Source: Dietzia psychralcaliphila (GTDB taxonomy: Bacteria > Actinomycetota > Actinomycetes > Mycobacteriales > Mycobacteriaceae). Taken from it: a stretch of DNA of 64,000 bases. Shown in pieces: positions 1 through 64,000 of this stretch; position 1 is the stretch's first letter; each line of letters opens with the position of its first letter. The notes beneath the pieces were generated by a model. That model saw only the letters and a list, made by a program, of their open reading frames with translations, was not told the origin of the DNA and searched no databases. The stretch lies in NCBI RefSeq assembly GCF_003096095.1, contig NZ_CP015453.1, positions 3,162,001-3,226,000 on the forward strand. Reading direction: 5' to 3'. A program made the translations under genes and the position numbers.

Positions 1-771
1 GTAGGCATGCCGCAGCCGCTCGATCTCGTGGGGCGTGCGTTCCATGGTCATGCACGGCTCGTCGAACTGCACGCAGGTCACGCCGGCCTCCGCCAGCGTC
101 ACCAGCACCGCCTCGTACTGGTCGAGCACCCGGTCCAGCAGCGCGATCGGTCTGAAGTCGGGAGCGGCGGTGGCTGCGGGCTTGCTCAGCAACAACAGCG
201 ACACCGGGCCGGTGATCACGGGCCGGATGTCGACCCCCAACTCGTGGGCGCGGGCCACCTCCGCCAGCAGTTCACCCGGCCGCAGCCCCAGGACGGAGGA
301 GTCCTCGAACTCGGGCTGGCGGTAGTGGTACGGCGTACCCTGCAGGGCGACCAGTTCCAGTGGCGCCATGTCCGCACGCCCGCGGGCCAACGCGAACTGG
401 GTGTCCAGCGGGGACAGCCCCTCGACCAGGTCGCGGAACCGCTGCGGTACGGCACCCACGAGCAGGGCGTCGTCCAGGACGTGGTCGTAGAAGGAGAAGG
501 TGTTGCCCGGGATCTGCGTGAGGCCGGTGTCCTGCAGATCCTGCCAGGTCGACTCCCGGATCCGGCGCCCTACGGCCAGGAGCTCGGACCGGGTGCCGTC
601 GCCGTGCCAGTACCGTTCCAGCGCGCGTTTGAGCTCGCGGCGCGGGCCGATCCTGGGGTAACCCAGCACGCTGGACGCGCGGCTGAGCGCGAGGTGCGAG
701 CGTTCGAGCTCCGAGGGCCCCGGGCGCGAGCGTCCGGCTTCTCGCCGCGAGACGCGATCCGGCGGGGCCAC
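1..771 (-). CDS. metE: Cobalamin-independent methionine synthase, N-terminal part (cut by window edge)
   Basis: MetE transfers a methyl group from methyltetrahydropteroyl-triglutamate to homocysteine, the last step of methionine synthesis. Only about 257 N-terminal residues are inside the window; the family is usually about 750 residues. Visible family marks are GYPRIGPRRELKRALE near residue 37 and, further on, GPVSLLLLSK and VQFDEP of the N-terminal barrel. A GTG at 771, five bases after the fadB2 stop, is the likely start; it gives a 35-residue extension before the conserved core, and no better start is seen because the frame stays open through the end of fadB2. The tight spacing suggests cotranscription with fadB2. 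The C-terminal zinc-binding half is outside the window. Confidence 0.85.
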   Translation of the reverse strand, partial: MAPPDRVSRREAGRSRPGPSELERSHLALSRASSVLGYPRIGPRRELKRALERYWHGDGTRSELLAVGRRIRESTWQDLQDTGLTQIPGNTFSFYDHVLDDALLVGAVPQRFRDLVEGLSPLDTQFALARGRADMAPLELVALQGTPYHYRQPEFEDSSVLGLRPGELLAEVARAHELGVDIRPVITGPVSLLLLSKPAATAAPDFRPIALLDRVLDQYEAVLVTLAEAGVTCVQFDEPCMTMERTPHEIERLRHAY

Positions 772-776
772 GGCGG

Positions 777-1697
777 TCAGCGGGCGGTGCGGGTAGCCGC
801 GCGGGGGACGTCGTAGCGGTAGAAACCGTGGCCGCTCTTCTTGCCCAGACGCCCGGCCTCGACCATGCGCAACAGCAGGGGCGGCGGTGCGTACAGCGGC
901 TCCCGGAACTCGGTGTACATCGAGTCGGCGATCGCCTTGACGGTGTCCAGGCCCACGAGGTCGGCCAGCGAGAGCGGGCCCATCGGGTGGGCGCATCCCA
1001 GCACCATGGCCTTGTCGATGTCCTCCGGGGTGGCGAAGCCGGACTCGGCCATCCGGACGGCCGAGAGCAGATACGGCACGAGAAGCGCGTTGACCACCGC
1101 GCCCGAACGGTCCGCGGAGTGCACCACCTGCTTGCCCAGGACCTGTTCGGCGAACCGCTGCGCCCGCTCGCGGACGGCCTCCCCCGTCTCGAGGGTGCTC
1201 ACCAGCTCGACCAGCGGGAGCACGGGGACGGGGTTGAAGAAGTGCATGCCGATCACGCGCCTGGGCTGCGCGGTGCACGTGCCGAGCTTCATGATCGGGA
1301 TGGAGGAGGTGTTGGAGGCCAGGACCGCCTCCGGATCGGTGACCACCTCGTCGAGTTCACGGAACACGGCCGTCTTGGCCGCCACGTCCTCGACGATCGC
1401 CTCGATCACCAACTGCCGATCGGCGAAATCCCCGAGATCGGTGGTGAACCGAAGTCGCAGGGCGGCCTGATCCCGCTCGCGTCCCGTGATCTTCCCGGAG
1501 GAGACCCCCCGGTCGAGTGAGGCCAGGATGCGGGACCGGCCCGCCGAGGCGAGTTCCCGGGTGGATTCCCACACCAGCACGTCGACGTGGGCGCGGGCGC
1601 ACACCTCGGCGATCCCCGCCCCCATCTGTCCGGCACCGACCACACCCACGCGGGTGATCGACCCCTGGCCGGGGGCTACCTCGCGGGTGGTGGGCAT
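777..1697 (-). CDS. fadB2: 3-hydroxybutyryl-CoA dehydrogenase (FadB2 family)
   Basis: NAD(P)-dependent oxidation of 3-hydroxyacyl-CoA to 3-oxoacyl-CoA in fatty acid or butyryl-CoA metabolism; cytosolic. The Rossmann motif GAGQMG lies at residues 21-26, the conserved HFFNPV (catalytic His near 152) and VNALLVPYL follow, so both the NAD-binding and the C-terminal helical dimerisation domains are present. Length 306 residues fits the family (about 285). A GTG at 1706 is also open, but AGAAGGA at 1714-1708 sits one base from it and ten bases from the ATG at 1697, so I chose 1697. It lies downstream of aceA on the same strand, as fadB2 follows icl1 in M. tuberculosis (from memory), which fits use of fatty acids with the glyoxylate shunt. 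Confidence 0.88.
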   Translation of the reverse strand: MPTTREVAPGQGSITRVGVVGAGQMGAGIAEVCARAHVDVLVWESTRELASAGRSRILASLDRGVSSGKITGRERDQAALRLRFTTDLGDFADRQLVIEAIVEDVAAKTAVFRELDEVVTDPEAVLASNTSSIPIMKLGTCTAQPRRVIGMHFFNPVPVLPLVELVSTLETGEAVRERAQRFAEQVLGKQVVHSADRSGAVVNALLVPYLLSAVRMAESGFATPEDIDKAMVLGCAHPMGPLSLADLVGLDTVKAIADSMYTEFREPLYAPPPLLLRMVEAGRLGKKSGHGFYRYDVPRAATRTAR

Positions 1698-1775
1698 GTG
1701 GGACACGTCCTTCTCGAACCGGGGGATCGGTCCGGGCGTGAGCCCGGGTGTGCGCCCGGGTGTGCGCCGGACACG

Positions 1776-1820
1776 ACCGGGGGCCGGGGCCGCCTCGACG
1801 AGACGGCCGCGGCCCCCGGT
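1776..1820 (-). terminator. Hairpin downstream of aceA
   Basis: Arms 1776-1791 and 1805-1820 pair over 16 bases with one mismatch around a 13-base loop. It lies 50 bases past the aceA stop and before fadB2, so it probably ends or attenuates the aceA transcript. There is no clear U tract. Next to it, a 12-base unit is repeated twice at 1742-1765. Confidence 0.6.
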
Positions 1821-1869
1821 GTGTTCATGTCATGGTGCTGGCCGCCCTACGGGAGGGCGACCCTGGGGG

Positions 1870-3159
1870 TCAGTGGAACTGACCCTCTTCGGTGGAACCC
1901 TTCAGCGCCGCGGTGGACGTGTTGGGGTCGACCGTGGTGGCGATGCGGTCGAAGTACCCGGCGCCGACCTCGCGCTGGTGCTTGACGGCGGTGAAGCCAC
2001 GCTCCTCGGCGGCCTTGAACTCGCGCTCCTGCAGCTCGACGAACGCGCTCATCTGGTTGCGGGCGTAGCCGTAGGCCAGGTCGAACATGCCGTAGTTGAG
2101 CGAGTGGAAGCCGGCCAGGGTGATGAACTGGAACTTGAAGCCCATCGCGCCGAGCTCCTTCTGGAACTTGGCGATGGTCTCGTCGTCCAGGTTCGCCTTC
2201 CAGTTGAAGGAGGGCGAGCAGTTGTAGGCCAGGAGCTGGTCCGGGAACTCGGACTTGACGGCCTCGGCGAACTTCTTGGCGTACTCGAGGTCCGGGGTGC
2301 CGGTCTCCATCCAGATGAGGTCGGAGTACGGGGCGTAGGCCTTGGCGCGCTCGATGCAGGGCTCGATGCCGTTCTTGACGTTGTAGAAGCCCTCGGCGGT
2401 GCGCTCGCCGGTGATGAACGGGCGGTCACGCTCGTCCACGTCGGAGGTGATGAGCGTGGCGGCCTCGGCGTCGGTGCGCGCGATGATGACCGACGGGACG
2501 TTGGCGACGTCGGCCGCGAGACGGGCCGAGGTCAGGGTGCGGATGTGCTGGTTGGTCGGGATGAGCACCTTGCCACCGAGGTGGCCGCACTTCTTCTCCG
2601 ACGCGAGCTGGTCCTCCCAGTGCACACCGGCGGCGCCGGCGGCGATCATGGCCTTCTGCAGCTCGTAGGCGTTGAGGGCGCCACCGAAGCCGGCCTCGGC
2701 GTCCGCGACGATCGGGGCGAGCCAGTTCTCGACCGAGGTGTCACCCTCGATGCGGGCGATCTCGTCGGCACGCAGGAGCGCGTTGTTGATGCGGCGCACG
2801 ACGGTCGGGACCGAGTTGGCCGGGTATAGCGACTGGTCCGGGTAGGTGTGGCCCGAGAGGTTGGCGTCGCCGGCGACCTGCCAGCCGGAGAGGTACACGG
2901 CCTCGAGGCCGGCACGGATCTGCTGCACGGCCTGGTTGCCGGTGAGCGCGCCGAGGGAGTTGACGAAGTCCTTGTTGTTGACCTTGTCCCAGAGGATCTC
3001 CGCGCCACGACGGGCGAGGGTGTGCTCCTCGACGACGGTGCCCTGCAGCTCCGCGACCTGCTCGGCCGTGTAGTTGCGGGTGATGCCCTTCCAGCGGGGG
3101 TTGGTGTCCCAGTCCTGCTGGATCTCTGCAGCGGTACGTGCCTTGCCGACGTTCGACAT
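1870..3159 (-). CDS. aceA: Isocitrate lyase
   Basis: Cleaves isocitrate to succinate and glyoxylate, the first glyoxylate-shunt step needed for growth on acetate or fatty acids. The protein has 429 residues, matching mycobacterial Icl1 (about 428). The catalytic signature KKCGHLGG is at 189-196 with the active-site Cys at 191; VHWEDQL and IARTDAEAA metal and substrate motifs are also seen. The open frame extends upstream to 3411, but homology begins at MSNVGKA and that ATG is preceded by AAAAGAG, so the start is 3159. It is transcribed away from ramB, and the shared intergenic region carries a RamB-type site. Confidence 0.97.
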
Positions 3160-3352
3160 CGCGACTCTTTTCTGTCTCGGGGGCGGAGCCGACTTCGCAT
3201 AGATGCGAGTGCGGCGTCCTGTACTTGGAAAGAATGCCACACCCATCGCAGCGCGTCTACCTGGGAATTGTGCGAATCTGGCGAGTTTCCTTGCGTTGCT
3301 TGCAAACTTTGCGAAGAATGTGTGGCACACCACCGAGCCGCGGGAGCCGCAT
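3160..3352. promoter_or_regulatory. Divergent aceA/ramB control region with a RamB-type box
   Basis: This 193-base, relatively AT-rich gap separates two divergent genes. CAAACTTTGCGAA at 3303-3315 matches the 13-base RamB motif of Corynebacterium glutamicum as I remember it (AAAACTTTGCAAA) at 11 positions. TGCCACAC at 3235-3242 and GTGTGGCA at 3320-3327 form a spaced inverted repeat flanking the region, and TCGCAT-AG-ATGCGA at 3195-3208 lies in the probable aceA leader. RamB autoregulation and control of aceA are the natural reading; exact -10 and -35 boxes were not resolved. Confidence 0.6.
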
Positions 3353-4807
3353 ATGACCGCCAACCACATGGGTGCTCGCCTGCGCCGCCTGCGCGAGGAG
3401 CACGGCCTCACCCAGGCCGCCTTCGCCGAGACGCTGGGCCTGTCGTCCAGCTATCTCAACCAGCTCGAGAAGGACGCACGCCCGGTCACCTCCCGGGTCC
3501 TGACCCGACTGTCCGAGGAGTACGGCGTCGACTCGACCTTCTTCGCCTCCGACGCCGACACCCGCCTGATCGCGGAGCTCACCGAGGCCCTGTCCGACCC
3601 CCAGGTGTCCGCCGGGATCCCCGCGGGGGAGGTGATCGACCTGGTCCGTGCCCACCCGTCTCTGGCGCGGGCCTTCGCCGTGTTGAACCAGCGCTACCGC
3701 AACTCCGCGGATCTGCTGGCGACGCTCACCGAGAGCCGCAACGCCCTGTCCGACGAGGTGGACCACTTCGCGCTGGCCATGCCGCACGAGGAGGTGCGCG
3801 ACTACTTCTACCAGCGCCAGAACTACATCGACTCCCTGGACATCGCGGCCGAGGAGCTCACCACCCGCATCCGCATGAACCGCGGTGACGTCCGGGCCGA
3901 GCTCGAGAACCGGCTCTCCGAGACCCACGGGGTGCGCGTGGTGCGCCGCGTGGACCTGCCCGACGGGTTGTGGCACCGCTTCTCCGCCCAGGACCGCCGG
4001 CTCGACCTGTCTGCGCACCTGACCGGCGGGCAGCAGGCCTTCCGGGTGGCCTCGGAGCTGGCCTTCCTCGAGCACCACGAGCTACTCGACGAACTCGTGG
4101 CCGACGGCGCCTTCAGCTCCCCCGCCGCCAGCGCCCTGGCCCAGCGCGGACTGGCCAACTACTTCGCGGCCGCCGTGCTCATGCCCTACCAGCGCTTCCT
4201 CGACACCGCCGAGGACTTCCGCTATGACGTCGAACGGCTGATGACCTTCTACGCGACCGGCTACGAGACCGTGTGCCATCGCCTGTCCACGCTCCAGCGC
4301 CCGGGTGCCTCCGGGGTGCCCTTCAGCTTCGTCCGCGTCGACCGCGCGGGGAACATGTCCAAGCGGCAGTCGGCGTCCGGAGTCCACTTCACCACCTCGG
4401 GCGGCACCTGCCCGCTGTGGAACGTCTACGAGACCTTCTCGTTCCCCGGCAAGATCATGCGTCAGGTCGCGGAGCTGCCCGACGGACGCCTGCACCTGTG
4501 GGTCTCGCGGACCGTGACCACCCGGCCCATGCGCTTCGGTCAACCACGCAAGACGTTCGCGATCGGCCTGGGCTGCGAGGCCCGCCACGCCCACCGCACC
4601 GTCTACGCGCAGGGGTTGGACCTCGCCGACGCCGACGCCGCCACCAAGATCGGGTCCGGGTGCCGCATGTGCGAGCGTCCCGCCTGCCCGCAGCGCGCCT
4701 TCCCGCCGCTGAACAGGACGCTCAAGGTGGACGCCCACCGCTCGGCGCTCTCGCCCTACCTGCTCGACGAACCCCACTCCCCGGGCGTCTCGCCTGCCCT
4801 ACCCTGA
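3353..4807 (+). CDS. ramB: RamB-type acetate metabolism regulator
   Basis: A 484-residue transcription factor: an N-terminal XRE helix-turn-helix ([31 protein letters not shown]) within the first 60 residues, followed by the IrrE-like middle region and a C-terminal DUF2083 region with a Cys cluster, [12 protein letters not shown]. RamB controls glyoxylate-cycle and acetate-activation genes in corynebacteria and mycobacteria. The frame is open from 3203, but the ATG at 3353 with GGGAG just upstream starts where the helix-turn-helix begins and leaves the intergenic operator free. It is divergent from aceA, the classic target. Confidence 0.93.
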
Positions 4808-4812
4808 CGGCC

Positions 4813-5394
4813 ATGAGCCAGCCGCACAGCAGCAGCGACAGCACCCCTCGGGACCCGGTACCGCCCCGCATCCGGCCCGGCGGGTTCCGTGAGCTCGGAC
4901 CGGTGGGCTGGGCCGTCAACCGCCTCGGCGCCCGCGTCACCGGCAGCCGCGACGTGCACCTGTTCGCCACGCTCGGCCACGCCCGTCGACTGTTCCCGGC
5001 GTGGTTGGCCTACTCCGGAATGATGATGCCGTTCGGCGTCCTGGACCGCCGGACCACCGAGCTGGTGATCCTGCGTGTGGCCCACCTGCGGGGCAGTGTG
5101 TACGAACGGGCCCACCACGAGCGGATCGGCGCGAGGGTCGGACTCGACGACGACGAGATCGCCCGGACCCTCCAGGACCCCGCCACCGCCGGGTGGACGG
5201 ATCGGCTCGAGGCCGTGCTGTGCTCGGTCGACGAGCTGGTGCGGACCAAGGACATCGCGGACGACACGTGGGCGGCGTTGGCCGCCCACCTCACCGAGTC
5301 GGAGCTCGTGGGCTTCGTGCAGCTGGTGGCCCAGTACGACGGCCTGGCCACCTCCCTGCACACCCTGCGGATCCAACCCGACCAGCCCCGCTGA
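4813..5394 (+). CDS. Carboxymuconolactone decarboxylase/AhpD-like protein
   Basis: A 193-residue protein of the AhpD-like alpha-helical fold. The core segment with FGVLDRRTTELVILRVAHL and YERAHHERIGARVGLDDDEI (residues about 75-115) matches the CMD family, but the usual Cys-x-x-Cys peroxidase pair is absent: the motif reads GSVYERAHH, so peroxidase activity is doubtful. It begins five bases after the ramB stop, probably cotranscribed. The M. tuberculosis gene next to ramB (Rv0464c, from memory) is of the same family, so the pairing is conserved; its job is not known to me. Confidence 0.75.
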   Translation: MSQPHSSSDSTPRDPVPPRIRPGGFRELGPVGWAVNRLGARVTGSRDVHLFATLGHARRLFPAWLAYSGMMMPFGVLDRRTTELVILRVAHLRGSVYERAHHERIGARVGLDDDEIARTLQDPATAGWTDRLEAVLCSVDELVRTKDIADDTWAALAAHLTESELVGFVQLVAQYDGLATSLHTLRIQPDQPR

Positions 5395-5472
5395 CCACTC
5401 CTGCCACCCCGCCCAGCCCCGCCGGGGCCGAGCCGGGGCAGGGCCGGGCAGGGGCAGGGCAGGGCAGGGCGC

Positions 5473-5528
5473 CCGGGTCGGGCACTGCGCGGGCTGCGCG
5501 CCGGGTCGGGCACTGCCCGGGCTGGGCG
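5473..5528. repeat. 28-base imperfect tandem repeat
   Basis: CCGGGTCGGGCACTGC occurs at 5473 and again at 5501, each followed by a similar GC-rich tail, giving two units of 28 bases. Just upstream, 5429-5470 is a run of GGGCA-like units. It lies between the convergent CMD protein gene and the GH65 gene and can fold extensively, so it may also act as a terminator. Confidence 0.6.
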
Positions 5529-5547
5529 CCCGCCTCCCTGCTCCCCC

Positions 5548-8049
5548 TCAGCTCTCCGACGCGGAGCGCTCGGCGCGGGACAGGCAGGCGCGGGCCCGCT
5601 CGTCCAGCCCCAGCGTCAGGGTCTGGCCGGCGGGCACCGTCACCGGCTGCCCCTGCACGGTGCACGCGAAGTCCGCACCGTTGAGGTTGACGATCGTGAT
5701 CTCGGTGTGGGTGCACCGGACCCGCACGTGCGTGCCGCGCACGGTCAGCCGGAACGTCAGCGCGCCCCACTCGGCGGGCACCCGGGGGTCGAACGAGATC
5801 ACGCCCCGGTAGTCGCGCATCCCGCCGAACCCGCTCACGAGCGCCGACCAGACGCCACCCGCGGAGGCCACGTGGATCCCGTGGGCGGCGTTGCCGTGTA
5901 CGTCCGCCAGGTCCACCACGAGCGCCTTGGAGAAGTGCTCGAACGCCTCGTCGCAGTACCCGATCTCGGCGGCGATGATCGACTGCACGACCGCCGAGAG
6001 GGTTGAGTCACCGGTGGTGAGCGGGTCGTAGTACTCGAAGTTGGCCCGTTTCTGCTCCTCGGTGAACTCGTCACCGCGCAGGAACATCGCCAGCACCACG
6101 TCGGCCTGCTTGAGCACCTGATGCCGGTAGATCACCAGCGGGTGGAAGTGCAGGAGGAGCGGTCGGCGCGGGTGCTCCAGGTCCTGGTCCCAGACCTCCT
6201 TGGCCAGGAAGTCCTGGTCCTGGGGATGCACCCCCAGCGTCTCGTCGTACGCGATCACCATGTTCTCGGCGGCTCGCCGCCACTCGGCGATCTCGCTGTC
6301 GTCGATCTTCAGGCGCCGACAGATCCCCGCCCACCGGCCGTCACCCAGTTCGGCGATGCGCTTGCAGGCGATGGTCGCGGCCACCAGGTTGAACCGCGCC
6401 ATGGCGTTGGTGAACAGGTTGTTGTCCACCACGGTGGTGTACTCGTCGGGCCCGGTGACGCCGTGGATGTTGAAGCAGCCGTCGTCGGCGAAGAACCCGA
6501 GCGAGACCCACATCCGCGCGGTCTCGACCAGCACGTCCACGCCCTCGCGGATCATGAACTCCTGGTCCTCGGTGGCCCACAGGTACTTGACCATGGCGTG
6601 CGCGATGTCGGCGTTGATGTGGTACTGCGCGGTGCCGGCCTCGTAGTAGGCGGAGGCCTCCTCGCCGTTGATCGTGCGCCACGGGTACAGCGCGCCGTTC
6701 ACGGACAGGAAGCGTGCGCGCTCGCGGGCCTTGTCGAGCATCGAGTACCGGAAGCGCAGGGCGTTCCGGGCGAACCGCGGCATCGTGTAGGTCAGGAACG
6801 GCAGGACGTAGGTCTCGGTGTCCCAGAAGTAGTGACCGGAGTAGCCGCTGCCGGTGACACCCTTGGCGGGGATCCCGTTGGTCTCGGCGCGGGCGGAGGC
6901 CTGGGCCAGCTGGAACAGGTTGAACCGGATGGCCTGTTGGGTCTCGGCCGGGCCGTCCACCTCGACGTCCCCACGGTGCCAGAAGTGGTCGTACCAGTCA
7001 CGCTGCGTGCGGTGCAGCTCGTCCAGACCGCGGTCGCGTGCGCGGGACAGGGTGCGCGCGCACCGGTCGGCCAGCTCGCCCGCCGGAACCCTCTCGGAGG
7101 TGTGGTAGGCCGCCAATTTGGTCAACTTGAGCACACGGCCCGGGGTGACGTGGGCGTGGTAGATGACCTTGGACGCGTCGTCGTCGACCTCCACGCTCAT
7201 GTCGACCTCGTCCTCGGTCTCGACTTCGTGGTCCACGGCCACGGCGATCGTCATCCCGGAGTTGGCACAGCGGTAGCCGTGCACGTGGTAGCCACGCTGC
7301 CCCTCGGAGACCTTCGGCTCGAGCACACGGTGTTCCAACCCGTCCGAGCGCCGCGGGTCGAAGCCCTCGGGCACGACCTCGGCGGAGTGGTACTCGTCCT
7401 CGCCGTCCTGCCGGTTGAGCACCTGCGAGGAGATCACCACCGGCGCGGTCTCCTCGGGCAGTTCGATCTCGTAGGTCATCACCGCGAGGTGCTTCTCCAC
7501 CATGGAGACCATGCGGGTGGTGCGGATGACCACCTTCTTGCCGGCCGGCGTGCGCCAGACCAGCTCGCGACGCAGGATGCCGTCGCGGAAGTCGATGCTG
7601 CGTTCGTAGTGCTCCAGGTCGGCCTCGCTCACCCGGAGTGGCTCGTCGTCCACGTACACGCGGATCGTCTTGGTGTCGGGGACGTCGACCATCGTCTGGC
7701 CCTCGCGCGCCAGCCCGAACGCGTCCTCGGCGTGCAGGATGTGCCAGGTCTCGTGGAATCCGTTGACGTAGGTGCCGTGCGTGTGGGAGTCGCGGCCCTC
7801 CTCCGGATTGCCGCGCATGCCCAGGTAGCCGTTGGCCACGGCGAACTGCGTCTCGGAGACCCCCAGCGGGGAGGCCTTGGGGTTGGTCTCCACCCAGCGC
7901 CACGGGTCCGCGGGGTGCGTGGAGCGGTTGATCTCCGGCACCTCGAGGTGGCTGCGGAGGTTGACGCCGTACGTCGTGCGGATGTTGCCGGGGACGGACT
8001 GTCCGATGGTGTCGTGGACCGGGCCGCGCCCGGGGGGGACCGGGTTCAT
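5548..8049 (-). CDS. Glycoside hydrolase family 65 disaccharide phosphorylase
   Basis: An 833-residue GH65 protein: an N-terminal beta-sandwich, a central (alpha/alpha)6 barrel with YFWDTETY and the catalytic acid Glu536 in HGVTGPDEYT, and a small C-terminal jelly roll. GH65 members phosphorolyse maltose, trehalose, kojibiose or nigerose to beta-glucose-1-phosphate and glucose; the sequence does not tell me which, though trehalose is abundant in mycolata. Its ATG overlaps the stop of the upstream beta-phosphoglucomutase (ATGA at 8049-8046), so the two are translationally coupled and form one pathway. The family is usually 750-800 residues; the extra length is an N-terminal segment of about 30 residues. 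A non-phosphorolytic hydrolase function is possible but less likely given the partner. Confidence 0.88.
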   Translation of the reverse strand: MNPVPPGRGPVHDTIGQSVPGNIRTTYGVNLRSHLEVPEINRSTHPADPWRWVETNPKASPLGVSETQFAVANGYLGMRGNPEEGRDSHTHGTYVNGFHETWHILHAEDAFGLAREGQTMVDVPDTKTIRVYVDDEPLRVSEADLEHYERSIDFRDGILRRELVWRTPAGKKVVIRTTRMVSMVEKHLAVMTYEIELPEETAPVVISSQVLNRQDGEDEYHSAEVVPEGFDPRRSDGLEHRVLEPKVSEGQRGYHVHGYRCANSGMTIAVAVDHEVETEDEVDMSVEVDDDASKVIYHAHVTPGRVLKLTKLAAYHTSERVPAGELADRCARTLSRARDRGLDELHRTQRDWYDHFWHRGDVEVDGPAETQQAIRFNLFQLAQASARAETNGIPAKGVTGSGYSGHYFWDTETYVLPFLTYTMPRFARNALRFRYSMLDKARERARFLSVNGALYPWRTINGEEASAYYEAGTAQYHINADIAHAMVKYLWATEDQEFMIREGVDVLVETARMWVSLGFFADDGCFNIHGVTGPDEYTTVVDNNLFTNAMARFNLVAATIACKRIAELGDGRWAGICRRLKIDDSEIAEWRRAAENMVIAYDETLGVHPQDQDFLAKEVWDQDLEHPRRPLLLHFHPLVIYRHQVLKQADVVLAMFLRGDEFTEEQKRANFEYYDPLTTGDSTLSAVVQSIIAAEIGYCDEAFEHFSKALVVDLADVHGNAAHGIHVASAGGVWSALVSGFGGMRDYRGVISFDPRVPAEWGALTFRLTVRGTHVRVRCTHTEITIVNLNGADFACTVQGQPVTVPAGQTLTLGLDERARACLSRAERSASES

Positions 8050-8774
8050 GACCGTGCCCCCGTCAGTCCGGGGATCAGCTCGGCCAGGTCGACGACGACG
8101 AGGTCGGCACCCTCCCGGAGCAGAACGTCACGGCCCGCGCCGCGGTCCACGCCGATGACATGCGCGAACCCGCCGGCGGCACCGGCCTGCACGCCCGAGA
8201 CGGCGTCCTCGATCACCACGCAGCGCTCCGCGGGCACGCCAAGCAGTTCGGCACCCCGCAGGTACGTGTCGGGCCGGGGCTTGCCGGGAATGCCCTCGGC
8301 AAGCGCCACCAGTCCGTCGACGACGATCTCGAAGCGGTCCCGCAGTCCCGCCGCCTCGAGCACCGCGGTGGCGTTCTTGGAGCTGGAGACCACGCAGGAG
8401 GCGATCCCGGCGGCGTCGAGGGCGTCGAGGTAGGCGACCGACCCCGGGTAGGCCTCGATCCCCTCGTCGAGCAGCTCACGGAAGATGACGTTCTTGCGCA
8501 GACCCAGACCGGTGATCGTGTCCGCGTCGGCCGCGTCGTCGTCGTCGCCCTCGGGCAGGGTGATGCCGCGCGCGGCGAGCATCGACGCGATGCCCTCCAC
8601 CCGCGGTTTGCCGTCGATGTAGCGGAAATAGTCCTCGTCCGAGTACGGGTCGATCCCGCGGTCGGCGAAGTACGCGGAGAACATCCGGTTCCACGCCTGC
8701 ATGTGCTTCTCCGCCGTCGGGGTGATGACCCCGTCGAGGTCGAAGAGCACGGCATCAATGCCGTCATGGTCCAT
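8046..8774 (-). CDS. Beta-phosphoglucomutase-like HAD hydrolase
   Basis: A HAD-superfamily protein that probably converts beta-glucose-1-phosphate to glucose-6-phosphate. The nucleophile motif is FDLDGVIT near the N-terminus; SSSKNA (motif II), GKPRPD with the Lys of motif III, and VIEDAVSGV (motif IV) follow, with a cap insert (about residues 30-110) containing an acidic stretch of Asp. I start it at the ATG at 8774, which has AGGA six bases upstream, giving 242 residues; a GTG at 8840 in frame has no clear Shine-Dalgarno. It overlaps the GH65 gene by four bases and feeds that reaction's product into glycolysis. Mycobacteria have the same pair (Rv3400-Rv3401, from memory) at another locus. 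Confidence 0.85.
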   Translation of the reverse strand: MDHDGIDAVLFDLDGVITPTAEKHMQAWNRMFSAYFADRGIDPYSDEDYFRYIDGKPRVEGIASMLAARGITLPEGDDDDAADADTITGLGLRKNVIFRELLDEGIEAYPGSVAYLDALDAAGIASCVVSSSKNATAVLEAAGLRDRFEIVVDGLVALAEGIPGKPRPDTYLRGAELLGVPAERCVVIEDAVSGVQAGAAGGFAHVIGVDRGAGRDVLLREGADLVVVDLAELIPGLTGARS

Positions 8775-8886
8775 GTCGAATCCTGCTTCCGGGTCGGTGG
8801 GCCGATCGGGCTCGTCCGGTGACGCATCAAGGGTAGACACCCGGCCGTCGTACCGAACCCCTCACCTCCCCCCCGTGCGGCCCATC

Positions 8887-8906
8887 TCACGCCCGCGCGG
8901 GCGTGA
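8887..8906. promoter_or_regulatory. Perfect 20-base palindrome between divergent genes
   Basis: TCACGCCCGC/GCGGGCGTGA is perfectly self-complementary with no loop bases. It lies between the divergent beta-phosphoglucomutase and lipoprotein genes, so an operator for a dimeric regulator is more likely than a terminator. No regulator gene is adjacent. Confidence 0.4.
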
Positions 8907-9001
8907 TGTGGTGTCCACCTCGCCTCCACGCGGGGCGGAATGCACTGTTGCCGGGTGCCCGGTGGCACTATGGACGGTGACTCTGGACTAGAAGGAGAGA
9001 G

Positions 9002-9784
9002 ATGCGACTTCGCACCCGCAATCCCCGCCGTGTCGCGATCGCCGGCCTCGCACTGGTCACCGCGGCCGCACTCACGGCCTGCACGTCGGACTCCGACGAC
9101 TCCGGGAACGGCGACGCCTCGGGCGACACCCAGACCACGGCGACCGTCGACGAGTCCGCGCCCCAGGCTCCACTCGACCAGCTGGTGCTGGCCGAGGGCG
9201 AGGCCCCCGGCGGTGGTGTCGTGCAGGTGATCGAGCCGAATCTCCTCCAGGAGGCGGTCGACAAGCTGGTCTCGGACCAGGGCAAGCAGCTCATGGAGGA
9301 CCCGGCGTGCGACAGGGTCTCCCGCCTGGAGACGGTGTCCAACTTCGCGAGCACCGACGGGCTGACCGCAGCGGTGCGGTACAAGCAGTCGGAGGAGGAC
9401 GAGACCGAGCACCGCTTCGGGATCGGCCTCGTGAGCCAGAAGCTCGACGACTTCATGGACCGCTCGCTGTACGAGGCCTGCACCACCTCGCGTAGCTCCA
9501 CGAACCCCGACGTCGAGCTCGTCATGACCGTGGCGGACGCCCCGGCGCTCGAGGGCACCGAGGGTTTCCGGGTCACCAGCGACTTCATCACCACCCGGCC
9601 GGACGGCACCCGCTCGCTGAGCCGCGCCGTCGCGATCCACGGTTTCACCCGCGACACCACCGTGAGCGTGGAGTACGCGGCCCGGGGCAACAATCCGGAT
9701 GCCGATCCGGTCCTGCCCTCCGCGGCCGGCGCCCTGGACGCCATCTACGAGGCGCAGATGGCCAAGATCGTGGTGGCCGAGTAA
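9002..9784 (+). CDS. Predicted lipoprotein, function unknown
   Basis: A 260-residue secreted protein. The N-terminus has Arg-rich start, a hydrophobic stretch (about residues 11-25) and a lipobox LTAC with Cys27, followed by a low-complexity Asp/Ser/Gly/Thr spacer (28-55), the usual layout of a membrane-anchored lipoprotein. The rest is a soluble domain without motifs I recognise; it resembles the PknH-like sensor-domain type lipoproteins of mycobacteria only in general layout. GAAGGAGA lies just ahead of the ATG, so the start is clear. It stands alone and converges on lpd. Confidence 0.75.
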   Translation: MRLRTRNPRRVAIAGLALVTAAALTACTSDSDDSGNGDASGDTQTTATVDESAPQAPLDQLVLAEGEAPGGGVVQVIEPNLLQEAVDKLVSDQGKQLMEDPACDRVSRLETVSNFASTDGLTAAVRYKQSEEDETEHRFGIGLVSQKLDDFMDRSLYEACTTSRSSTNPDVELVMTVADAPALEGTEGFRVTSDFITTRPDGTRSLSRAVAIHGFTRDTTVSVEYAARGNNPDADPVLPSAAGALDAIYEAQMAKIVVAE

Positions 9785-9835
9785 ACCGCCCCGAGCGTCG
9801 TCGACGCCCCCGAGGCGTAGACCCCAGCCATCGAA

Positions 9836-9884
9836 AAGAGCGTTCCGCGCACGTCGCCCGAGTGGCGGTGCGCGGAACGCTCTT
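9836..9884. terminator. Bidirectional terminator
   Basis: A perfect 17-base stem (9836-9852 with 9868-9884) around a 15-base loop, flanked by A-rich sequence on the left and TCTC on the right. It sits between the convergent lipoprotein and lpd genes and can serve both. Confidence 0.85.
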
Positions 9885-9922
9885 CTCGTTGACCGAGGCC
9901 AGGCCCAGCCAGGGCCGGCGGC

Positions 9923-11317
9923 CTAGAGGTTGATCATGTGGCCGCTGACGCCCTCGACTGCTTCCTTCATGGCCTCCGACAGGGTCGGGTGGGTGTGCAC
10001 GTTGCGTGCGACGTCCTCGGCGGTGAGGTCCCACATCTGCGCCAGGGTCAGCTCGGGCAGCAGCTCGGAGACGTCGGGACCGATGAGGTGCGCGCCGAGC
10101 AGTTCGCCGTGTGTCCCGTCGGCCACGACCTTGACGAACCCGACCGCGTGGCCGAGCCCGTGGGCCTTGCCGTTGGCCGAGAAGGGGAACTTGCCCACCT
10201 TGACGTCGTAACCCTCGTCGCGGGCCTGGGCCTCGGTCAGCCCGAACGAGGCCACCTGCGGCTGGCAGAAGGTGGCGCGCGGCATCATCCGGTAGTCGCC
10301 CAGCGTCTGGGTCTCGGCACCGGCCATGGTCTCGGCGGCCACGACGCCCTGCGCCTCGGCCACATGGGCCAGCTGCAGCTTGGCGGTGACGTCGCCGAGC
10401 GCGTAGATGCCCTTGACGTTGGTCCGCATGTTGTCGTCGATGGCGATGGCGCCGCGGTCGGTGAGCTCGACGCCGGTCTTGTCCAGGCCGTAGCCCTCGA
10501 CGCGGGGCGCGAACCCCACGGCCATCAGCACCTTGTCCACGGTCAGGGTCTGGGACTTGCCCTCCTCACCGTTCTTCTCGACCTCCACCTCCACCGAGTC
10601 GCCGTTGTCGGTGACCTTGGTGGTCTTGTGCCCGGTCAGGACCTTCACCCCGAGCTTCTTGTAGTGCTTGGCGATCTCCTTGGAGACCTCCTCGTCCTCG
10701 TTCGGCAGGAGGCGGTCCATGAACTCGACGATCGTGACCTCGACGCCGTAGTTGGACATGACGTACGCGAACTCCATGCCGATGGCCCCGGCGCCGACGA
10801 TCACGACCGAGTCCGGCAGCTCGCGGGAGAGGATCTGGTCCTCGTAGTCCACCACGTTCTCGCTCAACTCGATCCCGGGCAGCGTCTTGACCACCGAACC
10901 GGTCGCGATGATGCAGTTGTCGAAGGTGTACGAGGTGCCGTCGACGTCGATCGTCTTGTCGTCGGTGAACTTCCCGAAACCGTCGATCTCGGTGATCTTG
11001 TTCTTCTTCATGAGGAAGTGGACACCCTTGACGATGTTGTCCGAGACCTTGCGGCTGCGGTCGTGGGCGACCCCGTAGTCGAAGGAGACGTCACCGGAGA
11101 TCCCGAACGTCTTGGCGTCACGCAACACCGTGTTGGCGAGCTCGGCGTTGCGAAGCAGCGCCTTCGAGGGGATGCAGCCCACGTTGAGGCACACCCCACC
11201 CCAGTACTTCTCCTCGATCACGGCCACCTTGAGGCCGAGCTGCGAGGCGCGGATTGCGGCGACGTAGCCGCCGGGGCCCGCGCCGAGGACGATGAGGTCG
11301 TAATGAGTGTCAGCCAC
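9923..11317 (-). CDS. lpd: Dihydrolipoamide dehydrogenase
   Basis: The FAD-dependent E3 subunit of pyruvate and 2-oxo acid dehydrogenase complexes; in mycobacteria it also serves the peroxynitrite reductase system. The 464 residues equal mycobacterial LpdC in length. FAD motif GAGPGGY is at 13-19, the redox-active pair Cys43-Cys48 in [12 protein letters not shown], the NAD motif [11 protein letters not shown] in the middle, and HPTLSEA with the catalytic His at the C-terminus. No other complex subunit lies nearby. The gene is single, with a terminator on its downstream side. Confidence 0.96.
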
Positions 11318-11386
11318 GACACACAGGGTAGCGCTCCCGACGGCCGCTGAGCGGCGGAGCGGTGCGGAACTGCACCCGAAATGAGC

Positions 11387-11422
11387 GTCGCCGCCTCCTC
11401 CCGGGGGGAGGGGCGGCGACGG
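11387..11422 (-). terminator. Hairpin downstream of the 50-residue protein gene
   Basis: GTCGCCGCC-type left arm pairs with GGCGGCGAC on the right across a C/G-rich inner stem with a bulge. It lies about 20 bases after the small gene's stop and before lpd, separating the two units. Confidence 0.6.
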
Positions 11423-11440
11423 TACTCGCGTCGGGCGCGA

Positions 11441-11593
11441 TCAGGACAGGTTGCCCAGGACCGACTTGAGGGCCGTGGCGATCAGGTCGCCGATGGTCTC
11501 GGCGATCTGGTCGGTGATGTTGTCGGTGGAGCTACCGGTACCGGTGGCCTCGCCGAGGGAATCCGTGAGCGAACCGAGGCTGAGTGAACCCAT
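11441..11593 (-). CDS. 50-residue acidic amphipathic protein, PorA/PorH-like candidate
   Basis: A short gene with an independent Shine-Dalgarno (CGGAG, seven bases before the ATG at 11593) and its own terminator, which supports translation. The product begins MGSLSLGSLTDSLG, has a Ser/Thr/Gly-rich middle and ends with an amphipathic helix (about residues 22-48: ITDQIAETIGDLIATALKSV). It has no signal peptide, no Cys and no aromatic residues. Size, composition and start resemble the small channel-forming peptides described at 16430-17603, especially MGIDLGSVGELLG of one of them, but there is no diagnostic motif. I did not find a known family. Confidence 0.6.
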   Translation of the reverse strand: MGSLSLGSLTDSLGEATGTGSSTDNITDQIAETIGDLIATALKSVLGNLS

Positions 11594-11760
11594 TGTGTGT
11601 CTCCGTTTATCTAGTGCATTCCCGACGAGCTCGGGAATGGCCGGGTCATTCGACCCCTGCATGCCGCTGATGGTACTTACGCTACGGCTCGGTAACAAGA
11701 GTCTGTGGATTTCTTACACCGGGGCGCCGCCCGTCCCGCCGGTCACGGCATCATCGGGGC

Positions 11761-13920
11761 ATGACCGCATCCGCGACGCCCGACCCCTTCCTCCACCTCG
11801 AGGACGTCGACTCCGCCGGGGCCCTCGACTGGGTCCGCGAACGCAGCGACCGCACCGTGGCGGACCTGGCCTCCGGGCCGGCCGCCGAGTCCGCCTACGA
11901 ACGCGCCCTCGAGATCCTCGACGCCTCCGACCGCATCGCCTGGCCCGTCCTGCGGGGCCGATACGCCTACACCCTCTGGCGGGACGCCGATCATCCCCGC
12001 GGGCTGTGGCGCCGGGTTCCGTGGTCCGTTCTCGCGGGCGGTGCACCAGGGGTGGACCACCCCGCCTGGGAGACGCTCGTGGACGTGGACGCCCTGGCCG
12101 CCGAGGAGGGAGTGAACTGGGTCTATTCGGGAACGGTGGTGCGGCGCCCCGCCGACGACCGGGCGCTCATCCGGCTGTCCCGCGGGGGTGCGGACGCTGT
12201 GGAGGTCCGAGAGTTCGATCTGGCCGCCCGACGATTCGTCCCGGCGTCCGAGGGCGGGTTCCGATTGACCGAGGCCAAGTGCTCGGTGTCCTGGGTGGAC
12301 CGGGACACACTGCTGCTGTCCTCGCCGCTGGCCCCCGACGGTTCGGACGCCACCGAGTCCGGGTACGCCCGGTTGGCCCGGGTGTGGCGCCGCGGGACCG
12401 ACCCGCTCCAGGCTCCGGTGATCTTCGCCGGGGAACCCGAGGACGTGGCCGTGGGCGCCTCGTACGACCTCACCTCGGGCCGGTACACGGCCAGCCGCGC
12501 CCCCGACTTCCACACCTCCCAGGAGTGGTTCTGGGCTCCGGGCGTCGACCCCACGACCACGCGACCCCACCTGCTGCCGGTTCCCGAGGACTGCCGGGTG
12601 GGGTCCTGCGGGGACTGGCTGCTGCTGCGACCGCGCACCGATCTCGAGGTCTCGGGCCGTACCCACGCCGGCGGATCGATCCTGGTCCTGCCGTGGGCCG
12701 CGGTCGACGACGACCCCGCGCGTCTGCCCGAGCCGGTGGTCCTGTTCTCCCCCACCCCCTCCACCACCGTTGAGGACGTGACCTGGGGCCGGGGCCGGAT
12801 CCTGCTGACGATCCTCGACGACACCGAGTCCCGGCTCGAGGCGTTCACGATCCCCGACTCCGCGGACGGGTCGTGGGAGCCCCGACCCGTCGAGGGTCTT
12901 CCGGACCACGTCTCGGTGGACGTGCTGTCCTGCGACCGCCTGTCCGGCACCGACACGGGTGACGGTGAGGAGGGTGCCGACGACGAGCGCCCACATCCCG
13001 ACGACGCCGTCCTGGCGGTCTCCGGTCCGATCGTCCCGCCGTCGCTGGTGCTGCTGCGCGCGGACGGCACCACCACCACGCTCGGGTCCACCCCCGACCG
13101 CTTCGACACCACCGGTATCGAGGTCACCCGGCACACGGCGGTCAGTGACGACGGCACGCTGGTGCCCTACACCGTGATGCGCGGTCCCGGCCCCGACGGG
13201 CCGAGGCCGACCATCCTCTACGGCTACGGCGGGTTCGAGGTGTCCATGCGGCCCTCGTACGCGGCGTTGCGCGGGGAGCTGTGGCTCACCGGCGGGGGCG
13301 TCTACGTGGTGGCGGGGATCCGCGGTGGCGGCGAATACGGGCCCGCCTGGCACAAGGCGGCCGTCCGCGAGAACCGCCCCCGCGCGTTCGAGGACTTCGC
13401 GGCTGTCGCCCGGGACCTCGTCGACACGGGCGTGACCACACGCGATCAGCTCGGCGCGACCGGCGGGTCCAACGGCGGCCTGCTCATGGGCGTCATGCTC
13501 ACCCGGTACCCGGAGCTGTTCGGGGCGTTGGCGATCGCGGTTCCGCTCCTCGACATGCGCCGCTACCACCTGTTGCTGGCCGGGGCGTCCTGGATGGCCG
13601 AGTACGGCGACCCGGACTCCGCGGACTGGGACGACTTCCTCGGTGCGTACTCGCCGTACCAGCACGTCCGGCCCGCCTCGGAGGTCCGTTACCCGCAGGT
13701 CCTCATGACCACCTCGACCCGGGACGACCGAGTCCACCCGGGGCACGCCCGCAAGATGACGGCCGCGCTCGAGGCCGCGGGGCACGAGGTGGCGTACTAC
13801 GAGAACGTCGAGGGCGGCCACGCCGGCGCTGCCGACAACTCGCAGGAGGCCCGGAAGGCGGTCCTCACCTACGAGTTCTTCAGGCGTCGGCTACCTCGTC
13901 GTCGTCCAGTGACGGACTGA
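11761..13920 (+). CDS. Prolyl oligopeptidase family serine peptidase (S9A)
   Basis: A 719-residue peptidase with an N-terminal beta-propeller (about 80-430) and a C-terminal alpha/beta-hydrolase domain. The catalytic Ser is at 570 in TGGSNGGLL, the Asp at about 655 in STRDDRVHP and the His at 687 in EGGHAGA. Family members cut short peptides after Pro; some actinomycete members have other specificities. No signal peptide, so probably cytoplasmic. The gene is divergent from the 50-residue protein and its last 41 bases overlap the 3' end of the convergent alpha/beta hydrolase. M. tuberculosis has a homologue (Rv0457c, from memory) in the same relative place. Confidence 0.9.
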   Translation: MTASATPDPFLHLEDVDSAGALDWVRERSDRTVADLASGPAAESAYERALEILDASDRIAWPVLRGRYAYTLWRDADHPRGLWRRVPWSVLAGGAPGVDHPAWETLVDVDALAAEEGVNWVYSGTVVRRPADDRALIRLSRGGADAVEVREFDLAARRFVPASEGGFRLTEAKCSVSWVDRDTLLLSSPLAPDGSDATESGYARLARVWRRGTDPLQAPVIFAGEPEDVAVGASYDLTSGRYTASRAPDFHTSQEWFWAPGVDPTTTRPHLLPVPEDCRVGSCGDWLLLRPRTDLEVSGRTHAGGSILVLPWAAVDDDPARLPEPVVLFSPTPSTTVEDVTWGRGRILLTILDDTESRLEAFTIPDSADGSWEPRPVEGLPDHVSVDVLSCDRLSGTDTGDGEEGADDERPHPDDAVLAVSGPIVPPSLVLLRADGTTTTLGSTPDRFDTTGIEVTRHTAVSDDGTLVPYTVMRGPGPDGPRPTILYGYGGFEVSMRPSYAALRGELWLTGGGVYVVAGIRGGGEYGPAWHKAAVRENRPRAFEDFAAVARDLVDTGVTTRDQLGATGGSNGGLLMGVMLTRYPELFGALAIAVPLLDMRRYHLLLAGASWMAEYGDPDSADWDDFLGAYSPYQHVRPASEVRYPQVLMTTSTRDDRVHPGHARKMTAALEAAGHEVAYYENVEGGHAGAADNSQEARKAVLTYEFFRRRLPRRRPVTD

Positions 13921-14779
13921 GCGCCACCTCCCGGTCCATCCACGCCAGCACCCGGGCCACCACCTCGGCGGGCTTGCGCGCCCACGTGTTGTGGCCGAGC
14001 GCCTCCGGCTCCACCTCCAGGCTCGTCCGGGCGGCGGGCAGCATCGCCAGCAGGCCGCGGGCCGCGCTCTCGGGGGCGAGCGGGTCCTCGGCGATCACCA
14101 CCGACAGCGCCGGGACCGTCACGCGGGCCAGGCCTGCCCGGTAGTCGAGGTCGGCGCGCGCCGGCTGCATGGCGCCCGTGGCCGCGAGGCGGGACCAGTC
14201 GCTGATGCGGTCGGCCGGGATCCTGCCGCTCGCGCCGAAGAACTGTCCCGGCACGTGCCCCGCCAACCAGCCGATGGCGGGGAGCAGGATCGCGCCCAGG
14301 CGCAGGCGCCGGCCCACTCGCCGGGGATATCCGCGGTGAAACGGGGACTGCGCCGCCACCGCCACCAGGCCCACCACGCGGGGATCGTGCCGCGCCAGGT
14401 GATAGACCCCGATCTGGGCGCCCATGCTGTGGCCCAGAAGCACCACGCGCCGCACCCCGAGCTCGCGCTGGATCGCGTCCAACGCCAGCGGGACGTCCTC
14501 GGCGGCGCTCTCGTGGTATCCCGCCGCTCCCCCGCCGCGGCCGATGCGGTGGGTGCTCTCGCCCTGCCCCCGCAGCTCTGTGATCGCCACGTCCACCCCC
14601 CGGGCGGCGAGCGCCCGGGCCAGCGGGAGGTAGTACCGGGCGCCGACGGCGATGCCGGGCAGGACCAGGACGGCGGGTCTGCCGGAGTCCCGCGCATCGG
14701 CTTCCACGATCAACAGTGGGCTCGTGCTGCCGTCCGCGTGCCGGAGTTCGATCCGGTGGGGGTCGTCGGTCTTGGTCAT
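13880..14779 (-). CDS. Alpha/beta-fold hydrolase
   Basis: A 299-residue hydrolase of the serine-esterase/lysophospholipase type. The nucleophile elbow GHSMG has Ser118; an oxyanion-loop region LPGIAVGARYY lies at 40-50, and the C-terminal His is in ALGHNTWARKP. Substrate unknown. The frame is open from 14891, but the ATG at 14779 begins where the fold begins; no strong Shine-Dalgarno is seen. Its C-terminal coding end overlaps the prolyl oligopeptidase gene tail to tail by 41 bases, so both ends are under double constraint. Confidence 0.8.
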   Translation of the reverse strand: MTKTDDPHRIELRHADGSTSPLLIVEADARDSGRPAVLVLPGIAVGARYYLPLARALAARGVDVAITELRGQGESTHRIGRGGGAAGYHESAAEDVPLALDAIQRELGVRRVVLLGHSMGAQIGVYHLARHDPRVVGLVAVAAQSPFHRGYPRRVGRRLRLGAILLPAIGWLAGHVPGQFFGASGRIPADRISDWSRLAATGAMQPARADLDYRAGLARVTVPALSVVIAEDPLAPESAARGLLAMLPAARTSLEVEPEALGHNTWARKPAEVVARVLAWMDREVALSPSLDDDEVADA

Positions 14780-14874
14780 GTGTACAGGATGCCGCAGCCC
14801 CCTGCCCGATCCGCACTCGACCCGACCCCTCCGCACGCCGCCGCCCATCTCCACGCCGCTGCCCGCCCGACGAC

Positions 14875-14915
14875 GACGGACCCCGCCCCACGCATGTGGT
14901 GGGACGGGGTCCGTC
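14875..14915 (-). terminator. Terminator of the mycolyltransferase gene
   Basis: GACGGACCCCG (14875-14885) pairs perfectly with CGGGGTCCGTC (14905-14915), with further inner pairing around CGCATG. It lies 38 bases past the mycolyltransferase stop. Confidence 0.8.
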
Positions 14916-14952
14916 GGAGCCGGGACCGGAGAGGGGCCCTCGCGTCAGCCGA

Positions 14953-16062
14953 TCAGATCGGGCCGTAACGCGCGTTCATCGCCTGGGCCATCATCGGCCA
15001 GGACTGCTTGAGGTCGTCCTCCCAGTAGCCCCACGAGTGCGTGCCGTTGGGCGCGAAGTCGAACTGGGCCGGGATCTGCAGCTCACCGAATCGGCGGGCC
15101 AGGTTGGCCGTGCAGTACTGCGTGGCCGCCTCGATGATTCCGCCGACGATCGCCTGGTTGGCGAGTGCCGGGATGCTGTTGCGCAGACGCCAGTTCTCCA
15201 GGGACTCGTGCGGGCCGGGCAGGCCGTTGCCGGTGGAGATGAACATGGCCGGCAGGGTGCCGTTGTCGCGCTGGGCGACGAACTTGTGCGCCTGGGCGAC
15301 CGGGTCGTTGGCCACCCAGCCCGGACCCGGGTACGGGCCCCACATGTTGTCGAGGTTGGCGCCACCACGCATGCCGGTGACGATGTTGATGAACTGGTAG
15401 CCGATCGGGGTCGACGTCTCGGCACAGCCGGAGTACGACCCGATGGCCTGGAAGCGGCCCGGGTGGTTCTGGGCGATCGTCAGGACCGACGTGGCGGTCA
15501 TCGAGATCGCGGCGAGGCTGCGCTTGCGGTTCTGGTAGTTGCCGCCGTATCGGCCCTCGAAGAGGTTCGGGAGCTCCTGGGCGAGGTAGGTCTCGAACGC
15601 CATCGGGCGGTCGGTCTCGCGGGCGTAGCGGGTCTGGACGTTGGGATCGTGACGCTGCCAGTCCGTGTAGTAGGAGAAGGCACCACCGATCGGGGTGACG
15701 GTCCATACGTCCTTGTCGGCCATGAAGGCCTTGACGTCGGACTGCGCCTGCCAGGTGGCGGAGTCCTCGCCGCCGCCGGCGCCGTTGACCAGGTAGAGGA
15801 CCGGCGCGCCGGCGTTGCCGTCACGCGGGCGCTGCACGATGTTGGGAACCTCGATGGCCATCTTGTCCGACCACACCGACACGATCAGTCGACCGTCGGG
15901 GAGCTGGGTCTCGACGACCTTGTTCTGGGCCGTGGCCTTGGAGTACTGGATGCTGCCACCCTGGGCCTGGGCCGTGCCCGTGGCAACGACGGGGACCATG
16001 GCCGCGGCGATGGCCGCGGCAGCGACCTTGGTGCCCAACCGGCCGCTCTTGACTGAACGCAT
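14953..16062 (-). CDS. Secreted mycolyltransferase, antigen 85/esterase D family
   Basis: Mycolyltransferases move mycolic acids between trehalose esters, arabinogalactan and, for some corynebacterial members, small outer-membrane proteins. The 369-residue precursor has a signal peptide (Arg/Lys-rich start, hydrophobic 13-29, cleavage after AQA at 31-33). The mature alpha/beta hydrolase keeps the nucleophile Ser187 in AAISMTATS and the His342 in GTHSWGYWE, as in antigen 85. The ATG at 16062 is chosen because the signal peptide starts there; AAGG lies 11 bases upstream. It is transcribed alone, with terminators on both sides, next to the PorA/PorH-like genes. I infer that it could be the enzyme that acylates those peptides (as MytC does in C. 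glutamicum), but trehalose or cell-wall mycolylation is equally possible. Confidence 0.9.
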   Translation of the reverse strand: MRSVKSGRLGTKVAAAAIAAAMVPVVATGTAQAQGGSIQYSKATAQNKVVETQLPDGRLIVSVWSDKMAIEVPNIVQRPRDGNAGAPVLYLVNGAGGGEDSATWQAQSDVKAFMADKDVWTVTPIGGAFSYYTDWQRHDPNVQTRYARETDRPMAFETYLAQELPNLFEGRYGGNYQNRKRSLAAISMTATSVLTIAQNHPGRFQAIGSYSGCAETSTPIGYQFINIVTGMRGGANLDNMWGPYPGPGWVANDPVAQAHKFVAQRDNGTLPAMFISTGNGLPGPHESLENWRLRNSIPALANQAIVGGIIEAATQYCTANLARRFGELQIPAQFDFAPNGTHSWGYWEDDLKQSWPMMAQAMNARYGPI

Positions 16063-16381
16063 ATTCCGACGCCTTACCTTCTCGTTGTTCACAGACGGAC
16101 CCGGGCAGACCCTCGCTTGAAAGCTAACCCGATTCCCAGTAGTCACACAAGTCCCACTAAGCACAGCTTTTACTCAAGCATGCGTGCAGGACCGAGTCTT
16201 GCGCCCGCCGGGCACCCTCCGAGGATTCCATACCCGGGTGGCCCGCAGGTAACCGCGGAACCGCCCTTGCGGCTCACGTCAACATTATCGACGCTACCCG
16301 GCCGCCCGTTACCGATATGAACAAATCCCGATACACACTCCACAGGGCGGGTGCGGGCACCACGCCGGACGGGGTACGAGA
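16063..16381. other. Gene-free upstream region of the mycolyltransferase
   Basis: About 320 bases with no convincing gene. The part from 16120 to 16200 is clearly less GC-rich than its surroundings and should hold the mycolyltransferase promoter; I could not fix -10 or -35 boxes. Nothing else was recognised. Confidence 0.5.
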
Positions 16382-16410
16382 AAGGGCCCCGGGCGTGGCC
16401 CGGAGCCCTT
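16382..16410 (-). terminator. Terminator of the first cassette
   Basis: A 13-base stem with one mismatch and a three-base loop. Read on the minus strand it ends in GGGCCCTTTCTC, a short U tract. It lies 20 bases after the stop of the gene at 16430-16591. Confidence 0.8.
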
Positions 16411-16429
16411 CCTCGTGCAGCCGTACGAC

Positions 16430-16591
16430 TCAGGCCATGAAGCCGGCGTCGAAGGCCTCCTGGAAGTCACCGCCGGCGAAGTAGCCGATGCCCTTGACGA
16501 CGTTGTTGACGGCGCCGAGCAGTCCGCCCGCGAGGTCAACGAGACCCTTCGGGCCGAGCAGCTCGCCGACAGAACCGAGATCGATACCCAT
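16430..16591 (-). CDS. PorA-like 53-residue peptide, cassette 1
   Basis: A tiny gene with AGGAG six bases before the ATG and a terminator right after its stop. The product (MGIDLGSVGELLGPKG at the start) has Gly/Leu/Val-rich amphipathic stretches and ends YFAGGDFQEAFDAGFMA. Twelve of those last 17 residues are identical in the paralogue at 17256-17411. There is no signal peptide and no Cys, as in corynebacterial PorA and PorH, which form hetero-oligomeric channels in the mycolic-acid outer membrane and carry O-linked mycolate. The locus, between a mycolyltransferase and groEL2, is where I remember porA/porH in C. glutamicum. Assignment to the A type rests on gene order and is tentative. Confidence 0.75.
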   Translation of the reverse strand: MGIDLGSVGELLGPKGLVDLAGGLLGAVNNVVKGIGYFAGGDFQEAFDAGFMA

Positions 16592-16681
16592 GCTGTACTC
16601 CTAGAGAGGTGTGGTCCGGACAGATCCGGGCCGAAGTTGTTTTTCGGGGGGTCGGCTGCTTTACGCCGCAACCGGGGCGTT

Positions 16682-16699
16682 GGCCGTAGCGCTACGGCC
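16682..16699 (-). promoter_or_regulatory. Perfect 18-base palindrome between the two cassette-1 genes
   Basis: GGCCGTAGC/GCTACGGCC lies nine bases after the stop of the upstream small gene and about 90 bases before the start of the downstream one. In RNA it would form a stem that could partly terminate transcription or protect the upstream message from 3' decay. Cassette 2 has only 48 bases between its genes and no such element. Confidence 0.5.
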
Positions 16700-16708
16700 G
16701 GAAGCCGA

Positions 16709-16864
16709 TCAGAGAACGTCGACGTCGCCGCCGCCGAGGCTGCCGAGCGCGCCCAGCGCGTCGAGGGTGCCCTCACCCGTGAGCGAACCCGTGAAGCTGA
16801 CGGCTCCGTCGATGAGGTTCTTGACCGCGGTGAGCGCGGCGCTGATGGCGCTGAAGTCAGGCAT
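16709..16864 (-). CDS. PorH-like 51-residue peptide, cassette 1
   Basis: Preceded by GGGAG six bases before the ATG. The product starts MPDFSAISAAL, has an amphipathic helix and the block FTGSLTGEG at 24-32, and ends in a Gly/Asp-rich tail. Without gaps, 15 of 47 positions match the paralogue at 17460-17603, including MPDF, Ser8 and FTGSL-GEG. No signal peptide, no Cys. It is the upstream gene of cassette 1. By analogy with corynebacterial PorH it would be a subunit of an outer-membrane channel exported without a classical signal; the conserved Thr/Ser in FTGSL are possible mycolate attachment sites. This is inference from size, context and duplication. Confidence 0.75.
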   Translation of the reverse strand: MPDFSAISAALTAVKNLIDGAVSFTGSLTGEGTLDALGALGSLGGGDVDVL

Positions 16865-17179
16865 GTGTATCTCCCTTTGAAAGTGGTGCCCCGGCTCATG
16901 GGGCCAGGGTCAGCGTAATCTGAGTGGACCCGAAGTCAATTGTGACCTCGGTCTCGGTGGCGACCGGGGGACGCGAAGCCCGCTCAGAGCATCCATCGTG
17001 ACCCAGATCACTGGATGCAAGGAAACCCTAGCACCTTGATCTGCCTGCGCAAATACTATTGAGTCATCGACTTAATCAGGCGCATTAACTTTCCCTCACC
17101 AAGTCCGGGGTCCGTCGATGTCGCCTGGTCACCTCTAGGTCGATAAACATTCATCTAGACAAGCGCCCACAACACAGCG
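16865..17179 (-). promoter_or_regulatory. Cassette 1 upstream region with a CRP/GlxR-type site
   Basis: About 315 bases without a gene, AT-richer than the rest of the window (16980-17160). GTGA-N6-TCAC at 16998-17011 is the inner palindrome of the CRP/GlxR consensus, 134 bases upstream of the cassette-1 start codon, a reasonable place for cAMP-dependent control. Long A/T-containing stretches near 17040-17100 probably include the promoter. The -10 box was not fixed. Confidence 0.45.
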
Positions 17180-17215
17180 GTGCGGCCCGCGCGAGGGAGA
17201 TCGCGCGGGCCGCAC
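17180..17215 (-). terminator. Terminator of the second cassette
   Basis: A perfect 15-base stem (17180-17194 with 17201-17215) with a six-base loop, 41 bases past the stop of the gene at 17256. It separates the two cassettes into independent transcripts. Confidence 0.85.
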
Positions 17216-17255
17216 TCGGGTCGCCGAGGGCATGGCCGCCCCCGGCTAGCTCGGG

Positions 17256-17411
17256 TCACATCATGAAGCCGCCGGTGAAGGCTTCGTCGAAATCGCCTCC
17301 GGTGAAGTAGGCCAGACCGGAGAACAGGTCTCCGAAGGCGCCGAGGAAGTCGTTGACATAGCCGAGGGCGCCGCTGACGCCGGCGAGGGATCCGAACTCG
17401 GGGAAGAACAT
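17256..17411 (-). CDS. PorA-like 51-residue peptide, cassette 2
   Basis: TAGGAG lies six bases before the ATG. The product starts MFFPEFGSLAGVSG and is rich in Phe and Gly, with an amphipathic central helix, and ends YFTGGDFDEAFTGGFMM, the same C-terminal block as cassette 1. It has no signal peptide or Cys. It follows the PorH-like gene at 48 bases and is probably cotranscribed, followed by a strong terminator. It is more aromatic than its cassette-1 paralogue (eight Phe and two Tyr), so the two copies have diverged in the presumed membrane-facing part while keeping the tail. Confidence 0.75.
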   Translation of the reverse strand: MFFPEFGSLAGVSGALGYVNDFLGAFGDLFSGLAYFTGGDFDEAFTGGFMM

Positions 17412-17459
17412 GGTGTGCTCCTAGGTCTGCTGGGTGGGTATCCGGGTGATGGGCTGGCG

Positions 17460-17603
17460 TCAGTCGGCGCTGATGCTCGACACAGCCTCGAAGAAGTCGT
17501 TCATGCCCCCCTCGCCCCCCAGCGACCCGGTGAATGTGACGACGGCTCCGAGGATGTCGGTGATGCCTCCGAAGAGGTCGGACAGCTGACCGAAGTCGGG
17601 CAT
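17460..17603 (-). CDS. PorH-like 47-residue peptide, cassette 2
   Basis: Starts at an ATG with GGAG six bases upstream. The product begins MPDFGQLSDLFGG, contains ITDILGAVV as a hydrophobic face and FTGSLGGEG at 24-32, and ends with an acidic helix (NDFFEAVSSISAD). It shares MPDF and FTGSL-GEG with the cassette-1 paralogue. A longer open frame exists upstream to 17684, but the Shine-Dalgarno and the match with the paralogue fix the start. It is the first gene of cassette 2, lying 290 bases from the groEL2 stop on the same strand. Confidence 0.75.
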   Translation of the reverse strand: MPDFGQLSDLFGGITDILGAVVTFTGSLGGEGGMNDFFEAVSSISAD

Positions 17604-17829
17604 GGTGTTCTCCGTTCTCGTTTGCTCACGGCGCCCTCCGAGGCGCCTGAGGGCAACACTAAGAAGGACACACGTCCATGACAAGATCCGAAACCGGAGC
17701 TTTACCGCTGGTCACAGGCTATTTACGCATGGCCAATCAGATTACGTTCCTGTTACGGGCCCACCGGCCCCAACCGCGCCCCAACCGCGCGCTAGCCGCG
17801 CGCTAGCCGAACCCACAGACACGGAAATA
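17604..17829. other. Region between groEL2 terminator and cassette 2
   Basis: No gene is seen. The part from 17640 to 17760 is AT-richer and should hold the cassette-2 promoter. At 17768-17810 four 11-base units follow each other: two of CCCCAACCGCG and two of CGCTAGCCGCG type, the last one base short. Confidence 0.5.
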
Positions 17830-17871
17830 GGCCGTGGCCCGCACCGGAGTTCTCCGGTGCGGGCCACGGCC
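17830..17871 (-). terminator. groEL2 terminator
   Basis: A perfect 19-base stem (17830-17848 with 17853-17871) and a GTTC loop, 21 bases after the groEL2 stop. Confidence 0.9.
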
Positions 17872-17892
17872 CGGTGATCTGCGTGGGCTAGA

Positions 17893-19593
<1,701 letters not shown>

Positions 19594-19635
19594 TCAGATC
19601 CGCGCCTCACCTTGCGACCTCAATTCAGGTTCGTA

Positions 19636-19697
19636 CTGGCACTCAGGGTAGCCGAGTGCCAACCGCTTTTCTAGCACTCGCCCCCCACGAGTGCAAA
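19636..19697 (-). promoter_or_regulatory. Two CIRCE operators (HrcA sites) upstream of groEL2
   Basis: The first is CTGGCACTC-N9-GAGTGCCAA at 19636-19662, the second CTAGCACTC-N9-GAGTGCAAA at 19671-19697. Both match the CIRCE layout TTAGCACTC-N9-GAGTGCTAA with few changes, and they are nine bases apart. HrcA would repress groEL2 from here until heat shock. The 284-base gap from 19516 to 19799 holds no gene otherwise. Confidence 0.93.
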
Positions 19698-19799
19698 GGG
19701 TGCGCCCCGGTGTTCGCGACGGGCGAACGACACGCACGGCCGTGCCCGGTCCCCTACCATCGAGACGCCATCACGCCCGTCCCCGTTGGAAGGCCAGTC

Positions 19800-20276
19800 A
19801 TGCCCACCGAGTCCACGCCCGTCGGCGCCATTGAGAGTTCGATCGAGATCGACGCCCCTCCGGCCCGGGTCTGGGAGGTCATCTCCGAGGTCCGCAACGC
19901 CCCTCAGTGGAGCAGTCAGGCACACAAGGTCGTCGCTCTCGGGGGCCGCACGACCGCCGGGACGAGGGCGCTCAACATCAACAAGCGCGGTCCGCTCTTC
20001 TGGCCCACCACCAGCCGCGTGGTCGAGTTCGAACCCGGTCGACGGTTCGCCAACCGCATCACCGAGAACACCACGGTCTGGGTGTTCGAGCTCGAACCCA
20101 CCCCGGGCGGCGGCACCCGCCTCACCGAGCGTCGCGAGGTCCCCAGCGGACTGACCTTCATCTCCAAGTTCCTCACCGACAAGCTCTTCGGCGGCCAGCC
20201 CTCGTTCACCAAGGAGATGGACAAGGGCGTGTCAACGTCACTGAAGCGGATCAAGGCACTCGCCGAGCAGGGCTGA
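19800..20276 (+). CDS. SRPBCC (START-like) family protein
   Basis: A 158-residue protein with the typical opening IESSIEIDAPPARVWEVISEVRNAPQWS, strands in the middle and a long C-terminal helix ending in LKRIKALAE, the fold of SRPBCC proteins that bind a hydrophobic ligand. GGAAGG six bases before the ATG sets the start. The ligand is unknown. The following lipoprotein gene starts five bases after its stop, so the two are probably cotranscribed. It is divergent from groEL2. Confidence 0.82.
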   Translation: MPTESTPVGAIESSIEIDAPPARVWEVISEVRNAPQWSSQAHKVVALGGRTTAGTRALNINKRGPLFWPTTSRVVEFEPGRRFANRITENTTVWVFELEPTPGGGTRLTERREVPSGLTFISKFLTDKLFGGQPSFTKEMDKGVSTSLKRIKALAEQG

Positions 20277-20281
20277 CCGAC

Positions 20282-21040
20282 ATGTCCGGGGTGGGCGTGG
20301 GCGCGAGGGCCCGGTTCGGGTTCACGACCGTCCTCGCCGGCTCCCTCACAGTGGCGCTCACCGGCTGCGCGCTCTGGGCCGACGACGCGGACGGTCCCGC
20401 CACCCCCGACCGCGAGGAACCCGGCCCCACCCTGGCCGCGGGGCCGCCGCCCGGTGACTGGCAGGACGTCCGCAGCCCGACCGGTCTGGTCTACTCAGTC
20501 CCACCGGAGTGGGAACTGGGGGATCCGTTCGGTTCGCCCGACCCCGACGGTTCGGAGGTCCCGCAGGACGCGGGATCGGACTGGGGCTCGGGTTACGTCA
20601 CCACGGCCAACGCGATCGCCGACCGCGGTTACTGCGCGTCGGCCGGGTTGTCGTTCCGCACCCTGGCCGGCATCAGCACGGTGCTTCCGGGCGACGCCCG
20701 GGAGCAGGCAGAGTCCGCCTCCAGGGCCATGGCGGACTCCATAGACCGACGCTTCACCAGGAACGGCGCTGACGTGCCCGTTCCCGAGGCGCGGAGCATC
20801 GGCGTCTCGGGCGTTCCGGCCTGGTACGTCTCGCTCCGCGGCGCGGTGCGGCCACCCCGCGACTCCTGCACCCCGCCGACCATCCGGTTCGACACGGTCG
20901 CGGTGTCCACGAGGGCGTCGGACGGGTCCCCGGCCTCGCTCGTGTTCGTGCTCATGTCCGACGAGGACGAGCCTGGGGTCCAGCCGGAGGCGACGATCGA
21001 CGCGGTTGTGGCGTCTCTGCGCTACGACAACTCCGTCTGA
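20282..21040 (+). CDS. Predicted lipoprotein, function unknown
   Basis: A 252-residue protein with a hydrophobic N-terminal segment and lipobox ALTGC (Cys29), followed by an acidic Pro-rich spacer and a globular domain with two Cys (CAS and SCTPP regions) that may form a disulphide outside the cell. No family was recognised. It follows the SRPBCC gene by five bases. There is no clear independent Shine-Dalgarno, consistent with translational coupling. Confidence 0.72.
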   Translation: MSGVGVGARARFGFTTVLAGSLTVALTGCALWADDADGPATPDREEPGPTLAAGPPPGDWQDVRSPTGLVYSVPPEWELGDPFGSPDPDGSEVPQDAGSDWGSGYVTTANAIADRGYCASAGLSFRTLAGISTVLPGDAREQAESASRAMADSIDRRFTRNGADVPVPEARSIGVSGVPAWYVSLRGAVRPPRDSCTPPTIRFDTVAVSTRASDGSPASLVFVLMSDEDEPGVQPEATIDAVVASLRYDNSV

Positions 21041-21106
21041 CCGCGCCGCCACACGGCCTCGGGACGCGCAGGAACTCAGGTCCGGACGACCCTGGGCCGA
21101 CGGTCC

Positions 21107-21910
21107 TCAGGCCGCGGTGACCCCACCGGTCACCAGGGCGCCACTCGCGGAATCCTCACCCACCGCGACGTCGCTGATCTCCGTCGCGTCACTGATCTCC
21201 GTCGCGTCACTGTGGGGACCGCCCGCTGCACCGTTACCGAGTACACCGTCATCGAGCGCACCGATCCAGTCCCGGTCACCCCGAGCCCATGCCCAGCCGG
21301 CGGCGGCCACGTCTCCGGCACACCCGGTCGGCAGAGTCCGATCCACCGGCGGGACCCCGGGGCCGTCGGCGACCTGGATCAGGAGGGACGCCCCGGCCAG
21401 CTCGTACCGGAACCAACGGTCCTCGTCGACCTCCAGCTCCAACCGGTCCCCGTCCACCTCGAGCGCGCTCACCAGCTGATGCAGCAGTTCGTGGGTCACC
21501 CACGGCAGCGTCCCGTGCGGGCGACCGCGGACCGCGTGGTCGGTGATGCACGCGCCCGCGGTGGTCGGTCGGCGGTGGACGTCGACGTCGATCCGGACCC
21601 GCGGGTCGGCCACCAGGCCGAGTTCCGGCGTGGTCACCAGTAGTTGGTGGGGTGCCGCGAATCGCATGACGGCGTTGACCACGAGGGGGCGGGTGATCAC
21701 CCCGGGGTGGATCACCACACCAACGCCCTCGATTTCCGGGCGCCGGGTGAGAGCCCCGGTCTCGCCCACCGCGTCCGCCTCGGGGAAACGCGCACTGACC
21801 TGGTCGCGGAGTTCCTCGAGGTCGGTCCGGACGCGCTCGGGGAGATCGTCGAGGTGGGCCGCGCCGCGGAGATCCGGATCGGCCGGGGTGACGACAATCA
21901 CATAGCTCAT
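21107..21910 (-). CDS. Unknown 267-residue protein
   Basis: I do not recognise this protein. It begins MSYVIVVTPADPDLRGAAH, has mixed alpha/beta composition with no signal peptide or membrane segment, and resembles ESX-associated EspG-like proteins only in overall size and strand-rich middle (QLLVTTPELGLVADPRVRIDVDVH), which is too weak to name it. The C-terminal 45 residues are low-complexity, including a directly repeated SDATEI. Codon use is like that of its neighbours, and no overlapping frame on the other strand is better, so I take it as real. It converges on the lipoprotein gene and is divergent from the M20 peptidase. Confidence 0.55.
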   Translation of the reverse strand: MSYVIVVTPADPDLRGAAHLDDLPERVRTDLEELRDQVSARFPEADAVGETGALTRRPEIEGVGVVIHPGVITRPLVVNAVMRFAAPHQLLVTTPELGLVADPRVRIDVDVHRRPTTAGACITDHAVRGRPHGTLPWVTHELLHQLVSALEVDGDRLELEVDEDRWFRYELAGASLLIQVADGPGVPPVDRTLPTGCAGDVAAAGWAWARGDRDWIGALDDGVLGNGAAGGPHSDATEISDATEISDVAVGEDSASGALVTGGVTAA

Positions 21911-21991
21911 GCCGACTACTCTACTTCATCCCCGGTTCATCTGCCGTTCATGTTCTCAGGGAGTGTCGCACCGCGGATCTAGGCTGACCCC

Positions 21992-23464
21992 ATGTCCGAC
22001 CCATCCCCGTTCTCCGCCCCGCATCCGGTTCTGGCCCCTCTCGCCGAGGCGGTGGCCGCGCAGCTCGACCGCGCGCGCTCCGACCTCGCCGACCTGGTGT
22101 CCCTGCCCTCCGTCCACGGCGCCGAACCCGAGGCGTGCGCGCGGGCCTGTGAACTGGTGCGCACCCTGTTGAGCGAACTGCCGGTCCCCGGACTCGGCCC
22201 GGACGCGGTCGAGGTGGTCGAGACCTCCGACGGTTCACTGGCGGTGTTCGCCCATCGGCCCGCCGCCCCCGGCCGCCCCACCGTGCTGCTGTACAGCCAC
22301 TACGACGTGCAGCCCTCCGGCGATCCCGGCGAGTGGACCACGTCGCCGTGGGAACTGACCGAGCGCGACGGCCGGTGGTACGGCCGCGGGGCCGCCGACT
22401 GCAAGGGCAACCTGGTCGCCCACCTCACCGCCCTGCGCGCCCTGGCCGCCCCGGGCGAGCCCGGGCCGGGTGCGACCGGTCACCGTGCGGGTGACGACGA
22501 CGAGGCGACCCCCGGCCCCGCGGACCCGCTGAACGGTCTGGGGATCAGGATCGTGGTGGAGGGCTCGGAGGAGACCGGCGGTGGGGGCCTGGACGATCTC
22601 GTGTCGTCTCGGCCCGACCTGGTGGCCGCCGACGCGATCCTCATCGCGGACTCCGGGAACGTCTCGGTGGGCGTCCCCACGCTCACGACGAGTCTCCGGG
22701 GGATCGCGAACCTCGTCGTCGTGGTGGACACCCTCGAGGCCGGGGTCCACTCGGGCCAGTTCGGCGGCGCGGCGCCCGACGCACTGGGCGCACTCGTCTC
22801 GATCCTGGCCTCGCTCCGGGACCCCGGGACCGGCGCCACGACCGTCGACGGCCTGGATTTCACCGGCGAATGGGCCGGACAGCCGTATCCCGAGGAGACC
22901 TTCCGCGCCGACGCCGGGATCCTCGACGGGGTGGATCCGTCCACGGCGGCCCCGGTCGCCGACCTCGTGTGGTCGCGCCCGGCGGTCACCGTGCTGGGAA
23001 TCGACTGCCCGCCGGTCGAGGGGGCGATCGCCGCCGTCCAGCCCCGGGCCCGCGCCCTGGTCAACCTCCGCGTGCCGCCCGGGATGGACCCACTCGAAGC
23101 GCAGGAGCTCCTCGCGGCGCACATCGAGCGGCGCCGACCATGGAACGCGCGCGTGACGGTGGAGAAGGAGACGGTCGGGTATCCGTTCAGTTCGATTCCC
23201 GCAGGCGGCTCGGACCCGGTGCACGACCTTCTCTCGGAGTGCCTGGCGCAGGCGTACGGCGCCGCGGAGGTGGCGCAGGTCGGCTCCGGCGGGTCCATCC
23301 CGCTGTGCACGGCACTGCGCGAGGCCCATCCGCGGGCCAGCATCGCACTGTTCGGCGTGGAGGATCCGGCCGCCGCGATCCACTCCCCCGACGAGAGCGT
23401 GGACCCGCGGGAGATCGAGCGCATCGCGCTGGCCGAGGCGGCGTTCCTGCAGCGCTTCCGCTGA
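21992..23464 (+). CDS. M20 family metallopeptidase (dipeptidase type)
   Basis: A 490-residue zinc peptidase. Metal-binding residues are visible: His103 and Asp105 in YSHYDVQP, the bridging Asp136 in GRGAADCKGN, and Glu193-Glu194 in EGSEETGGGG. The dimerisation lid domain follows (about 225-360), with LEAGVHSGQFGG at its start. The substrate is probably a dipeptide or an acylated amino acid. A 30-residue Asp/Gly/Pro-rich insert (155-182) is unusual. No signal peptide. It stands alone with a short tandem repeat starting at its stop codon. Confidence 0.88.
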   Translation: MSDPSPFSAPHPVLAPLAEAVAAQLDRARSDLADLVSLPSVHGAEPEACARACELVRTLLSELPVPGLGPDAVEVVETSDGSLAVFAHRPAAPGRPTVLLYSHYDVQPSGDPGEWTTSPWELTERDGRWYGRGAADCKGNLVAHLTALRALAAPGEPGPGATGHRAGDDDEATPGPADPLNGLGIRIVVEGSEETGGGGLDDLVSSRPDLVAADAILIADSGNVSVGVPTLTTSLRGIANLVVVVDTLEAGVHSGQFGGAAPDALGALVSILASLRDPGTGATTVDGLDFTGEWAGQPYPEETFRADAGILDGVDPSTAAPVADLVWSRPAVTVLGIDCPPVEGAIAAVQPRARALVNLRVPPGMDPLEAQELLAAHIERRRPWNARVTVEKETVGYPFSSIPAGGSDPVHDLLSECLAQAYGAAEVAQVGSGGSIPLCTALREAHPRASIALFGVEDPAAAIHSPDESVDPREIERIALAEAAFLQRFR

Positions 23465-23524
23465 CCCGGGGCGCTGCGCCCGCACTGACCCGGAGTGCTG
23501 CGTCCGCACTGACCCGGGGCGGCG
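23461..23524. repeat. 24-base tandem repeat, about 2.7 copies
   Basis: Units start at 23461, 23485 and 23509 (CTGACCCGGGGCGCTGCGCC type). The first unit includes the stop codon of the M20 peptidase, so the repeat may have arisen by duplicating the gene end. Confidence 0.75.
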
Positions 23525-23575
23525 GAATGCGGTGCGCGGCGCTGCCGGAGCGGGATCGGCGATACGCTCGCACGC

Positions 23576-26032
23576 GTGAACCACCGCCCGGATCTGGATC
23601 TGACCCTCCGTCTCTCGGCGTCCGCCGCCGACTCCCGCCGAGGGATCGTTCGCGCGCACCCCGAGGTGATCCTGGCGCTGGGGATGCGCGAGTGGGATGC
23701 GATCGAGATCGTGGGCGCCCGCACCACCGCGGCCGTGGTCGCCAAGACCGGATCCCGGGCCCCCAGCGGAATCCTGGTGGTGGACGAGGTCATCGCCGCC
23801 AACTGCGGCCTGGGCGAGGACGCGCGGGTGACCGTCCGGGCCGCCCGGGTCACGGGTGCCCAGTCCGTGGAGGTCCAGGGTCTTCCCCCCGCCGGCCGGG
23901 GCGTGGCCGAGCGGGTGCTGCGCTCGGCGCTGCTGGGCAAGGTGGTGCGCGTGGGTGACTCGGTCACGCTGCTGCCCCGCGACCTGGGCCCCGACTTCCC
24001 CACCGCCGACACCTCCCGCACCCTGCGCAACACCATGGGCGTGCAGTGGAGCACCGAACTGCTCACCGTCACCGCGACCGTGCCCGACGGGGTCGTCTCG
24101 GTCCAGCCCACCACCGCGGTGGTCGCCACGGGCGCCTCGCTCCCCGGTTCGGGGGCGACGACGACGGGTCCCGCCGCCCCCGCCGCGAGAGCCGCCGCGG
24201 GCTCCGGCGCCGGCGCGGGCACGGGTGTCGGCGCGGGCACGGGCACGGGTGTCGGCGCGGGCTACAACGCCGGCATGGGCACCGGCGTCGGTGCCACCTC
24301 AGGCGGCGGGGAGCAGTCCTCTGCGGGCGCGGCGATCACCGCGGTCAGCCGCGACGACCTGGTGGGCGTTGTCGACCAGGCCGAGGTGTTGGAGCAGTGG
24401 CTCTCCCTGGCTCTGGACCGGGCCGAGCTCCTTCGCACCCTGGGCGCCTCCCCGCACCTCGGTGTGCTGGTGGCGGGTCCGCCCGGGGTCGGCAAGGCCA
24501 CGCTGGTGCGGTCGGTCGCCGGTGACCGACGACTCGAGGTGCTCGACGGACCGTCCGTGGGGTCTCTGGACCCGGCGGGCCGACTCGAGGCCGTCCGGGC
24601 CGCCGCCGAGCGCGCCCGCGTGAACGGCGGGATCCTGCTCGTCACCGACGTGGACGCCCTACTGCCCGCGCAGACCGAGCCTGTGTCCACGCTGGTGCTG
24701 GACCGGTTGCGTTCCGTCGTCGCGAATCCGGGTTCGGTGCTGGTGGCCACGTGTGTGCGCCCCGAGGACGCCGACGCCCGGTTGCGGGATCCCGACGTCT
24801 GCGACCGCGTCCTGGACCTGCCCCTGCCCGGCTCGGCCGACCGTGCCGCCCTGCTCGAGGTGCTCCTGCGGGACGTGCCCACCGGGGAGCTGGACCTGTC
24901 CGCCGTCGCCGACCGGACACCCGGATACGTGGCGGGAGACCTACGGGCGCTGACCCGCGAGGCCGCGCTGCGCGCTGCCGGCCGCGCCGCCGGCAACAGC
25001 AACGGCAACGGAGCGGGCAGCGGCGGGGGCGGGGTCGGAGTCGGCGAGGGCCGCGAGGGCAGCGGCAGCGGCAGCGGCAGCGGCGAGGAAGGTGGCGGCG
25101 AGAGCCACGGTCGCGCCGATAGCGGGCCCGAAGCCGTCACGGTCCGCCTGGAGCAGGACGACCTCATGGGCGCGATCGCCGTGATCCGGCCACTGTCACG
25201 CTCGGGAACCGAGGAGCTGAGCCTGGGATCGATCACCCTCGACGACGTCGGCGACATGGAGGAGGTGCGCCAGGCCCTCACCGAGACGGTGTTGTGGCCG
25301 CTCCAGCACCGCGAGTCGTTCGAGCGCCTGGGGGTGCAGCCCCCGCGCGGGGTCCTGCTCTACGGCCCACCCGGCTGCGGGAAGACCTTCGTGGTCCGGG
25401 CGCTGGCGGCGAGCGGACGGCTGACGGTCCACATGGTCAAGGGCGCCGAGCTCATGGACAAGTGGGTCGGCTCGTCCGAGAAGGCGGTGCGGGACCTGTT
25501 CCGCAAGGCGCGGGACTCGGCACCGTCGCTGGTGTTCCTCGACGAGATCGACGCCCTCGCCCCACGTCGCGGCCAGTCCGGGGACTCCGGGGTCGGCGAC
25601 CGCGTGGTGGCGGCGCTGCTCACCGAGCTCGACGGCGCCGAACCACTGGGCGACGTGGTGATCCTCGGCGCGACCAACCGCCCCGAGCTCATCGACCCGG
25701 CGCTGCTGCGGCCGGGGCGGCTCGAGAAGCTGGTCTTCGTCCCGCCGCCGGACGCCGCGGCGCGGGCGGACATCCTGCGCGCCGCCGGTCGGAACGTCCC
25801 GCTCGCGGAGGGCGTCGACCTGGTCGACCTCGCCGGGGACCTGGACGGGTACTCCGCAGCGGACTGCGCCGCACTGCTTCGGGAGTCGGCCCTCACCGCC
25901 ATGCGTCGCGACATCGACGCCGCCGAGGTCACCGCGGACGATGTGGCCCGCGCCCGACGGGTGGTCCCGCCCTCGCTCGACCCCGGCCAGGTCGAGAGCC
26001 TGCGGCTGTACGCCGAGCGACGCGAGAACTAG
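23576..26032 (+). CDS. CDC48/VCP-like tandem AAA+ ATPase
   Basis: An 818-residue ATPase with a CDC48-type double-psi-barrel N domain (about 1-190) and two AAA modules. D1 has a Walker A-like GPPGVGKAT (Lys307), but its Walker B reads LLVTDVDAL with Val359 in place of the catalytic Glu, so D1 probably binds but does not hydrolyse ATP. D2 is intact: GPPGCGKT (Lys603), LVFLDEIDAL (Asp656, Glu657), and the arginine-finger region GATNRPELIDPALLRPGR. Two Gly/Ser/Ala/Thr-rich linkers (about 203-250 and 475-520) join the parts and are probably flexible. The start is a GTG. M. tuberculosis has a homologue (Rv0435c, from memory). Substrates are unknown. Confidence 0.9.
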   Translation: MNHRPDLDLTLRLSASAADSRRGIVRAHPEVILALGMREWDAIEIVGARTTAAVVAKTGSRAPSGILVVDEVIAANCGLGEDARVTVRAARVTGAQSVEVQGLPPAGRGVAERVLRSALLGKVVRVGDSVTLLPRDLGPDFPTADTSRTLRNTMGVQWSTELLTVTATVPDGVVSVQPTTAVVATGASLPGSGATTTGPAAPAARAAAGSGAGAGTGVGAGTGTGVGAGYNAGMGTGVGATSGGGEQSSAGAAITAVSRDDLVGVVDQAEVLEQWLSLALDRAELLRTLGASPHLGVLVAGPPGVGKATLVRSVAGDRRLEVLDGPSVGSLDPAGRLEAVRAAAERARVNGGILLVTDVDALLPAQTEPVSTLVLDRLRSVVANPGSVLVATCVRPEDADARLRDPDVCDRVLDLPLPGSADRAALLEVLLRDVPTGELDLSAVADRTPGYVAGDLRALTREAALRAAGRAAGNSNGNGAGSGGGGVGVGEGREGSGSGSGSGEEGGGESHGRADSGPEAVTVRLEQDDLMGAIAVIRPLSRSGTEELSLGSITLDDVGDMEEVRQALTETVLWPLQHRESFERLGVQPPRGVLLYGPPGCGKTFVVRALAASGRLTVHMVKGAELMDKWVGSSEKAVRDLFRKARDSAPSLVFLDEIDALAPRRGQSGDSGVGDRVVAALLTELDGAEPLGDVVILGATNRPELIDPALLRPGRLEKLVFVPPPDAAARADILRAAGRNVPLAEGVDLVDLAGDLDGYSAADCAALLRESALTAMRRDIDAAEVTADDVARARRVVPPSLDPGQVESLRLYAERREN

Positions 26033-26120
26033 ACGCAGGGGGGCACTCGGGGCGGAAGGATCTATGCGCGCTGAGCGACTGGCGTGCGGAGCGACGGGCC
26101 GGGAGTCCGGTCACGTCGGG

Positions 26121-26150
26121 TTGCCGTGGTAAGTCACCGCCGTCTACAGT
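26121..26150 (+). promoter_or_regulatory. Promoter of the Ile-Leu-Val leader transcript
   Basis: TTGCCG (26121-26126) and TACAGT (26145-26150) are 18 bases apart. Transcription would start about 7-9 bases on, at or next to the ATG of the leader peptide at 26159, so the message would be leaderless. Confidence 0.55.
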
Positions 26151-26158
26151 TCTCCGTC

Positions 26159-26200
26159 ATGCGGAAGATTCTCGTAGTAACCGGACGTAACGGGGCCTGA
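26159..26200 (+). CDS. Leader peptide with Ile-Leu-Val-Val (attenuator)
   Basis: Thirteen codons: MRKILVVTGRNGA, then TGA. The run Ile-Leu-Val-Val contains all three branched-chain amino acids, as in attenuator peptides of ilv and leu operons. There is no Shine-Dalgarno, but a good promoter places the RNA start at this ATG, which fits leaderless translation common in Actinobacteria. A hairpin overlaps the end of the peptide. The downstream gene encodes a LeuA-type regulatory domain, which makes control by leucine plausible. Confidence 0.6.
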   Translation: MRKILVVTGRNGA

Positions 26201-26255
26201 AGACCGGCACCCCCGTTGCGTGGTTGCACGAACTCCGTCGGTCCCCACACCGACG
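26186..26255 (+). promoter_or_regulatory. Two hairpins between leader peptide and structural gene
   Basis: The first pairs CGTAACGGGG (26186-26195, inside the leader peptide) with CCCCGTTGCG (26211-26220), ten pairs with one G-U. The second pairs CGTCGGT (26236-26242) with ACCGACG (26249-26255) just ahead of the Shine-Dalgarno region of the gene at 26273. A ribosome stalled on the Ile-Leu-Val-Val codons could change which stems form. There is no U run, so control may be translational or Rho-dependent. Confidence 0.45.
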
Positions 26256-26272
26256 TCAGAGGCGAGAACACC

Positions 26273-26854
26273 ATGCACACCACCACACCGAGCTCCACCA
26301 GAGGCTCCACTGAAGGCTCCGCTGAAGCCACCACCCGGTCCACCACCCGGTCCACCACCCGTTCCACCACCGGGTCGATCCCCTGCCCCTTCGGCGACCG
26401 GTTCGGTCGTCGGTTGCCGCGCGGTTTCGCCGACGAGGCCGCGGGGATGGACTGGCGCACCCTGATCGACACCTACGCGCCGTCGACCGACCACTTCCAC
26501 CTGGCCGACCTCTCGCGCCGACCGCTGGGCCGCGGGATCACCGCCTACGAGGCGATCCTGGCCACCCGGGACCCCTCCGCCCCGGGCGAGTTCACCGCGC
26601 ACCGCCTGACCACCGAGTCCTGCGGCGACCTCACCGCCATGTCCGAGATGCTGGGCCGGATCGGGGCCCGCGTGGAGATCGAGCGATTCCACCAGTACGA
26701 GGGCCACGCGTTCGGCCAGACCGAGTCCTGGTGCACGATCCTGCGGGCCACCTGCGGCCGCCGCGCGACGTGGGCGCTGGGCTTCGGCGGGTCCCCCGCG
26801 GAGGCCTCGATCGCCGCTCTACTGAGCGCGGCGACCCTGCTCCACCTGCGCTGA
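26273..26854 (+). CDS. Stand-alone LeuA regulatory (dimerisation) domain protein
   Basis: A 193-residue protein. Residues 116-191 align by eye with the C-terminal allosteric domain of mycobacterial 2-isopropylmalate synthase: GDLTAMSEMLGRIG corresponds to GPLAAFVHALADVG, RFHQYEGHAFGQTES to DYYEHAMSAGDDAQA, and TWALGFGGSPAEASIAAL to VWGVGIAPSITTASLRAV. The catalytic TIM barrel is missing. The N-terminal 35 residues are a Thr/Ser/Arg repeat tract (TTRS units). It might bind leucine and act on full-length LeuA, or regulate something else. GAGGCGAG precedes the ATG. The Ile-Leu-Val-Val leader upstream supports a link to leucine. I know of no studied homologue. Confidence 0.6.
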   Translation: MHTTTPSSTRGSTEGSAEATTRSTTRSTTRSTTGSIPCPFGDRFGRRLPRGFADEAAGMDWRTLIDTYAPSTDHFHLADLSRRPLGRGITAYEAILATRDPSAPGEFTAHRLTTESCGDLTAMSEMLGRIGARVEIERFHQYEGHAFGQTESWCTILRATCGRRATWALGFGGSPAEASIAALLSAATLLHLR

Positions 26855-27002
26855 GAGAGTTCACGTCGGCCGCTTTCTGTAAAGTGATCGACGAACCCCG
26901 ATCCTGGTCGACCACCGGCATCCCGCCCCTTCCGGCGGGGGTGTCCGTGCGTCGTCGTCCGGGCTACACGTCGTCCGGTCCACACAATGAGAGGAGCCGC
27001 CG
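26855..27002 (+). promoter_or_regulatory. Upstream and leader region of the mrp operon
   Basis: TAAAGT at 26880-26885 is a possible -10 box; the downstream leader of about 110 bases contains a six-pair hairpin CCCGCC-CCTTCC-GGCGGG at 26922-26939. GAGAGGAG precedes the GTG of mrpA. I see no known ion-sensing riboswitch consensus here. Confidence 0.35.
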
Positions 27003-30000
27003 GTGATCGCGATCCTCTCGGCCCACGCCGTGGCCGCCCTGATCGCGATCCCGCTGGTGCTGCGGTTCGGCCGCCGCGCGTTCCTGGCCCTCGCCCTGGT
27101 GCCGGCAGCGGGCGCGGTGTGGGTGGCCGCCAACCTGGGTCACGTCCCCACCGAGTCCATCCAGTGGGCGCCCGGCATCCACCTCGCGCTCGACCTCCGG
27201 ATGAACGCGCTGTCGGCACTACTGGCACTCATCGCGCTCGGCGTGGGCGCACTGGTCCTGGTGTACTGCACCTGGTACTTCAAGGACGACGAGCCCCGCC
27301 TGCACCTGTTCGCCGCCGAGCTCGTGGCCTTTGCCGGCGTCATGTTCGGCCTGGTCGTGGCCGACAACATGATCCTCCTCTACATCTTCTGGGAGATCAC
27401 CTCCGTCCTGAGCTTCCTGCTCGTCGGTCACTACGCCGCGCGGGCCTCGGCTCGTCGCGCGGCCACCCAGGCCCTGCTCGTGACCACCCTCGGTGGTCTG
27501 GCGATGCTCGTCGGGATGATCATCCTCGGCCAGGCCGCGGGCTCCTACCTGATCAGCGACGTGGTGGCGGCGCCGCCGTCGGGGCCGCTCATCCACTGGG
27601 CCCTGGTGCTGGTGATCATCGGCGCGGGCAGCAAGTCCGCCATCGCCCCACTGCACTTCTGGCTCCCGGGCGCCATGACGGCCCCGACGCCGGTGAGCGC
27701 GTACCTGCACTCCGCGGCCATGGTCAAAGCCGGGGTCTTCCTCGTCGCTGCCATGACCCCGGGGCTGTCGGGCTCGTCCACCTGGCAGCTCCCGCTCATC
27801 GTGCTGGGCCTGGTCTCGCTCCTCATGGCCGGGTGGCGCGCACTGCGCGAGACGGACCTCAAGCTCGTGCTCGCGTTCGGCACCGTGAGCCAGCTGGGTT
27901 TCCTCCTCGTCCTGGTGGGCATCGGCTCGCGCGACACGATGCTCGCGGGGCTCACGATGCTGCTCGCGCACTCCCTGTTCAAGTCGGCGTTGTTCATGTC
28001 CGTCGGCGTGATCGACAAGACCACCGGCACCCGGGAGATCCGGGATCTGTCGGGGTTGGGGCGCCGGCGGCCCGCCCTCGCGGTCGTCTTCACCCTCGCC
28101 GCCGCCTCGATGGCCGGGCTGCCGCCCTTCCTCGGGTTCGTGGGCAAGGAGGCGGCGTTCGCCACCGTCCTGTCCGAGGAGCGACTGCACGGGATGCCGT
28201 CGCTGGTCGTCACCGCGGGTCTCGTGGCGGGGTCCGTCCTCACCTTCTCCTACACCGCGCGCCTGGTCATGGGCGCGTTCCGGTCCAAGCGGTCTTTCCC
28301 CGACGGCATCAGCCCCGCCGTCGCCCGATCCCGGCCGGCGGGGCCGCTGTTCCTCTCCGTCCCCGCGGTCCTGGCGGTCTCCGGCCTGGCACTGGGGCTG
28401 TGGAGCGCACCCGTCGAGGACATCGTCGCCCGGTACGTCGACGTGGCGTTCCCACCCGGCAGCCCGTGGCGCGACCCCGAGGCCTACCACCTGGGGCTGT
28501 GGCACGGGATCGGCGTCCCCCTCGCGCTCACGCTGGTGGTCTACGTGCTGGGCACCCTGCTCTACGTGGCGCAGCGGACCGTCGAGAGGATGCAGTTCGA
28601 ATCGCCGGCGCTCGGTAACGCCGACCGCATCTACGACGCGGTCCTGAAGTTCTTCGACGTCCTCTCGCTGCGCCTGACCGCGAGTATCCAGCGGGGATCG
28701 CTGCCGCTCACCCTCGGGATCATCCTGGTGACGCTCGTGGTGTTCCCGTTCGTCTCGCTCCTGGCCGGCACGCGCGAGGGCCTGCGGATGGAGCTGTCCG
28801 CCAACCCGGTCGTGCTGATCGTCACGATTCCCATGGCCCTGGCCGCCGTGGCCGCCACGGTGCTGCGCAACCGCCTCGCCGCGGTGATCTGCATGTCCGT
28901 CACCGGATACGGCCTCGCCGTGATCTTCGCGTTCCACGGAGCCCCGGACCTCGCACTCACCCAGGCACTGGTCGAGACGCTCCTAATGGTCGCGTTCGTC
29001 CTGGTCCTGCGCACGATGCCCGCCGAGGTCCCGCTCTCCAACGGGTTCCGCCGGCTCCGGGCCTGGCTCGGGATCGGCGTCGGGCTACTCGTGGTGGTGA
29101 CCGGCGCGTACGCGATCAACGCTCGTCAGCACCCCGCCGTGTCCCTGGTCTTCCCCGACATCGCCTACCGGATCGGCAACGGCGCCAACGCCGTCAACGT
29201 CACCCTGGTCGACATCCGCGCGTGGGACACCCTCGGTGAGATCACCGTCCTGCTGGTCGCGGCCACCGGTGTGGCGAGCCTGGTGTTCCGCAACCGGCGC
29301 TACGGATCCGGACCGCGCCTGGCCGACGTGGACAAGACCCGCTCCGGTCGGCGCGGCGTCGAGGCGGCCCGGATCGTCATCGACGCACCGGGGGCCACTC
29401 CGGGCCGGTGGCTGGTCGGCGCCACCGTCCGCGACCCGCGCGCGCGATCGCTGGTCCTCGAGGTCACCACCCGGCTCGTCTTCCCCACCATGATGATCCT
29501 CAGCCTGTTCTTCTTCTTCGCCGGCCACAACAACCCCGGCGGCGGGTTCGCCGGCGGCCTGGTCGCCGGCCTGGCCCTGGTGCTGCGCTACCTCGCCGGC
29601 GGACGCTACGAGCTCGGCGAGGCCATCCCGATCGACGCGGGCCGCATACTCGGCCTCGGCCTGCTCCTGGCCGCCGGCACGGCCACCGCCTCCATGTTCT
29701 TCGGCGCCCCCGCCCTGTCGAGCGCCACGTTCGAGGCCACGCTCCCCGTGTTCGGCGACGTCAAGTTCGTCACGGCACTCCTCTTCGACGCCGGCGTCTA
29801 CCTCATCGTCGTGGGTCTGGTCCTGGACATCCTGCGCAGCCTGGGCGCCCGTCTCGATCTGGACGCCGAGGATCTCGAGGAACTCCGCGCGATCTACGTG
29901 GACGCCACCGCGCTGCCGTCCACGGCCGCTCTGCGCAGCGTCCCCGGCGTGGACGCCGACGGCGCGCGGTCCGACCTGGCCGCCCACCGCGCCGCCCGCC

Positions 30001-30047
30001 GAATGGCCGCCGAGAACCAGGGCACCACCTCCGGGGGGAAGCCATGA
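27003..30047 (+). CDS. mrpA: Na+/H+ antiporter subunit MrpA fused to MrpB
   Basis: The largest subunit of the multi-subunit Mrp cation/proton antiporter in the cytoplasmic membrane, related to complex I NuoL. 1014 residues: many transmembrane helices of the antiporter core (about 1-480), with the conserved Glu131 in FWEITS and Lys242 in HSAAMVKAG on the proton path, further helices, and, from about 811 to 950, a MrpB domain (FPTMMILSLFFFFAGHNNPGGGF). So mrpB is not missing but fused. A charged tail follows. It starts with GTG and ends by overlapping mrpC by four bases. Mrp helps in sodium and alkali resistance and pH balance. Confidence 0.95.
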   Translation: MIAILSAHAVAALIAIPLVLRFGRRAFLALALVPAAGAVWVAANLGHVPTESIQWAPGIHLALDLRMNALSALLALIALGVGALVLVYCTWYFKDDEPRLHLFAAELVAFAGVMFGLVVADNMILLYIFWEITSVLSFLLVGHYAARASARRAATQALLVTTLGGLAMLVGMIILGQAAGSYLISDVVAAPPSGPLIHWALVLVIIGAGSKSAIAPLHFWLPGAMTAPTPVSAYLHSAAMVKAGVFLVAAMTPGLSGSSTWQLPLIVLGLVSLLMAGWRALRETDLKLVLAFGTVSQLGFLLVLVGIGSRDTMLAGLTMLLAHSLFKSALFMSVGVIDKTTGTREIRDLSGLGRRRPALAVVFTLAAASMAGLPPFLGFVGKEAAFATVLSEERLHGMPSLVVTAGLVAGSVLTFSYTARLVMGAFRSKRSFPDGISPAVARSRPAGPLFLSVPAVLAVSGLALGLWSAPVEDIVARYVDVAFPPGSPWRDPEAYHLGLWHGIGVPLALTLVVYVLGTLLYVAQRTVERMQFESPALGNADRIYDAVLKFFDVLSLRLTASIQRGSLPLTLGIILVTLVVFPFVSLLAGTREGLRMELSANPVVLIVTIPMALAAVAATVLRNRLAAVICMSVTGYGLAVIFAFHGAPDLALTQALVETLLMVAFVLVLRTMPAEVPLSNGFRRLRAWLGIGVGLLVVVTGAYAINARQHPAVSLVFPDIAYRIGNGANAVNVTLVDIRAWDTLGEITVLLVAATGVASLVFRNRRYGSGPRLADVDKTRSGRRGVEAARIVIDAPGATPGRWLVGATVRDPRARSLVLEVTTRLVFPTMMILSLFFFFAGHNNPGGGFAGGLVAGLALVLRYLAGGRYELGEAIPIDAGRILGLGLLLAAGTATASMFFGAPALSSATFEATLPVFGDVKFVTALLFDAGVYLIVVGLVLDILRSLGARLDLDAEDLEELRAIYVDATALPSTAALRSVPGVDADGARSDLAAHRAARRMAAENQGTTSGGKP

Positions 30048-30619
30048 CCGCGGACTTCGGACTGCTGATGCTCGCCGGGCTCCTCTGCGCCACCGGCGTA
30101 TACCTGCTGCTGGAGCGGGCGATCATCAAGATCCTGTTGGGGATCATGATCTTCTCCAACGGCATCAACCTGCTCCTCCTGGCCGCGGGAGGTCCGCCCG
30201 GCAGCCCACCCATCATGGGTCGCGGCCGGAGCCCGGACGCCGCCGACTCGGACCCGCTGTCCCACGGGATGATCCTCACCGCGATCGTCATCACCGCCGG
30301 CGTCGGAGCGTTCATCCTGGCGCTGGCCTACCGCTCCTACCAGTTCACCACCGTGGACGAGGTCGCCGACGACGCCGAGGACACCAAGATCGCCAAGCGC
30401 TCGCCCGCCGACGCCTGGTCCGCACCCGACCGGGATCTGTCCGACGACCACACCACCGGTCAGCCCACCGAGTTGGGAGACCACGTCGACTACGACGACG
30501 AGGACCTGGAGGAGGCCGAGGCGGAAGCCGAAGCGGAGGCCCGCGCGAGGGCCGTGGCCAAGGCACGCTCCCGCCGACAGGACAAGAACCCCGACGACGA
30601 CAAGGAGGGTGGCCGGTGA
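30044..30619 (+). CDS. mrpC: Na+/H+ antiporter subunit MrpC
   Basis: NuoK-like subunit with three transmembrane helices in its first 105 residues (LLMLAGLLCATGVYLLL, the helix with IFSNGINLLLLAA, and the helix with MILTAIVITAGVGAFIL). At 191 residues it is longer than the usual 110-130 because of a highly charged C-terminal tail (about 105-191) rich in Asp, Glu, Ala and Arg. It overlaps mrpA by ATGA and mrpD by GTGA, so the operon is translationally coupled. Confidence 0.93.
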   Translation: MTADFGLLMLAGLLCATGVYLLLERAIIKILLGIMIFSNGINLLLLAAGGPPGSPPIMGRGRSPDAADSDPLSHGMILTAIVITAGVGAFILALAYRSYQFTTVDEVADDAEDTKIAKRSPADAWSAPDRDLSDDHTTGQPTELGDHVDYDDEDLEEAEAEAEAEARARAVAKARSRRQDKNPDDDKEGGR

Positions 30620-32241
30620 TCTCCCCCGAACTGTTCGGCTTCCTCATCCCGTCCGTCGTCCTGATCCCCCTGCTCGCCGCAGCCCTCTGCCTGGTGGTCT
30701 CCCGCCGGCCCCGGGTGCAGAACATCATCACGATCGTCACCCTCACCGGGGTGCTCGTCATCGCGGGCGTCCTGCTGGTGCTCACCGACCAACACGGCGT
30801 ACACACCGTGCAGGTGGGCGGCTGGGACGCGCCCGTGGGCATCACCCTGGTGGCGGACCGGCTCAGCGCGCTCATGCTCTGCGTGTCGGCCATCGTGTTG
30901 TTGACCGTGATCATCTACGCCGTGGGCCAGGGCGTCCGAGACGGTGACGGCGACCAACCCACCTCGATCTTCCTGCCCACCTACCTGGCGCTCGCGGCGG
31001 GACTCAACGCCGCGTTCATCGCCGGGGACCTGTTCAACCTGTTCGTCGGGTTCGAGATGCTGCTGGCGGCGTCCTACGTCCTGCTCACGCTCGGCGCCAG
31101 CCAGGAACGGGTCCGCGCGGGTGTCTCCTACACCGTCGTCTCGATGGTGTCCTCGATGGTGTTCCTGCTGGGCATCGCGCTGACCTACTCGGCCGCGGGC
31201 ACGCTCAACCTGGCGCAACTGTCCGTGCGGATGGCCGAGGTCCCCGAGGGGCTGCGGAACACGATCTTCGCCGTCTTCCTGGTGGCGTTCGGCATCAAAG
31301 CCGCCGTCTTCCCCCTCTCGACCTGGCTCCCCGACTCCTACCCCACCGCACCCGCACCCGTCACCGCGGTGTTCGCGGGCCTGCTGACCAAGGTCGGCGT
31401 CTACGCGATCATCCGCTTCCACACTTTGGTGTTCCCCGGCGGCTCCATGGACGGCGTCCTGCTGGTGGCGGGGCTGCTCACGATGGTGATCGGCATCCTC
31501 GGCGCGATCGCGCAATCGGACATCAAACGAATACTGTCCTTCACGCTGGTCAGCCACATCGGGTACATGATCTTCGGCATCGCCTTGTCGACCGGGTACG
31601 GACTGAGCGCGGCGATCTACTACGTCGGCCACCACATCATCGTGCAGACCACCCTGTTCCTGGTGGTCGGTCTGATCGAGCGGCAGGCCGGGTCGTCCTC
31701 CCTGCGCCGCCTGGGGTCGCTCGCCGTGGCCAGTCCCGTCCTCGCCGTCGTCTTCCTCATCCCGGCCCTCAACCTCGGCGGAATCCCGCCGTTCTCCGGC
31801 TTCATAGGGAAGCTGGCGGTGGTCCAGGCCGGAGCCGAGGTCGGTGGCCCACTCATGTGGGTCCTCATCGCCGGAGCCATGGTCACCAGCCTGCTGACGC
31901 TCTACGTCGTGGTCCGCGTGTGGTCCAAGGCGTTCTGGCGGCCCCGCGCCGACGCCCCCGAGGGCGCCGTTGCCCTGGCCAAACCGCTGGCCCTGCTGCC
32001 CTCGGACGAGTACGTGGAGTTCGACGAGCGTGAGGAGGTGGGCAGGATGCCGTTGAGCATGCTCGCGCCCACCATGGCCCTCATCGTGGTCTCCTTGTTG
32101 ATGACCGTGTTCGCCGGCCCGCTACTCGGGGTCACCGACCGGGCTGCCGAGAGCCTGATGGAGCGGCACGACTACCTGGACACCGTCCCGGTGGACTCCA
32201 CGCCCGAACGCTACGTCGACTCCGTGACGGGGGTGCGCTGA
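30616..32241 (+). CDS. mrpD: Na+/H+ antiporter subunit MrpD
   Basis: The second antiporter-like core subunit (NuoM/NuoN relative), 541 residues with about 14 transmembrane helices. The conserved Glu147 in FVGFEMLLAASY and Lys259 in FAGLLTKVGVYA mark the proton channel. The start is a GTG overlapping the mrpC stop, with GGAGG about nine bases upstream. Residues about 440-490 form a hydrophilic loop before the last helix. Confidence 0.95.
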   Translation: MISPELFGFLIPSVVLIPLLAAALCLVVSRRPRVQNIITIVTLTGVLVIAGVLLVLTDQHGVHTVQVGGWDAPVGITLVADRLSALMLCVSAIVLLTVIIYAVGQGVRDGDGDQPTSIFLPTYLALAAGLNAAFIAGDLFNLFVGFEMLLAASYVLLTLGASQERVRAGVSYTVVSMVSSMVFLLGIALTYSAAGTLNLAQLSVRMAEVPEGLRNTIFAVFLVAFGIKAAVFPLSTWLPDSYPTAPAPVTAVFAGLLTKVGVYAIIRFHTLVFPGGSMDGVLLVAGLLTMVIGILGAIAQSDIKRILSFTLVSHIGYMIFGIALSTGYGLSAAIYYVGHHIIVQTTLFLVVGLIERQAGSSSLRRLGSLAVASPVLAVVFLIPALNLGGIPPFSGFIGKLAVVQAGAEVGGPLMWVLIAGAMVTSLLTLYVVVRVWSKAFWRPRADAPEGAVALAKPLALLPSDEYVEFDEREEVGRMPLSMLAPTMALIVVSLLMTVFAGPLLGVTDRAAESLMERHDYLDTVPVDSTPERYVDSVTGVR

Positions 32242-32242
32242 C

Positions 32243-32890
32243 ATGGCCCGCAAGGTCAGGGACCGTGTCGATCCACGGGTCATCGGTTCGCGCGTCTTCA
32301 TGCTGCTGTGGCTGACGATCGCCTGGGTCATGCTGTGGGGGCCGATCGAGGTCGGCACGATCGTTGCCGGGGTGCTCGTGTCGATCGTGGTGATGGTCCT
32401 GCTCCCGCTGCCCCGCGTCCCCGTCGAGGGCCTGGTCCGACCGGTGTCCACCGCGTGGCTGGTGATCGTGGTGGCCTACTATCTCGTCCGCTCGTCGATC
32501 GCCGTGGCGTGGTTGTCCGTCCGGCCCCAGGCGCCGCCCCGTTCCGCCGTGCTCAGGGCCCCGATGCGGCTGAAGTCGGACTTCACCCTCGCGCTGGCCG
32601 TCAACACCCTGAACCTCATGCCCGGCGGCATCGTCGTGCGCGTCGACCCGGTGGCCCGGTACGTGTACATCCACGTCCTGGACGCCGGGAGCCCCGAGGC
32701 GGTCGAGAGGTTCCGACGCCAGACCGCTCACGTGGAGCACCTGTACGTCCGGGCGTTCGAGCGACCCGAGGACTGGAAGCCCAGCCCCGAGCACTACTCC
32801 GCCCCGGCCGAGGAGTACAGGAGTCGCGTCCCCGACCGCGTCAAAGACCGCGCACCAGAACCCGTGCACGACAGCGAGGAGCACCGATGA
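32243..32890 (+). CDS. mrpE: Na+/H+ antiporter subunit MrpE
   Basis: 215 residues: two or three N-terminal transmembrane helices (FMLLWLTIAWVMLW and IVAGVLVSIVVMVLLPL, then LVIVVAYYLVRSSI) followed by a cytoplasmic domain with the family segment LNLMPGGIVVRVD and VYIHVLD. The C-terminal 40 residues are charged and probably disordered, making the protein longer than the usual 160. It begins one base after the mrpD stop and overlaps mrpF by four bases. Confidence 0.92.
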   Translation: MARKVRDRVDPRVIGSRVFMLLWLTIAWVMLWGPIEVGTIVAGVLVSIVVMVLLPLPRVPVEGLVRPVSTAWLVIVVAYYLVRSSIAVAWLSVRPQAPPRSAVLRAPMRLKSDFTLALAVNTLNLMPGGIVVRVDPVARYVYIHVLDAGSPEAVERFRRQTAHVEHLYVRAFERPEDWKPSPEHYSAPAEEYRSRVPDRVKDRAPEPVHDSEEHR

Positions 32891-33180
32891 GCCTGTCACT
32901 GCTGATGTGGAGCGCCGCCGTCGTGGCGCTGACGCTCGCGCTGTTCACCACCATGATCCGCCTGATCGGCGGACCCAACACCCTCGACCGGCTGATCTCC
33001 CTCGACATGTTGGCGGCCATCGCGCAGTGCGGTGTCGGTGTCTACATCGCGTGGTCCAAGGACACCACCGCCGCGGCCGCCCTCGTGGCGTTGGCCCTGG
33101 TCGCCTTCCTCGGATCGGTGTCCGTGGCCCGGTTCCGGGTCAGCGACTCCACCGGAGTGCACAAGGAGGCCCTCACATGA
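32887..33180 (+). CDS. mrpF: Na+/H+ antiporter subunit MrpF
   Basis: A 97-residue subunit with three transmembrane helices and the family segment RLIGGPNTLDRLISLDMLA between the first two. It overlaps mrpE and mrpG by ATGA at both ends. Usual length for the family. Confidence 0.93.
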   Translation: MSLSLLMWSAAVVALTLALFTTMIRLIGGPNTLDRLISLDMLAAIAQCGVGVYIAWSKDTTAAAALVALALVAFLGSVSVARFRVSDSTGVHKEALT

Positions 33181-33545
33181 CCGACGACCTCAGGGAGATC
33201 ATCTCGGCGCTGTTCGTCCTCGCCGGGGCGTTGCTGACCCTGGCCAGTGCCATCGGCCTGGTGCGCTTCCGCGACACCCTCAGCCGGATGCACCCCGCCG
33301 CCAAGCCGCAGGTGCTGGGCCTGGTGCTCGTACTGTTCGGGGCCAGCGTCCGGATCTTCCCCCACATCGACCTGGGAATGCTCCTGCTGGCCGGGATCGT
33401 GGCGGTGTGCACCGCGCCCGTGATCGCCAATCGTGTGGGCAATCTGGCCTACCACGAGAGCGTCGAGGACGGCACCATCACCCACGAGGCGCCGGTGCTC
33501 GAGAAATTCCAGGCCAGCGAGGCCAACCGGAAGAACGAACCCTGA
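33177..33545 (+). CDS. mrpG: Na+/H+ antiporter subunit MrpG
   Basis: A 122-residue subunit with three transmembrane helices and the family segment GLVRFRDTLSRMHPAAKPQ. The C-terminal 25 residues are charged. It is the last gene of the operon, followed after about 50 bases by a terminator. Confidence 0.93.
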   Translation: MTDDLREIISALFVLAGALLTLASAIGLVRFRDTLSRMHPAAKPQVLGLVLVLFGASVRIFPHIDLGMLLLAGIVAVCTAPVIANRVGNLAYHESVEDGTITHEAPVLEKFQASEANRKNEP

Positions 33546-33597
33546 CGGCACCCCGGTCCCGCAGGACCCGGCATCCGCTCCCGCGCCACCGACGACT

Positions 33598-33631
33598 CGA
33601 GCCCCACTCCCCTCGCGGGGTGTGGGGCTCG
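33598..33631 (+). terminator. Terminator of the mrp operon
   Basis: CGAGCCCCAC (33598-33607) pairs with GTGGGGCTCG (33622-33631), with further inner pairing of CCCCTCGCGGGG. It is followed by TTCGGT rather than a U tract. Confidence 0.75.
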
Positions 33632-33668
33632 TTCGGTGGTGCTCGTTCGGTGGTGCTCGTTCGGTGGT
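33627..33668. repeat. 14-base unit, three exact copies
   Basis: GCTCGTTCGGTGGT is repeated three times without change at 33627, 33641 and 33655. The first copy overlaps the right arm of the mrp terminator. The rest of 33546-33764 holds no gene. Confidence 0.9.
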
Positions 33669-33764
33669 GCGGCGCTCGCCGGTTGAGGACTGGCCCTGGC
33701 GCGGCGCCGGCTACCGGGGAAGGCGTCGGCTACAGGGAGTTCAGTGCGCCGGGTCGACCGGAGA

Positions 33765-34076
33765 TCAGGGGGCGGGCTGCGCGGGCGGGGCGGCGGGATC
33801 GGCCTGGCCCTCGACGGGCTGCTCCTCCACCGGGACCTCCACCACGACGACTTCCTCGCCGTCGACCGCGGCCTCGTCCTCGGCATCCTCGACCGCGGCC
33901 TCTTCAGCATCCGCCTCTGCCTCGGACCCGGGCTCCTCCGTGTAGGTGGGCAGGGTGTACGGGGCGTCGGGATCGGCCGGCTGCTCGTTGGGCGGGGTGC
34001 ACGCGCTCACGGCGAACGCGAGTGCGAGTGCGGGAACCGCGACCATGAGGCGGCGGGCGGTCTGACGCGGGGCCAT
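33765..34076 (-). CDS. Small acidic Pro-rich lipoprotein
   Basis: A 103-residue lipoprotein: Arg-rich start, hydrophobic 11-22, lipobox VSAC with Cys26, then a chain dominated by Glu, Asp, Ala, Val and Pro without an obvious fold. GAAGGAG five bases before the ATG at 34076 sets the start. In M. tuberculosis the lipoprotein SodC sits near here (from memory), but this one has no superoxide dismutase motifs. It may be a wall-spanning spacer; no function is assigned. Confidence 0.72.
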   Translation of the reverse strand: MAPRQTARRLMVAVPALALAFAVSACTPPNEQPADPDAPYTLPTYTEEPGSEAEADAEEAAVEDAEDEAAVDGEEVVVVEVPVEEQPVEGQADPAAPPAQPAP

Positions 34077-34165
34077 GAGGGCTCCTTCGATCTCGGAAAG
34101 CTGCAGGTCGCAATGAGCACGCGTCCCGCTGGGCGGAGTGCGTGGGCTCATCATATCCTCAGGCG

Positions 34166-34858
34166 TCAGCGGTCGAGGTCCTGGGTGACGATCACGATCA
34201 CGCCGGGGGCCCCCACCTCCAGGTCGGCCGGCCGGGGCAGGGCGGGGATGCCCAACTGGGCCGCGACGGCCTGCGCGGCCTGCTGCTCACCGGCGCCTGT
34301 ACCGAAGTAGACGGTCGACTCGGACACCACCGGCCGGTTCGAGGGCAGGTTGGCCACCTCGCCGACGGCGAAGCCGGACTCGCGGAGGGCTTCCCCGGTC
34401 CTGCCGGCGAGTCCTGAGACGTTGCTGTTGTTGAACACCTGCACGGGCACCGAGGTCACGGCCGACGCGGCGCCGGGTTGACCGGCGGGCGGCTGCTCTG
34501 CGGGTTGCGCGGGCTGCGCTGGCTGTCCGGGCGCCGCCTGCTCCTGGGGCACACCCTGCGGGTCCTGGCCGGCGGGGGCGTCCCCGGGTTGGCCGGGTTC
34601 GGCGGCCTGGCCCGGCTGCTCGGACTGCTCGACCTGCGACGTCTCCTCGTCGGTGGCGGTCGGCGTCTCGTCGTCGCCCCCGAAGAGCTGGACGAGCCCG
34701 ATGCCGATCGCCAGGACCACAGCGGCGAGGAGCACCATCGCGATGGCCCGGTAGGGCGGACCGGTCGGCTCATCCGGGTCGGGACCGGCGCCGGGTTCGC
34801 CACCGGGCGCGCCCGGGCCGTAGGGATCGTACTGCGAGGTTTCGGGCTGGGAGCTCAC
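34166..34858 (-). CDS. Membrane-anchored LytR C-terminal domain protein
   Basis: A 230-residue protein: a Pro/Gly/Asp-rich cytoplasmic part, one transmembrane helix (about 38-58, AIAMVLLAAVVLAIGIGLVQ), a long Gln/Pro/Gly/Ala-rich extracellular linker (70-130) and a LytR_C domain (about 135-225, VPVQVFNNSNVSGLAGRTGEAL at its start). It corresponds in position and layout to M. tuberculosis Rv0431 (from memory), a protein linked to vesicle release. It starts with GTG 15 bases after the stop of the DUF3263 gene, so the two form an operon. Confidence 0.82.
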   Translation of the reverse strand: MSSQPETSQYDPYGPGAPGGEPGAGPDPDEPTGPPYRAIAMVLLAAVVLAIGIGLVQLFGGDDETPTATDEETSQVEQSEQPGQAAEPGQPGDAPAGQDPQGVPQEQAAPGQPAQPAQPAEQPPAGQPGAASAVTSVPVQVFNNSNVSGLAGRTGEALRESGFAVGEVANLPSNRPVVSESTVYFGTGAGEQQAAQAVAAQLGIPALPRPADLEVGAPGVIVIVTQDLDR

Positions 34859-34873
34859 GCCGGTGAGTGTAGG

Positions 34874-35209
34874 TCAGTCGAGTCGCATTCCCAGGTTGCG
34901 CGCCGCGCGTGCCTTCTGACGGCTGCTCCGCATGCGACGCAGGCGCTTGACGAGCAGCGGGTCCGCGGCCAGCGCTTCGGGGCGATCGATGAGGTCGTTG
35001 AGGATCTGGAAGTAGCGCGTGCCGGACATCTCGAACTTCTGCCGGATCGCCTCTTCCTTGGAGCCGGCGAACTTCCACCACTGGCGCTCGAACTCGAGCA
35101 TGGCCTGGTCACGGTCGGAGAGGACCGGGTCGGCGGCGTGCAGTTCGGACGCACCCTGTTTCCCGACCTCGACCTGCAGCTCGCGTGCCGCAGTAGCTGA
35201 TCGACCCAT
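34874..35209 (-). CDS. DUF3263 family protein
   Basis: A 111-residue helical protein: the central FERQWWKFAGSKEEAIRQKF and SGTRYFQILNDLIDRPEAL, then LLVKRLRRMRSSRQKARAAR. It is the DUF3263 family, typical of Mycobacteriales (Rv0430, from memory). The fold looks like a helix-turn-helix, so DNA binding is possible. AGGAGG seven bases before the ATG at 35209 sets the start; the frame is open further upstream. It is divergent from def. Confidence 0.88.
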   Translation of the reverse strand: MGRSATAARELQVEVGKQGASELHAADPVLSDRDQAMLEFERQWWKFAGSKEEAIRQKFEMSGTRYFQILNDLIDRPEALAADPLLVKRLRRMRSSRQKARAARNLGMRLD

Positions 35210-35227
35210 GCGCGCGCCTCCTGTGAT

Positions 35228-35279
35228 GTCGGTGCCGGTCTGTCGGTGCTGGTCTGTAGGTGCCGGTCTTTCGGTGCGG
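35228..35279. repeat. 14-base tandem repeat, about 3.7 copies
   Basis: GTCGGTGCCGGTCT-type units at 35228, 35242, 35256 and a partial one at 35270, with one or two changes each, between the divergent DUF3263 and def genes. Confidence 0.8.
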
Positions 35280-35329
35280 GAGTGAGGATCACACCGTTGT
35301 GATTCCCCCGTAGTGAACCACACGGATCC

Positions 35330-35356
35330 GACACACTGCCAGGTGCGCACTAGGAT
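35330..35356 (+). promoter_or_regulatory. Likely leaderless promoter of def
   Basis: TAGGAT at 35351-35356 ends eight bases before the def ATG at 35365, with GACACA (35330-35335) as a weak -35 box 15 bases upstream. RNA would start at or next to the ATG. No Shine-Dalgarno is present, which agrees. Confidence 0.5.
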
Positions 35357-35364
35357 CGTCTGCC

Positions 35365-36087
35365 ATGGCCGTCCTGCCCATCGTCATCCTCGGCGATCCC
35401 GCCCTCCACGCCCCCACCGAGCCCGTCACCGGGTCCCCGGAGGAGATCCGCGACCTCGTCCGCGACCTCTACGAGACGATGGACGCCGCCAACGGCGTGG
35501 GGCTGGCCGCCAATCAGGTGGGCGTGCGCAAGCGGGTGTTCGTCTACGACTGCCCCGACCTGGACACCGAGGACGGCGAGGGCGTCTCCCGCGAGGATGT
35601 CGAGGCCCGCGGCGGCTGGATCACCCGGCGCGGCTGCGTGGTCAACCCGGTGTTGGAGACCTCCGAGATCCCGGAGACCATGCCGGACCCCGAGGAGGAC
35701 CTCGAGGGGTGCCTGTCCGTCCCGGGCGTGAACTTCCCGCGTGGTCGCGCGTGGTGGGCCCGGGTCACCGGTACCGACGAGAACGGCGAGCCCGTCTCGG
35801 TGGAGGGCTACGGCCTGTTCGCGCGGTGCCTACAGCACGAGGTGGGCCACCTCGACGGCTTCCTCTACACCGACCACCTGATCGGCCGGAACCGCAAGGC
35901 CGCCAAGAAGCACATCCGCGACGCCGGCTGGGGCGTGCCCGGGCTGAGCTGGGACCCCACCACCGATCCGGATCCGTTCGCCGACGAGGAGGACGAGGAC
36001 GAGGACGGATGGGACGGGCCGGACGGCCACGGCGACAACCGCGACGACCACAACCACGACGACGAGGCCATCCCCTTCCATGGCTGA
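35365..36087 (+). CDS. def: Peptide deformylase
   Basis: Removes the N-formyl group from new proteins using a metal ion. All three motifs are present: GVGLAANQ at 44-51, EGCLS at 114-118 with the metal-binding Cys116, and HEVGH at 158-162 with the two metal His and the catalytic Glu. The catalytic core ends near 190; residues 195-240 are an Asp/Glu/His-rich tail not found in short deformylases, which probably is disordered. A 17-residue insert around 68-85 is also seen. It overlaps the following acetyltransferase gene by eight bases. Confidence 0.95.
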
Positions 36088-37297
36088 GCAGGACCGGGGC
36101 CTGGCGGACCGGTCCCGGTGGAACGCCGGCCGACGCGTGGAGGTGGGCGAGCGCGTGGTGGTGCGTCGTCACCTGGAGGCCGGGCAGAGCTCGCACCTCT
36201 ATACCGACGTCATCGGGCACGTGATCGCGCTGGATCCCGAGCTGGTGGTGCGCCGTGAGTCCGGCGAGGAGGTGCGGATCCCCGACCCCGACATCGCCGT
36301 ACTCAAGGTGTTGCCGCCCCGGCCGGTGCGGGCCCGCGACATCCGGGCGCACGAGTACGCGGGAGCCCTGGCGTGGCCGGGGACCGAGTTCGAACTGGTC
36401 GACGGCTGGTTCTGCCGCGCTGGGGACGACTGGTCCTACCGCGGGAACTCGGCGGTCCCGGTGTTGCCGTGGGCCAGCTGCGGGGAGCTCGACGGGGTCC
36501 GCGACTGGTACGCCGCCCGCGGCCTGCCGTTGCGCCTGGTGGCCGTGGACCGGTTGGTCGACGCCGACCGGATGATGCTCGACGGTGTGCCTGTGGATCA
36601 CTCCCGGGTGAGGGCCGACCGGGAGTTGCTGCTGTGCACCGCCGACAGCCGCGAGTTGCTGGCCCGGGTGGACGCCACGGTCCCCGCCGACGCCCGCCCG
36701 GAGGTGGTGCTGGCCGACTCCCCCGACGACGACTGGCTCGCGCTGTACCACGCCACCGCCGGTCTGGACCCCGAGCGCGTGCGGCCCGCGATGCTGGCGA
36801 CAGCGGGGCTGGGCGGCACGGCACCAGACAGTGTCGGACCCGGCGGCGTGGGACCAGACAGCACGGCACCAGATGGCACGGCACCAGACAGTGTGGGAAC
36901 AGACAGTGTGGGAACAGAAAGCGTGCGACCTGTCGGTGGCGAGCCGGGGCCCGGCGGGCACGTGGTGTTCGCACGGGTCGAGCACGGGGGCGACCTGGCC
37001 GCGATCGCCCGGGGCGCCGTCACCGCCGGGCCCGACGGGGAGCCCCGGATCGCGGTCTCGTGCGTGCAGACCGCCGACGCCCACCGTCGCCGCGGGCTCG
37101 CCGAGGTGGTCACGGGCGCGCTCGTCGACTGGGGGCGTTCGCTGGGCGCCGAGGAGTGCCACCTCCACGTGTTCGCGGACAACTCGGCCGGCCGCGGCCT
37201 GTGGGCCAAACTCGGGTTGGCCCCGCACCATTCGATGCGTCACCTCGTCGTCGTCGAAGGTTCTACTCCGCGGTCCGCGCGATCCGACCCGGGGTAA
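36080..37297 (+). CDS. GNAT family N-acetyltransferase with N-terminal SH3-like domain
   Basis: 405 residues. The N-terminus (about 15-80, [14 protein letters not shown] to VLKVLPPRP) looks like a small beta-barrel; the C-terminal 95 residues form the GNAT core with [20 protein letters not shown] for acetyl-CoA binding and [18 protein letters not shown] tract at about 245-282 is built of degenerate repeats ([18 protein letters not shown]) and explains why it exceeds the mycobacterial homologue (Rv0428c, about 300 residues, from memory). The substrate is unknown. It overlaps def, so the pair is cotranscribed, as in mycobacteria. Confidence 0.8.
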
Positions 37298-37310
37298 TAG
37301 ACTGCTCGCC

Positions 37311-38111
37311 ATGCGCCTGGCCACCTGGAATGTGAACTCGATTAGGGCTCGACGGGACCGCGTCGTGGCCTGGCTGGAACGCTCGGACGTGGACGTCCTG
37401 GCGATGCAGGAGACCAAGTGCAAGGACGACCAGTTCCCCCACGAGGCGTTCGAGGAGATCGGGTACCAGGTCGCCCACCACGGACTCAGCCAGTGGAACG
37501 GTGTGGCCGTGGCCTCACGCGTGGGGCTCGACGACGTCCGGCTTGGCTTCGACGGCATGCCCGGCTTCCACAAGGACCCCGAGGTCACGCAGGATCCTGA
37601 GGCGCGCGCCATCTCGGCGGTGTGCGACGGCGTCCGGGTCTACAGCCTCTACGTGCCCAACGGTCGCGAGCTCGCGGACCCGCACTACACCTACAAACTC
37701 GAGTGGCTGGCCCGGCTCCGGGACCACGCCGCCGCCGAACTCGCCGCCGACCCGGCCGCGCAGGTGGCGCTGGTGGGTGACTGGAACGTGGCGCCGCACA
37801 GCGACGACGTGTGGGACATGGAGGTCTTCGACGGCAAGACGCACGTCTCGGAGCCCGAGCGCCAGGCCTTCGCCGCCTTCGACGGAGCCGGATTCCGCGA
37901 GGTCACGCGCGAGTACACGCCCGGGCCCGGTGTCTACACCTACTGGGATTACACCCAGCTGCGCTTCCCCAAGAAGCAGGGCATGCGCATCGACTTCCAG
38001 CTGCATTCGCCGGAGTTGGCGGCGCGGGTGACGGGCGCGTCCATCGACCGTGAGGAACGCAAGGGCAAGGGCGCCTCCGATCACGCCCCCGTCGTCGTGG
38101 ACCTCGACTAG
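37311..38111 (+). CDS. xthA: Exodeoxyribonuclease III (AP endonuclease)
   Basis: A 266-residue DNA-repair nuclease that cuts at abasic sites and removes 3' blocks. The EEP-family motifs are all there: TWNVNSIRAR at 5-14 with Asn7, QETKCKDDQF with Glu34, VGDWNVAP in the middle, and the C-terminal GASDHAPVVVDLD with the catalytic Asp-His. The ATG at 37311 is ten bases after TAATAG, a possible -10, so the message may be nearly leaderless; no Shine-Dalgarno is seen. It follows the GNAT gene by 13 bases, the conserved def-GNAT-xthA order. Confidence 0.95.
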   Translation: MRLATWNVNSIRARRDRVVAWLERSDVDVLAMQETKCKDDQFPHEAFEEIGYQVAHHGLSQWNGVAVASRVGLDDVRLGFDGMPGFHKDPEVTQDPEARAISAVCDGVRVYSLYVPNGRELADPHYTYKLEWLARLRDHAAAELAADPAAQVALVGDWNVAPHSDDVWDMEVFDGKTHVSEPERQAFAAFDGAGFREVTREYTPGPGVYTYWDYTQLRFPKKQGMRIDFQLHSPELAARVTGASIDREERKGKGASDHAPVVVDLD

Positions 38112-38148
38112 TACCGCCACCCAGCCCCACCACCAGGAGCTCTCACCG

Positions 38149-39042
38149 ATGTCCACGTTCCAACTCCGTCACTACATCGACCGGCTGCGCGCCGAGGGTT
38201 TCACCGTCCGCGACGACCACGGTGAGGACCCCGACCTGATCGACATCAACGGCAGGGCCGTGGACACCTGGCGGGAGAACTACCCCTATGACCACCGACT
38301 GGACCGCAACCAGTACGAGGTGGAGAAGTACCTGCTGCAGATCGAGCTGCTCAAGTTCCAGAACTGGCAGGCCGAGTCGGGCCACCGGCACGTGATCGTC
38401 TTCGAGGGACGGGACGCCGCCGGCAAGGGCGGGACGATCAAGCGGTTCACCGAGTACATCAACGTGCGCCAGGCCCGCGTGGTGGCACTGATCAAGCCCA
38501 CCGAGACCGAGCTGTACCAGTGGTATTTCCAGCGCTATGTCCATCACCTGCCCACCCGTGGTGAGCTCGTGATGTTCGACCGATCCTGGTACAACCGGGC
38601 CGGCGTCGAGCGCGTGATGGGGTTCTGTACGGACGCGCAGTACGAGTCGTTCATGGAGCAGGCGCCCAACTTCGAGAAGATGCTCGTGGATTCCGGCATC
38701 GGGCTGACCAAGTTCTGGTTCTCCGTCACCCGGGAGGAGCAGAAGACCCGGTTCGCCATCCGTCAACTGGACCCGGTCCGCCGGTGGAAGCTCTCCCCCA
38801 TGGACCTCGAGTCCCTGGACAAGTGGGACAAGTACACCGCCGCCAAGGAGGAGATGTTCCGGCGCACCGACACCGATTGGGCGCCCTGGATCACCATCAA
38901 GTCCAACGACAAGAAGCGGGCGCGCATCAACGCGATGCGCCACTTCCTCAACCAGTTCGACTACCCGGAGAAGGACACGCAGGTCGTGTTTGATCCCGAC
39001 CCGAAGATCGTCCGTCGCGGCAAGGACGCCGCCGGGGACTGA
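38149..39042 (+). CDS. ppk2: Polyphosphate kinase 2
   Basis: Uses polyphosphate to phosphorylate nucleoside di- or monophosphates. 297 residues, one PPK2 domain (so of the short class). Walker A EGRDAAGKGGT is at 86-96 and Walker B FDRSWYNRAGVE at 143-154; the lid helices with the conserved Arg follow (VTREEQKTRF). The ending SNDKKRARINAMRHFL is typical. CAGGAG lies ten bases before the ATG. Substrate class (ADP, GDP or NMP) cannot be told. It may be cotranscribed with xthA, whose stop is 37 bases upstream. Confidence 0.92.
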   Translation: MSTFQLRHYIDRLRAEGFTVRDDHGEDPDLIDINGRAVDTWRENYPYDHRLDRNQYEVEKYLLQIELLKFQNWQAESGHRHVIVFEGRDAAGKGGTIKRFTEYINVRQARVVALIKPTETELYQWYFQRYVHHLPTRGELVMFDRSWYNRAGVERVMGFCTDAQYESFMEQAPNFEKMLVDSGIGLTKFWFSVTREEQKTRFAIRQLDPVRRWKLSPMDLESLDKWDKYTAAKEEMFRRTDTDWAPWITIKSNDKKRARINAMRHFLNQFDYPEKDTQVVFDPDPKIVRRGKDAAGD

Positions 39043-39141
39043 TCCCCGAGGTAGCGGATCTCTGGCCCGCGGGCGGTCGCCGGCCCGGTCGAGCGAGTGC
39101 GCCTGGGGAATGTCTCCGCGCCGGCGCGCCTTGCACTGGGT

Positions 39142-39558
39142 ATGAGCCACACGAATGATCCGACCGTCATCAAGCGCCTGCTCTCGGACTGCGGGCGGTG
39201 GGCCGTGGTGGGCCTGTCCGCGAATACCGGACGCACCGCGTACGGGATCGCCGCCTACGTCCGGGACCTGGGCCACGAGATCGTGCCGGTCCATCCCAAG
39301 GCGGAGGCGGTCCACGGTCAGCAGGGGTACCCGGATCTCGCGTCGGTACCCGGTGAGATCGACGTCGTGGACGTGTTCGTCAACTCGCAGCTCGCGGGCG
39401 GCGTGGTCGACGACGCCATCGCCCGTGGGGCGAAGGCTGTCTGGCTACAACAGGGCGTGATCGACGAGGACGCGGCCCAGCGCGCCACGGACGCCGGGCT
39501 CGATGTGGTGATGGATACGTGCCCGGCGATCGAGGCGCCGCGGGTGGGACTGATCTGA
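39142..39558 (+). CDS. CoA-binding domain protein (YccU type)
   Basis: A 138-residue single Rossmann-like domain of the CoA_binding_2 family. The start WAVVGLSANTGRTAYGIAAYV, the middle GHEIVPVHPKAE and the end DTCPAIEAPRVGL are characteristic. Its metabolic role is unknown in bacteria. The ATG is chosen by homology; the Shine-Dalgarno is weak. It ends three bases from the stop of the convergent CD225 gene. Confidence 0.88.
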   Translation: MSHTNDPTVIKRLLSDCGRWAVVGLSANTGRTAYGIAAYVRDLGHEIVPVHPKAEAVHGQQGYPDLASVPGEIDVVDVFVNSQLAGGVVDDAIARGAKAVWLQQGVIDEDAAQRATDAGLDVVMDTCPAIEAPRVGLI

Positions 39559-39561
39559 CGA

Positions 39562-39999
39562 TCAGAATCCGGATGCGGTCAGTCCCACCATGGCGATGAT
39601 GAAGACGAAGTAGAGCACGACGAGCCCCCCGAAGACGGCGAGCGAGATGAGACCCAGCTTCTTTGCGGAGGCGCTTGCGGCCTCGGCCTCGGCGTGGTGC
39701 CCGGCCGCCCACAGCGGGTAGACGTCCGCGGCGCGGGTCATCGCGACGAACGACAGCGGCCAGAAGAACAGTAGGGAGGCCACCGCCCACCCGATGTTCG
39801 ACGGCGGGCCGGGTCGAGTGGCTCCGGGGGAGCCGGTGAACGCCCCTGTGCCCTGACCCCCGTAGCCGGGGTTCTGGCCGTACGAGGGTGCGCTCTGGCC
39901 GTAGGACGAGTCCTGCCAGTAGCCGGACTCCTGTCCGTGGGACTGGCCCGCCCCGAACGGGGAGTCGGAGGGGGAACCGGGGTAGCTCGGGTTCGTCAT
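39562..39999 (-). CDS. CD225/dispanin family membrane protein
   Basis: 145 residues: an N-terminal Gly/Ser/Tyr/Gln-rich cytoplasmic tail (1-65, with repeated SYGQ-like units) and two transmembrane helices (about 72-92 and 115-138). The CD225 core is clear: NIGWAVASLLFFWPLSFVAM, then AADVYPLWAAGHHAEAEAAS and AKKLGLIS. The actinomycete members have unknown functions; some lie beside septum or secretion genes. The ATG at 39999 is preferred to an upstream GTG at 40038 because the Pro/Ser-rich tail begins there. Confidence 0.82.
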   Translation of the reverse strand: MTNPSYPGSPSDSPFGAGQSHGQESGYWQDSSYGQSAPSYGQNPGYGGQGTGAFTGSPGATRPGPPSNIGWAVASLLFFWPLSFVAMTRAADVYPLWAAGHHAEAEAASASAKKLGLISLAVFGGLVVLYFVFIIAMVGLTASGF

Positions 40000-40089
40000 G
40001 ACCGAATCGTATCCCCGGAGTGAGGTCGGCCGATACACCCTCCTACCGAACGGATGGCCCCCATCCTGACGGTGCCGGGCGCGCCACCG

Positions 40090-41289
40090 TCAGGTCGGAT
40101 GTCTGCGGTACGCCCGGTCGATCCCCGTCGACTGCGCCTTGGTCAGCGGAGCGAACGGCGCGGCCTCGATGCGTCGCCGAGCGCCCGAGCCCACTGTCTT
40201 CCACGTGGCGATCACGTGGGCCCTGTGCACCACGGTCCGCCGGAACACTCCGTTGTTGCCGGGAACGATCAGCTGAGCATGATCGGGCGCCACCGCATGG
40301 GACCGGTCGCCGTAGCCGAGGAGGTACTCGTCGAAGCCCGGAAGCAGGAGCACGGCGTCGGCGGAACGACCCGCAGTGGCCAGCCGGTCGGCCGCGCCCG
40401 GGTCCATCCAGTAGGTGGCTCCGTCGAACGACACCGCCTCGAGACGCTCTGACACGGCCTCCAGAGCTGGGCGGATGTCCCTCAGCGGGAGGGTGGTCCA
40501 CCGCCGGAAGTCCTCGGCACGCGCGGGTCCGTGCGACCGCAGGAACCTCTCCAGCCACTCCGCGACGGCCTGATCCCGGGTGGGTGTGCGTGGGGTGATC
40601 CCGTGCGCTGCCAGCCACCGCTCGTGGTGGGCGAAGCCGTGCACCACACCGCCGGACCCGGTGCCGCCTGAATCGGTGCAGCCGGACCCCGTGCCGCCTG
40701 AATCGGTGCCGCCGGACCCCGTGCCGCCGGACCCCGTGCAGTCCACCTGGCTGACGAGCCCGTCGACGACGAACAGATACAGCAGGTGATAGCCACGTCC
40801 CCCCGACACATCCAGCCCCTCGGCCCGCCAGCGCTCCTGCAGCTGTTTACGACTGCGGACACGGGTCCCGGCGACCTCCTCCATGAGTACCCGGTGGGCG
40901 CGGTCGATCTCGTCGTCGTCGACCCCGAGCGCGGCGAGCCGCGCGACCTGTGCAGAGCGCGACCGACCTGCGGCCAACCGAACCATCCACCCGAGGTCCT
41001 CGCCGGGCACGAGGTGGAGGGTGCCCCGCATGGGCCACGAGCGGACCACGGAGCCATCGGCGAGGGCGGCGCGGACATCGGTGATCGTGGCGGGAGTGCC
41101 GGCCGGACCGAGTGAGCGCAGCGCGACCGACTCCAGGGCGCCGGGCAGGTCCTGTCCCTGCACGCACGCCATCCACCGCACCGCCTCGGCGGGCGAGGTG
41201 CAGCGTTCACCCACGAGCCGCTGGGAGGCCAGGCGGAACCGGGCGAGATCGCGGCGGGTTATGGGAGTGGGGCCGGACGCCTCCCTCAC
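40090..41289 (-). CDS. Winged-helix DNA-binding domain protein (HTH_42/AlkZ-like)
   Basis: 399 residues of the winged-helix family that includes the DNA glycosylase AlkZ. Recognisable are the start ARFRLASQRLVG, the segment VVRSWPMRGTLHLV, and the end with LLLPGFDEYLLGYGDRS and VHRAHVIATWKTV. The AlkZ catalytic QxQ motif is replaced by VQGQDLP, which keeps Gln-x-Gln, so interstrand-crosslink glycosylase activity is possible. An in-frame tract at about 183-212 of TGSGG/TDSGG units (15-base DNA repeats at 40655-40742) interrupts the fold. It starts with GTG and begins five bases past the stop of the upstream gene. Confidence 0.8.
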   Translation of the reverse strand: MREASGPTPITRRDLARFRLASQRLVGERCTSPAEAVRWMACVQGQDLPGALESVALRSLGPAGTPATITDVRAALADGSVVRSWPMRGTLHLVPGEDLGWMVRLAAGRSRSAQVARLAALGVDDDEIDRAHRVLMEEVAGTRVRSRKQLQERWRAEGLDVSGGRGYHLLYLFVVDGLVSQVDCTGSGGTGSGGTDSGGTGSGCTDSGGTGSGGVVHGFAHHERWLAAHGITPRTPTRDQAVAEWLERFLRSHGPARAEDFRRWTTLPLRDIRPALEAVSERLEAVSFDGATYWMDPGAADRLATAGRSADAVLLLPGFDEYLLGYGDRSHAVAPDHAQLIVPGNNGVFRRTVVHRAHVIATWKTVGSGARRRIEAAPFAPLTKAQSTGIDRAYRRHPT

Positions 41290-41294
41290 CGACG

Positions 41295-43481
<2,187 letters not shown>

Positions 43482-43555
43482 CCCGCTGATTCGGCGTCGG
43501 AACTGAGACGCTGAGGACCAGGACGCTCAGGCGCTGCCGCCGCAACGTGAGCCGA

Positions 43556-43579
43556 CCCGGGAGTGCGTGCACTCCCGGG
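43556..43579 (+). terminator. Terminator of thiC
   Basis: CCCGGGAGTGC and GCACTCCCGGG form a perfect 11-base stem separated by two bases, 75 bases after the thiC stop. A 15-base direct repeat (CCTCAGGCGTCGCGG) follows, near 43596 and near 43641, the second covering the stop of the ABC permease gene. Confidence 0.75.
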
Positions 43580-43642
43580 CCGGTGAGACCTACTTCCTCA
43601 GGCGTCGCGGCCGGCGAGGTCACCGGGCCGAGACATGCTGCC

Positions 43643-44407
43643 TCAGGCGTCGCGGCGCAGCGTGATCACCAGGCCCACGGCCCACAGCGCAACGCAGACC
43701 GTGGCGAACCAGGCGAAGGCCGGCCACTCGCCCCACGTGATGAACCCGCGCACGGACTCGCCCTGGGTCCAGTAGTCGCCGTTGGCGAACGGCATCCAGG
43801 CGGCGATGTCCTGCCCCACCCGGGGGATCAGGGAGACCATGCCCTCCAGGGCGAGTGTCCACACCAGGAACAGCGAGATGGTGCCGGCGGCGTTGCGCAT
43901 GATGTACGCCAGGCCCATCACCGCGATGGTGCCCAACCCCGCGTAGACGGGGAACCGCAGCAGGTACGTCAGGCCATCGCCCGAGAACGGGGTCCATGAG
44001 TCCTGCCCGGACAGCGCACCGGCCACCAGCAGGGAGATGACCACCGCGACGGCGGTCACGACCATGGACATCACGGTGAACAGCAGCGTCTTGGCGAGCA
44101 CCGCCGGCCACCGCGACGGCGAGGCCAGGAAGGTGGCCTTGTTCGTGTGGTAGCGGAACTCGCCTGTCACGGCGACGATCGCCGCGATCCAGGCGAGGAT
44201 CACGGTGAACGCGCCGACGCCCAGGATCGCGAACAGCGGGTCGCTGCCGCCGCCGGGTGCGCCGACCATCGGGTCCCCGGATGAGGTCTGCTCGAACTGG
44301 CCGATGATCACGGCCAGGCCGATGGCGAGGGCGATCCCGAGGCCGTACAGCCAGTACGCGCTCTTGGTCGTGGTGACCTTGATCCACTCGGATTTCAGCA
44401 GGTTCAT
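43643..44407 (-). CDS. ABC transporter permease
   Basis: A 254-residue membrane protein of the ABC-2 type with six predicted helices (for example LYGLGIALAIGLAVII, FTVILAWIAAIVAV, VMSMVVTAVAVVISLLVAG, IAVMGLAYIM). VTGEFRYHTNKATFLASPSR is typical of the loop after helix 2. The substrate is unknown; such pairs often export antibiotics or lipids. It begins by an ATGA overlap with the ATPase gene, so the two are coupled. Confidence 0.85.
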   Translation of the reverse strand: MNLLKSEWIKVTTTKSAYWLYGLGIALAIGLAVIIGQFEQTSSGDPMVGAPGGGSDPLFAILGVGAFTVILAWIAAIVAVTGEFRYHTNKATFLASPSRWPAVLAKTLLFTVMSMVVTAVAVVISLLVAGALSGQDSWTPFSGDGLTYLLRFPVYAGLGTIAVMGLAYIMRNAAGTISLFLVWTLALEGMVSLIPRVGQDIAAWMPFANGDYWTQGESVRGFITWGEWPAFAWFATVCVALWAVGLVITLRRDA

Positions 44408-45318
44408 CGGGTGGTCTCCTGACCGTGGTACTCGACGTCCTGGTCGGTGAGCGCCATGAAGGCCTCCTCGAGCGACGCCCGCTTCTCGTGCAGTTCGTGG
44501 ACGGTGATCCCCAGGCTCGCGGCGAGCTCCCCGACCTTCGGGGCCGGCAGATCCTCCACCAGGAACACACCGGCCTCGGGGTCGAAGGTGGCGGTGATGC
44601 CCTCTTCCCGAGCGGCGGCGGTGAACTCGTCGACGTGCGGCGTCCGGAAGACGACGGAGGACGTGGCGGCGGAGAGGAACTCCTCGACGGAGGTCTGGGC
44701 GCGGAGCACCCCTCGACCGATGACGACGAGATCCTGCGCAGTCTGTGCCATCTCCGACAGCAGGTGGCTGGAGACCAGCACCGTCCGGCCCTCGGCCGCG
44801 CGAGCGTGCATGAAGCGGCGGATCCAGAGGATTCCCTCGGGGTCCAGACCGTTGACCGGCTCGTCGAACAGCAGCACCTCGGGGTCTCCGAGCATTGCGG
44901 TGGCCAGACCGAGCCGCTGGCGCATGCCCAGCGAGTAACCGCCGACCTTGCGGCCGGCCACGTCGGTCAGGCCGACCAGCGACAAGACCTCGTCGACGCG
45001 GGTGGCGGGCAACCCGCCCGCGGCGGCGATCATCTTCAGGTGTGAACCCGCGGACCGGTTGGCGTGGGTCCAGGACGCGTCCAGCAGGCACCCGACGGTG
45101 TGGGTCGGGCGCTCGAGTTCCCGGTACGGCCGGCCGTTGATCAGCGCCTCACCGGAGGTGGGGGTGTCCAGGCCGACGATCATGCGCATGGTGGTGGATT
45201 TTCCGGCCCCGTTGGGGCCGAGGAAGCCGGTGACGACGCCCGGCCGGACCACAAAGCTGAGGTCCTCGACCGCCGTAGCGGCGCCGAAGCGTTTGGTGAG
45301 ATTGCGTACCTCGATCAT
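44404..45318 (-). CDS. ABC transporter ATP-binding protein
   Basis: 304 residues. Walker A GPNGAGKS at 34-41, signature YSLGMRQR at 128-135, Walker B LLFDEP at 149-154 and the H-loop VSSHLLSE are intact; a C-terminal domain (220-304) is of the type found in drug-exporter ATPases. The frame is open upstream to 45444, but homology starts at MIEVRNLTKRFG, with no clear Shine-Dalgarno, so the message may be leaderless. It pairs with the permease downstream and is divergent from the DUF1707 gene. Confidence 0.9.
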   Translation of the reverse strand: MIEVRNLTKRFGAATAVEDLSFVVRPGVVTGFLGPNGAGKSTTMRMIVGLDTPTSGEALINGRPYRELERPTHTVGCLLDASWTHANRSAGSHLKMIAAAGGLPATRVDEVLSLVGLTDVAGRKVGGYSLGMRQRLGLATAMLGDPEVLLFDEPVNGLDPEGILWIRRFMHARAAEGRTVLVSSHLLSEMAQTAQDLVVIGRGVLRAQTSVEEFLSAATSSVVFRTPHVDEFTAAAREEGITATFDPEAGVFLVEDLPAPKVGELAASLGITVHELHEKRASLEEAFMALTDQDVEYHGQETTR

Positions 45319-45404
45319 GATCACCAGTGTGCCTGCCGGGGCGCGAGAAGCGGGCTCCTCCCACTCAGCTCCCGTACAGCTGTGACAGGGCTTACCCTCG
45401 TGCC

Positions 45405-46055
45405 ATGGATGACGCCCGCCCTGATCCCGGTCCCGACCTACCATCGATCCGCGCCTCTGACCACGAACGTGAGGCGACGGCGAGGTTCCTCCAGGGGGCG
45501 TTCTCGGAGGGCCGACTGACCCTGGCCGAGTTCGATGAACGGACCACCAAAGCGTACGGAGCTCTCTTCCAGTCCGACCTGGCCGAGCTCACCCGTGACC
45601 TGTCACCCGCCCGCCGCGAGTTCGAGGTCAGTCCCGCGACACACCACGATGCGGCACCCGCGCGCCGGGTCACCGGCGGGAGCGGGCCGTCGACGTCCCT
45701 GGCGTTCATGGGCGGGTGCGAGCGCAAGGGCGTGTGGACACTGCCGGCCGACCACACCGCGTTCGCGATGATGGGCGGCGTCGAGCTCGACCTCCGCGAG
45801 GCTGCTCTGCAGGCCCACGAGACCACGATCCGCGCCTTCGCGATCATGGGCGGGATCGAGATCTATGTGCCGGACGACATCCACGTCGTGGTGGAGGGCC
45901 TCGGCCTGATGGGCGGATTCAGCGAGGAGGCGGGGAGGTGGAAGCCCGACCCCCGGCCGGTCCGCCAGGCTCCCCCGGGCGCACCGGTCGTGCGGGTCAC
46001 CGGGCTCGCGCTGATGGGCGGCGTGGAGGTGCGCCGGGTCCCCCGCGCGAAGTAG
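45405..46055 (+). CDS. DUF1707 and LiaF-like domain protein
   Basis: 216 residues. An N-terminal DUF1707 domain (about 14-65: IRASDHEREATARFLQGAFSEGRL, LAEFDERTTKAYGA) is followed by a region with five MGG motifs (LAFMGGCER, FAMMGGVEL, FAIMGGIEI, LGLMGGFSE, LALMGGVEV) typical of the LiaF/VraT C-terminal beta-helix involved in cell-envelope stress sensing. No transmembrane helix is seen. The function is not known. The ATG lies eight bases after TTACCC, so it may be leaderless. Confidence 0.8.
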   Translation: MDDARPDPGPDLPSIRASDHEREATARFLQGAFSEGRLTLAEFDERTTKAYGALFQSDLAELTRDLSPARREFEVSPATHHDAAPARRVTGGSGPSTSLAFMGGCERKGVWTLPADHTAFAMMGGVELDLREAALQAHETTIRAFAIMGGIEIYVPDDIHVVVEGLGLMGGFSEEAGRWKPDPRPVRQAPPGAPVVRVTGLALMGGVEVRRVPRAK

Positions 46056-46060
46056 GCGCA

Positions 46061-47149
<1,089 letters not shown>

Positions 47150-47261
47150 GGGGCCTCCTGCTTCACTGTCGTGACGTCCTGAGGTCGTGACGTATGGCTC
47201 CACCGTAGTCGCCGGCGTCGGAGCTCTCACCCGCGCGTGATGCCCGGCGCGGCCGGGGCTC

Positions 47262-48551
47262 TCACCCGCGGCTGAAGCGGTCCGGTGCGGCCGCGCGCGC
47301 CGCCGCCGGGACGGGCACGGAATGCAATTCTGCCCAGACCGCGGCCACCGTGACCGGTGTCAGTGCGATGCCGTTGCGGCCGTGCCCGGTGGCGTGGATG
47401 AGGCGCGGGTCCGTGGCGTCGACACCGAGGAAGGGCAGGTTGTCGGGGGACATCGGTCGCAGCCCGGCGATGGCCTCGGTCAGCTCGTACTCGCCCACCC
47501 CGGGGAAAATCGTCTCGGCGTCGGCGAGCAGATCGCGCACCCCCGCGACGGTCACCTGCCGGTCGTCGCCGTGTTCGTACTGGGTCGCACCCACGACCAG
47601 GCCACCCTCGCGCGGGACCAGGTAGACAGGCCGGCCGCGCACGAACGCCCGCACCACCCCGCGGGGTGGGTCCTCGCAACCGGGCCGGGCGCGCAGCCGG
47701 AGCACTTCACCTTTGACCGGGCGCACGGGCAGCCCTGCCAGTTCGGCGGACCCGGCGCCCGCGGCCAGGACGACGCGGTCCGCGTCGACGTCGTCGAGCG
47801 AGGTCACCGCGTTGCGCTCCCACGTCACCCCCTCCGCGCGGCAGGCGCGGGTCAGGGCGGCCAGCAGGACGCGGTTGTCGACGGCCCCCTCGGAATCCAT
47901 GCGGTAGACGGCCCGGGCGACGCGGGCCAGTGACGGCTCGGCCTCGCGGAGTTCGCGCCGGGTGACCCGGCGCAGGTCGGCCCCGGTGATGGCGGTAGTG
48001 GCACCCGGGTGGGAGCCGGAGCCGGGGCCGACGGCGTCTCGGGTGGGGTCGGGTTGGCGGGCGGCCCAGTTTATGGCCATGTCGAGGTCGCGTGCGTCGG
48101 CCTCGTCGACGGCCAGCATGTGGGTGTGGGTGGCGGTGCGGACGGGCGGGCCGGGCGGGACGTACGGCTCGAGGGCGCGCAGGAACTCCGGCCAGCGGCG
48201 GAGCGAATCCACACCGAGCGCGAACACCGCCTCCTCCCCCGGCCATGCCTCGCTGAACGGGGCGAGCATGCCGCCGGCCACCCACGCCGCGGCCGAGGCG
48301 GGCACGCCGTCGGGCCCGGAGTCGTCGGGCTCGTAGACCACGACCTCCCGAGCCAGGTGGGTCCTCGCGATGGACCACGCGCAGGCCAGACCGATCACCG
48401 ACCCGCCGACGACCGCCACGCGACGGGCGCCGATACGCGCGATACCGGCGTCGGCGGCCCCCTGGGCCGCGACGGCAGCAGCACCGGCAGCGACACCGGC
48501 ACCGTCAGCGGCGGGGCGGGAACCGTCGTCGGTGGCGGCGTGCTCGGTCAT
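47262..48551 (-). CDS. thiO: Glycine oxidase
   Basis: FAD-dependent oxidase that turns glycine into the dehydroglycine needed for the thiazole ring. 429 residues; the FAD motif [15 protein letters not shown] lies near residue 45 after an unusual Ala/Gly-rich N-terminal tail, [16 protein letters not shown] follows, and the C-terminus has [14 protein letters not shown] and [15 protein letters not shown]. The ATG at 48551 is divergent from thiE with 40 bases between start codons, too short to hold a riboswitch. The 112-base gap to thiS includes a direct repeat of GCTCTCACCCGCG. Confidence 0.92.
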
Positions 48552-48591
48552 GGCGGCCAGCCTAACGGGGGCATCGCCTACGGTGACAGGC

Positions 48592-49338
48592 ATGACCGCT
48601 CGCGCCGACCGCCTCCGCTCCCGCCTCGCCGACGCCCGCCTCTACCTCTGCATCGACGCGCGCCGGCATCTCGACGATCAGGCCCGGACCGAGGGATGGT
48701 CCGGCGAGTTCCCCGCGCTGCGCAGGGACGTGGACGCGGCGCTGGCCGGCGGGGTGGACATCGTTCAGCTACGCGACAAGAACTCCTCCGGCGAGCGCGA
48801 ACTCGGACCGCTCGAGGCCGCCCACGAACTGCGTGCGCTCGCGGTGATGCGGCAGGTGTGCGACGAGCACGGCGCGCTGCTGGCCGTCAACGACCGGGCC
48901 GACGTGGCCGCCGCCTCCGGCGCCGACGTGCTGCACCTGGGCCAGGACGACCTGCCGCTGGACTGGGCGCGCCGCATCGTGGGTGACGACGTGGTGATCG
49001 GCCGCTCCTGCCACGCGGCCGGGGAGGTCGACACTGCGGCGGCTGACCCACGCGTCGACTACTTCTGCACCGGACCGGTGTGGCCCACGCCCACCAAACC
49101 CGGTCGCCACGCGCCGGGTCTGGACCTGGTGCGCCATGCCGCAGACCTGGGCGGCGAGCAGAGCGCGACGCTCCACGACCCCGCCGGGAAGCCCTGGTTC
49201 GCCATCGGCGGGATCGACCGGGACAACCTCCCCGAGGTGCTGGCCGCGGGCGCGGGGCGGGTGGTGGTGGTCCGCGCGATCACCGGCGCGGTCGACCCCA
49301 CGGCCGCCGCCCGCGAACTCCGCGCGGAACTGGTCTGA
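48592..49338 (+). CDS. thiE: Thiamine phosphate synthase
   Basis: Couples hydroxymethylpyrimidine pyrophosphate with thiazole phosphate. 248 residues (usual 210-230) with [55 protein letters not shown] and [23 protein letters not shown]-type ending. The extra residues are an N-terminal loop with [13 protein letters not shown] and one at 170-190. TACGGT eight bases before the ATG suggests a leaderless promoter. It is divergent from thiO. Confidence 0.94.
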
Positions 49339-49367
49339 ACGGCCGGAGTGGCGGGAGAACCCGGTGA

Positions 49368-51185
49368 TCAGTCGGTGAGCTCCTTGGTCAGGGTCCGGCG
49401 CAACACCTGACGAGGCTTGGCGTCGAGGTCGTCGCCACCTCCTCGTCGTCCTCTCCGGCCCCAGGACTCCGGCGCCAGGCCGGGCAGCAACGTGAGCACC
49501 CGCCCCAGACCACCTGCGGGCCACTCGACGTGGGCGTGCTCGACCTTGACGGTGGCGCGACGGCCGCGCATCACCAGGGTCATGACCCCGTTGTGGAACC
49601 AGATCCCGTCGGTGACCGCCCACCTCACCTGCGGCTCCCGCACGCCCACCGCACGGGAGAGCCGACGGGTCAACGCGGGCACGGGTTGCCGCACCGAGAT
49701 CCGGTTGACCATACGGATCGACTTCTGTAGCGGATTGCGGAACGGCGACATGACCAGTTGGTGCACCCGGGTCGTCGAGTCGGAAACCCGCGGTGCGGTG
49801 AGCTCGACCTCCTCCAGGTACGAGCAGTGGACGTCGCCGCCCAGCATGAGGATCGAGGCGGGCGCGCGCCCGTGGTCACCGGCGGCCACCTCGGTGAGCA
49901 GCCCGATCAGGTCGTCGAAGCTGTTCCGGAAGGCCGCCCAGTGCTCGAGGTCCACGGCCAGTCGGATCCGCTCGCCGACCCGCGCGCTGAGCGGCTTGTC
50001 CGGGCGGTCGCGGCTCACGGCCTCGTTCCACCCCTCGAGGTGATGCAACGCCGGCAGCATGAACGCGGGCAGGGACGAGGCGATCACCAGGTGGTCCACC
50101 TCGGCGCCCAGACAGGCATCCCGCGTCCACTCCCACTCCTCGGGATCCATCACGCGCCGGTCCCGGGGGTCCAGATGTCGGGAGGCCCGCACGTCGAGCA
50201 TCACCACCCGCACCCGCCCGAAGTCGCGTTTGAAGCTCCACTGCGCGGTGCCTCGGTCGGCGTCGGCGGACAGGGCGAAGTCGGCCAGGATCCGTTCACG
50301 TTCGGCATCGGAATCGGCCGCCCGCAACGCCAGGTACACCTCGTTGTTCTCCAGCTCCTGCGGCGCGAGGTTGCCCAGGTGCTGGTAGACGAAGTAGCTG
50401 GCGAACGCCCCCCTCACCCGGTCGGGCCACCAGGGCTGGGCGGTCATCTCGCGGCGCCAGGCGAACGAGGAGTTCCAGTCGTCCCGCAGGTCGTGGTCGT
50501 CGAGGATCATGCAGCTGGGGACGGTGGACAGCAGCCAGCGCACGTCCGGGTCGCGCCACGACTCGTGGTACAGCCAGGAGTACTCCTCGAAGTCGCAGAT
50601 CTCGCCCGAGACGTCGCGGTCCCCGCCGGCCCCCGCCGAGTCGCACACCGACCGCGGACCCTCTCCGGCCCGACGGCGCGCGGCCAGGCGCTCGGTGATC
50701 TGGCGACTGGGGATGTCGGCGTACACCTGGTCGCCCAGCAGCAACATGGCGTCGGGCCAGTCGGCGTGCGAGGTGTGGGCCATCTGGTGCGCGAGGGCCA
50801 CCAGGGCGTCCGCGCCGATCCTGCGCAGCGCCACCGGAGTCTGGCTCTCGCCGCGGCGGCAGGACCCGAAGGACAGGCGCACCGTGTCGCCCGCCCGCGG
50901 GGTGCGGATGACGCTGGGGCGATCCGGCTCCAGGGGCCAGGCGGGCACGTCGTCGAGCGTCACCTCGTACGGCGTCGCCTCGCCCGGCTCGAGCTCGCGC
51001 AGGTGCAGCACCGCGAAGTGGTGCCCGTGGACACCCCACGACTGTTCGGAGACCTCGCTGCTGCCGGCGCGGATCGTCACCCGGCAGGGTGCGGACACCT
51101 CGACCCACACCGTCGCGTCGGTGCTGTCGACGTACCGCAGCATGGGGCCGACCAGGATCTCGGGCGCCGTGGGGGGCTGACTCAT
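49368..51185 (-). CDS. PhoD-like alkaline phosphatase/phosphodiesterase
   Basis: 605 residues of the PhoD metallophosphatase family: an N-terminal beta-sandwich (about 15-100), then RLSFGSCRRGE, MLLLGDQVYADIPS, MILDDHDLRDDWNSS and LMLGGDVHCSYLEE as metal-binding blocks. There is no Tat or Sec signal peptide, so this member is cytosolic, unlike classic secreted PhoD. The C-terminus (after 560) is Gly/Arg-rich. Phosphodiester or phosphomonoester substrate is unknown. The ATG at 51185 is preferred to a GTG at 51200. It converges on thiE with 29 bases between stops. Confidence 0.85.
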   Translation of the reverse strand: MSQPPTAPEILVGPMLRYVDSTDATVWVEVSAPCRVTIRAGSSEVSEQSWGVHGHHFAVLHLRELEPGEATPYEVTLDDVPAWPLEPDRPSVIRTPRAGDTVRLSFGSCRRGESQTPVALRRIGADALVALAHQMAHTSHADWPDAMLLLGDQVYADIPSRQITERLAARRRAGEGPRSVCDSAGAGGDRDVSGEICDFEEYSWLYHESWRDPDVRWLLSTVPSCMILDDHDLRDDWNSSFAWRREMTAQPWWPDRVRGAFASYFVYQHLGNLAPQELENNEVYLALRAADSDAERERILADFALSADADRGTAQWSFKRDFGRVRVVMLDVRASRHLDPRDRRVMDPEEWEWTRDACLGAEVDHLVIASSLPAFMLPALHHLEGWNEAVSRDRPDKPLSARVGERIRLAVDLEHWAAFRNSFDDLIGLLTEVAAGDHGRAPASILMLGGDVHCSYLEEVELTAPRVSDSTTRVHQLVMSPFRNPLQKSIRMVNRISVRQPVPALTRRLSRAVGVREPQVRWAVTDGIWFHNGVMTLVMRGRRATVKVEHAHVEWPAGGLGRVLTLLPGLAPESWGRRGRRGGGDDLDAKPRQVLRRTLTKELTD

Positions 51186-51250
51186 TGCACCAGTGTGCAC
51201 GCGGTCCGGCGGGTGCCGTGGGCGACGGGTCCGGAGAACGGTCGTCCGAT

Positions 51251-52348
51251 CTACCCCAGAAGGGTCCGGGGCCCGACGACGACGACGTCCTCCGGCAGCC
51301 TGGCCCGCAGTCCCCGGTCGGCTGTCACCACCACCACCCGGCGGGACCCGCCGGATACGGATGGGTCGGACGGGACGGGCCCGGCGGGGTCGTTCGCGGC
51401 CACACTGCCGGGGTCGCCCGCGGCCAGACCGGCGGGGTCGCCCGCGTCGCCCGCGGCCAGTCCGGCAGCCAGCTCGACGATCGCGTCATCGCCCGAACCG
51501 GGCGCGCGGTGGACGACGAACGGACCGGAGTGCTCGGCCCGGCGCGCCGCACCCTCGATCACGGCGTGCGCGCGGGCCACCCAGCCGAAGCCGTCAGGCA
51601 ACTCGACCGTCCGTGGCATGGCCGCGCTCAGCTCGTCGAGCAACTTGGTGGTGGCGCCGGGCCGGTCGCGCCACCACCCGTCCGGCCGGGAGCCCAGGAC
51701 ATTGGCCACGTCCACCACGAGTTCCACCGGTCGCGAGCGGAGCCCGTCCGCCCAGGCCTGCGCGAACGCGGGCATCAGCGGCAGCTCGGCGACCCTGGAC
51801 TCGGGCACCCAGCGCAGTTCCAGACTCTCGTTGTTGGGCACTGTCTCCAGCGCCCGCGGGGCGTCGGCCACTACGGTCGTGTAGGTCCACTCCACCGCGT
51901 CGGGCGACTCCTGCACCAGCGGGGGGATCGTCCGGCCGCGGGCCCCGGGATCGTCCGAGTGTTTCTGGTCGGGACGCAGGCGACGCATCATCTCGGCCAC
52001 GTGCCGCATGTCCAGGCCGGGCCGGTGCCACACGGTGCCCGGCATCCTCGAGGTCACGCGCACGGCCCGGACCACCACATCGGCGGGTTGGATCTCGGCC
52101 TCCTCCTGGGTCTCCCGGAGGGCCGCCTGCGGCGCGTCCTCGAAGGAGTCGCGGGCGCCACCGGGCAGCGCCCAGGTGTCGCCGGAGGCAGTCCACACCG
52201 CGCGGTGCTGCAGCAGGACCAGCGGGGTGTCGGGGTCGGTCGGATCCGCCGCGCGCAGGAGCAGCCCCGCGGCCCCGAAGCGGCCCCACCGCCGATCACC
52301 GCCGGCAGACACCACCCAACCGTTTCCGTCACCCTCGTTCGTGGCCAC
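51251..52348 (-). CDS. NUDIX hydrolase fused to a NYN/PIN-like domain
   Basis: 365 residues in two parts. The N-terminal part (about 20-200) has a Nudix box at 64-86, G-x5-E-x7-RETQEE, with Glu85 in the place of the usual Gly; it corresponds to mycobacterial MutT3 (Rv0413, from memory) next to the same neighbours. From about 207 the chain continues with VELVVDVANVLGSRPDG (Asp213), APGSGDDAIVELA (Asp287-288) and VVVTADRGLRARL (Asp344), acidic residues laid out as in NYN/PIN-type nucleases. A low-complexity AAGD/DPAG linker (296-332) lies inside the second domain. The GTG at 52348 has GGAGG four bases upstream. The frame is open further to 52846, but without homology. Confidence 0.85.
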   Translation of the reverse strand: MATNEGDGNGWVVSAGGDRRWGRFGAAGLLLRAADPTDPDTPLVLLQHRAVWTASGDTWALPGGARDSFEDAPQAALRETQEEAEIQPADVVVRAVRVTSRMPGTVWHRPGLDMRHVAEMMRRLRPDQKHSDDPGARGRTIPPLVQESPDAVEWTYTTVVADAPRALETVPNNESLELRWVPESRVAELPLMPAFAQAWADGLRSRPVELVVDVANVLGSRPDGWWRDRPGATTKLLDELSAAMPRTVELPDGFGWVARAHAVIEGAARRAEHSGPFVVHRAPGSGDDAIVELAAGLAAGDAGDPAGLAAGDPGSVAANDPAGPVPSDPSVSGGSRRVVVVTADRGLRARLPEDVVVVGPRTLLG

Positions 52349-52520
52349 TGGTCCTCCACTCCACCGGACGCCACACCGGACCGGATCCGCCCCGGATAGG
52401 GCGGAACTGCGTACTCCTCGACCAGTCTGCCCGACGTCGCCCCGCCACTTCACTAACCTGGGACACACGCCCACCGGATCCTCAGCACCGGCGGCCGAGA
52501 ATCGGGAGGTGAGACACGAG
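52349..52520. promoter_or_regulatory. Divergent promoter region, NUDIX gene and glnX operon
   Basis: 172 bases between divergent starts. GGGAGG lies 12 bases before the glnX ATG. TAACCTGGG near 52456 could hold a -10 box for glnX. No operator was recognised. Confidence 0.35.
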
Positions 52521-57642
<5,122 letters not shown>

Positions 57643-57662
57643 CGCCTGCGGGTGGCGGACGC

Positions 57663-59222
57663 TCACCCCTCGGGGTCGCCGCGCCGTCGTGAGGCCAGCA
57701 GGATCAGTGTCACACCGGCCGCGGCGGCGGTGAGCGCCCACAACAGCAGGTCAGTCGCTCCTACACCCGTCTCCGCCAGGGATCCGCGGACCTGCGAGTT
57801 GGCGCGTGCCCACTCCGACGACGGCGCACCCTCGCGCGGTGTCACAGAGTTCACGGCGACCTGACCGGTGCCCTCTATGCCATCAGGGCTGGCGGATTGC
57901 GACGGGGGACGCGGCGTGGTGGCGGGCGTCGAGGTGGCGGGGGTCGAGGTGGCGGGGGCGGCCGGGACCGAACCGGATCCGGTCGAGCCTCCCGGGCCGA
58001 ACAGGCCACCGAGCAGGTCCCCTGCCGCACTGCCGGAGGAACCGCCGAAGGGACCGCTCCAGGACCAGCTCGAGGACCCGCCGAACAACCCACCGAGCGA
58101 TCCGCCGATCGAGTCTCCCAGGGATCCGAGCCCCGGCCCGAGGATGATCCCGATCACCCCGACGATCACGACCGGCCAGATGAGGTCGGGAAGATCCGAT
58201 GAGCCGCCTCCCGACCGGGAGTCGATCACCACCCGTCGTACGGAGGTGTACGGGGCACCGCCGGGCATGGTGACGGTGAACTCGACGTCATAGGTCCCGG
58301 CTCCGGTGGGTGTGCCCACCAGGACCCCGTCCTCGAGCCGCAGGCCCGGCGGCAGGGTCGCGAGATCCACGGCGAGCTCTGTCCCCTCGGGCGTGAGCGG
58401 CAGGAACGGCTCGGGCCCGAAGCGCTGGCCGACGGTGCCGCCGGGCAGTCGGTTGAGAGGGTCAGTGGGGTCGGTGCCGATTTGGTTCTCGACGAGGTCG
58501 GGCAGGCCGTCCCCGTCGGTGTCCACGACCCCGATGTCGGAGAAGGACACCCAGATCATGGGGCTCACGCTCTGGCGCTGGGCGTAGTTCTCCACGTCGA
58601 GGGGAACGGACACCTCGTCGACGACCCTCGCGGCCTGCCCGGGCGAGAGGTCGAGCGCGGCCACCGTACTCCCGCGGGCCGGACTGTCGGTGGCCTGAGG
58701 AGTGTCGGCGCCGTACAGGGTCACGGTCCGGGAGTCGGTGCCGACCGATCCGGTGATGGTGCTGCTCACGTCGAATTCAGCTTCGCTCGAGACGAGGTAC
58801 TCGCCGACCCCCACCGCGTACCGGCCGGTCCGACCCGTGTCGGTGGCGTTGCGAACGTAGTAGGTCCTGTCGATCGACTCGCCCGGCGACATCGAGCACG
58901 GATCCACCTCGGGGGTACCGCTGATCACGCCCTCGGGGTCGGAGAGAGCGGTCCCGCCGGCCAGGTCACAGCCCCACGATCCCAGGACGACGTCCGGAGC
59001 ATCCGACCAGGTGGCGCCGTCGAGAGAGAACTCCAGGTCGGCGTGGGCGTCCAGCGGCGTGGCAGTGACGGCCCGGGCGACGGATGCCCCGCCGAGTATC
59101 AGCGTGACCGCTGTCGCGAGCGCGACCGGGATCAGACTCGTCTTCCGACGACCTCGCGACCGGCCGGGCCGCGTACCGCGGACGGGCTCGGTGTCACCTG
59201 GAGATCGTGTGGGGTTCGGCAT
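57663..59222 (-). CDS. Sortase-anchored surface protein with LAETG signal
   Basis: 519 residues. A signal peptide (Arg-rich to about 27, hydrophobic 30-50), an N-terminal domain of TasA/camelysin-like taste (LEFSLDGATWSD), a calcium-binding DTDGDGLPDLVEN (about 238-250), a putative Ig domain (He_PIG type, about 280-350: LPPGLRLEDGVLVGTPTGAGTY), then an internal hydrophobic stretch (about 355-375), a Gly/Ser-rich segment, a Thr/Pro-rich segment, and the C-terminal sorting signal LAETG (482-486), hydrophobic helix and SRRR. LAxTG signals are used by class E sortases. No sortase is in the window. It follows ackA by 84 bases on the same strand. Confidence 0.82.
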   Translation of the reverse strand: MPNPTRSPGDTEPVRGTRPGRSRGRRKTSLIPVALATAVTLILGGASVARAVTATPLDAHADLEFSLDGATWSDAPDVVLGSWGCDLAGGTALSDPEGVISGTPEVDPCSMSPGESIDRTYYVRNATDTGRTGRYAVGVGEYLVSSEAEFDVSSTITGSVGTDSRTVTLYGADTPQATDSPARGSTVAALDLSPGQAARVVDEVSVPLDVENYAQRQSVSPMIWVSFSDIGVVDTDGDGLPDLVENQIGTDPTDPLNRLPGGTVGQRFGPEPFLPLTPEGTELAVDLATLPPGLRLEDGVLVGTPTGAGTYDVEFTVTMPGGAPYTSVRRVVIDSRSGGGSSDLPDLIWPVVIVGVIGIILGPGLGSLGDSIGGSLGGLFGGSSSWSWSGPFGGSSGSAAGDLLGGLFGPGGSTGSGSVPAAPATSTPATSTPATTPRPPSQSASPDGIEGTGQVAVNSVTPREGAPSSEWARANSQVRGSLAETGVGATDLLLWALTAAAAGVTLILLASRRRGDPEG

Positions 59223-59306
59223 CGACCAACTTCGTCAGGCCCGAGCTGGACCCGGGGGAGGCCCCAACTGTAAGTGTAAGTGTGTTCTTAAGTAAAGGCC
59301 GTCCGG

Positions 59307-60518
59307 CTACTCCCCCAGCCCCAGAACCTCATCGCACGCCCGGGCGATCGCTAGTTCCTCGTCCGTCGGCACCACCAGTACCGTGACGCGGCTGTCCGGG
59401 GTGGAGATGACGCGTTCCCCGGAGCCGTTCTCGTTGGCTTCCGGGTCGAGCTCCACCCCCCAGCTGCCGAGGGTGGACAGCGCGTCGGCTCGCAGTCGGG
59501 CGACGTTCTCGCCCACTCCGGCGGTGAACGTGATGGCCCCGACCTCGCCGAGGATCGCCCAGTAGCCGCCGATGTAGCGGCGGAGGCGATGGATCACCAC
59601 GTCGTAGGCGAGCACGGCGTCGTCGTCGCCGTCGTCGACCCGTGCGAGAAGCTCCCGGAAGTCACGGGCGCCGGCCAGCCCCTCCAGCCCCGACTTGCGG
59701 TTGAGCAGGGTAGACACGTCCTCGGGCGACATACCGCGGTCACGGATGAGGTGGATGATCAGTCCGGGGTCGAGGTCGCCGGGGCGGGTGCCCATGACCA
59801 GACCCTCGAGCGGGGTCAGTCCCATGGAGGTGTCAACGGCCCGGCCGGCCGAGATCGCCGAGGCCGACGCCCCGTTGCCGAGGTGCAGCACGATCTGGTT
59901 GAGCTCGTCGTACGGACGGCCCAGGACCTCGGCGGTGCGGCGCGAGACGAACTCGTGGCTGGTGCCGTGGAAACCGTACCGACGCAGGTCCCATTCGCTC
60001 GCCACCGCGCGGTCGATCGCGTAGGTGTGAGCGGCGGCGGGCAGGGTGTGGAAGAACCCGGTGTCGAACACCGCCACGTGCGGGAGGCCGGGTAGAAGCT
60101 CGCGGGCCACGCGGATCCCACGCAGGTTGGCGGGGTTGTGTAGCGGGGCCAACAGTTCGAGCTTCTCGATTCCCGCCTCGACCTCGGGCGTGACCTCGAC
60201 CGGTTCATGGAAGGCCGGCCCGCCGTGGACCACCCGGTGGCCGATCGCCTCGACCCCCAGGTCGGTGGGGTGGGCGTCGAGCTCGCCCGCCAGTTCGAGG
60301 ACCCGGCCGAGCGCTGCGGTGTGGTCGGGGAACGCGGCCTCCGCGGTGCGCTCCTCGCCCGGCGAACCAGGCAGGTCGCTGCGGCGCACGGTGAGGGTGC
60401 CGACGGGCTCACCGATGCGCTCGACCAGCGCCCACGCGAGCTCGGTCTCGACTGCGGTGTCGAGGATCTGCAGCTTGAGCGAGGAGGAGCCGGAGTTGAT
60501 GACGAGGACGCGGGTCAC
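59307..60518 (-). CDS. ackA: Acetate kinase
   Basis: Interconverts acetate plus ATP and acetyl phosphate plus ADP. 403 residues, usual length. Family signatures LVINSGSSSLKLQ (4-16) and FDTGFFHTLP, HRVVHGG, YGFHGTSHEFV, VLHLGNGASA and TAGVGENVA are all present. The start is a GTG overlapping the pta stop (GTGA), so both are translated together. RamB, known to control this operon in C. glutamicum, is coded in the window, but no RamB box was found upstream of pta. Confidence 0.97.
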   Translation of the reverse strand: MTRVLVINSGSSSLKLQILDTAVETELAWALVERIGEPVGTLTVRRSDLPGSPGEERTAEAAFPDHTAALGRVLELAGELDAHPTDLGVEAIGHRVVHGGPAFHEPVEVTPEVEAGIEKLELLAPLHNPANLRGIRVARELLPGLPHVAVFDTGFFHTLPAAAHTYAIDRAVASEWDLRRYGFHGTSHEFVSRRTAEVLGRPYDELNQIVLHLGNGASASAISAGRAVDTSMGLTPLEGLVMGTRPGDLDPGLIIHLIRDRGMSPEDVSTLLNRKSGLEGLAGARDFRELLARVDDGDDDAVLAYDVVIHRLRRYIGGYWAILGEVGAITFTAGVGENVARLRADALSTLGSWGVELDPEANENGSGERVISTPDSRVTVLVVPTDEELAIARACDEVLGLGE

Positions 60519-62881
60519 GAGTCGCCTTCCCGGTCGTCGGTGGTTCCCTGCGCTTGAACGATTGAGCCCTGCGCCTGAACCGCTGAACCCTGCGCTTGAA
60601 CAACTGAGCCCTGCGCCTGAACGGCGGTGATAGCGACCGTGTTGACGATGTCCTCGACCAGGGCGCCGCGCGAGAGATCGTTGATGGGCTTGCGCAGTCC
60701 CTGCAGGACCGGCCCGATCGCGACGGCGCCGGCGGTGCGCTGCACTGCCTTGTAGGTGTTGTTGCCGGTGTTGAGGTCGGGGAACACCAGCACAGTGGCG
60801 CGGCCGGCGAGCGGTGAGTTCGGCATCTTCTTGCGGGCCACGGTGGGGTCGACGGCGGCGTCGAACTGCAGGGGCCCGTCGACGACGAGGTCCGCCATCG
60901 GGTCCCCCTCGGCGGCCTCGGCGATTCGCGAGCACACGATCTCGGTGGCCTCACGCACCTTGTCGACATCCGCCCCGGTGCCGGAGTCGCCGGTGGAGTA
61001 CGAGAGCAACGCGACCCGCGGGTCCACGCCGAACCGGGAGGCGGTCTCGGCGGAGGACAGCGCGATGTCCGCGAGCTGTTCGGCGGTCGGGGTGGGCACG
61101 ACCGCGCAGTCGCCGAAGGCCAGGACGTGGTCGGACAGGCACATGAGGAACACGCTGGACACGGTCTTCACACCCGGCCTCGTCCGGATGATCTCCAGCG
61201 CCGGCCGGATGGTGTGCGCGGTGGTGTGCGCGGCACCGGACACCATGCCGTCGGCGAGGCCGGTGTGCACCATCATCGTGGCGAAGTAGGAGATGTCGAG
61301 CATCCGGTCGCGGGCCACGTCGAGGGTCATGCCCTTGTGCTCGCGCAGCTCGGCGTATTCCCTGGCGAACCGTTCGGCGTGCTCACTGGTTCGGGGGTCG
61401 AGGATCTGCGCCGCGGACAGGTCTATGCCCAGTTCGTCCGCGCGGCGGCGCACGGCTTCGGGATCGCCGAGGATCGTCAGGTCGGCCACATCACGGCGCA
61501 GCAGTCGGCCGGCGGCGTGCAGGATGCGGTCGTCGTCGCCCTCGGGCAACACGACGTGCCGCTTGTCGGTGCGGGCGCGCTCGAGGAGTTGGTGCTCGAA
61601 CATCTGCGGCGTCATCACGTCGGGTGTGTCCACGCGCAGGCGGGCGAGCAGCTCCTCGGTGTCGACGTGCTTCTCCATCAGGCTCAGGGCCGTCTCGACC
61701 TTCCGTCCGGTGCCGGAGTAGACCCGTCCTCGGGTATCCGCGGCCAGCCGGGCGGTGTCGTAGGTGCCGTGGGAGGTGCAGACGATCGGCAACGTCGACC
61801 GCATCCCGTGGACCAGCCGGTCCATCGCCGCGTTGGGCATCAGGCCGCCGTTCCAGATCATCCCGGCCAACGAGGGGAAGCCCTCCGCGGCGTGCGCGGT
61901 GAGCACCGCGAGCACGGCGTCGGTCCGGTCCGCCGGGACGATGACGACCATGCCGTCCACCAGCCTCTCCAGGATCCGTTCGCCGGTCATCCCGCCCACC
62001 ATCAGGGCCATGACCTCCCGGTCCAGTAGGGCAGGGTCTCCGGAGTAGAGGGTGCCGTCCACGGCCTCCACCAACTCGCCCATCGTCGGCGCGGTGAGAA
62101 GAGCCTGGCTGGGCAGCGTCCAGGCGGGCAGGTCCAGGGGCGCGAGCTCGGACTGGATGGCCTCGAGCGCTTCGGGGTCGCACCGGTTGACCACGATCCC
62201 CACCGGGTGCGCGTGCTCCACACGCAGCTCTTCCAGCGTCAGCCGGGCGTTGGTGCCGATCTCCCCGGGCGTGCGGTCGGCGCCACGGATCACCAGGAGG
62301 ACTGGTGCCCCGAGGTTGACGGCGAGGGTGGCGTTGAAGTCGAACTCGGTGGGGCTGGGCACGCCCGTGTAGTCGGTCCCGAGGATCACCACCACGTCGC
62401 ACTGCCCGGCCACCACGTGATACCTGTCCACGATCTCCGCCAGCGCGGAGTCGCGGTCCTCGTGCACCCGGTCGTTGGTCACGCCGATGCAGTCCTCGTA
62501 GTCGAGGTCGACGGTGGTGTGCTGGAGCAGCATCTCCACGATGCGGTCACGAGCGGGCTCGGTGGCGGAGCCCGAGTCGGTGTCGGAGCCTGAGCCTGGG
62601 CCGGAGCCCGTGTCGCTGCCGGCGCCAGAGCCGGTATCGGTGCCGGAGCCGGTGTCGACGAGGCGTGGCGCGACGGTGACCGGGCGGAACACTCCCACTC
62701 TCTGCACGGTTCCGGCGAGGATGCGTAGGAGGCCGAGTGCGACGGTCGACTTCCCGGTGTCGCCCTCGGGAGCCGCGACGTAGACCGCGGACGACGAGAG
62801 GGGCACGCCGGTCACAGGGGACGGAATCGTGGGTGCGGCGGACTCGGGCGGGAGAGTCTCGGAAACGGGGGAATCGGGCAC
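60515..62881 (-). CDS. pta: Phosphate acetyltransferase, long form
   Basis: Converts acetyl-CoA and phosphate to acetyl phosphate. 788 residues: an N-terminal P-loop domain (EGDTGKST at 39-46) with a Gly/Ser/Thr/Asp-rich insert (about 78-110), a DRTGG domain, and the catalytic C-terminal domain with VLPEGDDDRILHAA and VFPDLNTGNNTYK. The C-terminus ends in four copies of a seven-residue unit (VQAQGS plus one residue) from 21-base DNA repeats at 60542-60625. The GTG at 62881 is six bases after CACAAT, so it is probably leaderless; an ATG at 63007 is possible but would enter the next gene. Confidence 0.94.
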   Translation of the reverse strand: MPDSPVSETLPPESAAPTIPSPVTGVPLSSSAVYVAAPEGDTGKSTVALGLLRILAGTVQRVGVFRPVTVAPRLVDTGSGTDTGSGAGSDTGSGPGSGSDTDSGSATEPARDRIVEMLLQHTTVDLDYEDCIGVTNDRVHEDRDSALAEIVDRYHVVAGQCDVVVILGTDYTGVPSPTEFDFNATLAVNLGAPVLLVIRGADRTPGEIGTNARLTLEELRVEHAHPVGIVVNRCDPEALEAIQSELAPLDLPAWTLPSQALLTAPTMGELVEAVDGTLYSGDPALLDREVMALMVGGMTGERILERLVDGMVVIVPADRTDAVLAVLTAHAAEGFPSLAGMIWNGGLMPNAAMDRLVHGMRSTLPIVCTSHGTYDTARLAADTRGRVYSGTGRKVETALSLMEKHVDTEELLARLRVDTPDVMTPQMFEHQLLERARTDKRHVVLPEGDDDRILHAAGRLLRRDVADLTILGDPEAVRRRADELGIDLSAAQILDPRTSEHAERFAREYAELREHKGMTLDVARDRMLDISYFATMMVHTGLADGMVSGAAHTTAHTIRPALEIIRTRPGVKTVSSVFLMCLSDHVLAFGDCAVVPTPTAEQLADIALSSAETASRFGVDPRVALLSYSTGDSGTGADVDKVREATEIVCSRIAEAAEGDPMADLVVDGPLQFDAAVDPTVARKKMPNSPLAGRATVLVFPDLNTGNNTYKAVQRTAGAVAIGPVLQGLRKPINDLSRGALVEDIVNTVAITAVQAQGSVVQAQGSAVQAQGSIVQAQGTTDDREGDS
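60542..60625. repeat. 21-base tandem repeat, four copies, inside pta
   Basis: Each unit encodes a seven-residue repeat with VQAQG. The copies alternate between GCGCCTGAAC and GCGCTTGAAC forms, which suggests growth by two-unit steps. They lie after the conserved end of the Pta fold. Confidence 0.85.
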
Positions 62882-62999
62882 GTGGGCATTGTGACAGCGC
62901 GAACCGTCCGGCACACCTCGTACACCCCGTGGGGACCCATCACCCGCCTGACGCGAACCGGCACGCACCGGCGCTGCCGAGCTCATGGGAGGTCTCGGG

Positions 63000-64000
63000 T
63001 CAGACATCGGAGAGCCTGTCGACTCCGGGTGGCAACCATGTACAGCGACCCGGCGAGTCCGGATTCGCGACGGTCTTCCACGCCGACGGCCCGTCGCCGA
63101 CGAAGGCGTGGTGCACGGGACACCCCAACGCGCCGTTTCCGACTGTCGTGGGTCCGCCTCGGGACCATTCCTCAACGTGGTGGAACTGGCTCCTCCTGGC
63201 CGGTGCGGTGCATCCCGGGAAGGTGCACCCGCCGTGCGCGGCGTAGAGGACCAGGCGCTGGATGGCGGAGGCCAGGCGCCGCTCGGGGTGGGCGTCGACG
63301 TCTATCCGGTGCAGTTCTTCGCGGCCGCCGCGCAGCATCGAGACGAACCACGGCATCGACCCGGCCATCGAGACGGCCTGGCGGACGCTGAGCTGCGTGC
63401 CTGAGTCGGTCTCCACGAGAGCGTCGGGCTCCTCGAGTTGCTCCGGCGTCACGCGCACCACGATGGAGGCGATTCCCTTGGGCCGGGCGGGGTCGACGGT
63501 CGAACCGAGGGCCCATTGGTGCACGAGCGCGTCGTGCGCCCGCTGCTCCGGGGCGCGCTCGTCCGACCCGGGTTCACACGGCACGGCACCGCCGGGTCCG
63601 CCGAAGTCGCACAGCGCGCGCTCGACCAGCGCCCGGGCGCGTGGCGTCAGCGTCATGGTCAGGGTGCTCGTGCCGTCGGGCCGAACCGCGCCGAGTCGGG
63701 CCGAACGCTGCCGCTCCTGGTGCTCCTCACGGCCCTGCCCACGGTCGGGACACAGTGCGGCCACCCGACGGGCGGCTTCCGCCCGCAACTCCGCCGGGGC
63801 GACCGCGCGCGCGAACTCCGTGAGCGCCTCTGCGAATCGGGCCTTGGCCGTCCCGCCTATCGTCCCGGGCAGCCCGGAGACCGCCTTGGCGATGATCCGC
63901 TCGTGCTCGGCGGTGATCTCCCCGACCGCCGCCGCCCGCCCGGCAGGGGTGGCCCGCCTTCCGCCCGCCTCGATCCGCCCGTGCACCACGCCTCTGGCCA
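63000..64000 (-). CDS. DUF222/HNH endonuclease family protein (cut by window edge)
   Basis: The frame stays open to the right edge, so the N-terminus is outside; 333 residues are visible. The DUF222 region (about 20-220) precedes a C-terminal HNH motif: CTFPGCTAPARRSQFHHVEEW, then NGALGCPVHHAF. Such genes are numerous in actinomycete genomes (13E12 repeat family in mycobacteria), with nuclease role unproven. A GTG at 63989 is also a possible start, but the family is usually longer. It is 118 bases upstream of pta on the same strand. Confidence 0.85.
   Translation of the reverse strand, partial: ARGVVHGRIEAGGRRATPAGRAAAVGEITAEHERIIAKAVSGLPGTIGGTAKARFAEALTEFARAVAPAELRAEAARRVAALCPDRGQGREEHQERQRSARLGAVRPDGTSTLTMTLTPRARALVERALCDFGGPGGAVPCEPGSDERAPEQRAHDALVHQWALGSTVDPARPKGIASIVVRVTPEQLEEPDALVETDSGTQLSVRQAVSMAGSMPWFVSMLRGGREELHRIDVDAHPERRLASAIQRLVLYAAHGGCTFPGCTAPARRSQFHHVEEWSRGGPTTVGNGALGCPVHHAFVGDGPSAWKTVANPDSPGRCTWLPPGVDRLSDV

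Follow-up and report, generated by a model that had tools for sequence, protein, structure and literature searches.

In the window, the 64,000-nt stretch of Dietzia psychralcaliphila DNA that was analysed, groEL2 and a mycoloyltransferase gene flank two cassettes of very small genes. All coordinates are positions within this window, and the locus is read on the minus strand. Upstream is the chaperonin gene groEL2 (17893-19515, minus), a synteny anchor in common with corynebacterial por loci. It is followed by four ORFs of 47, 51, 51 and 53 codons that form two H-A cassettes. H1 (17460-17603, minus) opens the groEL2-proximal cassette (cassette 1) and encodes an acidic, leaderless peptide of 47 aa, MPDFGQLSDLFGGITDILGAVVTFTGSLGGEGGMNDFFEAVSSISAD, from an ORF with a Shine-Dalgarno sequence. 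A1 (17256-17411, minus), the second gene of cassette 1, encodes an acidic, leaderless peptide of 51 aa with a core, DFLGAFGDLFSGL, that can be aligned to the PorACj family. H2 (16709-16864, minus; 51 aa), a homologue of H1, opens cassette 2, and A2 (16430-16591, minus; 53 aa), a homologue of A1, is its second gene. The Cmt1/MytC-type mycoloyltransferase gene (14953-16062, minus) encodes a PF00756 protein with an N-terminal signal-like sequence.

The first-pass annotation had described four ORFs of 47-53 codons, each with a purine-rich Shine-Dalgarno sequence about six bases 5ʹ of the ATG, and all four are present on the minus strand as described. A1 and A2 are identical at 12 of their last 17 residues, as had been claimed. 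The likeness of H1 and H2 is also real, but it extends to 16 ungapped or 17 aligned positions rather than the 15 counted earlier. The four genes are tiny, and hence easily missed. Pfam returned nothing for any of the four products, a sequence search of the PDB gave no relevant match for H or A, and plasmid records contained no near DNA match to the locus. Two weak DNA matches elsewhere in the same genome have no H-A pair and appear to be ordinary coding sequence.

Inspection of the sequences bears out the absence of a signal peptide from all four products: each has 0-2 K/R residues, with none in the first 14 positions. The amphipathic moment exceeds that of shuffled sequences for all four (p 0.0065-0.038); the same test on the C. 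glutamicum proteins gave p 0.0005 for PorH and p 0.153 (not significant) for PorA. AF2 monomer models, which are of middling confidence, predict helices at residues 4-28 and 33-46 of H1 (mean pLDDT 73) and a helical A1 (mean pLDDT 68). G26-S27 is invariant among 22 aligned H sequences, and Ser27 of H, Ser7 of A2, and Ser8 or Ser13 of A1 are candidate mycoloylation sites.

Each cassette ends in a strong hairpin, as the first-pass annotation had noted. The 86 nt 3ʹ of A1 contain two hairpins (17178-17218, which is strong, and 17223-17246, minus), together folding at -58.2 kcal/mol (z -4.7); since they have no T run, they can only be proposed as a terminator. The 60 nt 3ʹ of A2 contain a single strong hairpin (16376-16416, minus; -41.6 kcal/mol, z -6.75) with a T-rich 3ʹ side, which was also picked up by a second scan and is a probable terminator. 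A further hairpin, 3ʹ of groEL2 (17829-17872, minus; a 68 nt fold at -50.6 kcal/mol, z -8.9), sets groEL2 apart from cassette 1. Alignment of 20 Dietzia upstream regions revealed a conserved promoter-like block 5ʹ of H2 (16912-16946, minus), consisting of GTCACAATTGAC, about 16 nt, and TACGCT; it has diverged in one genome (G022). Alignment of 12 upstream regions revealed a different block 5ʹ of H1 (17656-17733, minus), with the elements GCGTAAA, GTGACCTGCGGT and TTAGTGT. The role of both blocks is putative; for the H2 block, a promoter role is only presumed because a consensus scan of the locus gave no sigma-70 site.

Conservation of the H-A cassettes in Dietzia

We searched 23 genomes of the same genus, 20 of which contain the complete interval; two assemblies stop at or in groEL2 (G006 and G017), and one has no groEL2 match (G021). 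All 20 genomes that have the interval from groEL2 to the mycoloyltransferase gene carry H-A pairs in it, and a mycoloyltransferase homologue adjoins the cassettes in every one. When the intervals were filtered for ORFs of 30-110 codons on the groEL2 strand, with an ATG, a Shine-Dalgarno sequence and at most 12% K/R/H, 68 ORFs were recovered, and every one was an H or an A. These make up 34 H-A pairs, such that two-gene pairing is strict in 34/34 cassettes. At least two cassettes are present in 13/20 genomes (three in G019) and one in the other 7/20. A cassette of the H2/A2 type was found in 19/20 genomes, the single cassette of G022 being too diverged for assignment. The description of the locus as a duplicated set is apt for this genome and for most of the 20 genomes, but duplication is not special to Dietzia, since duplicated porH-porA cassettes occur in two Corynebacterium genomes (G493, locus L283, and G346).

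Values of dN/dS were below 1 in 15/15 comparisons, to which no significance test was applied. They ranged from 0.05 to 0.27 in the seven comparisons for cassette 1 (H1, 0.07-0.26; A1, 0.05-0.27) and from 0.34 to 0.67 in the eight for cassette 2 (H2, 0.34-0.59; A2, 0.51-0.67). Since H-A pairs are the only ORFs recovered from the 20 intervals and dN/dS is below 1 throughout, H1, A1, H2 and A2 are real genes, not chance ORFs. Spurious reading frames in G+C-rich intergenic DNA, a notion to which the very short length and lack of a Pfam match might lend some colour, are refuted by the genus-wide conservation of frames, starts and Shine-Dalgarno sequences, and we give this explanation virtually no weight.

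Similarity to PorH, PorA and PorACj

The size and leaderless form of the products, the groEL2 neighbour, the pairing of H with A and the duplication all agree with the earlier reading of the cassettes as PorH/PorA-like, but profile comparison does not identify the products as PorH or PorA. For hhalign we used 25 of 31 PorA and 24 of 29 PorH sequences; those left out included near-duplicates and forms with a long N-terminus. No comparison reached significance: A1 to PorA gave 4.0% (5/60 shuffles as good), all A to PorA 4.1% (2/60), H1 to PorH 3.2% (2/60), and all H to PorH 17.4% (0/60). A look-alike stretch had raised the expectation of a direct match between A1 and PorA, which the profile comparison does not support. 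Corynebacterial PorH and PorA themselves gave just 13.6% when compared with each other (0/60 shuffles as good).

The outcome for PorACj was mixed. Against an alignment of five PorACj sequences, chosen by the analyst from eight genomes over the cut-off, A1 gave 93% (E 3e-7; score 33.5, versus 16.8 for a reversed control; 0/160 column shuffles as good) and H1 gave 90% (30.1 versus 18.6 for the reversed control). The values fell to 54% for all H, 26% for all A, and 2.5% for A2 (7/100 shuffles as good). PorACj gave 60% with PorA and 80% with PorH, and the H1-A1 profile comparison gave 80%; cross-matches between H and A in the genus search stem from iterated profiles and are not counted as evidence. 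Scores for the NCBIfam PorACj model (NF038022) were below the cut-off of 28 bits for A1 (16.3 bits) and H1 (12.7 bits), and A2 and H2 had no match. The A1 of another genome (G003) scored 23.3 bits, the best match outside genus g3 (401 genomes). These data suggest a remote link between cassette 1 (A1 and H1) and PorACj that does not extend to A2. It is possible that the likeness reflects convergence, since what aligns is amphipathic helix, over 15-23 columns. Gene order would be the only basis for matching “H” to PorH and “A” to PorA.

The neighbouring mycoloyltransferase

By sequence, the neighbouring enzyme is of the Cmt1/MytC type. It scores 182 bits against Cmt1, compared to 101 against PS1 and 93 against Ag85A, and its best match among solved structures is Cmt1/MytC (PDB 4H18, 8QHF). 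Its putative catalytic triad, S187, E311 and H342, aligns with S189/E310/H341 of MytC. Excerpts from three studies name Cmt1/MytC as the enzyme that mycoloylates PorA and PorH of C. glutamicum (PMC12632848, PMC11927696, PMC5310785). In one of these, orthologues of mytC from Nocardia, Gordonia and Rhodococcus had already been reported, not all of them active in C. glutamicum (PMC5310785). Two paralogues of the neighbouring enzyme from the same genome were compared in the same way. One favours Ag85A (176, versus 98 for Cmt1), and the other leans slightly to Cmt1 (134, versus 121 for PS1); the latter could be the protein-modifying enzyme instead of the neighbour. A mycoloyltransferase tree had weak support and an odd root.

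Discussion

We propose, by analogy with C. glutamicum, that the H-A pairs are probably mycomembrane peptides that form PorH/PorA-like channels and are anchored via the Cmt1-type enzyme. The position next to groEL2, the lack of an evident leader, the amphipathicity and the strict pairing all point to this interpretation. The two pairs of small, acidic, leaderless, amphipathic helical peptides would be located in the mycomembrane, where each pair would most likely form an alpha-helical hetero-oligomeric channel, as is thought for C. glutamicum PorH-PorA. The adjacent enzyme would most likely O-mycoloylate the peptides at Ser/Gly-rich stretches, leading to outer-membrane anchoring. The channels are predicted to be cation-selective because the sequences are acid-rich, with few Lys/Arg. 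We infer export, lipidation, pore formation, selectivity and differing roles of the two cassettes.

Which protein forms the main permeability channel of Dietzia? We consider the H-A pairs to be the best candidates because no MspA porin was found: none of the 23 Dietzia genomes, 15 of which are at least 90% complete, has a PF09203 match over the cut-off, compared to 156/201 genomes in the family in the same search, and the single sub-threshold match is in G009. It is conceivable, but unlikely, that another protein (MspA-like, DUF3068 or another) is the main channel, with the mini-pairs forming minor or conditional ones, a scenario that is compatible with channel formation by H-A pairs. A 2022 paper does, in an excerpt, assign Dietzia channels to the MspA superfamily (PMC9233653), and a pore-forming protein has been purified from D. 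maris (PMC4901239, citing a 2014 paper), but the lack of PF09203 matches argues against an MspA-type channel.

An alternative function for the peptides is that of mycomembrane or cell-wall mini-proteins that are modified by the Cmt1-type enzyme and are not porins, serving as structural, anchoring or surface peptides. Direct similarity to PorA and PorH is absent, and some 30 functionally diverse candidates for O-mycoloylation are known in C. glutamicum (PMC11066868), both of which are consistent with such a role. However, we regard it as rather improbable given the strict pairing in all 34 cassettes and the location in the same groEL2 locus as porHA; moreover, with no MspA match, a channel is still needed. 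An action of the peptides on the chaperonin or in the heat-shock response is very unlikely, as is a role as small regulators or toxin-like peptides whose place after groEL2 is fortuitous. Although groEL2 is a constant neighbour, and a short hydrophobic peptide can look like a type I toxin, a very strong hairpin divides groEL2 from the cassettes, which have their own upstream blocks. In addition, no Rfam family reaches the gathering threshold within 14800-18600, and the peptides are always paired and always beside the Cmt1-type gene.

Similar leaderless mini-ORFs are found in other genera of mycolata, some beside groEL2 or homologues of the Cmt1-type enzyme, which suggests that mini-genes of the H/A kind exist in more mycolata genera. 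The control for mini-ORF enrichment consisted of 20 regions at arbitrary positions (160 kb, 10 genomes) and excludes G034, the source of 3 of the 11 mini-ORFs. An earlier control set was set aside, some of its regions being H-profile matches that are themselves mini-porin-like. Comparing A with these mini-ORFs is circular, as they were found with the A profile, and is not counted as evidence. We tentatively raise the possibility of an order-wide group of leaderless O-mycoloylated mini-proteins whose genes lie close to groEL2 and/or to those of dedicated Cmt1-type enzymes, with the known corynebacterial PorA/PorH/PorACj as one branch; Dietzia would keep the chaperonin, porin pairs and lipid-attaching enzyme together, with the pairs replacing MspA.

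The H-A pairs, which we favour as channel-forming peptides, supply specific candidates for a gene that was not found named in the literature searched, that of the Dietzia cell-wall channel, and they conflict with the MspA-like statement excerpted above. Protein mycoloylation outside Corynebacterium is called an open question in the excerpted text of PMC5310785. Putative porin genes lie here beside the type of enzyme that lipidates porins in C. glutamicum, and mycoloylation outside Corynebacterium is therefore directly testable. The finding also adds new species in which the route of leaderless proteins to the mycomembrane can be studied.

How do the Dietzia cassettes compare with known systems? 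MspA-type porins would fill the same mycomembrane job but are Sec-exported beta-barrels, whereas the Dietzia pairs are leaderless and predicted to be helical. Members of the PorACj family (C. jeikeium and relatives) are, like the Dietzia peptides, leaderless and encoded downstream of groEL2, and they have in common with A1 the core D-F-[LI]-G-x-[FL]-G-D-L-F-S-G-[LI]. PorACj is described, in an excerpt, as one 40-aa peptide that forms anion-selective homo-oligomers (PMC3792995), whereas the Dietzia peptides are acidic pairs that score below the NF038022 cut-off. PorH-PorA of C. glutamicum (cg3009-cg3008) has no significant direct similarity to the Dietzia peptides, and 13/20 Dietzia genomes have at least two cassettes. 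In the Corynebacterium species compared, the por genes sit between groEL2 and ppk2 (PMC5944148). In our own comparison, groEL2 is present at 29/30 PorA loci of Corynebacterium; the one whose PorA is 100% identical to that of C. glutamicum (G448, L277) has PorH preceding and groEL2 upstream. In all 20 Dietzia genomes, by contrast, the cassettes are followed by the Cmt1-type gene, not ppk2. Cmt1/MytC of C. glutamicum acts on proteins and its gene (cmt1, cg0413) is distant from porHA by locus number, whereas the Dietzia enzyme, likened to it by sequence, is encoded next to the mini-genes. Both species have tandem, leaderless, acidic peptides of less than 60 aa, encoded downstream of groEL2 with H before A, and the Dietzia cassettes conform to the PorH/PorA pattern of a tandem pair of ~40-80 aa peptides at this position.

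Organization of the locus

The four mini-ORFs lie on the minus strand where the first-pass annotation placed them: H1 (17460-17603) and A1 (17256-17411) in cassette 1, and H2 (16709-16864) and A2 (16430-16591) in cassette 2. Each is preceded by a purine-rich Shine-Dalgarno (SD) sequence ~6 bases 5ʹ of the ATG. The other features described from the sequence were also recovered: H1 and H2 share MPDF and FTGSL-GEG (17 identities in the alignment), 12 of the 17 C-terminal residues are identical in A1 and A2, and strong hairpins follow A1 and A2. Another strong hairpin follows groEL2. The blocks 5ʹ of H1 and 5ʹ of H2 are conserved yet unlike each other; hence, the two cassettes are likely to be separate transcription units, and these blocks are putative promoters. 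A consensus promoter scan of the locus found no promoter. Beyond the locus in this 3.9-Mb genome, the genes for a prolyl oligopeptidase (11761-13917, plus strand), an alpha/beta hydrolase (13883-14776, minus strand) and a polyketide-cyclase-like protein (19782-20273, plus strand) have no evident link to it.

Conservation across Dietzia

An H profile searched against named genomes identified nine loci, every one in Dietzia, including D. maris IMV 195T, D. natronolimnaea, D. cinnamea and D. massiliensis. Among 23 genomes of the genus, H and A each matched in 21 at E 0.1, with one match per search being a long unrelated frame (H in G006, A in G021). The interval from groEL2 to the mycoloyltransferase gene was covered in 20 genomes; G006 and G017 end at or in groEL2, and G021 has no groEL2 match. 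We filtered these intervals for ORFs of 30-110 codons on the groEL2 strand that begin with ATG, follow an SD and are poor in basic residues; 68 ORFs passed. Every one is H or A, always in the order H then A, giving 34 pairs: two cassettes in 12 genomes, three in G019 and one in seven. Six of the seven lone cassettes belong to the H2/A2 type. That of G022 is too diverged to assign; in this genome the filtered interval also took in one mycoloyltransferase gene, the first of a tandem pair. The two genes of the pair, 73% and 68% identical to that of the window, accompany a single H-A cassette in this diverged Dietzia relative.

G26-S27 of H (22 aligned sequences) and Y37, F38, G40, G50 and F51 of A (21 sequences) are invariant. 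dN/dS is below 1 in every comparison, at 0.05-0.27 for H1/A1 (seven comparisons) and 0.34-0.67 for H2/A2 (eight), and cassette 2 appears to evolve faster. The lower values belong to H1/A1, though H2/A2 is the more widely present cassette.

The neighboring enzyme and a proposed mechanism

The enzyme encoded downstream of the cassettes scores 182 bits against C. glutamicum Cmt1 (4H18, 8QHF), 101 against PS1 and 93 against Ag85A, and its S187/E311/H342 align with S189/E310/H341 of Cmt1. As controls, we checked two of the five other matches in the same genome, which are mycoloyltransferase paralogues. One prefers Ag85A (176 bits versus 98 for Cmt1); the other has a slight preference for Cmt1 (134 versus 121 for PS1) and so ranks as a second, weaker candidate. 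Cmt1 and MytC are described as one gene product, that of cg0413 (PMC12632848, PMC7775120), and mytC orthologues have already been reported in Nocardia, Gordonia and Rhodococcus (PMC5310785). When given trehalose monomycolate as donor, MytC is reported to mycoloylate PorA in vitro (PMC11927696). Assembly of PorH at the surface is reported to require mycoloylation of PorA or PorH (PMC12632848). The modified serines are described as lying in flexible Ser/Gly-rich stretches with no strict motif (PMC11066868). In the AF2 model, invariant Ser27 of H is located close to where the first helix ends, beside a Gly-rich turn; this position fits the known modified serines, making Ser27 a candidate for lipidation.

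Amphipathicity exceeds that of shuffled sequences for each of the four peptides (p 0.0065-0.038). In the same test, C. glutamicum PorH was significant but PorA was not (p 0.153). The peptides are acidic: H1 and A1 contain 13 acidic residues but neither Lys nor Arg, and H2 and A2 contain 12, with three Lys/Arg. AF2 predicts helical monomers for both H1 and A1 at middling confidence. A five-by-five model has been published for PorH-PorA (PMC12632848); by analogy, we propose that H and A peptides form hetero-oligomeric helical pores, perhaps of similar stoichiometry. These pores would be cation-selective, the adjacent enzyme would lipidate the peptides, and the peptides would be exported.

Mini-ORFs in other mycolata

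Five genomes of other genera gave weak matches to the A profile; the ORFs read there are short and leaderless, and have a D-F/L-x-G-x-x-x-D-x-F core. At ~1450-1620 of each of these loci (L103-L107) are leaderless mini-ORFs, e.g. MFDLAFLSDFFGAFSDLFGALDFFSGSADA, that have a core and a final F-x-G-S in common with Dietzia A and H. Matches to the H profile added others, among them MPDFSTLGDLFSAIGDIFGGIGTLSSLSA (G096) and MPTIGFGDISDFLGAFADLFGFLDFISGSVEGLSAE, the latter in two genomes of a single genus.

Judged by eye, SD-preceded mini-ORFs follow groEL2 in 11 of 15 Corynebacterium and 5 of 23 other-genus genomes, and 4 of the latter 23 encode a homologue of the Dietzia enzyme there on the same strand; these counts are not rates, as the genomes were partly chosen from earlier matches. 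We also took 18 mycoloyltransferase loci from genera other than Dietzia and Corynebacterium, chosen as those that matched the Dietzia enzyme best (242-351 bits). The 55.6 kb around them contain 11 mini-ORFs, versus two in control regions totaling 160 kb. Two genomes of a single genus account for eight of the 11, one appears spurious, and at least one mini-ORF occurs at five of the 18 loci. Many of these ORFs do not evidently resemble H or A, and hence a single family is not proven.

In G069, three SD-preceded ORFs of 28-30 codons, each beginning MGS, lie ~1.2-2.8 kb 3ʹ of groEL2, on both sides of a mycoloyltransferase gene resembling that of the window. G079 and G034, of one genus, have many leaderless mini-ORFs near groEL2 and mycoloyltransferase genes, some of them alike between the two.

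Comparison with known porins

A 2022 paper, citing a 2014 paper, places Dietzia channels in the MspA superfamily (PMC9233653). To judge by their sequences, the genomes searched do not bear this out. None of 23 Dietzia genomes (15 at least 90% complete) has an MspA (PF09203) match over cut-off, the sole match being below it (G009). The search itself works, since 156 genomes are over cut-off in the family-wide set of 201, which contains some Dietzia. There was no match in 14 named control genomes, nor in G034 in the family-wide search. A genome note on D. maris mentions a purified pore former with no gene named (PMC4901239), and the portions of the literature on Dietzia porins, channels and mycoloylation that we found do not name the H or A genes.

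The sequence of C. glutamicum PorA was searched in 242 genomes of a genus that we take as Corynebacterium because it contains PorACj-family (NF038022) matches over cut-off and a genome with this PorA at 100% (G448). It matched 35 of the 242 at E 0.05. Of 30 loci read, 29 contain groEL2, and in 28 PorA is preceded by a PorH-like ORF. G493 carries a tandem porH-porA-porH-porA array (L283, 589-1623), and G346 a similar duplication (L207). Duplication as such therefore also occurs outside Dietzia.

The proposed kinship with PorA, PorH and PorACj was upheld in part. NF038022 was over cut-off in eight of 401 genomes, all of the presumed Corynebacterium genus; its best match elsewhere is A1 of a Dietzia genome (G003, 23.3 bits). 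In profile comparisons, PorACj aligned with A1 at 93% (E 3e-7; 16.8 for the reversed profile versus 33.5) and with H1 at 90%, but with A2 at only 2.5%, a score equaled by 7 of 100 shuffles; pooled A and H sequences reached 26% and 54%. H1 and A1 aligned at 80%, PorACj and PorH at 80%, and PorACj and PorA at 60%. Direct comparisons were low: 4% for A1 with PorA, and 3.2% for H1 and 17% for H with PorH. For cassette 1, these scores support a chain from A1/H1 through PorACj to PorA/PorH, not direct membership in PorA/PorH. The PorH/PorA-like reading is supported only remotely by sequence, but strongly by context.
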